A program made the position numbers and the translations under genes. Shown one piece after another: positions 1 through 64,000 of a DNA stretch of 64,000 nt (its first letter is position 1; each line of letters opens with the position of its first letter). This DNA is from Pseudovibrio denitrificans JCM 12308. Its GTDB lineage: Bacteria > Pseudomonadota > Alphaproteobacteria > Rhizobiales > Stappiaceae. The notes under the pieces are model-generated. The model saw only the letters and a list, made by a program, of their open reading frames with translations. It was not told where the DNA came from and made no database searches. The stretch covers positions 1-64,000 of the forward strand of contig NZ_BAZK01000020.1 of assembly GCF_001310815.1 (NCBI RefSeq), read 5' to 3'.

Positions 1-103
1 CAGGGTTGTGGGCTCTGAGGGGAGGCATGGGATGTGAGGGCATTGTGGTTTGAGGTGGGGCTGACTTTGCGGTGGTACTGATGAGCAGAGCGGTTGCCTC
101 AGG

Positions 104-134
104 TGTCATCCCGGCCAAGGAGCCGGGATCTATA
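104..134. repeat. Palindromic repeat element, copy 1
   Basis: TCATCCCGG and CCGGGATCT arms flank a short AAGGAG-containing loop. The core matches three further copies within the next 620 bases (501-533, 568-601, 711-752). The copy overlaps the 3' end of the GIY-YIG gene and supplies its stop codon. Such CCCGGGATGAC elements are scattered in many alphaproteobacterial genomes (from memory). Confidence 0.6.
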
Positions 135-435
135 ACCACTTACGTATGCTCAAAGTGCAATGAGAGTGACAAGTCCTCCCAATGAGGTTCATCTCTTCGA
201 TGGCTTGAATTTTCCATTCCCGTCGCCAGCGTTTTACCTGCTTTTCTTTGCGGATAGCCTCGTGCGGTTCTTCGTAGAGCTCATAGTAAACAAGCTTGGA
301 AACGCCATACTTTGCCGTAAAGCCGGAGTTCATCTTGGTCTTATGCTGATGCACACGCTCAGGCAGGTTATTGGTTACGCCCGTGTAGAGTGTCCCATGC
401 TTTCGGCTCGCCAGAATGTACATGTAGTAAGGCAT
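130..435 (-). CDS. GIY-YIG nuclease domain protein
   Basis: This 101-residue protein has the size and layout of single-domain GIY-YIG proteins of the UPF0213 (YhbQ-like) type. The opening MPYYMYILAS followed by TLYTGVTNN carries the paired Y-I/L and Y-T-G elements of the fold. A conserved-type Arg (ERVHQH) and a Glu-rich helix (EAIRKEKQVKRW) follow. Related domains cut DNA in repair or mobile-intron enzymes, but the cellular role of these small stand-alone versions is mostly unknown. The last residues come from a palindromic repeat element that provides the stop codon, so the native C-terminus may have been altered. It stands alone next to repeats, in a region that looks accessory. Confidence 0.75.
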   Translation of the reverse strand: MPYYMYILASRKHGTLYTGVTNNLPERVHQHKTKMNSGFTAKYGVSKLVYYELYEEPHEAIRKEKQVKRWRREWKIQAIEEMNLIGRTCHSHCTLSIRKWL

Positions 436-500
436 GCACTGAGTATGCAGTTGGCATTCCTTTGTCGCTACTGCGCAAACTTACCCGTTAATGCAGGGGG

Positions 501-533
501 TATGGATCCCGGCTCGGGGGCCGGGATGACACC
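501..533. repeat. Palindromic repeat element, copy 2
   Basis: Arms GATCCCGGCTC and GGGCCGGGATGAC can fold into a hairpin. Same family as copies at 104-134, 568-601 and 711-752. Reading through these elements gives the spurious CHPGR/VIPAPEPGS-like peptides often mis-annotated as proteins. Confidence 0.65.
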
Positions 534-567
534 GAGGGCGACCGCTTTGCGTATTGGTGGAGAGGTG

Positions 568-601
568 GGATGGGTCCCGGGTCTTCGCCCGGGATGACAC
601 C
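568..601. repeat. Palindromic repeat element, copy 3
   Basis: GGTCCCGGGTC and GCCCGGGATGACACC form the arms around a TTC loop. The flanking sequence from about 551 (TTGGTGGAG...GTGGGATGGG) recurs at about 695, so this copy and copy 4 share an imperfect direct repeat of about 35 bases. Confidence 0.65.
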
Positions 602-710
602 GTGGGGGGGCCGTTTTGGGTTTTGGCGTGAGCGCTGTGGTTGGGGAGCTTTCGGGTGTTTGTGGTGAGGGCTTTATTGACTGGCGAGTATGGCGTTGGT
701 GGAGACGTGG

Positions 711-752
711 GATGGGTCCCGGGTCTTCGCTGCGCTTTGCCCGGGATGACGT
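711..752. repeat. Palindromic repeat element, copy 4
   Basis: Same arms as copy 3, with a longer loop (TTCGCTGCGCTTTG). Together with its upstream flank from about 695 it looks like a local duplication of the copy 3 region about 144 bases away. Confidence 0.65.
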
Positions 753-894
753 CGTGGGGGCGGCGCGTTCAAAACGCTGAGGGAAGTCTTTCACCCAACC
801 GTTGCAGAAATGCATGAGTGGGGGAGGTTTTGGGTTTGGGCGTTGACAGGTTGTGGAGTTGTGTTTCACACTCATATGTGAGGTCCAAAACCTC

Positions 895-1075
895 TAAAGT
901 CAGCGGTACCCGCTCCCGTAGTCTAGCGGTTTTTTTGTGCCTATTTTATAGTGCGCGAACCCTTTGCTATGAGCGGGAGGGCGGTGAATACAACACCTCC
1001 TTCGGGAGGGAATAAGCCCGCCTGTCTGACTCAGGTTTTTGGCCTCCCGCTCGCCAAGGGGTCTCCAAAAAGCTC
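895..1075 (+). ncRNA. Structured leader-like region before a small gene
   Basis: A 10-bp inverted repeat (GAGCGGGAGG at 971-980, CCTCCCGCTC at 1043-1052) encloses a CCTCC-TTCG-GGAGG hairpin with a classic UUCG tetraloop (996-1009). It also encloses a GGCGG/CCGCC pairing and a CCTG/CAGG stem followed by five T. A GGTACCCG...CGGTTTTTTTGTGCC segment (905-940) precedes it. From memory, similar leaders occur in phage satellites and in small-protein islands of proteobacteria, where the upstream reading frame is mis-called an Ash-family protein. RNA function is inferred from structure only. Confidence 0.45.
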
Positions 1076-1121
1076 TTAGGTGCTGCGGTTCTTCAACACC
1101 CTAGTCAGTAAGGGGATTGGA

Positions 1122-1394
1122 ATGGACGATACCGCATGCGCGCATAGCGCCACAAACACTATCGACAATGAACTAGATGAAGTACTCATTGCTGTCTCTG
1201 ACCTTGAGAATCTGGCTTATTTTCAGCAGCTTGTGCTGAGTGAGCGGATGAACCAGAGCAGCGAGCGGGATGCTTTGTTCACTTTGCATTATGCCTTGCG
1301 AGACCGCCTGGAAGCGCTGAGAAAGACCTGTGGGGTTTTACAGCGGGTCGTCGACCCACAACCAATCAGTACAACATTGACGCTTCTTGATTAA
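1122..1394 (+). CDS. Small acidic hypothetical protein
   Basis: The start is taken at the internal ATG (MDDTACAHSATNTIDNELDE), giving 90 residues; an upstream start at 1080 would overlap the structured leader. The body is mostly helical and acidic (LDEVLIAVSDLENLAYFQQLVLSERM), with a charged middle and a TLTLLD end. I do not recognise the family. Its position right after a structured leader resembles small regulatory proteins of phage satellites and genomic islands; that is an analogy, not a homology claim. No signal peptide or membrane segment is seen. Confidence 0.5.
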   Translation: MDDTACAHSATNTIDNELDEVLIAVSDLENLAYFQQLVLSERMNQSSERDALFTLHYALRDRLEALRKTCGVLQRVVDPQPISTTLTLLD

Positions 1395-1643
1395 CGGGTT
1401 GGGCGCGGGGCACTGAGCCCCCTGCCCTGTTCGGCTGCGTTGGTGCGCCTTGCTCTGGGTTATCTCCCCTGAGGCGTGCCGTTTCACTGTGCCGGTGCTT
1501 TCGCGGTGCGCTTGCTGCGCCGTGGGCGGTGCCTCGCAATCCTTGTTCAGCCGCCCCGTGCATGTGGTCTGCCAGCGACCGGCGGTCTGCCTGCGCGTGC
1601 ACCCTGCTGGTCTGCGGTGAGTAACGCACTCCGCAGGCCAGTG

Positions 1644-1814
1644 TTATGCGCTGAAGAGGCAAAAGAGAACGAAGAGGCCGGCCATGATGGAGGCCAGTGC
1701 GATGTAGTAGGGCCGTGCGCAGGCGCTGGCGTAGTTGGTGTAGTAATCCTCCAACTGCTGGCGCGTTGGGTTTTTGGGGTGCTTGTCTGGTTCGGGGAGT
1801 GGAAAAATCAACAT
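1644..1814 (-). CDS. Small single-pass membrane protein
   Basis: A 56-residue frame starts with ATG (MLIFPLPEPDKHPKNPTR). It has a soluble N-terminal half with a QQLEDYYTNYAS segment and ends in one hydrophobic stretch (YYIALASIMAGLFVLFCLF) right before the stop. The shape is that of a tail-anchored or N-in membrane peptide. The proline/lysine-rich N-terminus and clean hydrophobic end argue that this is the coding frame, not the longer arginine-rich frame on the same strand. The ribosome site is weak (AAGAAG). It is divergent from the LysR gene at 2001. Function unknown. Confidence 0.5.
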   Translation of the reverse strand: MLIFPLPEPDKHPKNPTRQQLEDYYTNYASACARPYYIALASIMAGLFVLFCLFSA

Positions 1815-1892
1815 TCTGGCTTCTTTTCATTTAGGAGAACTGCGTGGAGCAACCGCCTCTTCGAGGCCTGGCGTCGCTCCATTCTTTCTTTC

Positions 1893-1939
1893 TGCGTACT
1901 CTTGTCCAAGAACCGGCTTCCACTTCTCGGGAGTACGCA
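1893..1939. promoter_or_regulatory. Inverted repeat in divergent promoter region
   Basis: TGCGTACTC (1893-1901) and GAGTACGCA (1931-1939) are perfect 9-bp arms 29 bases apart. They lie between the small membrane protein gene and the LysR gene. They could be an operator pair or an RNA stem in the LysR leader. Confidence 0.35.
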
Positions 1940-2000
1940 CTATCTTTCCTCGTGTTCTTCCCGCCGGATAGCGGCCAAATTTCAAAAGCAGTTTTCAAAA

Positions 2001-2854
2001 ATGAAGGTTCGATTGCTGGATAATCTCAATGCATTCCTCGTGCTTGCGGCTTGTGGCACGCTGAGTGAAGCGGCGCAAAGGCTGTCGTGCAGTCCGGCCA
2101 CGCTCAGCCGCCGTATGCAGCAGTTGGAAGAGGATGTGGGGCTGAAGCTGTTTGACCGAGTACAGGCCGGGTATGTGCTGACCGAGGACGGGCACGATGT
2201 TCTGGAGCAGCTGGAGCCGTTTCAGTGTGCCTATGCCGGGTTTGAGCAGTGGTTGAGCGCGAAATCCCGCAGGCCGCAGGTTCGGGTTTCTGCCGGCAGC
2301 TGGACGATGAAGTTTCTCAGCATGCATATTGGTGCGCTGTGCAAGCCGGAGGATGGGTTCGAGGTGGTGTTCATTACCAGCGAGGACCGGCTGAACATCA
2401 AAAAACGCGAGATTGATATTGGGCTGCGCAGTTCTCCTCCAGCGGAGATTGGGCTGGCGAGCAAGCGTCTGCCGCCCGTGGAGTTCGCGCCTTATGTGGC
2501 GGTTGGGGCGGTTGGGGCTGATGAGGCGGTGATGGAGCGCTGGCTCGGCATCGCGCCGGAGTTCGCGACCACAAATTCCTCCCGCTGGCTGCTGGAGCAC
2601 CATGCAGTGAGATGGTGATGCAGGTGAGCTCTCAACACACCCTGCTGGACATGCTGTGCGCAGGCGCGGGCGTTTCCATTCTGCCGTGCTTCCTAGGAGA
2701 TACCGCGCCTCAGCTGCGGCGATGCGGGCCGGTGATTGAGGAGCTGACCAAGTTCCAATGGGTGACCATGCATGATGACCGGAGACATCTGCCCGAGGTG
2801 CGGATGATGACGGACCGGATCGTACAGGTGATCGAGCAGCATCGTGGGCAGTGA
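2001..2854 (+). CDS. LysR-family transcriptional regulator (frameshifted)
   Basis: The protein begins MKVRLLDNLNAFLVLAACGT and has a LysR winged-helix N-terminus: SEAAQRLSCSPATLSRRMQQLEE is the recognition region, followed by LGLKLFDR-type wing residues. A substrate-binding-like domain follows. Reading continues cleanly from one frame into another near position 2610 (next segment MVMQVSSQHTLLDMLCAGAG), so one base appears to be missing; the joined product is about 284 residues, normal for the family. The C-terminal motif GAGVSILPCFLGD is typical of the effector domain. No neighbouring pathway genes indicate the effector. The divergent small membrane protein gene could be a target. Confidence 0.75.
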
Positions 2855-2927
2855 TGGAGGAGAGTACAATGTCAGCCTGCAGCCTGTTATGTCAGCCCGC
2901 AGGTTGTCTTTGCAGTTGGCCGATTGC

Positions 2928-3296
2928 TTAGAGGATAGCCTGAGAGATATGACGGGAGATCGCAATCATGTCGACTTCTCCCTTAAATTCAAACTTCACC
3001 ATACCAACTGCAGAGAAATACAGCTCAAGCTCTGCGTCCAAGTCCAGCGTCCCAGCTGTTTCAATGGAGTAGGCCACAATGCTCTTGTAAGGAAGCGACG
3101 TGAAGTCCTTTTTGCTTCCCGTAATCCCCTGGACATTTACTGAAATCACACGTCTATTGGTAAAGACAACGCCGTCTCTCATTGACTTAAATGACGCGAT
3201 TATCTGCTCCCCATCAACAAGCAGGTCAACCACTCTCTCTGCATAATCATCAGCCTGCTTTAGTTTGAAAAAGCCTTTATTTTTGAAATCAATCAT
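2928..3296 (-). CDS. PH domain protein (bPH-type, YvbH-like)
   Basis: This 122-residue soluble protein resembles the bacterial PH-domain family (PF08000 type). Elements seen are VVDLLVDGEQIIASFKSMRDGVVFTN, then NRRVISVNVQGITGSKKDFTSLPY, then IVAYSIETAGTLDLDAELELYF, and a final helix (MIAISRHISQAI). The 'DGVVFTNRRVI' and 'DFTSLPYKSI' blocks are characteristic. The molecular role of the family is not established. It is a single gene with no operon partner and sits in the accessory left end of the window. Confidence 0.75.
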   Translation of the reverse strand: MIDFKNKGFFKLKQADDYAERVVDLLVDGEQIIASFKSMRDGVVFTNRRVISVNVQGITGSKKDFTSLPYKSIVAYSIETAGTLDLDAELELYFSAVGMVKFEFKGEVDMIAISRHISQAIL

Positions 3297-3393
3297 CTTC
3301 TGTTCCAGTTTGAAAGTGCACTCAGGAGTCCCTCAATCATTGATTGAGCACAATGCGACCCTTAATCGCAACCTCTAGTTGATTAACTGGAAA

Positions 3394-3710
3394 ATGACAA
3401 ATATTTTCAGAGCATTGCCAGATGCTGATAAGTATTCTTGCTTACTGAAGCCAAAACACTCTTATTTTTTGAAAAGAAAATAAAAACTGCGCTGGAGAAA
3501 AAGTGATCGACGAGTTCACCAAGACCATCATGAGAAAAACGCGCTATCAACAGTACGTTTCGAGATAACCTATTGAAGGATGAGAAGCTGAATGCAGTGA
3601 AAGACAAGTTCGGCTTTTCTAGCAAGGATTACAAGCTTGCTTTCAGCAAGATCAGGAAAGCTGTTTCAGTAGAACTGATCCTAAGCAGCGAAAGCCGTTT
3701 CTCACGTTAG
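3394..3710 (+). pseudogene. Decayed coding remnant, unknown family
   Basis: An ATG frame (MTNIFRALPDADKYSCLLKP) stops after about 33 codons. Coding-like sequence then resumes in other frames (VIDEFTKTIMRKTRYQQ, then LLKDEKLNAVKDKFGFSSKD to a stop at 3710). The lysine-rich, helix-forming character is similar in all parts. At least two frame changes would be needed to read it through. I do not recognise the family. It may be a real remnant or a gene damaged by base-call errors. Confidence 0.3.
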
Positions 3711-3816
3711 GGAAGACGGTATGCGTTCCGTGAAACAGTATTAGCGTATGCCAGAAAAATAAGCATAAACCGTATCTCTGCGAGGCGTTGATTAATTTTG
3801 CTTTTCGGGGAAGTAA

Positions 3817-3906
3817 TGGCGGAGAGACAGGGATTCGAACCCTGGAGACGGTTACCCGCCTACACGCGTTCCAGGCGTGCGCCTTCGACCACTCGGCCAC
3901 CTCTCC
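3817..3906 (-). tRNA. tRNA-Ser (GGA anticodon)
   Basis: A 90-nt class II tRNA reads GGAGAGG at the 5' end and TCTCTCC-G-CCA at the 3' end, with CCA encoded. The anticodon stem CACGC/GCGTG encloses the loop CTGGAAC, giving anticodon GGA (serine codons UCC/UCU). A long variable arm and a T-loop GGTTCGAATCC are present. Its 3' end faces the accessory region at the left end of the window. Confidence 0.95.
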
Positions 3907-3910
3907 GCAA

Positions 3911-4314
3911 TCTGCTCACCGGGTGTGCCCGGCGGCGTGAGAGGGGGTATATGCAAAACTCTTGGGGGGCGCAAGAGGTCTTTTCGATTTTTTTGTGATG
4001 TTTCCCCACTCTGTGGAACCAGAATGAAAACAAAGGCATTTTTCTGAGGCCATGCGGGCATCCACTCACAATCTATTACGCAGTTTTGACTGGATTTTAA
4101 GAGCGGCCCCTATCCCTGTTCTGATAGGTTGCACCTTAGATTGCATGCGGTACTGTGGATACACGCAGGCTCCAATGGGATTTGGAGTGCGCGGTGTTCA
4201 TTTGCAGTTGCGTATCATGCTCTAGTTTTTTGCCAGAGTGGCTCTTTGAGACCTGGTCCTAATTGGATCTGGGGGAGCGTGCTCTGAACGCTGACAGGAA
4301 AAGGAAGCAAACAC
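3911..4314. other. Intergenic region without a clear gene
   Basis: This stretch of about 400 bases lies between the tRNA-Ser (transcribed leftwards) and the membrane protein gene. It should hold the tRNA promoter and the promoter of the rightward genes. A GGGCGC...CTTTT-rich segment near 3965-3990 is low complexity. No convincing reading frame or strong hairpin was found. Confidence 0.5.
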
Positions 4315-4632
4315 GTGGTTGGATTTTTACTGCGTTTTATTGGTGTATGGTTTGTGGCCATTGCGCTGGTCTCATTTGTCGTGGATGCCACCAAGAGCAT
4401 CGCGACCTCCAACTGGACCTCTACACCGCTGGGGCTGATCTGGTTTGATCTGTCACCTGAAACGCTCAATGCATCACAGGCGGCCATCCAACGGTACGTG
4501 AGCCCTATCCTCTGGGATCCGATCATTCAAAGCATTTTGTTGATGCCGCCGTGGGTTATATTCGGACCAATCGGCCTAATTATGCTATGGTATGGCGACA
4601 AGCGGCGTCGCATCAGCACAACCCTGCTGTGA
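4315..4632 (+). CDS. Conserved two-TM membrane protein
   Basis: The 105-residue protein starts at GTG 4315 after an AAGGAAG ribosome site. It has an N-terminal membrane helix (FLLRFIGVWFVAIALVSFVV), a middle segment with DATKSIATSNWTSTPLGLIW, a WDPIIQSILLMPPW motif and a second membrane helix, ending with a basic tail (DKRRRIS). Small proteins with this DxTRSIA...TPLG and LWDP pattern are common in Rhizobiales from memory, but their function is unknown. The downstream msrA begins about 26 bases later on the same strand, so the two are probably co-transcribed. Confidence 0.7.
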   Translation: MVGFLLRFIGVWFVAIALVSFVVDATKSIATSNWTSTPLGLIWFDLSPETLNASQAAIQRYVSPILWDPIIQSILLMPPWVIFGPIGLIMLWYGDKRRRISTTLL

Positions 4633-4658
4633 TGCAGAGTCTTTACAGGTAAGTGAAT

Positions 4659-5333
4659 ATGTCGTTTCTCAGAATGCTCTCAAACAAGTTTAAAATGCCA
4701 GATGCAAGCAATGTGCTGCCTGGCCGGGACACTCCTATCATGACGCCAGGCAAACACTTCGTGAATGGCCATGACCTGGACGGGCCTTATCCTGACGGGA
4801 TGAAAGAAATTTATGTGGGCATGGGCTGTTACTGGGGTGCGGAACGCGCCTTCTGGGAACTGCCGGGTGTGTATGTAACAGCCGTTGGCTTTGCAGGTGG
4901 CACTACCAAGAATCCGACCTACCATGAAACGTGCACTGGTCAGACCGGTCACACTGAAATTGTAAAAGTGGTCTACAATCCAGAAGAGATTTCACTGGAA
5001 CAACTTCTGAAGGTGTTTTGGGAACGTCACGACCCAACGCAAGGAATGCGGCAGGGCAATGATGTTGGAACACAGTATAGATCTGCGCTTTATTTGACGA
5101 GCGATGCAGATATTGAGACGGCTAAAGAAACAGCAAAGACCTATCAGCGGGCCCTCAAGGAAATCGGCAAAGACACGCCGATAACCACGGAAATCGGTAG
5201 GCTCGACGTGTTCTATTATGCTGAGGAATATCACCAACAGTATTTGGCAAAGAATCCAGATGGATACTGTGGCCTTGGGGGCACAGGTGCGACCTGCCCA
5301 TTGCCGTTTTCGTCGCAATCCCCTCAGCAATAG
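4659..5333 (+). CDS. msrA: Peptide-methionine (S)-S-oxide reductase MsrA
   Basis: MsrA reduces the S epimer of methionine sulfoxide in proteins and free methionine, using thioredoxin. The catalytic motif [11 protein letters not shown] (usual form GCFWG) contains the nucleophilic Cys. Family hallmarks follow: [23 protein letters not shown] and the [20 protein letters not shown] end with a possible resolving Cys. The length of about 224 residues fits the MsrA type with an N-terminal extension ([13 protein letters not shown]). ATG 4659 is preferred over GTG 4653 because of spacing to AGGTAAG. It follows a small membrane protein gene. Confidence 0.95.
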
Positions 5334-5359
5334 GTGATCAAAAATAATTTATGGATAAT

Positions 5360-5418
5360 TGCAACCTGCTAATAATCAGGGACCGAATTGGCGGTTTTTA
5401 TTGATTTTGCAGGTTGCA
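5360..5418. promoter_or_regulatory. 10-bp inverted repeat upstream of marR
   Basis: TGCAACCTGC (5360-5369) and GCAGGTTGCA (5409-5418) are perfect arms 39 bases apart in the msrA-marR gap. This may be a looped operator pair or a weak msrA transcript end. There is no T-run right after it. Confidence 0.35.
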
Positions 5419-5541
5419 CCAATGCGAAATACTTATTATTTTCAATTTTATTAAACTTGCATTTGTTAAATTGCAGTTTTAGGATTAACTCTAATGACGC
5501 TAAGTCAGAATCGTCAGGACAGTATTTTAGAGATTTAATTT

Positions 5542-6021
5542 ATGATGAGAACAAATCATATTGCAGACCAACTTTCCGCAGTAAGTACAGCACTGGAAGA
5601 TGCGAGTGTTGATGCTTACGGAGATCTTTCAACAAGCGCTGTTGCGGCTCTTCTTATTATGAGACGCTCCCCAGCCATCTCCATCGGTACGGTCGCTAAA
5701 GAAGTTCGTTTGAGCCATTCCGCTACCGTTCGCCTGATCGACCGCCTTGAAAAGGATTGGTTGGTCCGACGTCTGCGCCGCAGAGGTCGTGAAGTGATGG
5801 TAGAACTGACCGTTCGCGGTAAACGTAAAGCCGTAGAAGTGGCTGAAGCCCGTCGCAAAGCAGCTCACGCGCTGCTCGGTGACATTGATGAGAGCCAATT
5901 GGACAACCTCTCTTCCGTTCTCAAGTTCATCCTAAACGACGTGGAAAGCTCTGCTTGCACTCGCTTCTGCTATGATGACCCGATGGAAGATGAAAAGGTT
6001 GAAGAGAACGAACCAGCCTAA
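5542..6021 (+). CDS. MarR-family transcriptional regulator
   Basis: This 159-residue winged-helix regulator shows the MarR core: ISIGTVAKEVRLSHSATVRLIDRLEKDWLVRRL is the helix-turn-helix and recognition helix, followed by the wing RRRGREVMVELT. An N-terminal dimerisation helix and a C-terminal helix (ESQLDNLSSVLKFILNDVE) flank it. The acidic tail (EDEKVEENEPA) is unusual. No oxidant-sensing Cys can be assigned with certainty, although two Cys lie near the C-terminus (SACTRFC). Its ligand is unknown. It stands alone and ends in a strong terminator. Confidence 0.85.
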   Translation: MMRTNHIADQLSAVSTALEDASVDAYGDLSTSAVAALLIMRRSPAISIGTVAKEVRLSHSATVRLIDRLEKDWLVRRLRRRGREVMVELTVRGKRKAVEVAEARRKAAHALLGDIDESQLDNLSSVLKFILNDVESSACTRFCYDDPMEDEKVEENEPA

Positions 6022-6075
6022 GACAACTATTTCACGTACTTAGCGATTTATATTTTTCATTTTATTTTCAACGCG

Positions 6076-6115
6076 ACAACACCGAAGCGTATGCTTTGGT
6101 GTTGTTTGCTTTTTT
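6076..6115 (+). terminator. Rho-independent terminator after marR
   Basis: ACAACACCGAAGC pairs with GCTTTGGTGTTGT around a GTAT loop, followed by TTGCTTTTTT. Confidence 0.85.
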
Positions 6116-6119
6116 GCCC

Positions 6120-6440
6120 CTCACCGACGCTCCATTAAGCTTCTCTTAAGCATAAATCTAATACAAATTACAACTAAGATTTGAATGGAATGATTTACGC
6201 AATTCATTCTGGAGAGCGTTTTCGTTTTTGAGGTGATTACTGGGCGATTTCGCTCTTTCCTGCGTGTTTCTCTTTTCATTCAGTCAAGCAGTCTCCAAGC
6301 CGATTACTCTTGGCCTGCTGCTTGCGGTTGTGCGTGTTCATTTGTGATTCCAGAGACTTACAAAGTCAGAGCGCGTGATAATAATTGGGTAGATGTATTT
6401 GGGTGCGCTTTGCACCAATACTATTAAGGGAAGACCTGAA
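6120..6440. other. Intergenic region before chemoreceptor gene
   Basis: About 320 bases hold the presumed promoter of the chemoreceptor gene. AT-rich sequence at 6135-6200 is the likeliest promoter area. The reading frames in it have no ribosome site and look non-coding. Confidence 0.4.
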
Positions 6441-7912
6441 ATGAGTGCTGCAGTCGGATTTGAAGAAGAGGTAGGCCAATCTGACATGGGTTCAACCAGT
6501 TGGCCAATTGCTCTGGGCTGGGTTCTTGCTCTCCTGAGCTTTGGGATGAGCTGGGCTGGTGACACTGGCACCATGAGCATTCTTTCAGGAGTTGCTTTCC
6601 TGCTTGCTGCTGTGCCAACCGCGCTGTGGCTGAAAGATAAGACCTCCGGCACTTCAGAACTTGCTTCGGGCGTTTGCCTTGCTGTTCTGGCTGGCCTTGC
6701 GAGTTCGGCTGCTGCGGTTGGCGGGTATGCAGAAGGCTGGCAAGTGGACTTCAATATCCTGTTCTTCGCACCGCTCGTCGTTCTGGGCTCCTCCCGCAGT
6801 GGTGGCGCACTTGGCAGTTTCCTCGCAGTTTCTGCGATTTATCTGCTCGGCAGTCTGTTTGTGATGCCAGAGTTTCTGGTGAGTGAGCAGAGCACTTTTT
6901 CCGGCAACATGATCATTCTGGTTCTGCTTGCTGGCGTGACAATGGCATTTCTTGGCACGCAGGGTGAAGCACCTGCTGAAAGCACAGCCGTGAGTGAAGC
7001 TGCTGCGACCGTCAGCACATCAGCTGCCGAAATCGCAGAAAATGAGCAGAAGATTGCTGAGCAGTCCGAGCGTATCGCTTTCTTTGAGAAGCATGTTTCC
7101 GATCTGCGCGATGCGGTTGACGGGCAGCTGAAGAGCCTTTCTCAGAACACACACAGCATTGTTTCCGCTTCCAAAGGCCTGGAGAACGCAACGCATAAAT
7201 GCTCCAGCCATACAACTGAGGTGGTGACTTCCTCAGATGCGGCTTCCGGCAATGTACAGACAGTTTCTGCTGCGTCTGAAGAGCTGTCTTCCTCCATTTC
7301 CGAGATCGCGCGCCAGATTGCGCAGGCCAATGAGATGGTGGAAGCTGCAACACGTGGTGCACAGGAAACCAATGACACCATTGGCAGCCTTGCAGAAGCT
7401 GCAAGCCGCATTGGTGAAGTTGTGACACTCATTCAGGCAATTGCAGAGCAGACCAACCTGCTGGCACTGAACGCAACCATTGAAGCGGCACGTGCCGGTG
7501 AAGCCGGTAAAGGCTTTGCGGTTGTGGCGGCTGAAGTTAAAGAGCTGGCAAACCAGACCTCCAAAGCGACAGAGGAGATTGCCTCGCAGGTTTCCGCTAT
7601 TCAGGGCAGAACCCGTGAAGCGGTGGAAGCGATTGGTTCCATCTCCCACACCATGGATGAGGTTAACTCTCACACTGGTGCGATTGCAGAAGCGATCACT
7701 CAGCAGGGTGATGCGACCAACGAGATTTCAGCCAATATTCTGGCAGCCTCTGATGGCACCATGCTGTTTCTCAAGGCATTGCGAGCCTCAGCGAAGCCAT
7801 GAATGAAGCAACCGGTTCTGTTTTCGAAGTGACAGAGAAAGCAAGCAAGGTAGATGGTGATCTTAATGAAGTTCACGATACGCTGGAGCGCTTCTTCCAC
7901 GACGTTGCTTAA
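6441..7912 (+). CDS. Methyl-accepting chemotaxis protein, multi-TM (frameshifted)
   Basis: The start at ATG 6441 has an AAGGGAAG ribosome site. The N-terminal 180 residues form about five closely spaced membrane helices with hardly any periplasmic loop. A coiled-coil region and the signalling domain follow, with the conserved hairpin tip [37 protein letters not shown]. The frame ends early at 7802, but the neighbouring frame continues smoothly ([22 protein letters not shown]) to 7912. One G appears lost near 7775 (AAGGGC read as AAGGC), and the joined protein is about 490 residues. It probably relays a membrane or intracellular cue to CheA/CheW; the input is unknown. Confidence 0.85.
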
Positions 7913-7937
7913 TCAGCACCTTACATTTTAAGTTTAA

Positions 7938-7963
7938 CGGGTCACCAATGGTGGCCCGTTTTG
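7938..7963 (+). terminator. Terminator after chemoreceptor gene
   Basis: CGGGTCACC and GGTGGCCCG arms with an AAT loop, then TTTT. Confidence 0.75.
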
Positions 7964-8158
7964 CGTTCTGGGTGCTTATCTTGTTTCAGCAATTTTGCCT
8001 CTTCCGGCTTCATCTTGCGGAATTTGAGAGAAAATCGATCACAATTTACGCAAAACTACTCAACAAACGGACTTGGAGACAATTTTATGATTGCCTTGGT
8101 CTGGCGGGCTGGTATTGAGCATTCTTAATAAGGATAACCCAAATAAGAATGGACAGGC

Positions 8159-9964
8159 ATGGCGCAGTTTGCGTTTGGAACGGTACTTCTTGTCGACAGG
8201 CTAAGTCATGAGCCTGCGCGTCTCTTCCAAGCCCCTCAACGCGTGTTAACCTGCCAAACTCTTTCCGAGGTCCCCCAGTTTCTTCAGCAGTTGGAGCAAG
8301 AACGCAAAGCAGGCCATCATCTGGCGGGCTTCTTCTCCTATGAGTTTGGCTTTGCCTTTGAAGAGAAGCTGAAGCAGCGTTTTTCCGGCTCTGGCAGCAT
8401 GCCACTTGCCTGGTTTGGTGTTTATGATGCGCCGGAGCTTTTGTCTCGTGCGCAAGAAGCGCAGTGGCTGAAGGAAGCGGCTGGTAACGAGGCCTCCCCC
8501 TCCATTCACATCAACCAGTTTGACATGAGCAAGAGCGATTATGATGCCGCTTTTGCAAAAACACAGCAGCATCTGGCGCAGGGTGATATCTACCAGATCA
8601 ACCTGACCATGCGCGCGATGCTGGAACAGACTGGCAGTGCGGCGGCGCTCTTTGATAACTTGCTGTTTCAACAGCCTGTTGGATATGCGGCGCTTCTGCA
8701 TCTGGGAGATCAGAAAGTTCTTTCCATTTCTCCAGAGTTGTTTTTGGAGCGCAAAGGCAAGCAGCTGACTACGCGGCCTATGAAAGGGACTGCCCAGCGC
8801 GGGCGGACAACAGATGAGGACGCACGCGTTCAGGAATGGCTTCAAAGCGATGTGAAATCGCGCGCCGAGAACACGATGATCCTTGATCTGATGCGCAATG
8901 ACCTATCCCGCATTACAAAAGCAGGCAGTGTTTGTGTTCCCTCGCACTGCGAGGTTGAGCAATACCGCAGCCTGTTCCAGATGACATCGACCACGACTGG
9001 CGAGCTGGTGGATGGGGCTGAACTGCCTGAAATCATTGAGGAGCTGTTTCCATGTGGCTCCATCACCGGAGCACCAAAGCTGTGGGCCATGGAGATCATT
9101 GACGATCTGGAGAAGAGCCCGCGTGGGATCTATACGGGCTCCATTGGCATGATTGAGCCAAATGGCGATTTCACCTTCAACGTGGCGATCCGCACCCTTG
9201 TGATTGACGAGGATGGTGCCGCGGAAATGGGAACGGGCTCCGGTGTGGTGTTCGATTCTGGTGCCTCTCCTGAGTATGATGAATGCTTGTTGAAGCTGAA
9301 CTTCCTGAAGGCCTCTGACGAACGGTTCACCCTGTTTGAAACTATGGGCTGGACGTCTGAGGATGGCTATACACTGCTGGAACGGCATATGCAGCGGATG
9401 GCAGATAGCGCATCTTACTTCGGCTTCAACTGGAATCCGGAGCAAGCTTTGCGCGTGCTTGCGGACAATGCTGCAGGTTTTGAGCGCTCTATGCGAGTGC
9501 GGCTTGATCTGGCGGAAGATGGTGAGCTGTCGGTGACTGCGCAGGAGATGCCAGCTGCAAGCGGTGAAGATTGGCGTGTTTGCATTGCAGAAGAACGCGT
9601 GCATTCGCAGGACCGCTTCCTGTTTCACAAGACCAGCCGTCGTGGGTTTTATGATCAGACACGCGCTGATTATGCCGCCCAATATGGGTGCTCAGAGATC
9701 ATCTTCCTCAATGAAGCCGGATATCTGACGGAAGGCAGTTTCACCAATCTGTTTATCCGCAGGGATGGCAAGTTGCTGACACCAGCCCTGAAGCACGGCT
9801 TGCTTCCTGGTGTGTTCCGCGCTGGTTTGCTGGAGCATGGATATGCAGAAGAGGCTAATCTGACACTTTCAGATTTGCAGGAGGCAGATGCGGTTTACAT
9901 CGGCAACTCTTTGCGCGGATTGATGAAGGCCAGCCTTGTTTCCCTTGATGCTGACGTAAGTTAG
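8159..9964 (+). CDS. pabBC: Fused aminodeoxychorismate synthase I / ADC lyase (PabB-PabC)
   Basis: The 601-residue protein joins two folate-pathway enzymes. Residues 1-380 are the chorismate-binding PabB domain (DIYQINLTMRA, PMKGTAQRGRT, RAENTMILDLMRNDL, FPCGSITGAPK, GTGSGVVFDS), which makes 4-amino-4-deoxychorismate. Residues 390-601 are a class IV aminotransferase-fold PabC lyase (FETMGW..., LFHKTSRRGFYD, TEGSFTNLFIR, LLPGVFRAGLL), with the PLP lysine expected in the FHKTSR segment. The lyase releases p-aminobenzoate and pyruvate. The glutamine amidotransferase PabA is not nearby. Such fusions are common in alphaproteobacteria. It is monocistronic. Confidence 0.92.
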   Translation: MAQFAFGTVLLVDRLSHEPARLFQAPQRVLTCQTLSEVPQFLQQLEQERKAGHHLAGFFSYEFGFAFEEKLKQRFSGSGSMPLAWFGVYDAPELLSRAQEAQWLKEAAGNEASPSIHINQFDMSKSDYDAAFAKTQQHLAQGDIYQINLTMRAMLEQTGSAAALFDNLLFQQPVGYAALLHLGDQKVLSISPELFLERKGKQLTTRPMKGTAQRGRTTDEDARVQEWLQSDVKSRAENTMILDLMRNDLSRITKAGSVCVPSHCEVEQYRSLFQMTSTTTGELVDGAELPEIIEELFPCGSITGAPKLWAMEIIDDLEKSPRGIYTGSIGMIEPNGDFTFNVAIRTLVIDEDGAAEMGTGSGVVFDSGASPEYDECLLKLNFLKASDERFTLFETMGWTSEDGYTLLERHMQRMADSASYFGFNWNPEQALRVLADNAAGFERSMRVRLDLAEDGELSVTAQEMPAASGEDWRVCIAEERVHSQDRFLFHKTSRRGFYDQTRADYAAQYGCSEIIFLNEAGYLTEGSFTNLFIRRDGKLLTPALKHGLLPGVFRAGLLEHGYAEEANLTLSDLQEADAVYIGNSLRGLMKASLVSLDADVS

Positions 9965-10027
9965 GTCACTTTTTTGTAATGTCCGCCAGCGGGCATTCTC
10001 CTTTTATCTTCAAGCTCCTCAACGCAA

Positions 10028-10059
10028 CTGGCCAATGCTATAGCGGAATCTGGCCCTAA
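10028..10059 (+). promoter_or_regulatory. Candidate TauR direct repeat, xsc promoter
   Basis: CTGGCCAATG (10028-10037) and CTGGCCCTAA (10050-10059) are direct repeats 22 bp start to start. The second matches the CTGGACYTAA motif that I recall for Rhodobacter TauR in 9 of 10 positions. Similar paired repeats occur upstream of tpa/tauR and tauA. Confidence 0.5.
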
Positions 10060-10149
10060 GGCTCCTCTCCACCTCACGCTAGGTTTGTTTGCATATCAGA
10101 ATGTGCAGATCACAGCCGAGCCTGTGACGTGATGGGGAGGATTCGTGCG

Positions 10150-11927
10150 ATGAAGATGACTACCGAAGAGGCCTTTGTAAAAGTGCTGCAAATGCATGGG
10201 ATTGATAACGCCTTTGGCATTATCGGTTCAGCCATGATGCCGGTTTCGGATCTCTTTCCCGCCGCAGGTATCAAGTTCTGGGATTGTGCCCATGAATGTA
10301 ACGCGGGCATGAGTGCGGACGGGTACTCCCGCGCCACCGGCAAGATGAGCATGGCGATTGCTCAGAACGGTCCGGGCATCACCAACTTCGTGACGCCTAT
10401 CAAAACAGCTTACTGGAACCATACGCCTTTGCTGCTTGTTACCCCGCAGGCAGCCAACAAGACCATCGGACAAGGTGGCTTTCAGGAGATTGAGCAGATG
10501 GCTCTCTTCGAGGATATGGTTTGCTATCAGGAAGAGGTTCGTGATCCTTCTCGTATTGCGGAAGTGCTGAATCGCGTGATTGAGAAGGCCTGGCGCGGAT
10601 GTGCTCCGGCCCAGATCAACGTGCCACGTGATTTCTGGACACAGGTGATCGATATCGAGCTGCCGCAGATCGTGCGTATGGAAAAGCCGCGCGGTGGTGT
10701 GCAATCCATCAAGAAGGCTGCAGAGCTGCTTTCGGATGCCAAGTTCCCGGTGATCCTGAATGGTGCGGGCGTGGTGTTGAGCGGTGCTATTCAGGCCTCT
10801 GCCTCTCTGGCGGAGAAGTTGAGCGCACCGGTGTGTTGTGGCTATCAGCATAATGATGCGTTCCCCGGCAATCATCCCCTCTCTGTTGGTCCGCTTGGGT
10901 ACAATGGCTCAAAAGCGGCAATGGAGATGATTTCCAAGGCGGATGTGGTGCTGGCCCTTGGCACACGCCTCAATCCATTCTCCACTCTGCCCTGCTATGA
11001 CATGGATTACTGGCCGAAGGAGGCCAAGGTCATTCAGGTGGACATCAATTCTGACCGGATCGGCCTGACCAAGAAAGTCACCGTCGGTATTCAGGGTGAT
11101 GCTCGTGCTGTGGCGGAGCAGATTATGGAAGAGCTGGCTGATCATGCTGGCAATGATGGCCGTGAGGAGCGTGAGGCTCTCGTGCATCATGCTAAGTCTG
11201 CGTGGTTACAAGAGTTGTCCTCCATGGATCACGAGGATGACGATCCGGGCACCACTTGGAATGAGCGCGCTCGCACGCGTGAGCCTGAAAAGATGTCTCC
11301 TCGCATGGCATGGCGCGCTATTCAGGCCGCACTGCCGAAGGAAGCGATCATCTCTTCTGACATCGGCAACAACTGTGCGATTGGTAATGCCTATCCGAGC
11401 TTTGACGAAGGGCGTAAGTACCTTGCTCCGGGTCTGTTCGGCCCATGCGGATATGGCCTTCCGGCTATTCTGGGTGCGAAGATTGGTTGCCTGATACGCC
11501 GGTGGTCGGCTTTGCTGGTGATGGTGCGTTTGGTATCTCCATGAACGAGATGACCGCGTGTGGCCGTGATGACTGGCCGCCGATTACCATGGTGATCTTC
11601 CGCAACTATCAGTGGGGTGCGGAGAAGCGCAACACCACGCTGTGGTACGACGATAACTTCGTTGGCACCGAGCTTAATCTGGAAGTGCAGTACGCCAAGA
11701 TTGCGGAGGCCTGCGGCCTCAAGGGCATTCAGGTGTTCAGCATGGATGAGCTGAGCAAGACACTGGATGATGCCATTGAAGGCCAGATGGAGCGCAATGA
11801 AACCACGTTCATTGAGGTGATCCTCAATCAGGAACTTGGAGAGCCTTTCCGCAGAGACGCCATGAAAGCACCGGTTGCTGTCGCAGGCATCAATGCGGAA
11901 GATATGCGCGAGCAAGAACTCGCGTAA
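10150..11927 (+). CDS. xsc: Sulfoacetaldehyde acetyltransferase (frameshifted)
   Basis: Xsc is a thiamine-diphosphate enzyme that turns sulfoacetaldehyde and phosphate into acetyl phosphate and sulfite, the desulfonating step of taurine breakdown. The N-terminal domain has CAHECNAGMSADGYSRATGK with the ThDP-activating Glu and TNFVTPIKTAYWNHTPLLLV. The ThDP motif GDGAFGISMNEMTACGR...VIFRN is near the C-terminus. ATG 10150 follows GGGGAGG. The frame breaks near 11490 (KIG|CPDTPVVGFAG), where TGCCCTGAT appears to have lost one C. The joined length of about 592 residues is normal. tpa, tauR and tauABC follow within 10 kb. Confidence 0.93.
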
Positions 11928-11940
11928 GTCCCCCAGCAGT

Positions 11941-11967
11941 GCCCTTCTCGCCTCCTCTGAGAAGGGC
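11941..11967 (+). terminator. First hairpin after xsc
   Basis: Perfect 9-bp arms GCCCTTCTC/GAGAAGGGC; it lacks a T-run and is followed by a second hairpin. Confidence 0.55.
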
Positions 11968-11976
11968 ATCAATCTT

Positions 11977-12016
11977 AAAGCCCGCGCAGTGTAAAGCTGC
12001 CCGGGCTTTTCTTTTT
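11977..12016 (+). terminator. Rho-independent terminator after xsc
   Basis: AAAGCCCG pairs with CGGGCTTT, with an inner GCAG/CTGC stem, followed by TTCTTTTT. It separates xsc from the convergent dehydrogenase gene. Confidence 0.8.
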
Positions 12017-12101
12017 ACGTATCAGTTGAACAACAACACTTTGCCGCACAAACATCCGGTTAGAAGAGCACCTCAGGTTTGATCCGAGATGCTCTCATGT
12101 T

Positions 12102-14576
12102 TTATGCGTCTTCCAGTTCTTTCAGGCCGCGCATACGTAGGCTTTTAGGGTCGTACATTGGCTTGAAGGATGCTTCAGCATCGCAAAGAGTGCCTTCCAC
12201 GTCGATTTGGTAGGTGGAAGCGAGCATGTCTTTGATTGTTTCACCCTTACACGGCACGTAGCCGAGGCCGACTGCACCACCGAGCGTGTGACCGTAGTTT
12301 CCGGAGGTGAGATAGCCGACGATTTCTCCATCCCGCAGCACAGGCTCGTTGTGATGCAGGAGTGGCTCTGCATCTTTCAGCTTGAACTGCAGCATGCGGG
12401 AGGACAGGCCTTCTTCTTTCTTCCGCAGGACAGCATCTCTGCCAATGAAGGATGGCTTCTTAGTGCTGACTGCGAAACCAAGGCCAGCTTCCAAAACGTG
12501 GTCTTCTTCGGTTATATCATGACCGAAATGTCGGAAACCTTTTTCGATGCGCAGGGAATCCATTGCATGGAGACCGCAGAGTTTTAGGTCTAAATCGGCG
12601 CCTGCTTCCATCAGAGTTTCATAGGCATGCGCCGCCATGTCGGTTGAGACATAAAGCTCCCAGCCCAACTCACCCACATAGGACACACGGTGCGCACGCG
12701 CGAGGCCCATGCCGAGTTCGATCTCCTGCATGGTGCCGAAGGGGTGGTTTTCGTTGGACCAGTCGTGGTTAGAAAACTTGGAGAGCAACTCTCTGGAGTT
12801 AGGCCCCATCACCACCAGTGTTGCTTCGCCCGTAGTTATGTCGGTGATCACCACATTGGCGCCCGCTTTGTGCTTGTTGAGCCAGCTGAGTTCGCAGATC
12901 ACTGTCGCTGCTGGGGTTACGAGCAAATAAGCGGTTTCGGAGAGGCGGGTGACGGTGAGGTCCGCTTCAATGCCACCGCGTTCATTGAGGAACTGCGTGT
13001 AAACAATCTTGCCGACTGGTACCGACATATCGCCACCGCACATATGATTGAGCAGACTTTCCGCATCCGGACCTTCAACACGGATTTTGCCGAAGGAGGA
13101 CATGTCATAGAGGCCGACATTGTTGCGGATGGCGAGGTGTTCTCGTTTAGAGTTCTCGAACCAGTTCTGGCGTTTCCAAGAGTACGCGTAGGTTGGCTCC
13201 TGCCCTTGGTCTGCAAACCAGTTGGCTCGTTCCCATCCAGCCGTCTCACCAAATGCTGCACCTGCTTGTTTTAGATGCTCATGCAAGGGTGAGCGGCGGA
13301 CACCGCGGGCGGTTACCTTTTGGCGGAATGGGAAGTGGTCTGCATAGAGCAGTCCAAGCGTTTCCTTGGAGCGCTCATAGAGGAAGGTCTTGTTGCCCAT
13401 AAACGGTTGCATACGGCGGATATCAACATCGGAGAGGTCAAATGGCGGATAGCCGTGCTCCATCCAATGCGCCAGTGCCATGCCTGCTCCCCCAGCGGAC
13501 TGTATACCGATGGAGTTGAAGCCCGCACAGACAAAGAAGTTCTTGAGCTCAGGTGCTTCCCCCAGATGATAGGCATCATCAGGCGTGAAGCTTTCCGGGC
13601 CATTGAAGAAGGTATGGATCCCCGTTACGGCCAGTTCAGGGAAGCGGTTGATGGCTTGCTCCAGGATTGGCTCGAAGTGCTCGATATCTTCAGGCAACTG
13701 ATCGAAGCAGAAGTCCTCTGAAATGCCCTGCATGCCCCAAGGCTTGGCGATTGGTTCAAAGGCGCCCAGAAGGATTTTGCCAGCATCTTCTTTATAATAG
13801 GCGCACTCGTCCGGTACGCGCAGGGTTGGGAGTTGAGGCAGGCCAGCAATGTTGTCAGTGACCATGTAGAAGTGCTCACAGGCGTGGAGCGGCACGTTTA
13901 CGCCGGCCATTCGGCCCAATTCGTGTGCCCACATGCCAGCGCAGTTGACCACATAGTCAGCGGCGATATGGCCTTGCTCATCACTTCCATCACGCTGCCA
14001 TGAGACACCAGCGACGGCGCCATTGCGCTTTTCAATGCTGGTGACTTTGACACCTTCAAAGACTTGCGCACCCCGTTGGCGCGCGCCTTTGGCAAGAGCA
14101 AGGGCGATGTTGCCCGGGTCTCCCTGCCCGTCCTTTGGCAGATAGACAGCCGCAGTAACATCCTCAGCATTTACATAGGGATAGCGATCCAGCAGTTCTG
14201 ATGTGGAGATTTCTTCGACTTCCACCCCAAAGGCGCGGGCCATGGCGGCGGAGCGCAGGATCTCGCTGCGGCGCTCTTCGGTCAGAGCCACCGTGATTGA
14301 GCCGTTGCGGCGGAAGCCAGTCGCAATTTCTGTTTCGGCTTCCAGGTCGCCGTAAAGCTCCTGCGAGTATTTCGCCAGGCGCGTCATGTTTTTGGATGCG
14401 CGCAGCTGCGCGATCAAGCCCGCAGCGTGCCACGTGGTGCCACAGGTAAGCTGTTTGCGCTCCAACAGCACGATGTCTTTCCAGCCAAGCTTGGCCAGAT
14501 GATATGCAACAGAACACCCGGCGATACCGCCACCGATGATAACCGCACGAGCATTTTGTGGAATAGGCTTCGTCAT
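12102..14576 (-). CDS. Dimethylglycine dehydrogenase-like FAD/GcvT protein
   Basis: An 824-residue protein with the four-part layout of dimethylglycine and sarcosine dehydrogenases. An N-terminal DAO-type FAD domain begins AVIIGGGIAGCSVAYHLAKLG. A CGTTWHAAGL motif follows, whose His carries covalent FAD in the eukaryotic enzymes. Next come the FAO_M linker (around 375-430), a folate-binding GCV_T domain (NNVGLYDMSSFGKIRVEGPDA; GELGWELYV) and a GCV_T C-terminal barrel. It should oxidatively remove a methyl group from a secondary or tertiary amine and pass it to tetrahydrofolate. ATG 14576 follows GAGGGGAGG. It lies directly downstream of tpa on the same strand with a 79-base gap, in a taurine regulon. 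I therefore infer N-methyl- or N,N-dimethyltaurine as substrate; dimethylglycine or sarcosine remain alternatives. Confidence 0.85.
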   Translation of the reverse strand: MTKPIPQNARAVIIGGGIAGCSVAYHLAKLGWKDIVLLERKQLTCGTTWHAAGLIAQLRASKNMTRLAKYSQELYGDLEAETEIATGFRRNGSITVALTEERRSEILRSAAMARAFGVEVEEISTSELLDRYPYVNAEDVTAAVYLPKDGQGDPGNIALALAKGARQRGAQVFEGVKVTSIEKRNGAVAGVSWQRDGSDEQGHIAADYVVNCAGMWAHELGRMAGVNVPLHACEHFYMVTDNIAGLPQLPTLRVPDECAYYKEDAGKILLGAFEPIAKPWGMQGISEDFCFDQLPEDIEHFEPILEQAINRFPELAVTGIHTFFNGPESFTPDDAYHLGEAPELKNFFVCAGFNSIGIQSAGGAGMALAHWMEHGYPPFDLSDVDIRRMQPFMGNKTFLYERSKETLGLLYADHFPFRQKVTARGVRRSPLHEHLKQAGAAFGETAGWERANWFADQGQEPTYAYSWKRQNWFENSKREHLAIRNNVGLYDMSSFGKIRVEGPDAESLLNHMCGGDMSVPVGKIVYTQFLNERGGIEADLTVTRLSETAYLLVTPAATVICELSWLNKHKAGANVVITDITTGEATLVVMGPNSRELLSKFSNHDWSNENHPFGTMQEIELGMGLARAHRVSYVGELGWELYVSTDMAAHAYETLMEAGADLDLKLCGLHAMDSLRIEKGFRHFGHDITEEDHVLEAGLGFAVSTKKPSFIGRDAVLRKKEEGLSSRMLQFKLKDAEPLLHHNEPVLRDGEIVGYLTSGNYGHTLGGAVGLGYVPCKGETIKDMLASTYQIDVEGTLCDAEASFKPMYDPKSLRMRGLKELEDA

Positions 14577-14600
14577 TGATTGCCTCCCCTCAACCAACTA

Positions 14601-14634
14601 GGAAAACAAAAGAAGAGCACAAATGTGCTCTTCT
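14601..14634 (-). terminator. Intercistronic terminator-like hairpin between tpa and dehydrogenase gene
   Basis: On the minus strand AGAAGAGCAC-ATTT-GTGCTCTTCT (10-bp perfect stem) is followed by TTTGTTTTCC. It is likely a partial terminator that lowers expression of the downstream gene relative to tpa. Confidence 0.7.
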
Positions 14635-14655
14635 CAAAACAATACTTTCTTCGAT

Positions 14656-15993
14656 TTATTCGGCCATGAGCGTTTTTCTCATTGCATCCACGATCTCATC
14701 GACATGACTTCGCTCTGCAATGAACGCTGGGGCCAGAATGGCTGTGTCCCCCGTCCATTTGGCGTGGCACCCGTTCCAGAACAGCTTTTTCTGCATCTCG
14801 TTGCCGCGGATGCCGGGCTTGCCGGGAAGTGGGTGAACCTCCACACCGCCCATGAGGCCGTACCCTCGAATATCTTTCACGATCGGAATATCCTGTAGGG
14901 ACCAGATCGCGTCGAGGAAGTAATCGCTCAGCTCTGCTGCACGTTCAAACAGGCCTTCGTCCTCGTAAATCTTCAGCGTTGCCAGACCTGCTGCACAGGC
15001 TGCCGGATGAGCTGAGTACGTGTAGCCGTGGAAGAACTCGATGGCATTTTCCGGAGCAGCTTCGGTGATGGTCTCATAGACCTGATCGGACGCTGCGACA
15101 GCCCCCATTGGAATCGCGCCGTTGGTGAGTGCTTTTGCCAGGGTGATAATGTCTGGCATGACGTTGAACGCATCAACTGCAAATGGTTTGCCAAGGCGAC
15201 CAAAGCCGGTGATCACTTCATCAAACACCAGCAGAATGCCATGCTCATCACAGATCTGACGGACGCGCTCCAGATATCCCTTTGGCGGGACAAGCGTTCC
15301 GGTAGAACCCGCGACAGGTTCAATAAACACAGCTGCGATTGTTGAGCCGCCGTAAGTTTCACAGAAACGCTGCAGGTCATTTGCCAGTTCGGCACCTGTT
15401 TCCGGCTGGCCTTTTGTGAAGGCGTTTTCTTCGTTCCAAGTGTGACGCATCATGACAATGTTTGGCATGACGACCGGGAAGGTTTCGCGGTTTTTCACCA
15501 TACCGGACAATGAGACGCCACCCATGTTTACACCATGGTAGGCCCGCTCTCGGGAGACAAAGCGGGTGCGTTGCGCTTCACCATTGGCACGGTGATAGGC
15601 CATGACCATTTTGAGCGCTGTATCGATGGCCTCTGAGCCAGAGTTAACGAAGAACACATGGTTGAATGGCTCTGGCATGATCTGGGTAAGTTTAGCCGCA
15701 AACTCAAAGGATGTTGGTTGCCCCAGCTGGAATGGCGCTGTGTATCCGTTCTGCATCATTTGAGCATGGACGGCATCCGCAATGGACTTGCGGGCATGGC
15801 CTGCCGGGACGTTGAACAGACCGGAAGATCCATCAACCAGACGATCACCCTGCTGATTCCAAAGGTACATTCCCTCTGAACGAGTGATGAGGCGTGGAGC
15901 ATTCTTGAAATCCCGGTTTGAGGAAAACGGCATCCAGTGTTGCTCAAGAGAATTAGTTTTGACTTGTTCAATCGGCTCTGCAAGGACACTCAT
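14656..15993 (-). CDS. tpa: Taurine--pyruvate aminotransferase
   Basis: This class III PLP-dependent aminotransferase of 445 residues moves the amino group of taurine to pyruvate, giving sulfoacetaldehyde and alanine. Typical elements are EQHWMPFSSNRDFK, DGSSGLFNVPAGHA, FVNSGSEAIDTALKMV, the AYHG loop, DEVITGFGRLGK, and the lysine segment TLAKALTNGAIPMGAV, where the PLP Lys lies. From sequence alone a beta-alanine--pyruvate aminotransferase (BauA/omega type) is hard to exclude. Placement between xsc and tauR, and a TauR-like site in its promoter, favour Tpa. The dehydrogenase-like gene follows in the same operon. Confidence 0.85.
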   Translation of the reverse strand: MSVLAEPIEQVKTNSLEQHWMPFSSNRDFKNAPRLITRSEGMYLWNQQGDRLVDGSSGLFNVPAGHARKSIADAVHAQMMQNGYTAPFQLGQPTSFEFAAKLTQIMPEPFNHVFFVNSGSEAIDTALKMVMAYHRANGEAQRTRFVSRERAYHGVNMGGVSLSGMVKNRETFPVVMPNIVMMRHTWNEENAFTKGQPETGAELANDLQRFCETYGGSTIAAVFIEPVAGSTGTLVPPKGYLERVRQICDEHGILLVFDEVITGFGRLGKPFAVDAFNVMPDIITLAKALTNGAIPMGAVAASDQVYETITEAAPENAIEFFHGYTYSAHPAACAAGLATLKIYEDEGLFERAAELSDYFLDAIWSLQDIPIVKDIRGYGLMGGVEVHPLPGKPGIRGNEMQKKLFWNGCHAKWTGDTAILAPAFIAERSHVDEIVDAMRKTLMAE

Positions 15994-16083
15994 CTCGATC
16001 TTTCTCCTAGAACACTGAGTTATTCACCAACAGTTCCCCAGAGGTACTGTGAGAAATATCTTGTCGTCGAAATATTAGGTCAG

Positions 16084-16115
16084 ATAGGTCCAGTTGTTCT
16101 TGACCATAGAGCCAG
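16084..16115 (-). promoter_or_regulatory. Candidate TauR direct repeat, tpa/tauR divergent promoter
   Basis: On the minus strand CTGGCTCTAT (16115-16106) and CTGGACCTAT (16093-16084) are direct repeats exactly 22 bp start to start, as at xsc. A third, degenerate CTGACCTAAT follows immediately (to about 16074). Confidence 0.55.
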
Positions 16116-16164
16116 ATGAACTCATGCTGATACTTCGCTCGTGATTTGGAGGGAGGGGCCAGCC

Positions 16165-17678
16165 ATGAGATACAGCTTGTTTTCCGTTGACCGGGATGAC
16201 AGCACAACGCTGCAAAGTCAGATTCGCGAGATGCTCGTCTCTGCTATTCTTTCCGGCCAACTTGCTGAAAACACACCAGTTCCTTCAACACGTGCTTTGG
16301 CGAAACGGCTGAGTGTTTCGCGCAATACGGTGATGTTGGCGTATCAGGCACTGGCTGCAGATGGCTATCTGATTACCCGAGAGAGGTCGGGATTTTACGT
16401 CTCACCAGAGGTTATTGAGAATCTCGGACAGCTGCCAGATCCGGTCAGACCCAAGGAGCAGGTGCCTGGTGATCGGGTGGATTGGTCTTCAAAATTGCGG
16501 CTTACGCCCTCTACTCAGTTCAACATTCTGAAGACTGAGAACTGGCACAGCTACCCCTATCCGTTCATCTATGGGCAGGTGGATCCGACGCTGTTTCCAA
16601 TCAGCGCCTGGCGGGATTGTGTACGCCAGACCATGAGCATCAAATGGCTGGATGCCTGGACTGATGATCGCTTTACAGCTGATGACCCCATGCTGATTGA
16701 GCAGATTCAGCGGCGTATTCTGATCCGCCGTGGAGTTATTGCCGAATCTGACGAGATTCTGGTGACGATGGGGCTCAGAACGCGTTGTTTCTCATCGCCC
16801 ACCTGTTTGTAAGGCCGGACACGCCTGTTGCGTTGGAAGACCCAGGTTATCCTGATGTGCGCAACATCATGCAGCTGCGAAGCTCGGACATTCGGGCGAT
16901 TCCCGTTGATGAGGAAGGCATTCGCGCGGACATGTTGGGGGATGCAAAGCTAGTCTATGTGACGCCCAGCCATCAGTTCCCTACCAACACCACGATGACT
17001 ATGAAGCGGCGTAGGGAAGTGTTGGAATGGGCAGCGCAATCTGATGCGCTGATCATTGAAGATGATTATGAGTATGAGACCAACTACCGGGGGCAGCCGA
17101 CTGCTGCACTTCGGTCTGTCGATGCATCAGGGCGTGTGCTTTACGTGGGCAGCCTTTCCAAGTCGATCATGCCGGGGTTGCGGATTGGGTTTATTGTGGC
17201 ACCAAAGCCTGTGATCAAAGAAATCCGCGCAATGCGCCGGTTGATGCTACGCCACCCACCCGGCAACAACCAGCGCAGCGTTGCTCTGTTTCTGGCGCAA
17301 GGTTCGCAGGATGCGCTGATCAGCAAGCTGCATCACGCGTACTCCAACCGCTGGAATGCGCTGAGTGAAGCTATGGAGACGCACTTCCCCGGCTGGGCTC
17401 AGGTCTCTGCATTTGGGGGATCTTCTTTCTGGGTGAGTGGGCCGCCTGAACTGGATGCAACTGCGCTTGCGCAAGAAGCGTTGAAGAAAGGTGTTCTGAT
17501 TGAACCGGGCAATGTGTTCTTTGCGGATCCAAGCCAGGGTAAAAACTATTTCCGCCTCGGCTTTTCTTCAATTCATGCTGACAAAATACCCAAGGGAATA
17601 GAAATACTCTCAGAGACAGCAGATAAATTGCTGCATCGCAGCACAAATAAACGAGAGAACCCTCTCATCAGCGCATAA
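16165..17678 (+). CDS. tauR: MocR/GntR-type regulator TauR (frameshifted)
   Basis: TauR-type proteins combine a GntR winged helix with an aminotransferase-fold domain that binds PLP, and activate taurine genes. The DNA-binding part shows LAENTPVPSTRALAKRLSVSRNTV and GYLITRERSGFYV. The aminotransferase-like part shows EDPGYPDVRN, IIEDDYEYE, and the PLP-Lys segment YVGSLSKSIMPGLRIGF. ATG 16165 follows GGAGGGAGG. The frame breaks near 16770, where ATGGGGGCTCAG appears to have lost one G; the second part continues AQNALFLIAH-like to 17678, giving about 504 residues. It is divergent from tpa and next to tauABC, and the candidate sites at three promoters support the role. Confidence 0.85.
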
Positions 17679-17813
17679 ACACTGATCTCTTCGTTTATTT
17701 ATACAATTCTAAAATAGAAGAACGCGAGACACAGGACCATCTTCCGCAGAGATTAGGGAATTAATATTGCGATAGCGGGCATTTATATCTGCATCTCTCT
17801 TTGGAAATACTCT

Positions 17814-17846
17814 CTGGTTCTATCGGGATTCACAAACTGGCACTAC
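17814..17846 (+). promoter_or_regulatory. Candidate TauR direct repeat, tauA promoter
   Basis: CTGGTTCTAT (17814-17823) and CTGGCACTAC (17837-17846) are direct repeats 23 bp apart, close to the 22 bp seen at xsc and tpa. They lie about 130 bases before the tauA start. Confidence 0.5.
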
Positions 17847-17974
17847 CGAGTGATACGGTTTCATAGTGTCCTGAATCCTGAACATAATTCAAATTAACAA
17901 GTTTCCAGCGACAAGGGACGGTAAAAAATAAAGAAGGAATAAGCACTTAGCAACGCACTGGAGGGGGAATTGAT

Positions 17975-18961
17975 ATGGCATTGAAGAAGCTTGCAGGTAA
18001 ACTGGCACTTGCAGCAGGCCTGGTGGCGAGCCTTGGAATGAGCACGGCTCATGCGCTTGATAAAATCACCGTCGCCTACTTTCTGGAATGGCCTACCGCG
18101 AACCAGGCAGCACAGATCGACAAGACCTATGATGAAGCTCTTGGTCTGGAAGTTGAATGGCGTGCCTTCGGTAATGGAAACGAGATGGTGCAGGCCATGG
18201 TTTCCGGCGATGTGCAGATTGCTTACAGTAACGGCTTTGTTCCCTTCGTTGTTGGTGTTTCCTCTGGTGCTCCGATTAAACTTGTAGGTGTGGCAGTCAC
18301 TTACGCTGAAAATGACCTCTGCATTGTGCGCAATGATTCCGGCATTACCAAAGCAAATGCGAAGGAGCTAGAAGGGAAGAAAGTTGCGACACCGATCGGC
18401 AACGTAACCCACTACAAGCTCATTCGTACGCTGGATCACCTCGGCGTAGACATCAACAAAGTGAACCTTGTGCAGATGAACCCTGCCGATGCGGCGGTTG
18501 CTGTTGTGCGCGGTGATGTTGTGATGGGCTGTGCTTTTGGCGGTGCGTTGGACCGTATGAAAACCGTTGGTACACCGTTGATGACTGGTGCTGAACAGGA
18601 AGCCGTTGGCATCAACACGTTTGATGTGGTGAATGTAACCAACGACTTTGCAGCAGAGCATCCAGATCTGGTGAAGAAGTTCATGGAAGTTACCAATCAG
18701 GCCAACACCACCTACAACAGTAATCCGGATGCGGTTTACGACAAGATCGCCCTTGCTGCAGGTATGGATCTTGAACCCGCCAAGAAGATGATCGCGAACT
18801 TCGGCTTTCCAACCAGCGAAGAGCAGCTTCAGGAAAACTGGCTTGGTGGTGGTATTCAAGCAGCGGCTAAAGGCGTGGCTGATGTGATGGTTTCAGCTGG
18901 CGGTCTGGATGAAGCGCTGGACGACTACTCCCAGTTCGTCGACGCAAGCTACCTCAAATAA
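17975..18961 (+). CDS. tauA: Taurine ABC transporter, periplasmic binding protein
   Basis: TauA binds taurine in the periplasm and delivers it to TauBC. The 328-residue product has an N-terminal signal peptide (KKLAGKLALAAGLVASLG, cleavage likely after TAHA) and a SsuA/TauA-type binding fold: ITVAYFLEWPTANQAAQ, EMVQAMVSGDVQIAYSNG, GKKVATPIGNVTHY and DAAVAVVRGDVVMGC. GGAGGGGG precedes the ATG. It heads tauABC and is followed by a hairpin that probably raises its transcript level relative to tauBC. Confidence 0.93.
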   Translation: MALKKLAGKLALAAGLVASLGMSTAHALDKITVAYFLEWPTANQAAQIDKTYDEALGLEVEWRAFGNGNEMVQAMVSGDVQIAYSNGFVPFVVGVSSGAPIKLVGVAVTYAENDLCIVRNDSGITKANAKELEGKKVATPIGNVTHYKLIRTLDHLGVDINKVNLVQMNPADAAVAVVRGDVVMGCAFGGALDRMKTVGTPLMTGAEQEAVGINTFDVVNVTNDFAAEHPDLVKKFMEVTNQANTTYNSNPDAVYDKIALAAGMDLEPAKKMIANFGFPTSEEQLQENWLGGGIQAAAKGVADVMVSAGGLDEALDDYSQFVDASYLK

Positions 18962-18973
18962 AAACAATTAGAA

Positions 18974-18997
18974 AATGGCGGGCTTTGTCCCGCCATT
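18974..18997 (+). terminator. Intercistronic hairpin tauA-tauB
   Basis: Perfect arms AATGGCGGG/CCCGCCATT with loop CTTTGT. Typical of a partial terminator or 3' stabiliser behind a binding-protein gene. Confidence 0.65.
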
Positions 18998-19054
18998 CTT
19001 CCAAGAACAAGACCGGGCGAACCAGGCATTTTCCAAAGAACCGGGAGAAGCGCT

Positions 19055-19867
19055 TTGAGTGGAATAGTTGCCGACAATATCTCTATGGTTTTCACCCTTC
19101 CCAATGGTGATCAAGTCCATGCTCTCAACAACGTCAATCTGAATGTAAAGGATGGTGAGATCATCTCCGTTCTTGGTCCATCCGGATGCGGTAAAACAAC
19201 TCTTCTCAACATCATTGCAGGCTTTCTTCGTCCGACCTCCGGCAAAATCGTCCGCGAGAATGTGGATGTGACCGGCCCCGGCCCGGACCGCGGAATGGTG
19301 TTTCAGCAAGGCGCGTTGTTTGAATGGATGACCGTTGAGAAGAATATTGCATTTGGCCCAAAGATGGCTGGGCGTCCCGCTGCTGAAACCAAGCGCAAAG
19401 TGGATGAGCTGCTGCAGATTGTAGGCCTGCAAGACTTTGGCAAAAAGCCGGTTTATCAGCTTTCCGGCGGCATGCAGCAACGTGTGGCTCTGGCTCGCTG
19501 CCTTGCCAACGATCCGGAAGTGATCCTGATGGATGAACCACTTGGCGCACTGGATGCTCTGACCCGCGAAAAGATGCAGAGCCTTGTGCTGAAGCTTTGG
19601 AAAGAGACGCGCAAAACCATTATTCTTATCACGCATTCCGTTGAGGAAGCACTCTTCCTTGGGGAACGCCTGATTGTGATGGCACCACGTCCTGGCCGAA
19701 TCCTGCGTGAATACGAGCTTCCGTTTGCAGATCTCGGATTGGTGGAGAGTCCTCGTCAGATCAAAGCTTCACCGGAGTTTGTGAAAACGCGCGAAGAAAT
19801 CCTGTCTCTCATCTGGGGCATGGAAGAAGAGATTATGGGCAATGACCAAGAGCTGGAACCAGCATAG
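19055..19867 (+). CDS. tauB: Taurine ABC transporter, ATP-binding protein
   Basis: The 270-residue ATPase of the taurine importer starts at TTG 19055 after GGGAGAAG. It contains Walker A GPSGCGKTT, the Q-loop in MVFQQGALFEWMTVEKN, signature LSGGMQQRVALAR, Walker B VILMDEPLGALD, and the H-loop Thr-His-Ser in ILITHSVEEALFLG. The EALFL sequence and length fit the nitrate/sulfonate/taurine (SsuB/TauB) subfamily. tauC follows with a 9-base gap. Confidence 0.93.
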   Translation: MSGIVADNISMVFTLPNGDQVHALNNVNLNVKDGEIISVLGPSGCGKTTLLNIIAGFLRPTSGKIVRENVDVTGPGPDRGMVFQQGALFEWMTVEKNIAFGPKMAGRPAAETKRKVDELLQIVGLQDFGKKPVYQLSGGMQQRVALARCLANDPEVILMDEPLGALDALTREKMQSLVLKLWKETRKTIILITHSVEEALFLGERLIVMAPRPGRILREYELPFADLGLVESPRQIKASPEFVKTREEILSLIWGMEEEIMGNDQELEPA

Positions 19868-19876
19868 GAGGCCAAT

Positions 19877-20744
19877 ATGAGCAAGCATCACACGCCGCCC
19901 TCCGGCCTATCTGTTTGGCTTGGGCTTAAAGACAATGTTTTCACGCAGCAAAAGACCGTTCGTTTTGGCGACGCCAGCGCCGTCAACTCTGGCCGGTTCT
20001 ACTCCATCCTGACCGTTGTTGTGCTGCTGGCCGCATGGGGCATCGCAAGCGCCTTGGGCATGCTAGAGAGTTTCTATTGGCCATCGGTGGACGCGACGAT
20101 CACACGAATGAGCAAGCTGCTTTCCGCTGGTTTCAGAAACGTGGCGTTCTGGGATCATATTGGTATCTCGGTGTTCCGTGTTCTTGCTGGCGTTTTGCTG
20201 GGAGCCTCGTGGGCATCCCTCTAGGTCTGGCCATGGGGCTTTCTTCCGTTGCTCGCGGCTTGTTTGATCCCATCGTGGAGTTTATGCGCCCGATCCCTCC
20301 GCTGGCATTGATCCCGCTGATCATTCTGTGGTTTGGCATTGATGAGACAGCAAGATCTTCCTGCTGTTCCTTGCATCCCTGTTCATCATGACGATTGCAG
20401 CACGCTCTGGCGTGAACAGCGTCAAGATCACCAAGGTGCACGCAGCTTACTCATTGGGTGCCTCGCGTACACAGATCCTGTTTCATGTAATCCTGCCCAA
20501 TGCACTGCCAGAGATCTTCACTGGTCTGCGTACGGCGATGGGCGTTTGCTGGGGCACTGTTGTGGCGGCGGAGCTGGTGGCAGCTGATAAGGGTGTCGGC
20601 TCCATGATCATGATTGCAAAGAACTTTTTGCAGACAGATACGGTGGTTATCGGCATCTTTGTGATCGGGCTTATCGGATACACGATTGAGCTGGGCATGC
20701 GGTATCTGGAACGCTGGCTTATTCCGTGGCAAGGCAAAGGTTAA
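19877..20744 (+). CDS. tauC: Taurine ABC transporter, permease (two frameshifts)
   Basis: The inner-membrane channel subunit begins MSKHHTPPSGLSVWLGLKD. It continues over three reading frames, with breaks near 20202 (CTGGGG read as CTGGG) and near 20351 (GCAAAG read as GCAAG). The joined protein is about 289 residues, normal for TauC. Membrane helices include SILTVVVLLAAWGIASALG and VVIGIFVIGLIGYTIELGM. The EAA loop region YSLGASRTQILFHVILPNALPEIFTGLR contacts TauB. Two breaks in a gene with intact partners argue for read errors. Confidence 0.88.
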
Positions 20745-20770
20745 AAGCCAACAAAGGGCCACTCATTTAA

Positions 20771-20805
20771 AAGAGGGGAGAGCTGAAAGGCTCTTCCCTT
20801 TTTTC
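20771..20805 (+). terminator. Terminator after tauABC
   Basis: GGGGAGAGC and GCTCTTCCC arms (one bulge) with a TGAAAG loop, followed by TTTTTT. Confidence 0.75.
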
Positions 20806-21075
20806 GTTAAGGCCTACGCAATCACGTTGCCTATGCACAATTACCGGTTGATTTTAGCTGCTAAAGCTCCCATTTTTTGAGAGTAGGATTGAGGGCATTA
20901 GAGGTGTATTTCTGCCTGATCTCATCCTTGCATAAAAAGCAAACCTTGCTTCGGTCAAGCGTATGCCGTCCGGCCTCTGCTCCTTGGTTGAGTAAGCACC
21001 CAAAAGGTAATTGGCGCCTTTTCATTTTCCCCGGCTGCCGACCTTTTGCGGCACCTAATATTTGAGGGAATTGCC
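20806..21075. other. Intergenic region tauC to NmrA-like gene
   Basis: About 270 bases hold the presumed promoter of the next gene. The short Cys/Arg-rich frame at 20877-21065 has no family features and is taken as non-coding. Confidence 0.4.
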
Positions 21076-21945
21076 ATGAAGAGTGTCGTTATTGCAGGCG
21101 CAACTGGTTATCTGGGCTCCTATCTCGTTTCCTACTACAGAAAACAGGGTTGGCACGTTCGTGCTCTTGTCCGCGATGAGCAGTCTGCTCGTGCAAAGGG
21201 CCTTGACGCCAGTGAGTTTTTTGAGGGAGAAGCGACTAAACCCGCCAGCCTGCATGGATTGATGGATAATGCTGATCTGGTCATTTCTGCTCTCGGTATC
21301 ACGCGCCAGAAAGACGGCCTGAGTTACAACGACGTTGATTATCAGGCCAATAAGAACCTGTTAGATCTGGCGGTTGAGAACAGTGTCCCTCAGTTTGCTT
21401 ACATTCATGTTCTGAACGCGACCAAGTTACTGGATGTTCAGCTGGTGCGTGCAAAGCAGCATTTTGTGGAGGCTCTTCAGGCTGCCCCAATCAAAAGCAC
21501 CGTGATTTCACCCAGTGGTTACTTCTCTGATCTGGAGGAGTTTTTTGGAATGGCAAAGTCCGGGCGGGTCTACATGTTTGGTTCGGGTGATTATCGGATC
21601 AACCCTATCCACGGTGCTGATCTGGCTGCAGCTTGCTTCGACATTATCAAGGACGGCCAGGCTTATGCTGAAGTAGGCGGGCCGGTGAAGTATACCCACA
21701 ACGAGCTGGCTGAGATTGCCTTTAAGAGCCTGCAGAAGAAAGCCAAGATCACGCATCTGCCCAACTGGATTAGCGTTGCTTTGCAGCGGCTTCTGGAGAC
21801 TTTCACCTCAGCGAAGACGTACGGCCCAATCCAGTTTTTCCTGAGCGCGATGCGGATGGATATGATCGGCAAATGCTATGGCAAAATCCGGCTGGAAGAT
21901 CACTTCGCTCAGTTGGTGCAAAAAGAGAAGCAGAAGACTAGCTGA
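21076..21945 (+). CDS. NmrA/SDR-type NAD(P)-binding protein
   Basis: The 289-residue protein starts at ATG 21076 after GAGGGAATT. It has the Rossmann motif VVIAGATGYLGSYLV, then VRALVRDEQSA (a basic residue favouring NADP) and the ADLVISALGITRQK segment typical of NmrA-like and atypical SDR proteins. There is no classical YxxxK catalytic pair. The family includes redox sensors and quinone-interacting proteins, and the exact substrate is unknown. The gene ends in an 8-base tail-to-tail overlap with hutC and has no evident functional link to hut. Confidence 0.8.
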   Translation: MKSVVIAGATGYLGSYLVSYYRKQGWHVRALVRDEQSARAKGLDASEFFEGEATKPASLHGLMDNADLVISALGITRQKDGLSYNDVDYQANKNLLDLAVENSVPQFAYIHVLNATKLLDVQLVRAKQHFVEALQAAPIKSTVISPSGYFSDLEEFFGMAKSGRVYMFGSGDYRINPIHGADLAAACFDIIKDGQAYAEVGGPVKYTHNELAEIAFKSLQKKAKITHLPNWISVALQRLLETFTSAKTYGPIQFFLSAMRMDMIGKCYGKIRLEDHFAQLVQKEKQKTS

Positions 21946-22647
21946 AGATCGGCTCATCCGAGCTACGCGTAGCCATGTGATAACGACTGCCAGGATGTAC
22001 TAGCCGCACGTAAGTGATGCCCTGCCCTGAAATCCAAGTACGGCGCTCGATGGTGAACACGGGCTCGCAGTCTTCCAGCTGGAGCAGTCGTTGCTCTTCA
22101 GCTGTGGCTTTGTCCGCACGGAAGACATGTTCAATGCTTGGATGAGGGACACGCTGCAGTAGCCACTCGTTGGGGCCAATATCTGCAAAGCTTTCCTCAG
22201 TAGCTTCTGGCAATGCAGAGAGGTTGATCCAGCGGACATCCAACTGCTGAGGGATGCCATCCCCATAATGCAGGCTTTTCAGGAAGAGAGCCTTTTCATT
22301 CTGGTTCAGTCCAAGCTGGATGCGGGCGTCTTCTGGTGGCAAAGCTTCCAGACGCTCCAAAAGCAGATACTTGTAGGCTTGACCTTTGTTCTCGATCTCC
22401 TGCCGGATGACCGGAATGGTGATGGTTGCAGGGTGAGACTTGGGCTGGACAACACGGGTTCCGGCCTTGCGGCGGCGTTCAACCAGCCTGCATCAGCAAG
22501 CTCCCGCATGGCGCGGTTGACGGTTGCACGGGTACAGCCAAACTCCTCTGAGAGCGCTTGTTCGCTTGGCAGCAGATCACCCGGCTGCCATTGCTGGCTG
22601 GTGATCCTCTCCTGCAAAATGCCTCTGATTTCCTTATAGGATCGCAA
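21938..22647 (-). CDS. hutC: Histidine utilization repressor HutC (frameshifted)
   Basis: A GntR/HutC-type repressor that responds to urocanate in characterised systems. The N-terminal winged helix reads PGDLLPSEQALSEEFGCTRATVNRAMRELADAG; the UTRA effector domain includes YLLLERLEALPPEDAR, FLKSLHYGDGIPQQLD and RWINLSALP. TTG 22647 is taken as start because AGGAAG precedes it and a stop lies just upstream. The frame breaks near 22481, before an ERRRKAGTRVVQPK stretch that is conserved in the family, so one base is probably missing. It is the last gene of the hutF-hutC operon. Corrected length is about 236 residues. Confidence 0.88.
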
Positions 22648-22689
22648 GCGCTCTTCCTGTCGTTTTCAAGAAAATGAATTTGGGCGTTG

Positions 22690-24066
22690 TTAGGCTGCTT
22701 CCAGCAAAACTGCAAGCTGTTCTCTGTATTTAGCGGTGATAGCTGCGCGGTGGATGTGCTGCCCATCCTTCACCATGTGTCGTCCGGCGGACCAGACATC
22801 AGTTACGACACGATCATCACCTGCAAAAATCCAATAATCCAGATATTGGTCTGGCCTCAGGCCGGTGAACTCCACCCGTGCTGTATCAATCGCGACGACA
22901 TCTGCGAGGCTGCCTTCTTTGAGCTCACCAGTGCTGCGACCCAAAGCCTGAGCTCCACCTTTGGCTGCGGCCTGATACATGGCGGTGCCAACAGATCCTT
23001 CGCCGTTCAACATGACATTTCGGGACTGATCACGCAGGCGCTGGCTGTATTCCAGCACGCGCAGTTCCTCAGAAAGTGAGATGCGCAGGTTGCTGTCAGA
23101 ACCAACACCATAGACACCACCTGCTTCGATGAAGGTCGGCCCGTTGAATATGCCATCGCCAAGGTTTGCTTCGGTGATTGGGCACAGGCCCGCTACGGCA
23201 CCAGCTTTTGCCATAGCCACAGTTTCTTCTGTGGTCATATGGGTGGCGTGTACGAAACACCAGTTGTTGCGGACATCAACGTTGTTCAGCAGCCATTCGA
23301 TTGGGCGTGCCCCAAGCCATTCTTGAACAGCTTCGACTTCCTTCATCTGCTCTGAGATGTGGATGTGCACTGGCTTGCCAGCAAAGACGGATGCAATCTC
23401 ACGCAACTGATCGGGATTGGTCGCGCGCAGAGAATGCGGCGCGATGCCGAACTGGCAATCTGCCGGCAGAGATATCGTTAGGGATTTCGACGCTTCTTCA
23501 ATGAGTTGCAGGTGGCGTTCCAGATCATTGCCGAACCGTAGTTGTCCGCCGCTTAAAGGCTGCTCGCCAGCACCACCGTAGGAGTAAAGAACCGGCAAAT
23601 GAGTGAGGCCGATGCCTGTTTGATTGGCAGCGGCAAATATGCGGAGGCTCATTTCTGCGAGGTTGTCGTAAGGCGTTCCATCTGGCTGGTGATGAAGGTA
23701 GTGGAACTCGCCAACACTGGCGTACCCAGCCTCTAACATCTCCATGTAAACCAGCGCGGCGATTGCCTCGACCTGTTCCGGGCGCAATTGCCCCAGAAAC
23801 CGATACATCAGCTCGCGCCATGTCCAGAAACTATCCTTCCCCTTCTGGCGAACTTCGGTCATGCCTGCCATTGCCCGTTGGAAGGCGTGCGAGTGCAGAT
23901 TGGCAGGGGCCGGACAGATCATCCTGTTTTTGCCAGAAACCTCTTCACCTTCAGGCGTCACGCCGGTCTCAACGGTTTTTATGGTGCCGTCAGCGTTCAG
24001 GTGCAAACGCACATTCTCGGTAAGACCAGTGGGGAGTAAAGCCTGCCCTGCGAAGATGGTTTTCAT
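22690..24066 (-). CDS. hutF: Formimidoylglutamate deiminase
   Basis: HutF hydrolyses N-formimino-L-glutamate to N-formyl-L-glutamate and ammonia, the fourth step of the five-step histidine route. The 458-residue amidohydrolase shows the metal site LHSHAFQRAM, HIHISEQMKEVEA, FVHATHMTTEET and the late GVGSDSNLRIS with the metal Asp. The presence of HutF with HutG defines the route that ends in glutamate plus formate, not formamide. It is divergent from hutI, with hutC 42 bases downstream. Confidence 0.95.
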   Translation of the reverse strand: MKTIFAGQALLPTGLTENVRLHLNADGTIKTVETGVTPEGEEVSGKNRMICPAPANLHSHAFQRAMAGMTEVRQKGKDSFWTWRELMYRFLGQLRPEQVEAIAALVYMEMLEAGYASVGEFHYLHHQPDGTPYDNLAEMSLRIFAAANQTGIGLTHLPVLYSYGGAGEQPLSGGQLRFGNDLERHLQLIEEASKSLTISLPADCQFGIAPHSLRATNPDQLREIASVFAGKPVHIHISEQMKEVEAVQEWLGARPIEWLLNNVDVRNNWCFVHATHMTTEETVAMAKAGAVAGLCPITEANLGDGIFNGPTFIEAGGVYGVGSDSNLRISLSEELRVLEYSQRLRDQSRNVMLNGEGSVGTAMYQAAAKGGAQALGRSTGELKEGSLADVVAIDTARVEFTGLRPDQYLDYWIFAGDDRVVTDVWSAGRHMVKDGQHIHRAAITAKYREQLAVLLEAA

Positions 24067-24338
24067 TGCTCACTCAATAGTTTGATGTGAAACGTCGATC
24101 AATTCAGATCATTTTTGCAGTAATAAGCATATACATAAATGCACCTCACACAACCATCCTCTTTTTCTAAGATATCACCAGACAAAGGTTAAAATGGCTG
24201 AATTTAGCTATTTATTTAATTGATACTGCTGGGTTAGGCTAAAAATTACTCACACTGCATATTTTTTATGTATAGACATTAAGCGATTTCCATGTAGATT
24301 TTTACTGAAGTGAATTCACGTGGAATCTCGGGAGGTCC
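24067..24338. promoter_or_regulatory. Divergent hutF/hutI promoter region with candidate HutC site
   Basis: AT-rich divergent promoter region. ATGTATAGACAT (24268-24279) is a near-palindrome close to the TTGTATAGACAA-type HutC operators that I recall from Pseudomonas. GCATATACATAAATGC (about 24127) is a second, weaker candidate on the hutF side. Confidence 0.45.
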
Positions 24339-25574
24339 ATGACAAGCGGGAGAACCGTACTCACCAACCTGACGGCTGCAACTCTGTCTGCACAGGCAGA
24401 TGGCTATGGCCTGATCCACGATGCCGCCATTGCGATTGAGGCAGATTCCATCAGCTGGATTGGCCCTGCAAAGGAGCTGCCGGAGGAATGGAAAGACGCA
24501 CCTCAGGTAGATCTGAACGGACGCCTTGCCACTCCTTCTCTCATCGATTGCCACACGCATATCGTCTACGGCGGTTCCCGCGCTCGCGAGTTTGAGATGC
24601 GGTTGAATGGTGCGACGTACGAAGAGATCGCCCGTGCGGGTGGGGGCATCCGTTCTACGGTATCTGCAACACGTGCCGCCAATGAAGAAGAGCTCTTGGC
24701 AAGTGCATTGCCACGCGTTGATGCGTTGCTGGCAGAAGGTGTAACGCTTCTGGAGATCAAATCGGGATACGGATTGGATCTTGATACAGAGCTGAAAATG
24801 CTGCGTGTTGCGCGAAAGATTGGCGAACTTCGTCCTGTCAAAGTGCTGACCACTTTCCTCGGCGCACATGCGTTGCCGCCAGAGTATGAAGGACGCAGTG
24901 ACGATTACATCAGCTTTGTCTGCGATGAGGTACTTCCGGCTGTCAAAGCAGAAAATCTGGCTGATGCGGTTGATGCATTTTGTGAAGGCATTGCCTTTTC
25001 TCCTGAGCAAGTGAGCCGTGTGTTTGATCGTGCGCAGGAGCTCGGCCTTCCGGTCAAGATCCACTCCGAGCAGCTTTCCAACCTTGGCGGTACTGCAATG
25101 GCTGCCAGCCACAAAGCACTTTCCGCCGACCATCTGGAGTATCTGGATGCTGCTGGCATTCAGGCTATGAAGGATGCGGGCACCGTTGCCGTTCTGTTAC
25201 CGGGTGCGTTCTACTTTCTGCGCGAAACTCAGTATCCTCCCCTTCAGGAGTTGCGGGATGCTGGCGTTCCAATTGCGTTGGCGACAGATGCTAACCCGGG
25301 ATCTTCTCCCCTTACCTCGCTCCTGCTTTGCATGAATATGGCTTGCACCTTGTTCCGCATGACACCGCAGGAAGCTTTGGCTGGCATCACACGCAATGCG
25401 GCGCAGGCATTGGGGCAATCTGAGTTTTGCGGAACGCTAGAAGCTGGCAAGCAGGCCAACATTGCGATCTGGGATGTGAAAGAGCCAGCCGAACTGGCCT
25501 ATCGCATCGGGTTCAACCCACTGAATCGCCTGTATTTCCTCGGCGAAGACATCACAAAAACACAAGCAAATTAA
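24339..25574 (+). CDS. hutI: Imidazolonepropionase
   Basis: HutI opens the ring of imidazolone propionate to give formiminoglutamate. The 411-residue amidohydrolase has the metal motif [17 protein letters not shown], then [52 protein letters not shown] and the C-terminal [11 protein letters not shown] with the metal-binding Asp. The start follows GGGAGGTCC. It is first in the rightward hutI-hutH-hutG-hutU operon. Confidence 0.96.
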
Positions 25575-25588
25575 GCACTGAGGCATTC

Positions 25589-27157
25589 ATGACGACTTCC
25601 CCCTCCACTTCTTCCAGACCTAAGCTGGTTTTAAAGCCGGGAGAACTTACTCTCACTCAACTTCGCCAGATCTACCGTGAAGAGACGAATGTCGAGCTGG
25701 ACCGCTCCTGCAAAGACGGTGTTGAGCGAGCCGCTGCAATTGTTCATAGCGCGGCACAGGGTGATACGCCGGTGTATGGGGTAAACACGGGTTTTGGTAA
25801 GCTTGCCTCGGTTAAAATTCCGGCTGAAGATACTGCTACCCTGCAGAGAAACCTCATTCTTTCCCACTGTTGCGGTGTTGGTGAGGTTCTGCCGCAAAAC
25901 ATCGTGCGTTTGGTGATTGTGCTTAAACTTGCCTCATTGGGGCGTGGCGCATCTGGTGTTCGTTGGGAGCTGATTGAGTGCCTTGAGCAGATGCTGGAGC
26001 ATAACGTTGTGCCTGTTGTTCCGGGTCAGGGCAGTGTTGGTGCTTCCGGTGATCTGGCACCTCTTTCTCACGTGGCTGCGGTGATGCTGGGCGAAGGCGA
26101 AGCGTTCTTTGGTGGCGTGCGCGTTTCTGGCAAAGAAGCGATGCAGCTGGCTGGTATTCCGACAATTCAGCTGGCAGCGAAAGAAGGCCTTGCGCTGATC
26201 AATGGAACGCAGGTGTCGACCGCTCTGGCTTTGGCCGGTTTGTTCCAGGCCCATCGCCTTGCAAAGACTGCGTTGATTACCGGCGCGATGTCCGTAGACG
26301 CGCTGATGGGTTCTGGTGCTCCATTCCGTCCTGAAATCCACGAGCTACGTGGCCACAAAGGACAGATTTCTGCTGCAGCTACCATTCGCGAGCTGATGTC
26401 TGGTTCTGCAATTCGCGAAAGCCATCGTGAGGATGATGAGCGTGTGCAGGATCCATACTGCCTGCGCTGTCAGCCACAGGTGATGGGCGCGGTGTTAGGG
26501 CTGCTCGCTCAAGTGGGATATACGTTGGAGATTGAAGCGAACGCGGTGACTGATAACCCGCTGGTGTTCAAAGACGGTTCTGTCGTTTCTGGCGGTAATT
26601 TCCATGCTGAACCTGTAGCGTTTGCTGCGGACCAGACCGCGCTTGCTATTGCAGAAATTGGGGCAATTGCACAGCGCCGGATTGCGACGCTGGTTGACCC
26701 TGCACTTAACTACGGGCTGCCGCCCTTCCTGACACCTAATCCGGGTCTCAACTCTGGTTTCATGATTGCGGATGTGACGTCTGCTGCACTTTACAGCGAA
26801 AACAAGCAACGGGCTGCGCCATGTTCCGTAGATTCCACGCCGACCAGTGCCAATCAGGAAGACCATGTTTCCATGGCAACCCATGCTGCACGGCGTTTGA
26901 TCGACATGAACTCCAACCTTTCCAAAATCATCGGTATTGAGTTGCTGATGGCGGCGCAGGGCATTGAGTTCCGGATTCCACTCAAAACCAGCCCGATCCT
27001 GCAGGATGTTGTGGCTGCGGTTCGCGAAGATATCGAAGAGCTGGAAGACGATCGCTACATGGCGCCGGATCTTGAGAAAGCTGCAAAGCTTGTTGCTTCT
27101 GGCCGGATTTTTGAAGCTGCCAGCAAAGCTCAGTTCTTTAAGCTAGAGGAGGCCTGA
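25589..27157 (+). CDS. hutH: Histidine ammonia-lyase
   Basis: HutH removes ammonia from L-histidine to form urocanate, the committing step. The 522-residue protein has the Ala-Ser-Gly that forms the MIO cofactor ([14 protein letters not shown]), the [11 protein letters not shown] loop with a catalytic-type Tyr upstream ([10 protein letters not shown]), LALINGTQ, and the [14 protein letters not shown] segment. The start at ATG 25589 lies 15 bases behind the hutI stop; about 10 extra N-terminal Ser/Thr residues precede the core. hutG starts immediately after its stop. Confidence 0.96.
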
Positions 27158-27985
27158 TTGACCTACTCCTTCTCACCACTGATCAAAAAAGGTGACAGCC
27201 CGATAGTGCTGGCTCAGCCGCATGGTGGTACTGATGTGCCGCTGTCGATCTGGGACAGGTTCAACTCTGTCGGGCAAGCACTGGCTGATACGGATTGGCA
27301 CATCAACCGCCTGTATGATGGTTTGCTTGAGAATGCCAGTGTGATCCAGACGCCTGTGCATCGCTATGTGATTGATGCTAATCGCGACCCTGCGGGTGTT
27401 TCGCTCTATCCCGGCCAGAACACCACTACACTCTGCCCTCTGACAGACTTTGATGGTCGTCCGATCTATCGTGATGGGCAGGAACCATCAGAAGATGAAG
27501 TTGAAGAGCGCCGTGCTACATTTCACGCGCCTTATCATGAGGCGATTGTGGACGAGCTGGAGCGCGTAAGGCAGAAGTTTGGTGTGGCCGTTCTTTATGA
27601 CTGCCATTCCATCCGCTCCAACATTCCGTTTCTGTTTGAAGGTGAGTTACCTGTATTCAACATTGGCACCAATATTGGGCAGACCTGCGCTCCGATGATT
27701 GAGCAGATCACCATTGATGCCTGCCGTGCAGATGCCAGCGTAGAAACGGTGGTGAATGCTCGCTTCAAAGGTGGCTGGACCACTCGCCACTACGGCAAGC
27801 CTGAGACTGGCATCCACGCCATTCAGATGGAGACTGCGCAGCGGGCTTACATGTTTGAGCAGAGCCCATGGGCTTACGCTCCAGAGCACGCTCACAAAAC
27901 ACGTGCCACCCTCAAATCTATTCTTTCTCAGTTAGAAGCGCAGGCCCTTGCAGGGGCATTTTCAAGCGCCAGCACAAGTCGCTAA
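27158..27985 (+). CDS. hutG: N-formylglutamate deformylase
   Basis: HutG hydrolyses N-formylglutamate to glutamate and formate, completing the five-step route with HutF. The 275-residue protein carries the family signatures [38 protein letters not shown] and [10 protein letters not shown], plus [18 protein letters not shown] near the end. The TTG start at 27158 directly abuts the hutH stop, with AGAGGAGG overlapping the end of hutH, so the two are translationally coupled. hutU follows 11 bases later. Confidence 0.93.
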
Positions 27986-27996
27986 CGGAGCCGACC

Positions 27997-29682
27997 ATGA
28001 CCGATACGCTCACTCAAGATCCTCGCAAGAACACCCGCGATATCTTTCCACCAACCGGACCAGAGCTGAACGCAAAGAGCTGGCTGACAGAAGCGCCTAT
28101 GCGCATGCTCATGAACAACCTGCATCCTGATGTGGCTGAGAACCCGCATGAACTGGTGGTTTATGGTGGCATTGGCCGCGCTGCACGGACATGGAAAGAC
28201 TTTGACACCATTGTCGATACGCTGAAGAATCTGGAAGCTGATGAGACCTTGCTGGTTCAATCCGGCAAGCCTGTTGGCGTGTTCCGCACGCATGAGAATG
28301 CACCGCGTGTTCTGATCGCCAACTCCAACCTCGTCCCACACTGGGCGAACTGGGATCACTTCAACGAGCTGGATAAAAAAGGTCTGGCAATGTACGGCCA
28401 GATGACTGCTGGCTCGTGGATCTATATTGGCTCTCAGGGCATTGTTCAGGGTACTTATGAGACCTTCGTGGAGGCTGGTCGTCAGCACTACGGCGGTGAT
28501 CTGAAAGGCAAGTGGATCCTGACTGGCGGCCTTGGCGGTATGGGTGGTGCTCAGCCACTTGCTGCTGTGATGGCTGGTGCTTGCTGTCTGGCCGTTGAGT
28601 GTAACGAAGACAGCATCGATTTCCGCCTACGCACTAAATACGTCGATGAAAAAGCCAAGACGCTTGATGAAGCGCTGGAGATGATTGAGCGCTGGACGGC
28701 AGCTGGTGAAGCCAAATCCGTTGGCTTGCTCGGCAATGCCGCTGACATCTTCGCTGAGCTTGTTGAGCGTGGCGTTCGTCCGGATATCGTGACTGACCAG
28801 ACTTCCGCTCATGATCCAATCAATGGCTATCTGCCACAGGGCTGGACCATGGCAGAGTGGAAGGAAAAGCGCGAGAGCGATCCTAAAGCCGTTGAGAAAG
28901 CTGCACGGGCTTCTATGAAAGTGCATGTGAAGGCGATGCTGGACTTCCATGAGCGCGGTATTCCAACAGTTGATTATGGCAACAACATCCGCCAGATGGC
29001 GTTTGAGGAAGGCCTGGAGAATGCCTTCGACTTCCCGGGTTTTGTGCCTGCTTACATTCGTCCGCTGTTCTGTAAAGGTGTTGGTCCATTCCGTTGGGCA
29101 GCACTTTCAGGTGATCCTGAGGACATCTATAAAACAGACCAGAAGGTGAAGGAACTCATCCCAGATGATCCGCACCTGCACAACTGGCTGGATATGGCGC
29201 GCGAGCGTATTTCCTTCCAAGGTCTGCCTGCGCGTATTTGCTGGGTTGGTCTGGGTCAGCGTCACCGTCTCGGCCTTGCCTTCAACGAAATGGTTCGCAA
29301 CGGCGAGCTGAAGGCACCGGTGGTGATTGGTCGTGACCATCTGGATTCTGGATCCGTGGCTTCTCCAAACCGTGAAACTGAGTCTATGATGGATGGCTCT
29401 GATGCTGTTTCTGACTGGCCTCTGCTCAACGCTCTGCTGAACACAGCATCTGGCGCAACCTGGGTGTCATTGCACCACGGTGGTGGCGTTGGAATGGGCT
29501 TTTCCCAGCATTCCGGCATGGTGATTTGCTGCGACGGAACTTCGGGCGCAGACGAACGGATTGGCCGTGTTCTTTGGAATGACCCTGCGACAGGTGTTAT
29601 GCGCCATGCGGACGCAGGCTACCAATTGGCAATTGATTGCGCCAAGGAGAATGGTTTGAACTTACCTTCTCTAGGTAAGTAA
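27997..29682 (+). CDS. hutU: Urocanate hydratase
   Basis: HutU converts urocanate to 4-imidazolone-5-propionate with tightly bound NAD. The 561-residue product is full length and highly conserved: [52 protein letters not shown], the NAD-binding [28 protein letters not shown], and [17 protein letters not shown] with active-site residues. It is the last hut gene of the rightward operon. A hairpin overlaps its stop codon. Confidence 0.97.
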
Positions 29683-29716
29683 CTGATTCAGTACGACAAA
29701 CTCGCCCTAGGTAAGT
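29660..29716 (+). repeat. Hairpin with duplicated right arm at hutU end
   Basis: ACTTACCT and AGGTAAGT form an 8-bp stem with a TCTCT loop over the hutU stop codon. The right-arm sequence CTAGGTAAGT is present twice (29671-29680 and 29707-29716), so two alternative stems are possible. Confidence 0.4.
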
Positions 29717-29790
29717 TTTAGTTTCCGTTTCCGGGCAAACTGGTTCAGCCGCGTATTTTTGGCATTCCAGACTTTACACAAAAACCGATG

Positions 29791-29820
29791 AGGGACCGTG
29801 CTTTGCGGCCCCTTGTTATT
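29791..29820 (+). terminator. Terminator-like hairpin between hutU and TRAP genes
   Basis: AGGGACCG and CGGCCCCT pair with one mismatch around TGCTTTG, followed by a T-rich TTGTTATTCT. Moderate strength, so read-through into the TRAP genes is possible. Confidence 0.5.
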
Positions 29821-29842
29821 CTAATTTTTGAGGGGAAAAATT

Positions 29843-30942
29843 ATGAAAAGACGTGATTTTCTTAAGGGTGCAGGTGTTGCAGCAACTGGCGTCGCCGCTG
29901 CTTCTGCTCTGGCAGCTCCGGCTGTAGCTTCCGACAAGATCAAGTGGAAGATGGTCACCTCGTGGCCTAAGAACCTTCCGGGTCCTGGCGTTGCAGCGCA
30001 GATGCTTGCAGACCGTATCACCATGCTTTCCGGTGGTCGCATTGAGGTTAAGCTCTATGCCGCTGGAGAACTGGTTCCAGGCCGTGGTGTGTTTGATGCA
30101 GTATCGGAGGGGACTGCAGAACTTTACCACTCAGTGCCTGCTTACTGGGGCTCCAAGTCCAAAGGCTTCTTGCTGTTTGGTTCTCAGCCATTCGGTTTGA
30201 CCGCAGATGAGCAGTACGGCTGGATGGCACATGGTGGTGGTCAGGCGCTGTATGACGAAATGTATGCGCGCTTTAACCTGAAGCCGTTCCTGTGTGGCAA
30301 CTCTGGTCCTCAGGCTGCTGGCTGGTTCCGTACCGAGATCAACTCCGCTGAAGACCTGAAAGGTCTGCGTTTCCGTACAACTGGTCTTGCTTCTGAAATG
30401 TGCACCAAGATGGGTATGGCAGTTCAGGCTATGGGTGGACGTGACATGTTCCAGGCCCTGCAGACTGGCACACTGGATGCTGGTGAGTTCATCGGCCCTT
30501 GGACAGACTCTGCTCTGGCTTCTATCAGGTTGCCAAGAACTACTACTTCCCGGGCGTAGGCGAGCCAAGCTCCGCAGAAGAATGTGCCGTCAACTCCGAG
30601 GCTTACAATGCGCTGCCAGATGACCTGAAGCAGGTTGTCGCGTTCGCATGCTCGTCGCTCTACAACGATGTTTGGACCGAATACACCACCAATCACGCTA
30701 AGGCTTTGAAGAAGCTGGTTGCTGAAAAAGGTGTGATGGTAAAGAACTTGCCAGAAGACGTTCTGCTGGCGATGGGCAATGCTGCTGGTGAAGTCATCGG
30801 CGAACTGCGTGGAAATGACGACGAGCTGGTGAAGCGCATCACAGAGAGCTTCCTCACCTACCGTGAATCCATGAAGGAATACAAACCTCTGGCAGATAAC
30901 GGCCAGATGAATATGCGCCTTCTGGACATCAATTACGGTTAA
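29843..30942 (+). CDS. TRAP transporter DctP-type binding protein (frameshifted)
   Basis: The periplasmic binding protein of a TRAP importer starts MKRRDFLKGAGVAATG, a twin-arginine signal. The body follows the TakP-like pattern: WKMVTSWPKNLPGPG, LSGGRIEVKLYAAGELVPG and GWFRTEINSAEDLKGLRFR, the last with an Arg that usually contacts the ligand carboxylate. The frame breaks near 30517 (CTGGGC read as CTGGC) and resumes FYQVAKNYYFPGVGEPSS to 30942, giving about 366 residues. The similarity suggests a 2-oxo acid or other organic acid ligand. DctQ and DctM genes follow, and hutU precedes. Confidence 0.88.
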
Positions 30943-31133
30943 GCAGCTGTCACCCGGCAAGCATCCTGTTTGCTGACATTTTCTGCACGACACAAAGTCG
31001 GGGCTTCTGGCCCCGGCTGTTCTCCTGCTTTCTTCAGTTCAGCCGCGTCTCATCCGCCGATAATCGGTTCCCATAGCTTTGAGATACGCTCTGGAAAGCC
31101 AAGAAAATACTCTGGCCTGATCGGATTTTACCG

Positions 31134-31652
31134 ATGACCTCTGTTGTTTCGAAACTCGACGCAATCAACCGCTTGGTTGGCCACACCATCCGCTGGTTTG
31201 CGTTGCTCATGCTGCTGTTGCAGTTTGGGATCGTTCTGCTGCGCTATCTGTTTGGCGTCAGCTACATCTTCCTCGGCGAAGGCGTGCTTTACATGCATGC
31301 ATCTGTTTTCATGCTTGGCGCTGGCTATACGCTTTTGGCTGACAAGCATGTACGCGTCGATATCTTTTACGGGCAGGCGTCTCCCAAGGCCAAAGCCATC
31401 ATCAATCTGATCGGAGCACTGTTCTTTTTGCTACCCACTGTTGGTCTGTTACTCTGGATCAGCTGGCCCTTTGTTTACAACAGCTGGAAGATCCTTGAAG
31501 GACCGATTTCGGTTGGCGGTATTCCCGCAAGCTTCCTGCTTAAGAGCCTTGTTCCTGCATTTTGTGGCCTCCTGATTATTCAGGGCATCTCCGGCATTCT
31601 AAGGGATGGGCTGTTTTTATGCGGCGTTGATGTTGAGGAGCCAAAGCTGTGA
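31134..31652 (+). CDS. TRAP transporter small permease DctQ
   Basis: This 172-residue protein has four membrane helices (TIRWFALLMLLLQFGIVLLRYLF; VLYMHASVFMLGAGYTLL; IINLIGALFFLLPTVGLLLW; a fourth around FLLKSLVPAFCGLLIIQG) and the DKHVRVDIFY motif typical of DctQ. It forms the membrane complex with DctM, whose GTG start overlaps this stop by 4 bases. The roughly 190-base gap behind the binding-protein gene is ordinary for TRAP operons. Confidence 0.88.
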   Translation: MTSVVSKLDAINRLVGHTIRWFALLMLLLQFGIVLLRYLFGVSYIFLGEGVLYMHASVFMLGAGYTLLADKHVRVDIFYGQASPKAKAIINLIGALFFLLPTVGLLLWISWPFVYNSWKILEGPISVGGIPASFLLKSLVPAFCGLLIIQGISGILRDGLFLCGVDVEEPKL

Positions 31653-33208
31653 CTGAGTTTCTCGACATATTCATGTTCGCGGGCCTGTGCTTTGCGATCC
31701 TGCTGGGCTATCCGGTGGCCTTCACCATCGCTGGTGTGGCCGTGCTCTTTGCTATTCTTGGAGCGATGACCGGTGCGTTTGATACCGGGCTGCTGGGTGC
31801 ACTTTCACAGCGCATTTTCGGTACGATGACTAACAACGTACTGATTGCAATCCCGCTCTTTGTGTTCATGGGGCTGGTGCTTGAACGCAGTCGCATTGCA
31901 GAAGATTTGCTGGAAGAGATGGGCAAGCTGTTCGGCTCGCTCCGCGGTGGTCTGGGGATCTCTGTTGTGCTTGTGGGAGGACTGCTGGCAGCCTCAACCG
32001 GTATTGTGGGCGCAACGGTGGTGACCATGGCGTTGATCGCTCTGCCGACCATGCTGCGTAATGGATATGATCCTAAGCTGGCGGCAGGTACTGTGTGTAC
32101 CGCTGGCACACTCGGGCAGATCATTCCCCCATCCACTCTGCTGATCATCCTTTCTGAAGTGATGTCCAACGCCTATCAGCAGGCTCAATTTGCGGAAGGC
32201 AAATTCACCGTAGAGACCATCAGCGTAGGCCAAACCTTTGCGGCTGCGCTGGTTCCAGGTCTGATGCTGGTGGGTGTCTATATTGTTTATCTGCTGATCC
32301 GCGCCTATTTGCAGCCGAGCTCTGCACCTGCCATGGACAAGCGTGTTCTAGGGGAGACATCGGCGCGTCGGATTGCTTCCGTTCTGATCCCACCAGTCGC
32401 GCTGATTATTGCGGTTCTGGGTTCCATTCTGGGTGGTGTTGCAACACCGACAGAAGCGGCTGCGGTTGGTGCAGTCGGTGCTTTGCTGTTGGCGGGTTTC
32501 CGACTGAGTAATGGCAAATCCAACGTGTTGCTTGGTGCGAGTGTTGTGGCTCTGCTGGCGGTGATCGCGCTGGCTGGGATGACCACTATCCGCTTGCAAC
32601 GCAGCGAGTTGACTGTCACTGATTATGGCCTTGCTGGTGTTGCGATTGTGTTGCTGATCATTGGCATCAGCGGTCTGCTTCAAAGTGTGATGCGTATGTG
32701 GCGATCTCAGCTGCTTGCGCCGGTGATGACCAACACACTCTCCATCTCAGCGATGATCTTTGCGACGATCATTGGGGCAAGTGTGTTCTCTCTGATTTTC
32801 CGAGGTCTTGGTGGTGACGCTCGCATTGAGGAGCTGATCTCTGCAATGCCAGGCGGTGAGATGGGTGCCCTGCTGTTTGTGATGGCGCTGATTTTTGCCC
32901 TCGGCTTCTTCATGGATTTCGTAGAGATCTCCGTAATCCTACTGCCGATCGTTGGCCCTACCCTGCTGATGATGGGTTTTGATCCTATCTGGCTTTCTGT
33001 GATGATCGCTATCAACCTGCAGACCAGCTTCCTGACACCACCATTCGGGTTCTCGCTGTTTTATCTGCGTGGTGCGGCCCCGCCCGAGATCACAACAGGT
33101 ATGATCTACAAGGGGGTGCTGCCTTATATCCTGCTGCAGATTGTCGGGATGGGGCTGGTCTGGTTCTTCCCTCAGATCGCAACCTGGTTGCCGTCAGTTC
33201 TGTTCTGA
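31649..33208 (+). CDS. TRAP transporter large permease DctM
   Basis: The 519-residue sodium-coupled permease has about 12 membrane helices and DctM motifs: AIPLFVFMGLVLERSRIAEDLLEEM, ASTGIVGATVVTMALIALP, AGTLGQIIPPSTLLIILSE, and the C-terminal LQTSFLTPPFGFSLFYLRGAAP. It is longer than typical (about 430) because of an extra hydrophobic block near 280-370, as in the large-permease group that includes TakM. A strong hairpin follows its stop. Confidence 0.9.
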   Translation: MTEFLDIFMFAGLCFAILLGYPVAFTIAGVAVLFAILGAMTGAFDTGLLGALSQRIFGTMTNNVLIAIPLFVFMGLVLERSRIAEDLLEEMGKLFGSLRGGLGISVVLVGGLLAASTGIVGATVVTMALIALPTMLRNGYDPKLAAGTVCTAGTLGQIIPPSTLLIILSEVMSNAYQQAQFAEGKFTVETISVGQTFAAALVPGLMLVGVYIVYLLIRAYLQPSSAPAMDKRVLGETSARRIASVLIPPVALIIAVLGSILGGVATPTEAAAVGAVGALLLAGFRLSNGKSNVLLGASVVALLAVIALAGMTTIRLQRSELTVTDYGLAGVAIVLLIIGISGLLQSVMRMWRSQLLAPVMTNTLSISAMIFATIIGASVFSLIFRGLGGDARIEELISAMPGGEMGALLFVMALIFALGFFMDFVEISVILLPIVGPTLLMMGFDPIWLSVMIAINLQTSFLTPPFGFSLFYLRGAAPPEITTGMIYKGVLPYILLQIVGMGLVWFFPQIATWLPSVLF

Positions 33209-33232
33209 CGAGAAGGGGCAACGGAGTTTGAG

Positions 33233-33262
33233 AAAGGCTGGATGTCACATCCAGCCTTTTTC
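33233..33262. terminator. Bidirectional terminator dctM / HxlR gene
   Basis: AAAGGCTGGATG/CATCCAGCCTTT with a TCA loop and T-run, between convergent genes. Confidence 0.88.
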
Positions 33263-33618
33263 TATACGCGCTTCTGCATGAAGCTTTCTGGTGGGATCCA
33301 CGTTTCAGGCATGTGCTTGTTGGCCCACCGACACATTTCCTGAAGCACAGGCAAGATATCCTTGCCGCGATCTGACAGCAGATATTGGTAGCGTTTGGGA
33401 TTCGATTGGTAGAGCTCTTTGGTGACCATGCCAGCCGCTTCCAGCTGATTCAGGCGAACGGTCAGAACGCTTGTCGTGATCTTTTCCGGTGAACTCAGGA
33501 ACTCTGAGAAGATCTTTTTTCCGTTGAACATATCCCGCAGGATCAAAAGGCTCCAGCGGTCTCCGACGATATCTAGCGTATTCGCGATGGGGCAGCCGGA
33601 ACGGTTTTCGGTTGACAT
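33262..33618 (-). CDS. HxlR-family transcriptional regulator
   Basis: This 118-residue protein has the HxlR winged helix: the CPIANTLDIVGDRWSLLILRDMF opening with the characteristic Cys, FSEFLSSPEKITTSVLTVRLNQLEAAGMV as recognition segment, and the KRYQYLLSDRGKDILPVLQEM wing and dimer helix. The N-terminal Cys is often a redox or electrophile sensor in this family (HypR, QorR). It is divergent from a GFA-domain gene, with a palindrome between them that is a likely operator. Confidence 0.9.
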   Translation of the reverse strand: MSTENRSGCPIANTLDIVGDRWSLLILRDMFNGKKIFSEFLSSPEKITTSVLTVRLNQLEAAGMVTKELYQSNPKRYQYLLSDRGKDILPVLQEMCRWANKHMPETWIPPESFMQKRV

Positions 33619-33647
33619 ACCGCCATTCTCTCCTATTGTGAATAGTA

Positions 33648-33664
33648 ACTTGCAATTTACAAGT
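33648..33664. promoter_or_regulatory. Palindromic operator between HxlR and GFA genes
   Basis: ACTTGCAATTTACAAGT is an almost perfect inverted repeat (ACTTG-N7-CAAGT), placed in the 84-base divergent gap. It is probably the HxlR binding site. Confidence 0.55.
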
Positions 33665-33702
33665 CACTAAAACATCTCTCAACTCAGACTAAGGATAGTA
33701 TC

Positions 33703-34152
33703 ATGGAAAGCGCATTTACAGGGTCTTGCCTTTGCGGGAATGTACAGCTGAAATCAAGAATGAAGCCGCAGATGGCCGCGCATTGCCACTGTGATGACTG
33801 TCGTAAGTCATCGGGGACAGGGCATTGCACCCATGCGGCCCTGCCTAAAGAAGCGGTGGAAGTGACTGGAGAGCTCACATTTTTCGACAAACCTGCCGAC
33901 AGCGGGAATGTGGTCACACGAGGCTTTTGCCCAACCTGTGGCAGTGCGATGTACTCTCTGAACTCATCTATGACAGATCTGATCTTCGTGCGTGCATCAG
34001 CTGTTGATCAGCCGGAGGTTATTGAGCCTCAGGTGAATGTGTATGCCAGCCGGGCACCATCTTGGGATGAGGTTGATCCAAAGCTTCCAGCTTTCCCGGA
34101 AATGCCTCCGCAAGGGTCCCGAGAAGTTATCGAAGAAGGCGTTCACGAGTAA
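33703..34152 (+). CDS. GFA/CENP-V domain zinc protein
   Basis: This 149-residue member of the glutathione-dependent formaldehyde-activating enzyme-like fold has the zinc ligands in CLCGNV, HCHCDDCRK and GFCPTCGSAMY. Characterised members bind glutathione or act as S-(hydroxymethyl)glutathione synthases, but most are of unknown function. The divergent HxlR regulator and shared palindrome suggest control by an electrophile. No dehydrogenase partner is adjacent. Confidence 0.85.
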   Translation: MESAFTGSCLCGNVQLKSRMKPQMAAHCHCDDCRKSSGTGHCTHAALPKEAVEVTGELTFFDKPADSGNVVTRGFCPTCGSAMYSLNSSMTDLIFVRASAVDQPEVIEPQVNVYASRAPSWDEVDPKLPAFPEMPPQGSREVIEEGVHE

Positions 34153-34219
34153 CGCTTCTTTCCTGTGAAGCAGAGACGCGTACACCCCCAACGTAGCGCA
34201 GTCTGTTTTTCTGACACAA

Positions 34220-34250
34220 ATAGAAACGGGGAGAGCAAAGCTCCCCCCGT
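34220..34250 (-). terminator. Terminator after nupC
   Basis: On the minus strand ACGGGG-GGAGC/GCTCT-CCCCGT pairs around TTT, followed by TTCTATTT. Confidence 0.65.
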
Positions 34251-34285
34251 CACAGGCAATTCAGAGATTAAGGAAGAAAACTCTC

Positions 34286-35547
34286 TTACATTGCCAATGA
34301 GATAAAGATACCCGCGATTGCTGCGCTCATGAGGTTTGAGCAGGTTGCAGCCAGCAGTGTGCGAGGACCATACTTCGCGATGAAGTTCATGCGGTTTGGA
34401 GCCAGAACACCCAGACCACCGATGAGAATACCCATGGAAGAGATGTTCGCGAAGCCGCAGAGTGCGAAGGAAACGATTGCTTTGGTCTTTTCCTGAATGA
34501 CCGGCAGACCCATTTCCACTGCGGTGGCATCTACGAGGTAGTTCTTCAGGTCGAGGTAAGCGACGAACTCGTTCACAACCAGCTTTTTACCGATCAGGGA
34601 ACCTGCAACACCAATGTCAGCCATTGGAACACCCAGAAGGTAAGCGATTGGAGCGAAGATCCAGCCGAGGATCATTTCCAGAGACAGATCGAAGCCAGCG
34701 AAATCACCAACACCACCGAGGATCAGGTTCACCAGAGTGATCAGACCGATCATTGCAACCAGGTTTGCACCGATCGCGCCAGCAAGCTGGAGACCGTTCA
34801 TTGCGCCCTGACCAGCAGCAGCAAGCACGTTCTCTGGCTTTTCGTCGCCAAAGCTCATGTCTTTTTCAACGGTGTAGTTGGTTTCTTCAGTTTCTGGCAG
34901 GATCAGTTTTGCGAAGAGAAGACCACCTGGAGCAGCATGAAGGATGCTGCGAGGAGGAACTCGATCTTAACGCCCATCAGCGCATAACCGCCGAGAACAG
35001 TACCTGCAACAGAAGCCATACCACCACACATGATGGCGAAGAACTCACTGTCGGACATCTTTGGCATGTAAGGCTTCACAACGAGTGGAGCTTCAGTCTG
35101 GCCCACGAACACGTTGGAAACTGCAGACATGGATTCTGCCTGGGAGGTACCCAGCAGTTTCGCCATGCCACCACCGATGACGCGAATAACAATCTGCATA
35201 ACACCGAGGTGGTACAGAACAGCAATCAGTGCAGAGAAGAAGATAACGAGGCAAAGCACGTTGAAGGCAAATACGAAGCCAACGGTGTCGGAAAGTGAAC
35301 CGTTGGTGAGGTTGCCGAAGAGGAAGTTAACACCGGAACGACCACTGTCGATCACACCGGCAATGCCCGTTGACATTGCGTGAAGAATGGCACGGCCAGC
35401 TGGAACGTAAAGAACGAAAGCGCCGATACCGATCTGGAGAGCCAGCGCACCACCTACGGTGCGGAGGTTGATCGCCTTGCGATTGGTTGAAACCAATACA
35501 GCAATAACGATCAGTGTAGCGATGCCAAGAAAACCTGTTGCGAACAT
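34286..35547 (-). CDS. nupC: Concentrative nucleoside transporter NupC (frameshifted)
   Basis: A CNT-family nucleoside:cation symporter of the inner membrane. The N-terminal part has helices around LIVIAVLVSTNRKAINLRTV and LQIGIGAFVLYVPAGRAIL, and the GQTEAPLVVKPYMPKMSDSE motif that binds nucleoside. The frame breaks near 34930 (CTGGCTCC read as CTGCTCC on the coding strand) and resumes APGGLLFAKLILPETE. The rest has NKxxxNEF-type VVNEFVAYLDLKNYL and SFALCGFANISSMGILIGGLG. The joined length of about 420 residues is normal. A long upstream leader and a palindromic site suggest regulation. Confidence 0.92.
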
Positions 35548-36124
35548 TATGAGCTCCTCCCAGAGGCTCTGAGGTAAGTTGTTGATTATGGTTGGGGAGA
35601 ATTTTGAGGTGCCGAAAGGCGACTAACCGTACCCACCTTCACGTGGACAGTTGAGATGGCCACCCGCATCCAACAAACGCTTTCCTATTGAAAAACAATG
35701 TAAAACGCCTGCGGTTGTAGAACCTTCCAATACCTCAAAGGGAATTACCGCTGCTGACAGAGTACGTACGGTGGGAGTTCGTGCGTAAGAGCCGTCGGTC
35801 TCCATGGAAGCGAGGCATACGACAGGCGCAGCACACTCACCTTGCGTAGGTGCGAATGTGGACTGACCCAATTGCATAATTTGCCTCACCTTTTAACTAA
35901 TTCCCTTCGGTGAGGGCAAACTAGTTGCCTGAGAGGCAATTATTAAGTTTTTTAAATATATCAATCGTTTCGAACTTCGAAACAAACTATAAAATATTAC
36001 GTAGAAAACCACGCTAGATAAGGACTATTTCGTAGATTATAGTTCTTGCAGAACATATAGAATAAAAATAGTAGAACTTTAAGAGCTACAACCTGGACAA
36101 AAATAAAAACAACAAAACAAGTTC
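35548..36124. promoter_or_regulatory. Long nupC leader and divergent promoter region
   Basis: A 577-base gap. On the nupC (minus) strand, a TTGATA-like -35 at about 35964-35959 leads into a hairpin (TTGCCT-CTC-AGGCAA, 35925-35939). A second stem follows, made of TTGCC(C)TCACC and GGTGAGGCAA (35881-35919, one bulge). About 250 bases of unassigned sequence then separate this from nupC. A frame at 35623-35889 (88 codons, no known domain) may be a small gene or chance. I recognise no known riboswitch. Confidence 0.4.
35967..35983. promoter_or_regulatory. Perfect 17-bp palindrome at nupC promoter
   Basis: GTTTCGAA-C-TTCGAAAC (8+1+8, perfect) lies at or just upstream of the likely nupC -35 element and about 140 bases before the divergent LysR gene. 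Strong operator candidate. Confidence 0.6.
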
Positions 36125-37051
36125 ATGCACGATCTCATTACATCCGGGCGCATTACTTTGCGTATGCTGCGTTACTTTCATCAAGTTGCAGTAAGTGGGC
36201 ACTTTGGCCGCGCAGCGGAAGAGCTGCATATTTCTAAGTCACCGATGTCCATACAAATCAAAGAGTTGGAAGTTGCCCTTGGACTATCACTCTTTCAACG
36301 AGACTCCCGAAATGTTTCTCTCACAGCAGCAGGGCGCGTGCTGAAGCGTGAGTGTGAACAGATTTTCAAGGTGCTGGATTACGCCATAACCAACACGCAG
36401 CGGCAGGGTCGTGCCGAAAACTCAACCCTGAGCATTGGCATGGTGAGCAGTGCCTTCCTGGATGGATTTGCGAACTTACTTTCAGATTTCAAGGGCAAGC
36501 ATCCAGATTGTTCCCTAAATTTTACAGAGCTGGCCCCTAATCAGCAGAAGGAAGCCCTCGACGGAGGCACCATCGATCTGGGCATTTGTCGCTATGGCGA
36601 TACGCTCAATGAGCCAGCTTTGAACTCCAAAGTATTGGTGCGAGAAAATCTTATTTTGGCAGTTCCCAACACCCACCCATTGAAGGACCGTAGGGTGGTC
36701 GCACTGGAAGAGCTAAAAGATGAGGAAATGGCGGTATTGGATCGCAGTATGTCCAACTCAACGCCATTTTTGATCGCCCGCTGCAAAGATCAGGGGTTCT
36801 ATCCTAAGGCTGCTTTTGAGGTGCAGGAGCCAAGCACGCTATTGGCACTGGTCGCTTCGGGACAGGCGATTGCGCTGGTCAGTGACTGCTTCCGCAGCCA
36901 GAAATCCAAGAACGTCCGGTTTATTCGCCTGAAGGAAGACATTCCTGCAGACCTTTGTGCCATCTACAAAAAGAACTATGAAACCGAAATTCTGCGCAAG
37001 TTTCTTCAGTTTATTGAGTTCGACTACAAACCGCAGATTGACGAAAACTGA
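36125..37051 (+). CDS. LysR-family transcriptional regulator
   Basis: The 308-residue LysR protein has an N-terminal winged helix with LRYFHQVAVSGHFGRAAEELHISKSPMSIQIKELEVALG and RDSRNVSLTAAGRVL. A periplasmic-binding-like effector domain follows (LSIGMVSSAFLDGF, LDLGICRYGD, AVLDRSMSN). The ribosome site is weak. It is divergent from nupC across a long gap and convergent with the ABC/MurQ operon, and could regulate nupC. Its ligand is unknown. Confidence 0.88.
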   Translation: MHDLITSGRITLRMLRYFHQVAVSGHFGRAAEELHISKSPMSIQIKELEVALGLSLFQRDSRNVSLTAAGRVLKRECEQIFKVLDYAITNTQRQGRAENSTLSIGMVSSAFLDGFANLLSDFKGKHPDCSLNFTELAPNQQKEALDGGTIDLGICRYGDTLNEPALNSKVLVRENLILAVPNTHPLKDRRVVALEELKDEEMAVLDRSMSNSTPFLIARCKDQGFYPKAAFEVQEPSTLLALVASGQAIALVSDCFRSQKSKNVRFIRLKEDIPADLCAIYKKNYETEILRKFLQFIEFDYKPQIDEN

Positions 37052-37073
37052 GGGACCAAGACTGCCCCTCAGT
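37047..37073. terminator. Hairpin between convergent LysR and malK-like genes
   Basis: ACTGAGGG and CCCTCAGT arms with about 10 bases of loop, between the two gene ends; likely bidirectional. Confidence 0.6.
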
Positions 37074-37080
37074 TCAGCTG

Positions 37081-38178
37081 TTAAGCTGTTTCAGGCTCAA
37101 CGATGCTCACTTCCATTCGCTTGCCCGTGTCTGCGTTAAACAGGTGAACGCCTGAAATGCCCAGTTCCACATAGACTTCGTCACCAGTCTGACGCTGTAT
37201 TTCCGGGTTCTCCCGAACCACCATTTGCTCACTGGTTTCCAGCTCAACATGCACATAGGTGGTGTCGCCTAGATACTCCTCAAGCAGGACTTCGGCTTTC
37301 AGATAGCCCTCCCCTGCTTTGTCATGCAAAGCGCAGTGAGATGGGCGGATGCCGAGCATGACATTCGATGGAATGACCGAGGCCTTGTTGGAAACAGGAA
37401 GCTGTGTGCTGTCCTTCAGTTGAGCGCTGTTTTCAGTTAGTTTCTCCAGTTGTAGGAAGTTCATGGTGGGTGAACCAATAAAGCTGGCGACGAACAGGTT
37501 GGCTGGTCGTTCATACAGATCTCGCGGCGTTCCCACTTGCTGGATCTCACCATCATTCATCACCACAATCCGATCTGCCAGTGTCATAGCCTCCACCTGA
37601 TCGTGGGTTACGTAGACCATTGTGGCGGATAAGCGTTGGTGAAGGCGGGCAATTTCCAAACGCACCTGACCGCGTAAAGCAGCATCCAGATTGGAAAGAG
37701 GCTCATCAAAGAGAAAAACCTTCGGGTCTCGGACAATTGCACGACCGATCGCAACACGTTGGCGCTGACCGCCTGAGAGCTGAGATGGCTTTCTGTCCAT
37801 CAATGCGTCCAGTTCCAATGCTCTTGCACTTTCAGCCACTCGCTCCTTGATCTCAGCCTTCGAGTAACCGGCCTGTTTGAGCACCAGCTCCATGTTTCCA
37901 CGCACACTGAGATGCGGATAGAGAGCGTAGGTTTGGAATACCATCGCGATTTCACGCTTTGAAGGTGGCAGGTGAGCGATGGACTTGTCGTCAATTGCGA
38001 TGTCGCCTGCGCTTTCATCTTCCAACCCTGCCATGATGCGCAGAAGCGTGGATTTTCCGCAGCCGGATGGGCCGAGCAATACGAGGAACTCGCCGGACTT
38101 GATATTTAGATCAATTCCATCCAGCACGTTTTCGGCGCCAAAGGACTTGTAGAGAGATGAGATTTTTAGATTAGCCAT
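37081..38178 (-). CDS. Sugar ABC transporter ATPase (MalK/UgpC family)
   Basis: The 365-residue ATPase has Walker A GPSGCGKST, Q-loop MVFQTYALYPHLSV, signature LSGGQRQRVAIGRAIVRDP, Walker B VFLFDEPLSNLDAALR, and H-loop VYVTHDQVEAMTLADRI. A C-terminal TOBE-type regulatory domain follows (GIRPSHCALHD...). Such multifunctional ATPases serve carbohydrate importers. The start MANLKISSLYKSFG is taken, since the upstream extension overlaps the preceding gene. It is the last gene of the murQ operon and begins one base after the stop of the oxidoreductase gene. Confidence 0.92.
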   Translation of the reverse strand: MANLKISSLYKSFGAENVLDGIDLNIKSGEFLVLLGPSGCGKSTLLRIMAGLEDESAGDIAIDDKSIAHLPPSKREIAMVFQTYALYPHLSVRGNMELVLKQAGYSKAEIKERVAESARALELDALMDRKPSQLSGGQRQRVAIGRAIVRDPKVFLFDEPLSNLDAALRGQVRLEIARLHQRLSATMVYVTHDQVEAMTLADRIVVMNDGEIQQVGTPRDLYERPANLFVASFIGSPTMNFLQLEKLTENSAQLKDSTQLPVSNKASVIPSNVMLGIRPSHCALHDKAGEGYLKAEVLLEEYLGDTTYVHVELETSEQMVVRENPEIQRQTGDEVYVELGISGVHLFNADTGKRMEVSIVEPETA

Positions 38179-38179
38179 A

Positions 38180-39244
38180 TTACAAGTCCAGTTTCTGTGC
38201 TTTACCAGTTCGCACTGCTTGATCTGCTGCCAGAACAACAGCCAGTGAGTTCACTGCTGCATTCATGTGGTCTTCCAGATCCAGATCTTCGCGGATAGCT
38301 TTGAGTACAAAGGCTTGCTCCCTGTCGCATAGCGCCTGATGCCCCGGTTCGCCTTCCATACTGAGCACATCATCCTGTCGCGTGAACTCGCCATTGGCGT
38401 TTGTGTCGCCGTAATGGACACGAATGGTGGAGGTTTTGGTATGCATATCGATATCGTCAGAGCGCGCTTCGCCTTCCATGACGATGGAGACGCTTCCGTT
38501 CTTTGACACGACATCTTTCACAAAGAACGCGGTTTCTGACATCATCGGACCCCACCCTGCTTCGTACCAGCCGACGGAGCCATCCTCGAACAGCACCTGA
38601 AGGTGGCCGTAGTTGTACATGTCGTCCGGCAGTTCATCACTTAACCTCACGCCCATGCCTCGCACCTCAACAGGCTTGGCATCGGTGATCTGGCACATGA
38701 CGTCGATGTAGTGAACGCCGCAGTCCACGATGGGCGATGTGGTTTGCATCAGTTGCTTATGCGTTTGCCAGGTGGCTCCACTGGACTGTTGGTTCAGGTT
38801 CATGCGGAACACATAAGGTCCACCTAACTTCCGAGATTGCTCAATGAGTGTTGTCCAGGATGGATGGTGACGCAGGATATACCCGACGACGAGCTTGCGC
38901 CCCAGCTTGCGGGCTGTTTCAACAACGCTTTGGGCATCTTCAACTGTGGTTGCTAATGGCTTTTCGACAAAGATGTCTGCGCCTGCTTCCATTGCCATGA
39001 CGGCATACTCTGCGTGGCTGTCAGAGTAGGTGCAGATGGAGACGAGGTCTGGCTTGGTTTCGACCAATGCCTGCGCGAAGTCATGTTGGATTGTGTGGTG
39101 AGCCAGCTCTTCTGGTAACTCGACAGGAGAGCGGTTGATCAGGCCAACGATCTCAAACCCCGGATTGGCTTCATACGCCAGAGCGTGAGACTTGCCCATG
39201 TTTCCAAGGCCTACCACGAGCACGCGAATAGGTTTGTCACTCAT
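38180..39244 (-). CDS. Gfo/Idh/MocA-family oxidoreductase
   Basis: This 354-residue NAD(P)-dependent sugar oxidoreductase has the Rossmann motif RVLVVGLGNMGKSHALAY, the DIFVEKPLATTVEDAQ motif with the conserved EKP, and a C-terminal sheet domain with DCGVHYIDVMCQI (catalytic-type H near GxHxxD). Family members oxidise or reduce sugars, inositols and amino sugars, or remove modifying groups. ATG overlaps the stop of the upstream permease (ATGA). In this operon it probably acts on the sugar imported by the ABC system; the exact substrate is unknown. Confidence 0.9.
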   Translation of the reverse strand: MSDKPIRVLVVGLGNMGKSHALAYEANPGFEIVGLINRSPVELPEELAHHTIQHDFAQALVETKPDLVSICTYSDSHAEYAVMAMEAGADIFVEKPLATTVEDAQSVVETARKLGRKLVVGYILRHHPSWTTLIEQSRKLGGPYVFRMNLNQQSSGATWQTHKQLMQTTSPIVDCGVHYIDVMCQITDAKPVEVRGMGVRLSDELPDDMYNYGHLQVLFEDGSVGWYEAGWGPMMSETAFFVKDVVSKNGSVSIVMEGEARSDDIDMHTKTSTIRVHYGDTNANGEFTRQDDVLSMEGEPGHQALCDREQAFVLKAIREDLDLEDHMNAAVNSLAVVLAADQAVRTGKAQKLDL

Positions 39245-40085
39245 TTGACTGCTCCTGAGGTTAGGCCCCGAATGAGCTGGCGCGAGAAGATCGTGTAAAG
39301 AACAAGCACCGGATGATCGCCAATGCCATAGCCGCCAGAATTGCATTCCAGTTGTTGGTGAACTGCCCCACAAACACCTGCGCACCGAGTGTGAGTGTTT
39401 TGGTATGCTCAGCCGGCGCCAGAATGAGTGGGAACCACAGGTCGTTCCAGACCGGGATCATGGAGAACACCGCTACCGTCGCCATTGCGGGTCTCACGAG
39501 TGGCAAAACAAGCCGGAAGAAGATGGAGTATTCCGAAAGGCCATCAATACGACCTGCGGATTTGAGATCTGATGAGACCGTGGACATGAACTCTGAGAGG
39601 ATGAAGATCGCCAGCGGCAGGCCTTGGGCGGTGTAGACCAGAATGAGCGCCCAATGGGTGTTCACCAGATCCGTCGTGACCATGAGGCGGAGAATACCGA
39701 CTGTACCCAGCCGGATTGGGATCATGATGCCCAGAGCCATGTAGAGCCCCAGCAAGCGATTGCCGCGGAACTTGTACTCACTGAGCGCAAAAGCAGCCAT
39801 GGCCCCAAACAGCAGGATGAAGAACAGGCTGGCACCGGTCACGAACAATGAGTTCCAGAAATACAGTGGGAAGTTACCTTGCTGCAGCACTGTTGTGTAG
39901 CCGACCAGATCCAGAGTTTCAGAAGTTGGGAACTCCAGCGGTTGACGGAAGATAGCTTTTTTGGTTTTGAGCGAGTTGATCAGAATGAGGAGTACCGGGA
40001 ACAGCGCGATCACTGCAAAGGCAAGCAGGATTATGTGCGCACCCAGCTCTGCCATTCGGTTTCGTCTTGCACGAGAAATAGCCAT
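39241..40085 (-). CDS. Sugar ABC transporter permease, MalG type (frameshifted)
   Basis: The second membrane subunit has six predicted helices, starting AELGAHIILLAFAVIALFPVLLI, and the EAA-loop region GRIDGLSEYSIFFRLVLPLVRPAMA. The open frame ends abnormally (IIRCLFFTRSSRASS), but the alternative frame gives the normal ending IPVLVLYTIFSRQLIRGLTSGAVK. One C appears lost near 39311 (ATCCCGGTG read as ATCCGGTG). The corrected stop at 39241-39243 overlaps the next gene's start. Seven bases separate it from the upstream permease gene. Confidence 0.9.
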
Positions 40086-40092
40086 TTGCGCC

Positions 40093-41049
40093 TCACATCT
40101 CGTAGCGTGTCAGCTTGCGCTGAATGAAGAAGAGGTAGATGGCAACACCCGTCAGGATGATGAAGAACATCACCGTTGCGATGGCAGCCCCCATGTTGGG
40201 ATCACCTGGCTGGAGTTGTTGCCCGTAGAACGTTCGGTAGAGGATCGTACCCAGCAGATCGGTCGAGAAGTTTGGTCCTGCCAGTGGACCTTGCGTGGTG
40301 TAGATCAGGTCGAACGCATTGAAGTTGCCCACGAATGTGAGGATCGAGATGATGCCGATGGTTGGCAGAATAAGGACCAGTTTGATTTTGAAGAACTGAG
40401 AAATGCCGGTCACGCCATCACATTCAGCGGCTTCAATCACCTCATCTGGAATAGAAAGCAGTGCGGCATAGATCAGCATCATAGGAATGCCAATGAACTG
40501 CCAGACGGAAATGAGAGAGAGTGTGGTGAGCGCGGTCTCTTCCTTGCCGAGGAACGGCAGATACCAGCTGCCAAGCCCGACTGACTTCATCAATCCTTTC
40601 GACACCCCCCAGAGCGGAGACAGCATCAGCTTCCAGACGAAACCGACCACCACGAAGGACAGGAGCGTTGGCATGAAGATGGCTGTGCGGTAAAGCTTTT
40701 TGCCCGGCAGGTGGACCATGGAGAGCAAAGCTGCGATCAGAATGCCGATCGGGTTCTGCACCAGCATATGGATCATGAAGAAATAGCAATTGTTCCAAAG
40801 CGAGTTCAGGAATGGTTCGACCCAATATGGATCGAAGAACAGCTTGATGTAGTTCTCAAAACCAACAAATGAGACCACCTGCGTGGTTGTGTCTCTTTGG
40901 AAGAACGAAAAGCGCAGCGTTTCAGCCAGCGGCAGGATCATGATCATCGTATAGACGATGACTGCCGGTGCCAGAAAGACGAGTACGTGCCAGCGAAACG
41001 GCTTCTTTTTCCGCTCACTGACCATAAGGTCTTGTTCCACTTCTATCAT
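40093..41049 (-). CDS. Sugar ABC transporter permease, MalF type
   Basis: The 318-residue permease has six membrane helices (HVLVFLAPAVIVYTMIMILPL is the first) and the EAA loop EVIEAAECDGVTGISQFFKIKLVLILPTIG that engages the ATPase. It pairs with the MalG-type permease next to it. FNAFDLIYTTQGPLAGP is typical of the CUT1 oligosaccharide and glycoside import group. Confidence 0.9.
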   Translation of the reverse strand: MIEVEQDLMVSERKKKPFRWHVLVFLAPAVIVYTMIMILPLAETLRFSFFQRDTTTQVVSFVGFENYIKLFFDPYWVEPFLNSLWNNCYFFMIHMLVQNPIGILIAALLSMVHLPGKKLYRTAIFMPTLLSFVVVGFVWKLMLSPLWGVSKGLMKSVGLGSWYLPFLGKEETALTTLSLISVWQFIGIPMMLIYAALLSIPDEVIEAAECDGVTGISQFFKIKLVLILPTIGIISILTFVGNFNAFDLIYTTQGPLAGPNFSTDLLGTILYRTFYGQQLQPGDPNMGAAIATVMFFIILTGVAIYLFFIQRKLTRYEM

Positions 41050-41119
41050 CTCTCATTGCGAGGCAGATGCGCAGGCGAGCTGCACATCTGCTGTTTTGTG
41101 TTCAGGTAGGAGAGATGCC

Positions 41120-42376
41120 TTAGTCCATCTGAGGCTCATACCAGGAGCTCAGCCCCTTCTGCAGCTGGTTGGCTGCATCCTGAGGTGACTGCTTGCCATT
41201 GATGACGTTTGCAGAAACCACCCACATTTCGTTCCAGAGGTTTGGCGTACCGCGAGAAACGATCTGTGCAGCTGAGCGGTTGGTGGACTGACAGTCCTTA
41301 CGCCATGAGATGAACTCATCAGCGAGAGGATCAGACAGGGAGATCTCATGCTTGGACAAGGAGAAGAAGCCCGGAACAGCGTTGGAATAGAGTTCCGCAA
41401 ACTCTTTGGTGCCCATCCACTCCAAGAACTTCATCGCAGCTTCGGCATTTGGAGATGCTGCATTCAAGCCGATGCCGATATCGGTGTGGTCTGAGATGTA
41501 GCAGCTGTCACCTTCTGCTGGCAGAGGTGGACGGAATGCACCCAGCTTGAAGTCTGCATCGCGGTTAAAGCCTGCGATTTCCCATGAACCTGATGGATAG
41601 ATTGCGGCACGGCCCAGCGTGAAGAGTGTCTGACTGTCCGGATAAGATTGAGCTTCATAACCATCACCAAGGTAAGGTCCCCAGCTGGCCAGAACCTCAA
41701 ATGGCTTCACCCAGCCTTCATCTGTCAGTTTGCCTGTACCGGCGACGATGGCTTTGCGGCCCTCTTCACCCTTCCAGTACATAGGACCGATGTTCTGGTA
41801 ACCCATGGCAGCGGATTCCCACTGATCCAGTGTGCCCATGGCCATTGGAATGTAGTTGCCGTCTTCCTTGATTTTGTCGAGCACTGCCATGAACTCAGCC
41901 TGAGTTTTTGGTGGCTCGACACCGATCTCAGCGAAGGCATCCTTGTTGTAGATGAAGCCGTGGATCACGGCAGCCATTGGCACGCAGAAAGTTGCGCTGC
42001 CATCATCTGTGCTCCAGGCACCTTTGGCTGAATCCGGGAAGTTGTCGAGCGTTGCCATGCCCTGAAGGTTCTTCAGGTAGCCTTTGCTGTAAAGATCCAG
42101 CGAACCATCGAACGGACGACAAGTGATCAGGTCACCAGCAGTGCCACCTTCCAGCTTTGCATTTAGTGCCGCGTTGTACTGTACCGGAGCAGTTGGTGTG
42201 AACTTGATTTTGATATCGGGATGCGCCTTCATAAACGCAGGCAGAATGGTTTCCTGCCAGATGCTCAAATCATCATTGCGCCAGCTTTCAATTGTCAGCT
42301 CTGAAGCCGCAAATGCGAAGGACGCGGAGCCCAGCAGCAAAGACGCAGCAATGCCCGATGACAAATAGTGTTTCAT
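41120..42376 (-). CDS. Sugar ABC transporter binding protein (family 1)
   Basis: The 418-residue periplasmic protein has a signal peptide (KHYLSSGIAASLLLGSASFAFA) and a family-1 solute-binding fold. Key parts are LTIESWRNDDLSIWQETILPAF, AALNAKLEGGTAGDLITCRPFD, and aromatic residues suited to sugar stacking (YWKGEEGR, WASWGPYLGD-like, WYEPQMD end). GGAGGAATTT precedes ATG 42376. It sits between murQ and the permease genes, so the ligand may be a MurNAc-containing sugar. This is an inference from context. Confidence 0.88.
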   Translation of the reverse strand: MKHYLSSGIAASLLLGSASFAFAASELTIESWRNDDLSIWQETILPAFMKAHPDIKIKFTPTAPVQYNAALNAKLEGGTAGDLITCRPFDGSLDLYSKGYLKNLQGMATLDNFPDSAKGAWSTDDGSATFCVPMAAVIHGFIYNKDAFAEIGVEPPKTQAEFMAVLDKIKEDGNYIPMAMGTLDQWESAAMGYQNIGPMYWKGEEGRKAIVAGTGKLTDEGWVKPFEVLASWGPYLGDGYEAQSYPDSQTLFTLGRAAIYPSGSWEIAGFNRDADFKLGAFRPPLPAEGDSCYISDHTDIGIGLNAASPNAEAAMKFLEWMGTKEFAELYSNAVPGFFSLSKHEISLSDPLADEFISWRKDCQSTNRSAAQIVSRGTPNLWNEMWVVSANVINGKQSPQDAANQLQKGLSSWYEPQMD

Positions 42377-42468
42377 AAATTCCTCCCATAACAAATGATC
42401 GAATACCGCCTTGAAAAACTGCCGGTATCGCAATTCGCCTGCCCCCCAGCGGGCGAATATTCTTTTAG

Positions 42469-42500
42469 GCATCAGGTGATTGAAATAGCTCACCTGATGC
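42469..42500 (-). terminator. Intercistronic hairpin murQ to binding-protein gene
   Basis: Perfect 11-bp arms GCATCAGGTGA/TCACCTGATGC just behind the murQ stop, without a T-run. It may stabilise mRNA ends or attenuate transcription. Confidence 0.55.
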
Positions 42501-42505
42501 AAAAG

Positions 42506-43462
42506 CTATTCGGGTTGATGCAACCCAAGAACCTGAAGAGATTCTCCCAAATCTCCCTGAGTTTCTGCCAATACATTGGTGGCTTGTTGTTTGGTTGCAC
42601 CAAGCACCAACAGCACAGCCAGCTTAATCTGATTACCGCTTTCATGCAGGGATGCTGCAGCTTTTTCCTGCGAACAGCCGGTGAGTGAGACCACCATGTC
42701 TTTTGCACGTTGATCCAGCTTGTCGTTGGTCAGCTGCATATCGACCATGTAGCCGCGATATACCTTGTTCAGCCGCACCATCAGGGCAGTGGAGAACAGG
42801 TTGAGAGCTGCCTTCTGGCTGGTCCCTGCTGATAGTCGCGTAGAGCCTGCCAGCACTTCCGCGCCGGTTCTTAAAAGAACTTCGTGCTCCGCGTCTGCCA
42901 GCAATGGGCTCTGCGGATTGTTGGCTAATGATATGGTCAGTGCGCCTGAGGCACGAGCTGTCTGGATTGCAGCACGGGTGAATGGCGTCGTGCCACTGGC
43001 AGCCAGACCCAATACAACGTCCTGAACGCCAACCTTATGTTCTATGACAAAGTTTCGGCCCGCTTCTACACTGTCTTCTGCCCCTTCCTGAGGACGCAGA
43101 AGACCTGCTTCGCCGCCTGCCAAACCGTAGATCAAACGCTCTTCTGGCCAGCCGAATGTGGGAATGAGTTCAATGCCATCCAGAACGCCAAGGCGGCCTG
43201 AAGTTCCTGCACCAACATAGACAAGCCGACCCTCGCCTGCCTTTAGTCGCTGAGCAGTCGCATCAACGGCGGTCTCCAGTTCGCCCAGCGCGGCCCAGAC
43301 TGCATTGAGGGCCTGCATCTGGCCGCCCAGCAATGCTTTGAGAACCTCATCGGTCCCCCATGTTTCCAAGCCTGCGTAACGTGAAGATCTTTGCTCGGTT
43401 TCTCGCCATTCTCGTGGATTGGAATGTTCTGGAAACCCGACTTTTCTGGACATGCTGGACAC
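42506..43462 (-). CDS. murQ: N-acetylmuramic acid 6-phosphate etherase
   Basis: MurQ cleaves the lactyl ether of MurNAc-6-phosphate to give GlcNAc-6-phosphate and D-lactate, a peptidoglycan recycling step. The 318-residue SIS-domain protein has RLVYVGAGTSGRLGVLDGIELIPTFG, LAASGTTPFTRAAI, STRLSAGTSQKAALNLFSTALMV and LDQRAKDMVVSLTGCS, all near-diagnostic. It starts at GTG 43462 after AGGGAGAG. It is first in a six-gene operon with an ABC importer, and no MurNAc kinase (AnmK/MurK) gene is in the operon. TTGGTAT repeated 12 bases apart in its promoter could be a repressor site. Confidence 0.94.
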   Translation of the reverse strand: MSSMSRKVGFPEHSNPREWRETEQRSSRYAGLETWGTDEVLKALLGGQMQALNAVWAALGELETAVDATAQRLKAGEGRLVYVGAGTSGRLGVLDGIELIPTFGWPEERLIYGLAGGEAGLLRPQEGAEDSVEAGRNFVIEHKVGVQDVVLGLAASGTTPFTRAAIQTARASGALTISLANNPQSPLLADAEHEVLLRTGAEVLAGSTRLSAGTSQKAALNLFSTALMVRLNKVYRGYMVDMQLTNDKLDQRAKDMVVSLTGCSQEKAAASLHESGNQIKLAVLLVLGATKQQATNVLAETQGDLGESLQVLGLHQPE

Positions 43463-43619
43463 GAGACTCTCCCTGATACCAATAGCATACCAACAACTCG
43501 CGATATGGCAATGATATATTAGAGAGAGCTCTTAATTTGGGTAATTCTAATAAATTTCCAGCATTTACCTGAGACAGTTGCAGACCACAGGTATTATTTT
43601 GGCTCTAGATTTTTTGTCG

Positions 43620-45587
43620 TTAATCCCAGCGAGCTTCTTCTTCCCGGCGTACGAACACAACCTGCCGACCATCTGGCAGCAGCTGGCTGATTTGATCGGG
43701 CCCGCCATGTTCATCAAACTCAACTAATCCAATGCCACTTGCATTCAGCAGGCGACGACCGTGTTGCGTGCCGACTGGCTTACGCGGGATCACTTTCATC
43801 CCTCGCCGTCTCGTGAGCCAGTTTAGCGGTGAGCGGGGCGCATAGAGCCAACGGTTCAGATGATCGAGTTTGTCCAGCAGCTTTGCGGGGAACTCGTTCT
43901 TGATGCCACTGCTGCAGATTTGCCAGATGTCCGGCCCTCTGGAATGGCCGCGCAGTTCTACGTCATACACAAACGAGTAATGCACATCTCCGGAGAGGAT
44001 CGTGAAACGGTCTGGCGTTTTCCGGTGACGGAACACATTCAAAATGCCATCTGCCGTTCCCGGATGAGCCATCCAGTATTCAGCGTCCACCATAAGCGGC
44101 TTGCCCATGAAGGTGAGGAGCTTCTGAAGGGTCTCAATCAACTTAACGCCGAAAATTGGCGCAGCGGATACAAGCAGGACAGCATCCTTGCCGCGAAGGG
44201 ATCGCTGAAGATCAGTGACAGCTTCCCAATCCAACAAGCCAGAGGGTAGATACCCCGCACGTTCTGATCTCCATCTGCGTGTGCGGGTGTCCAGCACCAA
44301 TAGTGGCGGGTCCAGCTCCCAGTGATAGTCCCAGTTCTCAAAGCCAAAGAGGTTGTCCAGAAACTCATCGTAGGCGTTTGTGCCGGGTGTCTTGAAGACC
44401 TCAGTCATCTCATTCAGTAGTCCACCCGCGAAGGCTTCCGGTTTGTTACCCCAGCCCTGATTGAGCATGTAGGCGCACAGGGCATTACCGATGATGCGGC
44501 GGGAGAACGGGTGACCGTAGGCGGTTTCTTCCCAATCACGATTGAGGTTCCAGTCGTCCGTGACATCGTGATCGTCAAAGATCATCGCAACTGGCAAATG
44601 CGCAAAGAGCCTGCGGACCTGACTGAGGCCTGAGACAAAGTCCTTCAAGATTTCCTGCTCAGTCTCATAAAGCTCTGTTTCTTCAGGTGTTAGACCCTCA
44701 GGTTTATCTGTCTCAACAAGTTCCCATGCAGCAGGTGACCAGACAAGCAGATACATCGCCAAAAATTCAGCAAGTGTAATCAGGTGGTTGTGAGCATGGT
44801 CAGCCGTAAAAATCGGCTTCTCTACCCCACCAAACAAAACAACCCAGAGCTTCCGGTTCTTCTCCAGATTGGGCAGAAACTTTTCACGCCGATAGTAGGT
44901 ATCACCATGGCTATACAGGTCTGATGCAGTGTCGGGGATCTTGCTTTCCAAGCCACTCAACTGCTCCTCTGTAATGCCGAGCTTTTCGATGAGCGAATGG
45001 ATTGCTCGCAACATCGGGCCAGCTACATCATCAGAGTAGATCTGGTCACCGCTCATCACCAGTGCAGCAGGCCATTTTTCCTGATCGATCTTGGTCTCGC
45101 CATTCGATGCAATATGCTTGGCCAGAAACTGGTCCGCAGCAACCAAGCCATCACCGGATTCGTGATGAGGCTTACGGCAAGAGCCGTGCAGAAGCGAAGA
45201 CACTTTGGAGCTGAGAAGGAAGCCGGGAAGCGATTGACCTTCATAACAGAGATCAGGTGCCCAAGCCGTGTGATCTTGCCAGCCCGCTGCTTCATCATCT
45301 GCCATACGCAAAGATAGGCGATAGTTGACCCAGACATCCTGTGGCAGTGGCTGATGAAGCGGAAGGTCGATCAACAGGTAATGAAGGTGTGTGCCTGCTG
45401 AAATCAGGTTCACCTCTGCCTGCTTTTTGGAAAGCTCATAGGTTTGCGGATCACCGCCTTGGGGCAGTAGCTCCAGCTTTACATCTGCCGGTGCGCGGAC
45501 AGCGAGCCAGAAGGTTAAACGGTTGGTTTCTAATCGCCGCAGAATAGGGCCGGCAAGAACAGACGGGAGAGAAGAGGTTTCAGGCAT
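43620..45587 (-). CDS. PhoD-like metallophosphatase
   Basis: The 655-residue protein has an N-terminal beta domain (about 1-110) and a PhoD-like calcineurin-type metallophosphatase domain. Metal-site motifs are LVMSGDQIYSDD, AMIFDDHDVTDDWNLN and ILSGDVHYSFVYD. No signal peptide is evident, so it is probably cytosolic, unlike secreted PhoD enzymes. It belongs to the larger PhoD-related group of unknown substrate. It is monocistronic, with no pho box recognised. Confidence 0.82.
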   Translation of the reverse strand: MPETSSLPSVLAGPILRRLETNRLTFWLAVRAPADVKLELLPQGGDPQTYELSKKQAEVNLISAGTHLHYLLIDLPLHQPLPQDVWVNYRLSLRMADDEAAGWQDHTAWAPDLCYEGQSLPGFLLSSKVSSLLHGSCRKPHHESGDGLVAADQFLAKHIASNGETKIDQEKWPAALVMSGDQIYSDDVAGPMLRAIHSLIEKLGITEEQLSGLESKIPDTASDLYSHGDTYYRREKFLPNLEKNRKLWVVLFGGVEKPIFTADHAHNHLITLAEFLAMYLLVWSPAAWELVETDKPEGLTPEETELYETEQEILKDFVSGLSQVRRLFAHLPVAMIFDDHDVTDDWNLNRDWEETAYGHPFSRRIIGNALCAYMLNQGWGNKPEAFAGGLLNEMTEVFKTPGTNAYDEFLDNLFGFENWDYHWELDPPLLVLDTRTRRWRSERAGYLPSGLLDWEAVTDLQRSLRGKDAVLLVSAAPIFGVKLIETLQKLLTFMGKPLMVDAEYWMAHPGTADGILNVFRHRKTPDRFTILSGDVHYSFVYDVELRGHSRGPDIWQICSSGIKNEFPAKLLDKLDHLNRWLYAPRSPLNWLTRRRGMKVIPRKPVGTQHGRRLLNASGIGLVEFDEHGGPDQISQLLPDGRQVVFVRREEEARWD

Positions 45588-45739
45588 TCGTTGATATTAT
45601 TAGTTGCGATATCCAGAAGTGAAATTCTTAGATGAGAGATAGGTGCGCAAACCGCAAAATCCAATAAGGGCCAACAACTCCCCTCTCACCAAAACTAAAT
45701 TACAGAAGATTTCTGAACCTCACCTGAACCGAACCTGCC

Positions 45740-45768
45740 TTGACAGGCTCTTCTAATAGGTCTAGCAA
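45740..45768 (+). promoter_or_regulatory. Sigma70-type promoter of thiC operon
   Basis: TTGACA at 45740-45745, a 17-base spacer and TAGCAA at 45763-45768, just before the TPP riboswitch. The -35 is perfect and the -10 is weak. Confidence 0.5.
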
Positions 45769-45776
45769 AAACACGT

Positions 45777-48738
<2,962 letters not shown>

Positions 48739-48742
<4 letters not shown>

Positions 48743-48934
48743 AGATTATCGTGAATGCAGAACCGCGCGAGGTTGCTGGCAAAACTTTGGCTGATGCTCT
48801 TACCGAGTTGGAATTTACCAGCAGCAATCGCAGCAGCCCTGAACGGCAATTTTGTGCCGCGTGAGGACTATTCAGAAACACCACTTTCAGACGGTGACAA
48901 GCTGGAAGTTCTGGCTCCAATGCAGGGAGGTTGA
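48739..48934 (+). CDS. thiS: Sulfur carrier protein ThiS (frameshifted)
   Basis: ThiS carries sulfur as a thiocarboxylate on its C-terminal Gly-Gly. The small ubiquitin-like protein begins [21 protein letters not shown]. The frame shifts near 48812 into [19 protein letters not shown] and ends VLAPMQGG with the required GG. About 65 residues result when joined. Two homopolymer losses (GGG and TTTT) would explain the break. It overlaps thiO upstream and thiG starts one base after its stop. Confidence 0.9.
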
Positions 48935-48935
48935 G

Positions 48936-49702
48936 ATGCAGGTTTACGGTTCAGAAATCAGCTCCCGCTTACTTCTTGGCACTGCGCAATACCCTTCACC
49001 TGCCGTGTTGAAGAAGGCGATTGAGGCCAGTCAGGCAGAGATCATCACAGTCTCCTTGCGGCGAGAAACTGCGGTTGGGTCTGGTGCAGGGTTCTGGGAG
49101 TTGCTGAAGGATTGCGGTTGCAAAATCCTACCGAACACCGCCGGATGTCATAGCGTGCAAGAGGCTGTCACGACTGCACAGATGGCACGGGAGTTGTTTG
49201 GCACTGACTGGATCAAGCTGGAGGTCATCGGCAACACAGATAGTTTGCAACCGGATGTATTTGGGCTTGTCGAAGCTGCAAGAATCCTGAGCACAGACGG
49301 TTTCAAAGTGTTCCCGTACACCACGGATGATCTGGTGGTTGGAGAGAAACTGCTGGAAGCTGGTTGCGAGCTGCTGATGCCGTGGGGCGCACCGATTGGA
49401 TCTGGTCAGGGACTGCGGAACCCAGATGCGTTGCGGGCGATGCGAGCGCACTTTCCGGATACTCCATTGATCGTCGACGCCGGGATTGGTCGCCCTTCTG
49501 ATGCGACACGTGCGATGGAGTTGGGTATGGATGCCGTTCTGCTTAACACCGCTGTCGCAAAAGCGGGGGATCCAGCTTTGATGGCTAAAGCGATGGCACA
49601 AGCGGTTGAAGCAGGTCGCTTGGTTATACCGCCGATCCAATGGAACCGCGGGATATGGCGGTTCCTTCAACCCCAATCCTTGGCATGGCGGAGTTGATCT
49701 GA
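48936..49702 (+). CDS. thiG: Thiazole synthase ThiG (frameshifted near end)
   Basis: ThiG builds the thiazole phosphate from DXP, dehydroglycine and ThiS-thiocarboxylate. The protein has [49 protein letters not shown] and [32 protein letters not shown], all typical. Near 49622 one G seems lost (TTGGGTTAT read as TTGGTTAT); the other frame gives the family ending [17 protein letters not shown] to 49702. Corrected length is about 255 residues. The stop overlaps the thiE start. Confidence 0.94.
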
Positions 49703-50295
49703 TGGAACGGTTTTACCTGATTACTGGGGATGTGGACTGGATCGAAAAACTCGTGCCTCATGGCGTGAAGCTTGTGCAACTGAGGATCAAAGATCAACCA
49801 GAAACTGAGGTCCGTCGACAAGTCATCAAGGCCCGAGATTTCTGCAAAGCTCATAGTGCCCAGTTGATCATTAATGACTACTGGGAGCTGGCATTGGAAC
49901 TGAGCTGTGACTTCATTCACCTCGGCCAAGAGGACATGGATACCGCAGACTTTACCGCTCTTCGAAAAGCGGGCATTCGCTTTGGTCTTTCTACCCATGA
50001 TGAGGCCGAACTTGATCGAGCCCTCTCTCATAATCCTGAATATGTGGCACTGGGGCCAGTCTATCCAACCAAGCTGAAGAAAATGAAGTGGGCGCCTCAG
50101 GGATTGGATCGCATCCGTCGTTGGAAGCAGATGGTTGGAGAAACACCTCTCGTAGCTATCGGAGGACTAACACCGGAGCGGCTTGCTGGCGTGTTCGAAG
50201 CTGGAGCAGATAGTGCTGCCGTGGTGACTGATATTCTGCAAGCCCCAGATCCGGTTGCCAGAACACAGGAGTGGGCGGAGGCCTGTAGGCTATGA
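49702..50295 (+). CDS. thiE: Thiamine phosphate synthase ThiE
   Basis: ThiE joins HMP diphosphate and thiazole phosphate to thiamine phosphate. The 197-residue TIM-barrel protein has FYLITGDVDW, VQLRIKD, LIINDYWELALELSCDFIHLGQEDMD, the FGLSTHDEAELDRAL block, YVALGPVYPTKLKKM and VAIGGLTPERLAGVFEAGADSAAVV. The phosphate-binding glycine loops are present. It overlaps both neighbours in the operon (thiG by 1 base, thiF by 4). Confidence 0.94.
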   Translation: MERFYLITGDVDWIEKLVPHGVKLVQLRIKDQPETEVRRQVIKARDFCKAHSAQLIINDYWELALELSCDFIHLGQEDMDTADFTALRKAGIRFGLSTHDEAELDRALSHNPEYVALGPVYPTKLKKMKWAPQGLDRIRRWKQMVGETPLVAIGGLTPERLAGVFEAGADSAAVVTDILQAPDPVARTQEWAEACRL

Positions 50296-51257
50296 CCCGC
50301 TATGATCGTCAGATGATTTTGCCGGAGGTCGGTACAGAAGGCCAAGGCCGGCTACGCGCTTCGCATGTGCTGGTGGTTGGAGCTGGAGGGTTGGGGTGTC
50401 CAGTTCTGCAGTATCTTGCTGGTGCCGGAGTTGGCATCATCACGATTGTTGATCCCGATGTTGTTGAAGAGAGCAACCTTCATCGCCAACCTTTGTATTC
50501 CCTTGCTAATGTCGGTGAGAGCAAAGCGTATGCGGCTGCGGCTCGTTTGCATGGCTATAATCCAGAGGTAGAACTGCGCGCACGCAACATTGCGCTGGAG
50601 CCGGGGAACGTCGCTGAGTTGGTTGGTCAGGCAGATATCATTGTCGATGCTGCTGATACCTTCGCAGCGTCTTACATTCTCTCTGACGAATGTTACCGGC
50701 AAGGCAAACCGCTCATCTCAGCATCTGCATTGAGAACCACCGGGTACCTTGGTGGATTTTGTGGCGGTGTGCCTTCGCTAAGGGCGGTCTTTCCTGCTCC
50801 GCCTTCCAACGCTGTAAACTGCTCATGTGCAGGTGTGCTTGGCCCAGCAGTTGGAAGCATCGGTACCATGCAGGCGCAGATGGTTCTGGCGGTGTTGCTT
50901 GGCTTCTCTCCGAACCCAATGGGTCGCCTCATTACAATCGATCTTAAGAGCTTTGGGTTCGGTGGGTTCTCTTTCTTCAACGCGAAGGAACCAGAGTGGC
51001 ATGCTCCGTTTATCTCAACAGAAGGCTTAAGCTCTGATGATCTGGTGATTGAGCTGAGAGACAACATAGAAGCACCCGAGCCCGTTTGTCCAAGTGCCCA
51101 GCGTGTTCTACCAGAAGAACTCACCAACTACGACTTCAACGGCACCCAGCGCATTGTGCTTTGTTGCCGGACTGGTTTACGGGCATGGCGAGGGGCTCAA
51201 GCACTTTCAGAGCGAGGGTTTAAGAACATCGCTCTAATTGCTGATAGCAGGAGCTAA
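50292..51257 (+). CDS. thiF: ThiF-type adenylyltransferase with rhodanese-like tail
   Basis: This E1-like enzyme adenylates the ThiS C-terminus. The N-terminal 230 residues carry the nucleotide motif HVLVVGAGGLGCPVLQYLAGAGVG, then VDPDVVEESNLHRQPLY, the DAADTFAASYILSDECY loop, and a Cys-rich NCSCAGVLGP. The C-terminal end (about 285-321) holds a short rhodanese-like segment IVLCCRTGLRAWRGAQAL with a possible active Cys, so it may combine activation and sulfur transfer. In length it matches short ThiF/MoeB-rhodanese fusions. It overlaps the convergent LacI gene by 4 bases. Confidence 0.9.
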   Translation: MTRYDRQMILPEVGTEGQGRLRASHVLVVGAGGLGCPVLQYLAGAGVGIITIVDPDVVEESNLHRQPLYSLANVGESKAYAAAARLHGYNPEVELRARNIALEPGNVAELVGQADIIVDAADTFAASYILSDECYRQGKPLISASALRTTGYLGGFCGGVPSLRAVFPAPPSNAVNCSCAGVLGPAVGSIGTMQAQMVLAVLLGFSPNPMGRLITIDLKSFGFGGFSFFNAKEPEWHAPFISTEGLSSDDLVIELRDNIEAPEPVCPSAQRVLPEELTNYDFNGTQRIVLCCRTGLRAWRGAQALSERGFKNIALIADSRS

Positions 51258-52306
51258 CTTTGTGCCTGCTGCTTTTCGAGATTGCACGTATCAGCGCCAC
51301 GCTCGATCAAGTCAGGCACAAACAGCTTCTGGAGATTTTTAGGATCCTCACCGCCAATTAAGTCCAGCATGAACTGGCCCAGCGTTTCGCTTGGCTTCGA
51401 TATCGGGAGATAACAAGTTGTAATTGGCGGTGAGAAATACTGCGACACATTCAGGTCGTCCGTTGCAATCACGACCGCATCGCGGCCATGTTCCATACCA
51501 CGCACCTGAAACCCAGAAAGAACGCCCATTGCCGTCGCTTCATTGGCACAAATATAGGCAGTTGGAGGCTCTTCAAACATAGACATCTCAAAGAGTTGCT
51601 CACGGCCAAATGCTGGTGTCAGACGGCCATAAGCAATCAGAGATGGATCGAAACTCAATCCTGCACGAGACAAGGATGCAGTGTAGGCTTCCACCCGGTT
51701 TTGCGTGTAGTTCAGCTCTTCTCTGGCGTTGATCATTGCAATCCGACGATGGCCTTTAGAGAGCAGGCGATCCACGCAGATCGTGACAATGCGGCGATTG
51801 TCCGTATCCACATAGGCATGGGGTGCACTGGCATCACTGGTACCATACGTGACAAACGGGAACTCCTTCTCCTGCATGAAGCTGATGCGGGGGTCGTTTA
51901 CGCGTGTTCCGGAGATGATAATGCCATCAGCCTTCTTATTCTGGACGATACGCTTGATGACTTCGAAGCTCTCATCAAAACTGGCTACCTGATACTGCAC
52001 CACGCGATAGGGCGTGTGGGCGATTGCTCGGGAGATGCCGCTGATTAATTGCGTATATCCCACCCCAGCCCATTCATCGTCATCCGGTGATGCAATGACG
52101 GTCACCATGGCAATCTGATAGGTCTTGCCAGTGCGCAGTTGAACACCGCTTATATTCAGCTCATAACCCAGCTCTTTTGCAGCTTGCAGAACCTTGTCAC
52201 GGGTACGCGGGCGCACCTGGGGAGAAGCATTGAGCGCTTTTGAAACAGTGGCTGTTGAGAGCCCTGTTTCTTTCGCAATTGTTTTGATCGTTGGTCTTTG
52301 CGCCAT
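51254..52306 (-). CDS. LacI-family transcriptional regulator
   Basis: The 350-residue repressor has the LacI helix-turn-helix and hinge (TIKTIAKETGLSTATVSKALNASPQVRPRTRDKVLQAAKELGYELN) and a periplasmic-binding-like sugar domain (KKADGIIISGTRVND, YVDTDNRRIV, AMGVLSGFQVRG). It ends the ABC/GH operon, which likely includes its own operator at 58244-58253. The same operator precedes the GH42 gene, so these are its probable targets. Confidence 0.92.
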   Translation of the reverse strand: MAQRPTIKTIAKETGLSTATVSKALNASPQVRPRTRDKVLQAAKELGYELNISGVQLRTGKTYQIAMVTVIASPDDDEWAGVGYTQLISGISRAIAHTPYRVVQYQVASFDESFEVIKRIVQNKKADGIIISGTRVNDPRISFMQEKEFPFVTYGTSDASAPHAYVDTDNRRIVTICVDRLLSKGHRRIAMINAREELNYTQNRVEAYTASLSRAGLSFDPSLIAYGRLTPAFGREQLFEMSMFEEPPTAYICANEATAMGVLSGFQVRGMEHGRDAVVIATDDLNVSQYFSPPITTCYLPISKPSETLGQFMLDLIGGEDPKNLQKLFVPDLIERGADTCNLEKQQAQS

Positions 52307-52313
52307 TGGATAC

Positions 52314-54025
52314 TCAAGCTGGGGTCAGTTGTGCCTTTGACAGCACATCCTGAAAACGAAGATAGACAGCGGATGTCCAAGCGAATGCTTTGTCGCGTAG
52401 ACCGTCTCCAGTCAAGGCATCAAAGTTTTCTGCCATTCCTGAAGCCTCGCAAGTTCTCATAAACCGCTTTGCCAGTTCATGCGCCAGTCGGATCTCACCT
52501 TGCTGACATAAACCATCGAAGATCAGCAGTGTGGTAGGCGCCCATATGGGGCCACGCCAATATCCATCTGCTTCATAGTAAGTGCTCTGTGGGTGTTCTG
52601 TAGCAGGTCCCCATTCAGTGAGGAAGCCTAGGGAATTGAACCTTTCGAGCAGTTTCTCTGCAATCTCTCTTGGCAGATCACTGCCGAGCAACAGCGGCAT
52701 AAACTGGGCAAGGCTGGTATCCGGAAGGATCAACTCTGGTTGCGCTGATTTGCGGAACTCAAAGGTTTTGCCGTTCCAGAGCTGTTTGATCATCAGATCC
52801 CTGAGGTCCGTGCTTATCTGATCAAATTTGCTAGCAACCTCTGGTGCTTCGGCCTTTCTGTGCAGCTGCGCAATGCACTTTGCAGTCAGGCAGAGGAATG
52901 TGGGGAGGTCTGGCCCAATCACAGGTCCGCCGTGATCGAAGAAGCTGGCATTATCCCAGCCGCTGTCGTTGCCGTGAAAATAGCTCGGAAGCTCCTGCGG
53001 GTTTGCGCGTGTGTGCGTGAGCCAGTAACTGAGCTGACGCTCCATTTTCTCGCGCAGATAGACGAGTTGATCAGATGTAAAACTTCCCCGATATGTTTCA
53101 AGTATGTGGGAGATGGCCCAGCCATGGACGGGGGGCTTTGTGAATGCGAACGAAGCTCCAACATCATGCACAAAGTCTGGCAGTAAACCGCTGTTGTCTT
53201 GCCACTCATAAATGGCTGCAAACTGACTAAACGCTAGTTCAGGATCAATGCCAGCAAGACCTATGGCAGAAAAGGCGTTGTCCCAGCTCCAGATGTTGAT
53301 CATGTGGTTCTTGGACATGTACGTGGCTGGATGTGTCAGGGTACCCTCCGCCGGGACTGTGTTTGCCCATAGAAGGTACGTGGCTAACTTCTCCGCTTCA
53401 CTCTGATGTTGCTTTCCATGCCATTCGGCGAAGGCTTGCTGAGACGCTGCCTGGACATCCTCAAACGAAGTCTTCGCAATATCCGGGCAAAGGCGTCGAT
53501 GAAGGATTATACCGCCTTCAAACCGTTCTCCTGAGAAGGTCAAGGCAACGTTGTCTGCGTGGTCTCGTCGCCAGTTGCCTTCAACGGTGGCGTTGCCCTT
53601 AGAGGCGAAGGGCGTAAGGCGCAAGTTTTCTCCCGCGGCCACAATACATTGCTCACCACTTGGATGTTGGAAAGCGTAGTCGTACCGGGAGTCTTCAAGA
53701 GCAAATCGAACCGAGCTCTCTGCCCTTTTAGATGGAGTACTTCTCCATTCCCGATACAGAAGCTGATGTCTCCTCTTTTTTGCTCATCAGCGAACAGTTC
53801 AACATCCAACCTGTGTGGAGATAGAGAGAACTGAGGAGTTAGTTCTGAACCATCCTCGCTTAAGAACTCCAACTTGCACAAACGACCGAGGCTGGGTCGC
53901 TCATCTCCGCCCGCCACGTAGCGCAGGTAGCATTGATGTTCACCACACTGCCCACGTACCATGGAAAGCGTTGTGAAGCGTTGGTAGTGGGAGAAGGGTA
54001 CCCGGTCAAAGTCAAATAGCGTCAT
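52314..54025 (-). CDS. MGH1-like / GH63-type glycoside hydrolase (frameshifted)
   Basis: A glycosidase with an N-terminal beta-sandwich part (FDFDRVPFSHYQRF...) and a C-terminal (alpha/alpha)6 barrel. The barrel has IWSWDNAFSAIGLAGIDPELAFSQF, LPSYFHGNDSGWDNASFFD, and ESTYYEADGYWRGPIWAPTTLLIF-like motifs typical of GH63/mannosylglycerate hydrolase-like enzymes. The frame breaks near 53724 on the coding strand (GGGG read as GGG) between LHLKG and AESSVRFALEDSRYDYAF. The joined protein has about 571 residues. No signal peptide, so it probably acts on imported oligosaccharide. It follows the permease gene with a 3-base gap. Confidence 0.82.
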
Positions 54026-54028
54026 GCA

Positions 54029-54844
54029 TTACCCTTTCACCGAGGAACCAATTGAACCGTCCATGATGTAGCGCTGTGCAAAGAAGAACAGGATCAACGG
54101 CGGAATGCAGAGGACAACCGTAATTGCCGCAATCGAGGTGATGTCTGTTTCGTGCAGGCCCTTGAACATGGAAAGGCCCAGCGTCAGCGTGTATTTGGAC
54201 TGATCGTTTAGATAGATCAGCGGACCCAGATAGTCGTTCCATGCGTTCATGAAATGGAAGGTACCAACAAGCACGAGCGCTGGCATCATCAATGGCAGGT
54301 GGATGCGCCAGTAGATCTGCCAAGAGTTTGCGCCATCCATGCGCGCGGCTTCATCAATTTCGATGGGCACAGTCATAATGTATTGGCGCAACAGGAACAC
54401 GAAGAATGCATCTGCAAAGTAAGCTGGCACAATCAATGGTTTGAGCGTGTTGATCCAGCCAAGCATGTTGAACTCCATGTAGAGCGGGATCATTTTCACA
54501 TCCCACGGGATCATCATGGTTGAGAGCAACAGGACGAAGATGGCATCGCGGCCCTTGAACTGAAAACGTGCAAAGCCGAAAGCAACCAGTGAGCAAGAAA
54601 ACAGCTGTCCGATGGTCGAGAGAACCACCACAATCACTGAGTTTTTGAGATAAACATCAAAAGGTTGTTTGAACCATGCAGTGACAAAGTTCTCCCACAT
54701 AACCTCATTTGGCCAGAAGACAGGCGGGAACTGGTAGAGTTCTCCGATGTTTTTTACTGCGGTGATGAAGGTCCAATAAAATGGGATGATGAACATCGCC
54801 GAGAGGAACAACAGCGCGCTATACGTGAGGGCTCTAGTCATCAT
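54029..54844 (-). CDS. Sugar ABC transporter permease, MalG type
   Basis: The 271-residue permease has six helices (TYSALLFLSAMFIIPFYWTFI; FSCSLVAFGFARFQF; AIFVLLLSTMMIPW and others) and the EAA loop EIDEAARMDGANSWQIYWRIHLPLMMPALVLV. It pairs with the overlapping MalF-type permease upstream (11-base overlap). CUT1-group carbohydrate importer. Confidence 0.92.
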   Translation of the reverse strand: MMTRALTYSALLFLSAMFIIPFYWTFITAVKNIGELYQFPPVFWPNEVMWENFVTAWFKQPFDVYLKNSVIVVVLSTIGQLFSCSLVAFGFARFQFKGRDAIFVLLLSTMMIPWDVKMIPLYMEFNMLGWINTLKPLIVPAYFADAFFVFLLRQYIMTVPIEIDEAARMDGANSWQIYWRIHLPLMMPALVLVGTFHFMNAWNDYLGPLIYLNDQSKYTLTLGLSMFKGLHETDITSIAAITVVLCIPPLILFFFAQRYIMDGSIGSSVKG

Positions 54845-55796
54845 TGGCCTCCGTCTTTTTCATCTCGCCTTCGTAATAGACCCATGCAGAAGATGACTTC
54901 AGAACCATCATGGACAGTGCGAGGATGATCAGGAACATGACCCAGGAGTTGGCAGCAGCAAATCCCATTTCGAAGTATTTGAATGCGTTGTCGTAAATGT
55001 ACATGGCGAAGAAGTAGGTGCTCTCCAAAGGACCGCCGCCGGTCAGCAGCAATGCGATTGTCAGTTGCTGGAAAGCTGAGATGATCGATGTGATCACTGT
55101 AAAGAGCAGCATGGGTGAAAGCATAGGGATGGTAATGTAAACCAGCCTCGCCCACGCAGGCACGCCGGAAATCTTGGCAGCTTCGTACAGCTCTTTCGGG
55201 ATGGATTGCAGGCCCGTCAGCAAGATGAGCATGGTTCCGCCAAGCCCCCAGAGAGAAGCGATCACGATTGCCAGCAAAGACCAGTTTGGGTCACCCAGCC
55301 AGTTTGGTCCTTCAATGCCCGCAAGGCCGAGCAGGAAATTCAGGATTCCGTACTCGTGGCTGTAGATCCACGCCCAGATGGTGACGAGCGCGACACCGGA
55401 GATCACTGAAGGCAGATAGAAAATTGTTCTGAAAAAGCCTGTCCCGATGACTTTCTGATTAAGCAGAACGGCAAGGAGCAAGCCGAGGATCACGTTGAAT
55501 GGCACAAAGAACAGGCCAAACTTCACCGTGATCCAGAGACTGTCCCAGAACAGTGGATCTTCAGTCAGCATGACCTGGTAGTTTTGCAACCCAACGAACG
55601 TCCGCTCCCCCACCACAGGCCAGTCATAAAAGCTCATAATGAATGAGAAGATGAGCGGCCCAAGGGTGAAGAACAGGAAACCCAGAATCCAGGGAGAGAT
55701 GAATAGATATGGCGTTAGCTTTTCGATGAAGCGATGCCGCTCCTCAGCAACTTCATCCTGCACGACCAGTGTAGTCATCTCTCCCTCCCCCAACAT
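54834..55796 (-). CDS. Sugar ABC transporter permease, MalF type
   Basis: The 320-residue permease begins with a short cytoplasmic tail and the helix LFISPWILGFLFFTLGPLIFSF. Its EAA loop reads ELYEAAKISGVPAWARLVYITIPMLSPMLLF. It starts 2 bases after the binding-protein stop and overlaps the next permease, consistent with one operon. Confidence 0.92.
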   Translation of the reverse strand: MLGEGEMTTLVVQDEVAEERHRFIEKLTPYLFISPWILGFLFFTLGPLIFSFIMSFYDWPVVGERTFVGLQNYQVMLTEDPLFWDSLWITVKFGLFFVPFNVILGLLLAVLLNQKVIGTGFFRTIFYLPSVISGVALVTIWAWIYSHEYGILNFLLGLAGIEGPNWLGDPNWSLLAIVIASLWGLGGTMLILLTGLQSIPKELYEAAKISGVPAWARLVYITIPMLSPMLLFTVITSIISAFQQLTIALLLTGGGPLESTYFFAMYIYDNAFKYFEMGFAAANSWVMFLIILALSMMVLKSSSAWVYYEGEMKKTEANDD

Positions 55797-55798
55797 TC

Positions 55799-57037
55799 TT
55801 ATTTCAGGTGACGCTTGGAACGCGCAACCGCACTATCCAAATGCTTCTTAGCGTTGCCTTTTTCGATCATTGTCGCTTCAATCGCGCGCTCAAGATTGGT
55901 TTGGATCTTGCCCCAGTTCTTATGCTTGAGGAACGCGTTGGACTCGCGATCTGAAAGCGCTAGCATTTCGAAGAATGGCTGGAAAATTGGGTCAGATGTG
56001 AGTTCCATCTCTTCAGCAACACTCGTGCGGATCGGCAGATCGTTCTCACGCAGCTTCACGGCCTCTGGAGAGGCAAAGAACTTCACGAACTTCCAAGCGA
56101 GTTCCGGGTTCTTGGTCGCTTTCGCGATAGACATGGCAGATGCACCGATGGACGAATGAACTGGCTTGTCTCCGAATGCGGGCAGCATTGCTACGCCGTA
56201 GTTGATGCCTGCTTTATCAATGCCGCCTTTGGACCACATCGCACTCTGGAACATTGCTAGCTTGCTGCCTTTGAACAGCGCGGAACCGGAGGTGTTGTCG
56301 CCAATACCGAGAACCGTAGCTTCCTCGTTCTTCGCCATCTCTGCAAACATGGTCAGTACTTCAACAGCCTCAGGACTGTTCATATATCCGTCCACGGTGC
56401 TACCATCTTCGGCGATAAACCTTGTGCCGTTGGACCAGAAGAATTGCTCGTAATCGTATGGATCTGGCTTGGCTTCCACGGCAAAGCCGTAGGTTTTGCT
56501 GGCTTTATCGCGGAACTTGGCGGCTTTTGCGCGAAGATCCGCCCAAGTCCAGCCTGCTACCGGCTCAGCAACACCGGCTGCAGCAAACATATCCTTGTTG
56601 TAGTAGACCACATGAGTGGTGAAGCCTGCCGGAATACCATAGGCCTTGCCTTCCACACGGGTGATGTTGATCAGGCCTGCCGGGATGTCTTCAAGGTCCA
56701 TCTCCTCAGCATCGCGCGCCATCAGCTCATCCAGAGGCATCAGTGACGAGTGGTATTTGGGGTAATTCCACATATACATGACATCAGGCGGATTTCCGGC
56801 ACCGAATGCGGCGATCAGCTTTTTGTCATAGCCGTCACCATAGGATTCCACCTGCACTTTTACACCGGGGTTGTCCGCTTCGAACCGCTTGGAGATTTCC
56901 TGTAGAATGCCAAGGTTCTCGCTGCTGTTCCACGTTGCAAACCGGAGCACCTCTTCTGCAGATACAGCACTGGCTCCTCCCAAAGCCATCGAGGCAACTG
57001 CCGTCACCATCGCCAGTTGTTTCAGATGCTTTTTCAT
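55799..57037 (-). CDS. Sugar ABC transporter binding protein (family 1)
   Basis: The 412-residue periplasmic protein has a signal peptide (KKHLKQLAMVTAVASMALGGASAVSA) and the family-1 fold: LRFATWNSSENLGILQEISKRFE, KKLIAAFGAGNPPDVMYMWNYP, AYGIPAGFTTHVVYYNKDMF, and SKLAMFQSAMWSKGGIDKAG. GAGGAGAGG precedes ATG 57037. The adjoining glycosidase genes suggest an oligosaccharide with beta-galactoside or mannose/glucose units; this is not proven. Confidence 0.92.
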   Translation of the reverse strand: MKKHLKQLAMVTAVASMALGGASAVSAEEVLRFATWNSSENLGILQEISKRFEADNPGVKVQVESYGDGYDKKLIAAFGAGNPPDVMYMWNYPKYHSSLMPLDELMARDAEEMDLEDIPAGLINITRVEGKAYGIPAGFTTHVVYYNKDMFAAAGVAEPVAGWTWADLRAKAAKFRDKASKTYGFAVEAKPDPYDYEQFFWSNGTRFIAEDGSTVDGYMNSPEAVEVLTMFAEMAKNEEATVLGIGDNTSGSALFKGSKLAMFQSAMWSKGGIDKAGINYGVAMLPAFGDKPVHSSIGASAMSIAKATKNPELAWKFVKFFASPEAVKLRENDLPIRTSVAEEMELTSDPIFQPFFEMLALSDRESNAFLKHKNWGKIQTNLERAIEATMIEKGNAKKHLDSAVARSKRHLK

Positions 57038-57050
57038 TCCTCTCCTCCTT

Positions 57051-58205
57051 CTATGCAATGCAAAGTGCTGCGGTTTCCTGACGTTCAATCAATGAACGTG
57101 TTTCCCCATCCAACTGACGCGGATAGGCCTCCCCCTCAGGATTGAAAAGATGGCAGTGCTCTGCTGGAAATTTGAGATGGACTCTGTCGCCCATGTTGAC
57201 CGGATGCGTTCCCCTTGTGACAACCGTAAGCCCCTGCCCGGTATCCAACCGAACGTGAACCTGGCTTTCTGTTCCCAATCGCTCAACCAGTTCCACATTG
57301 CCGCTCATATGGGCTTCTGCTTCCTCAACCAGCTCCACATTTTCCGGACGAATGCCGAATGTGTGGAGCTGGCCGGGAATGTGTTGCACGGGAGCACTTA
57401 GCTGAAACGGAATAGATCCAGACATGCTTTCAGAGGTAAGCGCAATGCTCATCTCATTGATCGCACTGGCGTTTACTTTCATCATGTTCATCTTGGGCGA
57501 ACCGATGAAACCGGCAACAAACAGGTTTTGTGGGGCATAAAACAGCTCAAGCGGAGTGCCAAACTGTGCGACAACGCCTTTGCTCAGAACAACGACACGG
57601 CTGGAGAGCGTCATGGCCTCGACTTGGTCATGCGTGACGTAGATCATCGTCGCACCCAGTCGACGGTGCAGGTTGGCTAGCTCCACGCGCATGCTGACAC
57701 GCAGGCCAGCATCGAGATTGGAGAGTGGCTCATCCAGCAAGAACAGCTTGGGATCACGTACGATTGCACGCCCAATAGCAACACGCTGACGCTGGCCGCC
57801 CGAGAGCTGCTTGGGACGGCGCTTCAGTAAGTCTGAGATTTGCAAGATGCGAGCTGCGGTTTGAACGCGTTCTTCAATCTCCGCTTTGGGTACGCCGTTT
57901 AAAGACAGGCCAAAAGAGAGATTTTTGTAGACGTTCATATGCGGATAGAGCGCATAGTTTTGAAAAACCATCGCAATATCCCGCTTGGCAGGTGGCAGCT
58001 GCGTGATGTTTCGCTCTCCCAACCACACTGATCCGCCGGACACGTCCTCCAGACCTGCGATGGACCGCAGCAGTGTGGTCTTTCCGCAGCCAGATGGACC
58101 GAGGAAACTCACGAACTCGCCATCACGGATGTCCAGATCAATCCCGGTCAACACCTGCGTTGTGCCGAAGCTCTTATAAAGCTGTTTGATATTCACCCCT
58201 GCCAT
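57051..58205 (-). CDS. Sugar ABC transporter ATPase (MalK/UgpC family)
   Basis: This 384-residue ATPase has Walker A GPSGCGKTT, signature LSGGQRQRVAIGRAIVRDP, Walker B LFLLDEPLSNLDAGLR, and VTHDQVEAMTLSSRVV. A C-terminal TOBE-like part includes GIRPENVELVEEAE. ATG 58205 is chosen because GGGGGGAGA precedes it by the right distance. It is the first gene of the operon ATPase, binding protein, two permeases, glycosidase, LacI. Confidence 0.92.
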   Translation of the reverse strand: MAGVNIKQLYKSFGTTQVLTGIDLDIRDGEFVSFLGPSGCGKTTLLRSIAGLEDVSGGSVWLGERNITQLPPAKRDIAMVFQNYALYPHMNVYKNLSFGLSLNGVPKAEIEERVQTAARILQISDLLKRRPKQLSGGQRQRVAIGRAIVRDPKLFLLDEPLSNLDAGLRVSMRVELANLHRRLGATMIYVTHDQVEAMTLSSRVVVLSKGVVAQFGTPLELFYAPQNLFVAGFIGSPKMNMMKVNASAINEMSIALTSESMSGSIPFQLSAPVQHIPGQLHTFGIRPENVELVEEAEAHMSGNVELVERLGTESQVHVRLDTGQGLTVVTRGTHPVNMGDRVHLKFPAEHCHLFNPEGEAYPRQLDGETRSLIERQETAALCIA

Positions 58206-58237
58206 GGATCTCCCCCCGAAGCTGAGCAAGGCCACTC

Positions 58238-58258
58238 AAAATATAAACGTTTAATTTT
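58238..58258. promoter_or_regulatory. LacI-type operator O1
   Basis: A 21-bp block with palindromic core TAAACGTTTA (58244-58253), about 40 bases before the ATPase start. An identical 21-bp block lies at 60349-60369. Confidence 0.75.
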
Positions 58259-58292
58259 ATATGTAAAGCTACTTATGTTTTGATCGCCTTAC

Positions 58293-60261
58293 TCACCCAT
58301 CTGGTTCATCCGACCAGATCACCACGCCAAACGGCGGGATCTGCTCTCCTCCCACAAACGTCTTAACTGAGCTTCCAAGCTCGATCTTTCTGACTTTACT
58401 GGTGAAATTGAACGCAAACTTAAGATGCCCACGCTGTGTGATGCGTAAGCCCTCCTGCGCCCCGGCGTGAGGCTCCACACCAGCCCATTTCACCAGATAC
58501 TCAGCGAGCTTCTTCTGAAACTCACCATCAAAATGCGCGGCGGCATAGATGCACTTCGCGTTACCAACTAAAGCCGGTTGGCCGTCACGATAGTCAGACT
58601 GGAAGTTAGCCAGAACAGTCTCTGAACTCTTCAGGCTTTCACGCCAGTTGGTGACTTCACCCAAATAGTCCTCAAAGAAGATCTGATCCTGATTGTAAGG
58701 TGGAAGGGACTCCACACGCACCACATCCAGATCAATGAGAGTTTTGAAGCTGCCCGGCGGCAGTGGTTCAGCCACGTGCATATGTTTTGTTTTACTGCCC
58801 GTTCTTGGTCCCAGAAAAACTTTGGCTTCAGCCTCCTTCAGGCGTGACGCAAACTCGGGATCATCAATGATCACGTCAGGCAGGATGATCAGTTTATATC
58901 CTGTAAGGTCAGAGTGTGGGCCAATGATATCAATATCAACGCCGAACTGAGAAAACGTTGCGTACCAGTCCATTGCCACTTTCGCGCTGGAGTAATCAGC
59001 TCCCTGAGGCAAAGTATGAGAAGCCCAACGAGACGGATAATCCAGCACGAGGGCCACCTGTGCCTTTTGTCTGGCTCCTGTTTCAGGTAGTGATGCGCAT
59101 TCTTTCGCAACCTGAGCCACTTCCCAAAACGCTTGATCAGGTTCATTGTTGGTCAACAGCAGGCCTGTATGGAACTGCTCCTGCGCGAACTTAGATTGGC
59201 GCCAACGGAAGTAACAGACAACATCAATGCCATGAGCATAGGCCAGCCATGTCCAGAGGCGGATCATGCCATCCTGCGGCGATTGATTGTGTCTTGCCCA
59301 GTTCACCGGCCCCGGCTGCTGCTCCATCACCCAAGCTTTTCCTTTGCCCACATGGCGATAAAGATCATGATTGAAAGCCGGTTGATCTGGTAGCCCTACC
59401 TTAAAAGGCGTGCTTTTTCAGTGTCATCCTTAGGAGCGTTGACCAGGGCACCCATGGGATAACTGTCCCAGGAGGCAAAGTCGATGTCATTGCCAACAGC
59501 GTAGTGATCGTAATCCGTGTTATGACCCATGAAGTTATGGGTAATAGGCGCATTGCCGACATGCTTTCGCAGCACATCCACCTGAGTGCGATTGAACAGC
59601 ACCACCTGATCAGACGAGAAGCGATAGAAGTCCAGTAGATGGCTTGGGCTCGGCTCTTCAACGAGATTATTGGGTAACTCCACCTGCTCAAATGAGGTGT
59701 AATGCATACCCCAGAAGCACGTTCCCCACGCTTCGTTCAGGGCGTCGATCGAGCCATACTGCTGCTGGAGCCAGTGACTGAAAGCCTGTTTTGCTGCGGG
59801 TGAGTAGCTGTAGATCGTGTCGTGGTCGCCGTACTCGTTATCAATCTGCCAGGCTTTGACGTGTTGGTTCTTGCCATATCTCTTTGCAAAGGCTTCTGCA
59901 ATTTTTGCTGCGTACTCAAGATAGATTGGGCTGGAGAAGCAGTAGTGGCGCCGCGCACCAAACTTGCGTGTCACTCCGTTTTCGTCAACCGGCAGAATTT
60001 CAGGATGCTTATCAATCAACCATCTGGGAGGCGCTGCTGTTGGTGTGCACATAACAACCTGCAAACCCGCTTCGCCGAGGATGTTGACGCTTTATCCAAC
60101 CACGCCCAGTCAAACACGCCCTCTTCCCGCTCGACAAGAGCCCATGAGAACTCCGCAACGCGCACCCATGTGAGTCCCAACTCAACCATCCTACGCGCAT
60201 CATCCGCCCATAGCTCCTCTGGCCATTGCTCCGGATAATAGCAAGTCCCCAACTCCAACAT
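58293..60261 (-). CDS. Beta-galactosidase, GH42 family (two frameshifts)
   Basis: A GH42 TIM-barrel glycosidase beginning [20 protein letters not shown]. The acid/base Glu sits in [12 protein letters not shown] and the nucleophile Glu in [14 protein letters not shown], both present. The frame breaks near 60087 (GCGGTC read as GCGTC) and near 59399 (AAGGGTAGGG read as AAGGTAGGG). Joining gives about 656 residues, the usual GH42 length, with the C-terminal trimerisation and beta domains. No signal peptide: it acts in the cytoplasm on imported galactoside. It has its own LacI-type operator upstream. Confidence 0.92.
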
Positions 60262-60348
60262 CCAACACGCCCCAACTCATTCACCTGGCACTCGCTGAAT
60301 GACCTTGCGAGAATCACTCAACACCTGAGATATATCAGAGAGTCAGAT

Positions 60349-60369
60349 AAAATATAAACGTTTAATTTT
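60349..60369. promoter_or_regulatory. LacI-type operator O2
   Basis: Identical over 21 bp to the block at 58238-58258 (core TAAACGTTTA at 60355-60364), about 90 bases before the GH42 start. Confidence 0.75.
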
Positions 60370-60892
60370 TGAATTGGGGAAAGTGTAGACACGGAGAGCA
60401 GGAAACAACGAACTAAATTCACATTATATGTAGGCACACATTGTTTCCCGTCCTTCGGGCGCTACAAAATGAAATCTTTGGCGCCTTTTCTTTTCTTGCG
60501 CGCCCTTGAATGAAGCCTCACATGGACTAGCCGACCTCACGTCTGTCAGGAGCACTTATGAAGCCGATTGCTCGCATGGAAACTCAATATTTCGCATGCA
60601 CGTAAAACTGGAGTGCTGGGTGTAAGAATCACACTAGTGTGAAACACGGCTTTTCTTATGATTACTGAGTCTCACGGCAAACCAGTCCATTAATATCAAT
60701 ATTTTCAATATGTTATTTGTCTCTATCTTCATGTGCAGGTGATGTGCCAGTGTTTTTGGTTTCGTGGCATGGTTGTTGTCCACTGCATGGAAAAGAGGGT
60801 TGAGACGTTCTGTCGCAAGTTTGCTGGAATGGGGAGTTTTCTGCGATTTTGGGAGGTGTGATGTTTCAGAAAGGGGCTCTAAGTTTTCTTGC
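60370..60892. other. Intergenic region before nirS
   Basis: About 520 bases between the divergent GH42 and nirS genes. It contains a CCCG-TCCTT-CGGG mini-hairpin near 60450 and several very short frames without ribosome sites. A lysine/histidine-rich frame on the minus strand (60634-60906) has no ribosome site or domain and is not accepted as a gene. Confidence 0.45.
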
Positions 60893-60906
60893 TTAACATT
60901 AGTCAA
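60893..60906 (+). promoter_or_regulatory. FNR/NNR-type box upstream of nirS
   Basis: TTAAC-ATTA-GTCAA matches the TTGAC-N4-GTCAA consensus of Crp/Fnr-type denitrification regulators at 9 of 10 positions. Its centre is 66 bases before the nirS ATG, a fitting distance for activation at about -41.5. Confidence 0.6.
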
Positions 60907-60965
60907 GGAGCGTGACGGCTGATCAATTCACTGTGACATGGTCTCACCAGCATTGGAGTTTGAGA

Positions 60966-62638
60966 ATGTTACAAAAAAAGAGACGTGGGTCAGGTTACGC
61001 GTTAGCGGCCGGCTTTGCGATGCTGCTCGGTAGTGCAGCTGCGCCCGCCTTTGCAGAAGGTCCGACACTGAGCGAAGAAGCTTTTGAGCGCTCTAAGCAG
61101 CTCTATTTTGAGCAGTGCGCAGGTTGTCACGGCGTTCTCCGTAAGGGTGCAACAGGTAAAAACCTGGAGCCTCATTGGAAGAAAACGGGCAAAGACGGCA
61201 CCGTGACTGAAGGTGGTACCCTTCAGCTGGGTCAGGAACGCCTTGAGAAGATCATTGCCTGGGGCACCGAAGGGGGCATGAACAACTTCTCGGAAATTCT
61301 GACCGAGCAAGAAATCAAGGACATGGCGACCTACATTATGTTGGAACCGCCAAAGCCGCCTGAAATGTCGCTCACCCAGATGAAGCAGACCCGCAAGGTT
61401 TATGTAGAGGAAAAAGACTACCCTACAAAGCCTATGCACGGCCGCAACTGGGAAAACTTCTTCGTCGTCATCGAGCGTGACGCTGGTAAAGTGGCTGTCA
61501 TCGACGGCGACACCAAAGAAGTTCTGGTCCACATTCCAACCGGTTATGCGGTGCACGTGATCAAAGCATCTGAGCACCATAAACTGGAAGAACCAGAGCA
61601 GCCAGGTCGCTTCTGGTACACCATGGGCCGTGACGGTAAGATGACCAAGATCGACCTCTGGCAGACCCCAGACAAGATGCTTGTTTCTGAAGTTACTGTT
61701 GCGTACGACGCTCGCGACGTTGCGATTTCCGGTGACGGCAAATACGTAATTGGTGGTGCTTACTGGCCTCCACACTTCGCTATTGTTGACGCTGTAACCA
61801 TGGAACCTCTGAAAGTGGTTTCCACCCGCGGTTACAACACTGACGGTGACTATGTAGAAGAAAGCCGCGTTGCTGCTATCTACACCACACCTAATGAGCC
61901 AACATGGCTGGTTGCAGTTAAAGAACTTGGCCAGATGTGGCAGGTTGATTACACCGATATCGATAACCTTCGTATCGAAAAAATCGACTCCGCTAAGTTC
62001 CTGCACGATGGCTTCTTCGATCCAACAGGTCGTTACTTCCAGATCGCTGCAAACGCATCGAACAAAATGGTTGTAGTGGACACCAAAGATCGCAAGCTTG
62101 AAGCTATGATCGACGTTGCTGCTCTTCCACACCCAGGTCCAGGTGCTAACTGGAACGATCCTAAGTGTGGTCCTGTTGCAGGTACAACCCACCTCGGCGT
62201 AGGTACTGTATCTGTATGGGGTAACGATCCAGCAGGCCGTCCAGATGAAGCTTGGAAGAAGTGTTACGAAGTTGAAACAGATGGCCCAGGCCTCTTCATC
62301 CGTACACACCCTAACTCCAAGTACGTATGGGCTGACCAGACCAAACACCCAGATCCTGAAATTCAGCAGGCTGTTCAGGTGATCTCGAAAGAAACCGGTG
62401 AGATTGTGAAAACAATCACCATCACCGAAACAGAAGCAATGCCGCTGTTCACTTCGAGTTCAACGCAGATGGTACTGAAGTTTGGGTATCCAACTGGAAC
62501 ATGGGCGACTCTCTGGAGCCAAACGGTGAAATCGTTGTCTTCGATGCTGAAACACTCGAAGAGAAAACCCGGATTAAGGGCCTTTACGCTCCAACCGGTA
62601 AGTTCAACGTTTACATCCGTTCGAACCACGTAACTTAA
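60966..62638 (+). CDS. nirS: Cytochrome cd1 nitrite reductase NirS (frameshifted)
   Basis: NirS reduces nitrite to nitric oxide in the periplasm. The signal peptide spans about 1-30 (GFAMLLGSAAAPAFA). The N-terminal c-type domain has CAGCHGVLRKGATGK. The heme d1 eight-bladed propeller includes TGYAVHVIK (d1-ligand His), IGGAYWPPHFAIVD, VVSTRGYN, SAKFLHDGFFD and LPHPGPGANW with the two active-site His. ATG 60966 follows GGAG. The frame breaks near 62446 (CTGGTTCAC read as CTGTTCAC), and the other frame gives FEFNADGTEVWVSNWN to the normal TGKFNVY-type end at 62638. Total is about 557 residues. Heme d1 genes would be expected beyond the window. Confidence 0.94.
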
Positions 62639-62660
62639 TAAGATCTAATGATCTTTTGGA

Positions 62661-62690
62661 GGGGCGGGCGCCACGCCCGCCCTTCTTTTT
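62661..62690 (+). terminator. Terminator-like hairpin after nirS
   Basis: GGGGCGGGCG and CGCCCGCCCT arms with a CCA loop, then TCTTTTTT. Probably attenuates transcription into the next gene. Confidence 0.8.
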
Positions 62691-62821
62691 TATCAGCGGT
62701 ATCGAGACTGAACGGCTGCGTACCAGCCGGAGATGACGGATTTGCTCCCCGTATCTTGAAAGCCGACCGCATACGACCCGGCAAGGATGGGTCGACAGAA
62801 AATCCAAAATGGAGCCTGGAA

Positions 62822-64000
62822 ATGACCCAGTCCAACGATACGGAAAAGAAAAAGCCGATCTGGCGCAGGTATTTCCTATGGGGAATGCCGGTAGGTGGCC
62901 TTCTGGCGGCCTTTGTCGTCGGCATTATCTTCTGGGGTGGTTTCAACACCGCCATGGAAGCGACAAACACAAAAGAATTTTGCGTCTCGTGCCATGAGAT
63001 GAATGACTTTGTCTATCAGGAATACCAGGCACGATCCACGACGTAAACCGGTCCGGCGTCGGTGCAGTTTGTTCAGACTGTCACGTGCCGAAAGACTGGA
63101 CCCACAAGATCATCCGCAAGATCAAAGCCTCCAAAGAAGTTTGGGGCAAGCTCGTGGGAACGATCAACACGCGTGAGAAGTTCGAGAACAAACGTCTGCA
63201 TCTTGCCAAGAACGAATGGGAGCGGATGAAAGCGACGGATTCCCGTGAATGCCGTAACTGTCATGATTTTGAATCCATGATGCCGGAATTCCAGAAGCCG
63301 CGCGCGCGTCAGCAGCACCTGAATGCAATGAAGACAGGCCAGACCTGTATCGATTGCCACAAGGGTATTGCGCACTCCAACGTTCGTGATCGTGCATCTG
63401 ACGAATATCTCGAAATGATCGAGGCACCGAACCACAACTTCGTTCGCGAGATTCCTAAAGATACATGGAAAGCCTCGCTCGGATCGAAGCGAAGGAAGCT
63501 GCTGAAGCAGAATCTGCAAGTGCTGCGAAGAAAGCACAGCAGGAAGCTATGCAGGCGCAGATCGCAGCTGCAGTCGACGCGGCTGTTGCTGAAGAACGCG
63601 CAAAAGCTTCCGGTGAAGCAAGTGCGGCTGATGCTGGCGATACAGTTGGTGCAAACATCGACTGGAGCGGCGTGAACAGCGTGGATATGACCCTGTTCTA
63701 TCCTGGTCAGGCTTCCTTCGAGTTCGTTCAGAACGGTAAGCAGCACGGTGGTGCTCGTCCGCTGACAAAGGGTGGTGACCAGTGCACAACCTGTCACGCG
63801 AAAGAGCTGGAAAACATCGGTAACAAGATCGTCAAGGGCACTGAAAACACTGAACCTACGCCAATCCCTGGCAAGCGCGGTGTGATCAATGCGACGATGC
63901 AGGCTGCTCATGATGGCGAGAACGTCTACTTCCGTCTGCAATGGCCAGATGCACCTCATGCACCTGCACCATTCGTTGACGGCGGCAAGATGGATCCGGA
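62822..64000 (+). CDS. NapC/NirT-type multiheme cytochrome with extra heme domain (partial, two frameshifts)
   Basis: The product begins [20 protein letters not shown] with one N-terminal membrane anchor ([18 protein letters not shown]). Four CXXCH motifs follow: [32 protein letters not shown], the NapC/NirT tetraheme set that passes electrons from quinol to periplasmic reductases. Frames shift near 63028 (CAGGGC read as CAGGC) and near 63463. After that come an Ala/Glu-rich helical linker ([20 protein letters not shown]) and a domain with a fifth motif (CTTCHAKEL). [15 protein letters not shown] and [10 protein letters not shown] recall the ethylbenzene dehydrogenase/DMSO reductase heme-binding family. 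It runs off the window end. It is probably the electron donor branch for NirS. Confidence 0.8.

Follow-up and report, generated by a model that had tools for sequence, protein, structure and literature searches.

The N-methyltaurine dehydrogenase of Alcaligenes faecalis and Paracoccus versutus releases methylamine and sulfoacetaldehyde directly. We propose the same substrate for an enzyme encoded in a 64,000-nucleotide stretch of Pseudovibrio denitrificans JCM 12308 (contig NZ_BAZK01000020.1; this whole analysed stretch is called the window), with taurine and methylene-THF as the predicted products instead. The red alga Galaxaura rugosa is reported to contain mono-, di- and trimethyltaurine (PMC10538540). 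No bacterial gene for folate-linked methyltaurine demethylation appeared among the listed results of searches of open-access literature, a collection with few subscription journals.

Mitochondrial dimethylglycine dehydrogenase (DMGDH; human/rat, 5l46 and 4p9s) resembles the window enzyme in domain order and over its full length. The flavin-linked His91 of human DMGDH (PMC5082570) aligns with the predicted covalent-FAD histidine of the window enzyme, His50. The two enzymes differ in the 'QLR' stretch around Arg59, and the window enzyme, unlike the mitochondrial one, is predicted to act on a mono-methyl substrate with a sulfonate. Dimethylglycine oxidase from Arthrobacter (1pj5) aligns its His225 and Tyr259 with His235 and Tyr260 of the window enzyme, and its Asp552 with Asp539; PMC5082570 cites a paper whose title names His-225/Tyr-259. 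Unlike the window gene, the oxidase uses oxygen and has no taurine context.

In Ruegeria pomeroyi, SPO3396 is a sarcosine dehydrogenase by annotation and SPO3400 is named as a DMGDH (PMC4744692). SPO3396, matched by gene order alone, probably belongs to the clade of the window enzyme. Its gene is clustered with that of a homocysteine methyltransferase, whereas the window gene lies beside tpa and xsc. Some TauR regulons of Rhodobacterales are predicted to include a COG665 oxidoreductase and a Tpa-related aminotransferase (PMC5320631).

The demethylase gene and its product

The demethylase gene is a single open frame on the minus strand that ends at 12102. A likely ATG at 14576 gives a gene at 12102..14576 and a protein of 824 aa; the interval 12102-14597 is the same frame read from an upstream TTG. 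Pfam domains occur in the order DAO, FAO_M, GCV_T and GCV_T_C, all four above their gathering scores. The protein matched the solved DMGDH 4p9s (E 5e-132, residues 8-778) and dimethylglycine oxidase 1pj5 (E 1.4e-116, residues 9-817) over its full length. The flavin-linking His50 and catalytic His235 and Tyr260 of the DMGDH/SARDH family are present by alignment. Domain make-up, full-length matches and aligned catalytic residues place this FAD and GcvT enzyme in the DMGDH/SARDH family.

Among the 25 of 48 NCBIfam matches listed, none exceeded its cut-off and none was a DMGDH/SARDH model. Two other identities were rejected on their scores: heterotetrameric sarcosine oxidase alpha (TIGR01372, 191.9 bits against a cut-off of 1164) and TMAO demethylase (NF053776, 156.2 bits against 1100). 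The frames of both the demethylase gene and tpa are whole in this assembly. The sequence-only reading had put an FAD/GcvT demethylase directly after tpa at a distance of 79 bases, and the measured gap (14577-14655) bears this out.

Gene cluster and transcription

The adjacent tpa gene (14656..15993, minus strand; Aminotran_3) encodes a class-III aminotransferase predicted to be taurine:pyruvate aminotransferase. Of the 25 of 69 NCBIfam matches listed for it, only the omega-aminotransferase AptA scored above cut-off. As this is a general omega-aminotransferase model, we infer the taurine role of tpa from its cluster. Beyond tpa and divergent from it are tauR, a MocR-type GntR/aminotransferase regulator (16167..17678, plus strand; the assembly breaks its frame near 16773), tauA, a taurine-type ABC substrate-binding protein (17975..18961, plus; TIGR01729, 177.7 bits, below the cut-off of 304), and tauB, a taurine-type ABC ATPase (19055..19867, plus; PRK11248, 283.3 bits, below the cut-off of 357). 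The permease gene at 19877..20744 (plus; frame broken near 20206 and 20352) was named tauC from its position and because it matches the query gene taken from L112.

On the other side of the demethylase gene, xsc encodes sulfoacetaldehyde acetyltransferase (10150..11927, plus strand). Its frame is broken near 11490, and the first piece alone places TIGR03457 above cut-off. The frames of xsc, tauR and tauC, broken here, are whole in all four Pseudovibrio relatives, and the cluster layout is conserved in 4/4 Pseudovibrio loci (L103-L106). The multi-locus layout table covers loci with a readable homologue of the window gene, 8 others being left out. Earlier, xsc had been placed just beyond the demethylase gene; it is indeed adjacent, but it lies on the opposite strand and converges with the demethylase gene, which rules out a shared transcription unit. 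As it is also preceded by its own TauR-like box (CTGGCCCTAA, 10050..10059, plus), kept in 4/4 relatives, xsc is a neighbour rather than a member of the unit.

The TauR box consensus was taken from PMC5320631, on TauR regulons of Rhodobacterales. Upstream of tpa, TauR-like box CTGGACCTAT (16084..16093, minus) is followed by CTGACCTAAT, and the first of these is kept in all four relatives. No TauR-like box with up to two mismatches was listed in the gap between tpa and the demethylase gene. Across the whole window, boxes at this tolerance are not above chance (68 found, 73 expected). The gap does contain a terminator-like hairpin (14635-14610, minus) whose stem spans 11 pairs and whose tail is rich in T, folding at -26 kcal/mol (z -3.6). 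It is conserved in the 4 Pseudovibrio relatives, with a variant form in L104. This hairpin argues against simple co-transcription: a shared transcript would need read-through, and co-transcription of tpa and the demethylase gene may occur in that way. The idea that one taurine-type promoter serves both genes therefore keeps its conserved box upstream of tpa but is doubtful for the demethylase gene, which the hairpin precedes.

Clades and active-site residues

The tree places the window enzyme in a sarcosine-dehydrogenase-type clade (DM74) and not in the dimethylglycine-dehydrogenase-type clade (DM33), where both role names rest on gene order compared with PMC4744692. Together, clade and gene order make mono-methyl taurine a likelier substrate than dimethyltaurine. 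The sequence-only reading had one enzyme using both N-methyl- and N,N-dimethyltaurine; a methylated taurine is still the best-supported substrate, but such dual use is less likely than removal of one methyl per enzyme.

In the window's genome, as in two named Pseudovibrio genomes, the dimethyl-type DM33 gene lies on a separate contig; in P. axinellae no close DM33 homologue was found (best 35%). Pseudovibrio DM33 groups on a starred branch (95) with 7 rows, all taurine-linked, in a tree calculated without one long-branch row (L063_11532). Six Roseibium/Labrenzia loci contain taurine transporter genes, an aminotransferase, XRE, DM33, DM74 and xsc, with MttB detected in 4/6 and ackA in 4/6. L134, L140, L171 and L179 hold everything except ackA in one stretch, and ackA is also present in L140 and L179. 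In many roseobacters, homologues occur in XRE-DM33-homocysteine-methyltransferase-DM74 clusters. The numbering of SPO3400 and SPO3396 implies three intervening genes. Between DM33 and DM74 there are three frames in R. intermedia (L181), four in R. arenilitoris (L167; one an AraC-type regulator) and two in Ruegeria sp. (L173). The match to SPO3400/SPO3396 therefore relies on L181, and the taurine argument makes no use of it.

Comparison of three active-site stretches between 26 taurine-linked homologues and 15 of the 87 other close homologues gave no separation. In a scan for specificity-determining columns the highest scores fell on 312, 314 and 318, which have no obvious place in the active site and whose signal is confounded with ancestry. 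A clean specificity signature was not found, and nothing examined in the sequence marks sulfonate specificity.

Recurrent linkage to taurine genes

We examined linkage in 249 genomes of the order. Counting tpa rows of at least 58% identity only (43 rows, 42 genomes; a 48-55% group was left out as a different aminotransferase type), tpa was present in 24 of 42 genomes with a close demethylase homologue and in 18 of 207 without one. In tpa genomes, 11/25 close homologues begin no further than 12 kb from tpa, and in xsc genomes 10/28 begin no further than 12 kb from xsc. Control relatives (42-57% identity) were near tpa in 0/29 cases and near xsc in 0/47, among the 107 relatives listed; as the search scored up to three candidates per genome, this control covers the matches listed rather than every relative. 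Short contigs were scored as unlinked, which biases the counts against a taurine link. Set against these listed relatives, the counts led us to reject chance proximity of the demethylase gene and tpa.

Control relatives were also enriched with xsc (32/85 versus 25/164, p 1e-4), more weakly than close homologues, and with tpa (20/85 versus 22/164, p 0.05), where these p-values ignore ancestry. Part of the co-occurrence thus reflects lifestyle or ancestry. On a 118-row tree (the window protein added, L003, L040 and all rows below 54% identity removed), the taurine label changed 10 times, at least 9 of them by starred branches. Taurine-linked members are scattered on the trees, which excludes a single taurine-specific clade. 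Their gene orders vary as well (tpa-DM, tpa-XRE-DM, tpa-tauABC-DM and tauABC-DM-DM-DM). Taurine linkage was repeatedly gained or retained. The link to taurine catabolism suggested from the window alone is real and recurrent, as seen in the conserved layout, the linkage counts and the repeated changes on the tree. Since xsc is missing in 12 of 23 unlinked carriers of the order sample (E 1e-200) and in 7/49 genomes of titled loci (present in 42/49; E 1e-150), the subfamily is not bound to Xsc everywhere.

Proposed function and alternatives

We consider it probable that the window gene encodes a covalent-FAD, THF-linked N-demethylase acting on N-methyltaurine. Gene context supports this substrate well; the substrate itself, the order of steps and the electron acceptor are inferred. 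The demethylase would oxidise the N-methyl group of N-methyltaurine, with the flavin domain accepting two electrons and probably handing them to ETF. The GcvT domain would trap the methylene group as 5,10-methylene-THF, releasing taurine. Tpa would then convert taurine to sulfoacetaldehyde, and Xsc would cleave this, yielding acetyl phosphate and sulfite. Use of N,N-dimethyltaurine would begin with removal of one methyl by the separate DM33 paralogue, which is off-contig in Pseudovibrio and within the taurine cluster of Roseibium and other lineages.

A more tentative extension, to which we give somewhat less than even weight, is a complete aerobic route for algal taurine betaine in marine Alphaproteobacteria, of which Pseudovibrio would have a shortened version. 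An MttB-family corrinoid methyltransferase would take the first methyl of taurine betaine, DM33 the second and DM74 the third, and the resulting taurine would pass to the aminotransferase, Xsc and AckA.

In the strongest alternative, though an unlikely one, the enzyme is a plain sarcosine dehydrogenase working in glycine-betaine catabolism and has no methyltaurine activity; its place beside the taurine genes would be incidental, and both clusters would serve the use of osmolytes. The roseobacter XRE-DM33-homocysteine-methyltransferase-DM74 layout is compatible with the R. pomeroyi DMGDH and sarcosine dehydrogenase pair, the compared active-site stretches are the same in taurine-linked and other homologues, and some demethylase carriers have no xsc. 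Against it stands the repeated linkage to taurine genes, absent from the listed related paralogues. Pseudovibrio also has a route for sarcosine already: soxA occurs elsewhere, above cut-off in 3/3 genomes reached via L103, L105 and L106, while the window's own genome has it split into two pieces. The SoxA/SoxB and GbcA/GbcB-like genes sit in a different cluster, with the GbcA-like gene below cut-off. The window's genome gave no match to homocysteine methyltransferase (E 1e-20) or MttB (E 1e-30), and in place of the adjacent DMGDH-type gene and betaine methyltransferase of an SPO3396-type setting, the neighbours are tpa and xsc. Genome G083 keeps both demethylases inside its taurine cluster; no known betaine-entry gene was found there, as homocysteine methyltransferase, MttB and GbcA were not matched at the thresholds used and SoxA matched only via the shared GcvT domain.

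Less likely again is a broad secondary-amine demethylase for sarcosine, N-methyltaurine and possibly N-methyl-beta-alanine, its in vivo role set by the co-regulated cluster. Identical active-site stretches whatever the gene context would fit such an enzyme, as would neighbouring branches that hold modules with and without taurine genes; human DMGDH also accepts sarcosine, poorly (PMC5082570). The extra ethylene and sulfonate of taurine would, however, need room, which sequence alone cannot judge. Hypotaurine, homotaurine or another N-methyl sulfonate as the substrate is very improbable: the cluster points to a sulfonate context without singling out a molecule, but the THF-binding GcvT domain implies a one-carbon group to trap, and hypotaurine and homotaurine carry none.

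Significance

If the window gene does encode an N-methyltaurine demethylase, it would add a substrate class to the marine organosulfonate cycle and link the supply of algal C1, nitrogen and sulfur to bacteria. The dimethylglycine/sarcosine dehydrogenase label, widely used in marine genomes as a marker of glycine betaine, would then be incorrect for some of the proteins that carry it. Should the taurine-betaine route also hold, part of the annotated dimethylglycine/sarcosine dehydrogenases of marine bacteria would be methyltaurine demethylases.

Genomic Context of the Demethylase

The gene at 14576–12102 (minus strand) encodes an 824-aa protein that has the Pfam domains DAO, FAO_M, GCV_T, and GCV_T_C and that resembles, along almost the full length, dimethylglycine dehydrogenases and a dimethylglycine oxidase of solved structure. 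In pairwise alignment, His50 matches the human flavin-linking residue, which PMC5082570 gives as His91. His235 and Tyr260 align with dimethylglycine oxidase His225 and Tyr259, residues named in a reference title within the same paper. These domains, similarities, and aligned residues together place the product, as an intact member, in the FAD/GcvT demethylase family. Its 94–96% identity to homologues in L103–L106, four records titled Pseudovibrio, marks the window as Pseudovibrio DNA. None of the 25 NCBIfam models listed (of 48) exceeded its cut-off, so no curated function could be assigned.

Upstream on the same strand lies a class-III aminotransferase gene (14656–15993), for which only omega-aminotransferase AptA exceeded its cut-off among the NCBIfam models listed. 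We read it as tpa (predicted taurine:pyruvate aminotransferase) because of the surrounding cluster, in which a MocR-type regulator, tauA, tauB, and tauC are divergent from tpa and xsc (10150–11927) is convergent with the demethylase gene. A hutF-type formimidoylglutamate deiminase gene (22690–24066), over its NCBIfam cut-off, lies a few kb past the taurine cluster. The frames of xsc, tauR (16167–17678), and tauC (19877–20744) are broken in the window and whole in the four relatives. Further genes of the same assembly (G000 C1 17723–20709 and G000 C8 123490–125918) are likewise broken here and whole in relatives. These breaks are probably sequencing or assembly errors, so the affected genes should not be read as pseudogenes.

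The sequence-only reading had placed tpa and the demethylase gene 79 bases apart, the same figure that we found, under a single promoter. TauR-like boxes, each with one mismatch to CTGGACYTAA (consensus from PMC5320631), occur upstream of tpa and of xsc, and both are kept in all four Pseudovibrio relatives. Across the whole window, such sites with up to two mismatches were not commoner than chance (68 found vs 73 expected), and none of those listed lies in the tpa–demethylase gap. The folding energy of this gap is −26 kcal/mol (z −3.6), and within it lies a hairpin whose 11-pair stem is followed by a T-rich tail; the hairpin is kept in the four relatives, with a variant form in one. A common transcript would need read-through, and the hairpin makes the shared promoter doubtful.

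Recurrent Linkage to Taurine Genes

In a sample of 249 genomes of the order (up to three candidates scored per genome, counts from the matches listed), at least 43 close homologues (≥58% identity to the window protein) were found in 42 genomes. Genes for Tpa, likewise at ≥58% identity, occurred in 24 of these 42 genomes vs 18 of 207 others (Fisher p 1.7e-11), and xsc in 27 of 42 vs 30 of 207 (p 1.5e-10), ancestry being ignored in both tests. Among the matches listed, tpa lay <12 kb from the start of 11 of 25 close homologues in tpa genomes, and xsc equally near 10 of 28 in xsc genomes. For 107 listed control relatives of 42–57% identity, the corresponding counts within 12 kb were 0 of 29 and 0 of 47. 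Co-occurrence was also raised for these relatives, though more weakly, both with xsc (32/85 vs 25/164, p 1e-4) and with tpa (20/85 vs 22/164, p 0.05), again ignoring ancestry, making linkage the stronger argument. The genomic link of this demethylase type to taurine genes is real and recurrent.

Of the 118 homologues on the tree, 27 counted as taurine-linked, having at least one of tpa, tauA, tauB, and xsc no more than 8 kb away. This label switches 10 times, at least nine by starred branches, with gains and losses inseparable. The gene order also varies: tpa–demethylase (Pseudovibrio, L073, and L064), tpa–XRE–demethylase (L076, L077, L079, and L080), and tpa–tauABC–demethylase (L062 and L063). 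Locus L078 (417–11263, genome G007) carries tauABC followed by three same-strand FAD/GcvT demethylase genes; xsc was not found in this genome at E 1e-200, nor tpa at E 1e-140, and the set perhaps serves demethylation for C1 energy only. Locus L147 is titled Nocardioides marinus, an actinobacterium, and its demethylases fall among Leisingera/Phaeobacter in trees; the record is likely mislabelled or contaminated. MAGs with gammaproteobacterial labels (Granulosicoccaceae and Chromatiales; L113, L114, L116, and L117) contain homologues 74–75% identical to the window protein; in three of these four loci, a DM33 gene, encoding the second FAD/GcvT paralogue, adjoins that of the window-type enzyme (DM74). 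Either between-class transfer or binning error would account for them.

Two Paralogues, Two Proposed Methylation States

DM33 is approximately 32% identical to DM74. The order found around many homologues is XRE/cupin regulator, DM33, homocysteine S-methyltransferase and/or MttB, and DM74, with MttB before or after DM74 (families checked on examples). A 'QLR' stretch is common to DM74 and its 44–57% relatives ('QGR' in L062–L064) and absent from the 12 DM33 rows compared; it is presumably also present in human sarcosine dehydrogenase. In R. pomeroyi, PMC4744692 gives SPO3400 as dimethylglycine dehydrogenase and SPO3396 as sarcosine dehydrogenase, numbers that imply three intervening genes. DM33 and DM74 are separated by three frames in R. 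intermedia (L181; alcohol-dehydrogenase-like, homocysteine methyltransferase, and one more), four genes in R. arenilitoris (L167; cupin, alcohol dehydrogenase, homocysteine methyltransferase, and AraC-type regulator), and two frames in Ruegeria sp. (L173). By this comparison of gene order, DM33 would act on the dimethyl substrate and DM74 on the monomethyl one.

Six Roseibium/Labrenzia loci (L131, L134, L138, L140, L171, and L179) hold taurine transporter genes, an aminotransferase approximately 30% identical to the window Tpa, an XRE/cupin regulator, DM33, DM74, and xsc in a single stretch. MttB and ackA were each detected in four of six, and contig or locus ends may hide others. Each looks like a full taurine-betaine cluster. 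Mutants described in PMC12478193 (2025) show that MtgC and MtgD are required for glycine-betaine demethylation in R. pomeroyi; the study also reports induction of candidate MtgB proteins, which belong to pfam06253 (MttB) and provide a precedent for MttB in these clusters. Genomes G080 and G145 carry DM33 on the other flank of the taurine cluster.

Methyltaurine or Sarcosine

The main alternative is that DM74 is an ordinary sarcosine dehydrogenase. Three stretches around the flavin/substrate site did not separate 26 taurine-linked rows from 15 of the 87 others. At E 1e-200, xsc was absent from 12 of 23 unlinked carriers vs 3 of 19 linked ones (order sample); at E 1e-150, it was present in 42 and absent in 7 of the 49 genomes of titled loci that were searched. 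The L078 arrangement, with tauABC and three demethylase genes but no xsc match, likewise speaks against methyltaurine. Where a lineage lacks xsc, DM74 has no Xsc to supply, and sarcosine is its probable substrate there.

For Pseudovibrio, several observations besides taurine linkage and the Roseibium/Labrenzia clusters favor N-methyltaurine over sarcosine. Another gene set in Pseudovibrio includes SoxB (L185), SoxA, and a BCCT transporter; SoxA is over its cut-off in the genomes of L103, L105, and L106 (three of three) and split into two pieces in the genome of the window. The set also has GbcA-like genes, present in all four Pseudovibrio genomes, and a GbcB-like gene, both below their cut-offs, and neither homocysteine methyltransferase (E 1e-20) nor MttB (E 1e-30) was matched in them. 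Genome G083 (98% complete) has DM33 and DM74 inside a taurine cluster (L070); it gave no match to homocysteine methyltransferase, MttB, or GbcA, and its SoxA matches reflect shared GcvT domains only. The Pseudovibrio DM33 sequences of two titled genomes share a starred nine-row group with seven other rows, all of them taurine-linked; ancestry may underlie this grouping, Roseibium perhaps being simply a near relative. P. axinellae (L106) retains the tpa–DM74 pair with no close DM33 (best 35%). The substrates are also known in an alga, with mono-, di-, and trimethyltaurine reported from Galaxaura rugosa (PMC10538540).

An N-methyltaurine dehydrogenase is known from A. faecalis and P. versutus. 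Our search of open-access literature found no folate-linked methyltaurine demethylase, though one may nevertheless be in print. PMC5320631 predicts that the TauR regulons of some Rhodobacterales include an oxidoreductase of COG665, to which the section concerned gives no function. All of these data fit most simply if both pathways draw on a single type of enzyme, through breadth or small unseen changes. In Pseudovibrio, we consider N-methyltaurine the somewhat likelier main substrate, which the enzyme would convert to taurine and methylene-THF, feeding Tpa and then Xsc. This would plausibly constitute a new specificity within a known enzyme family.
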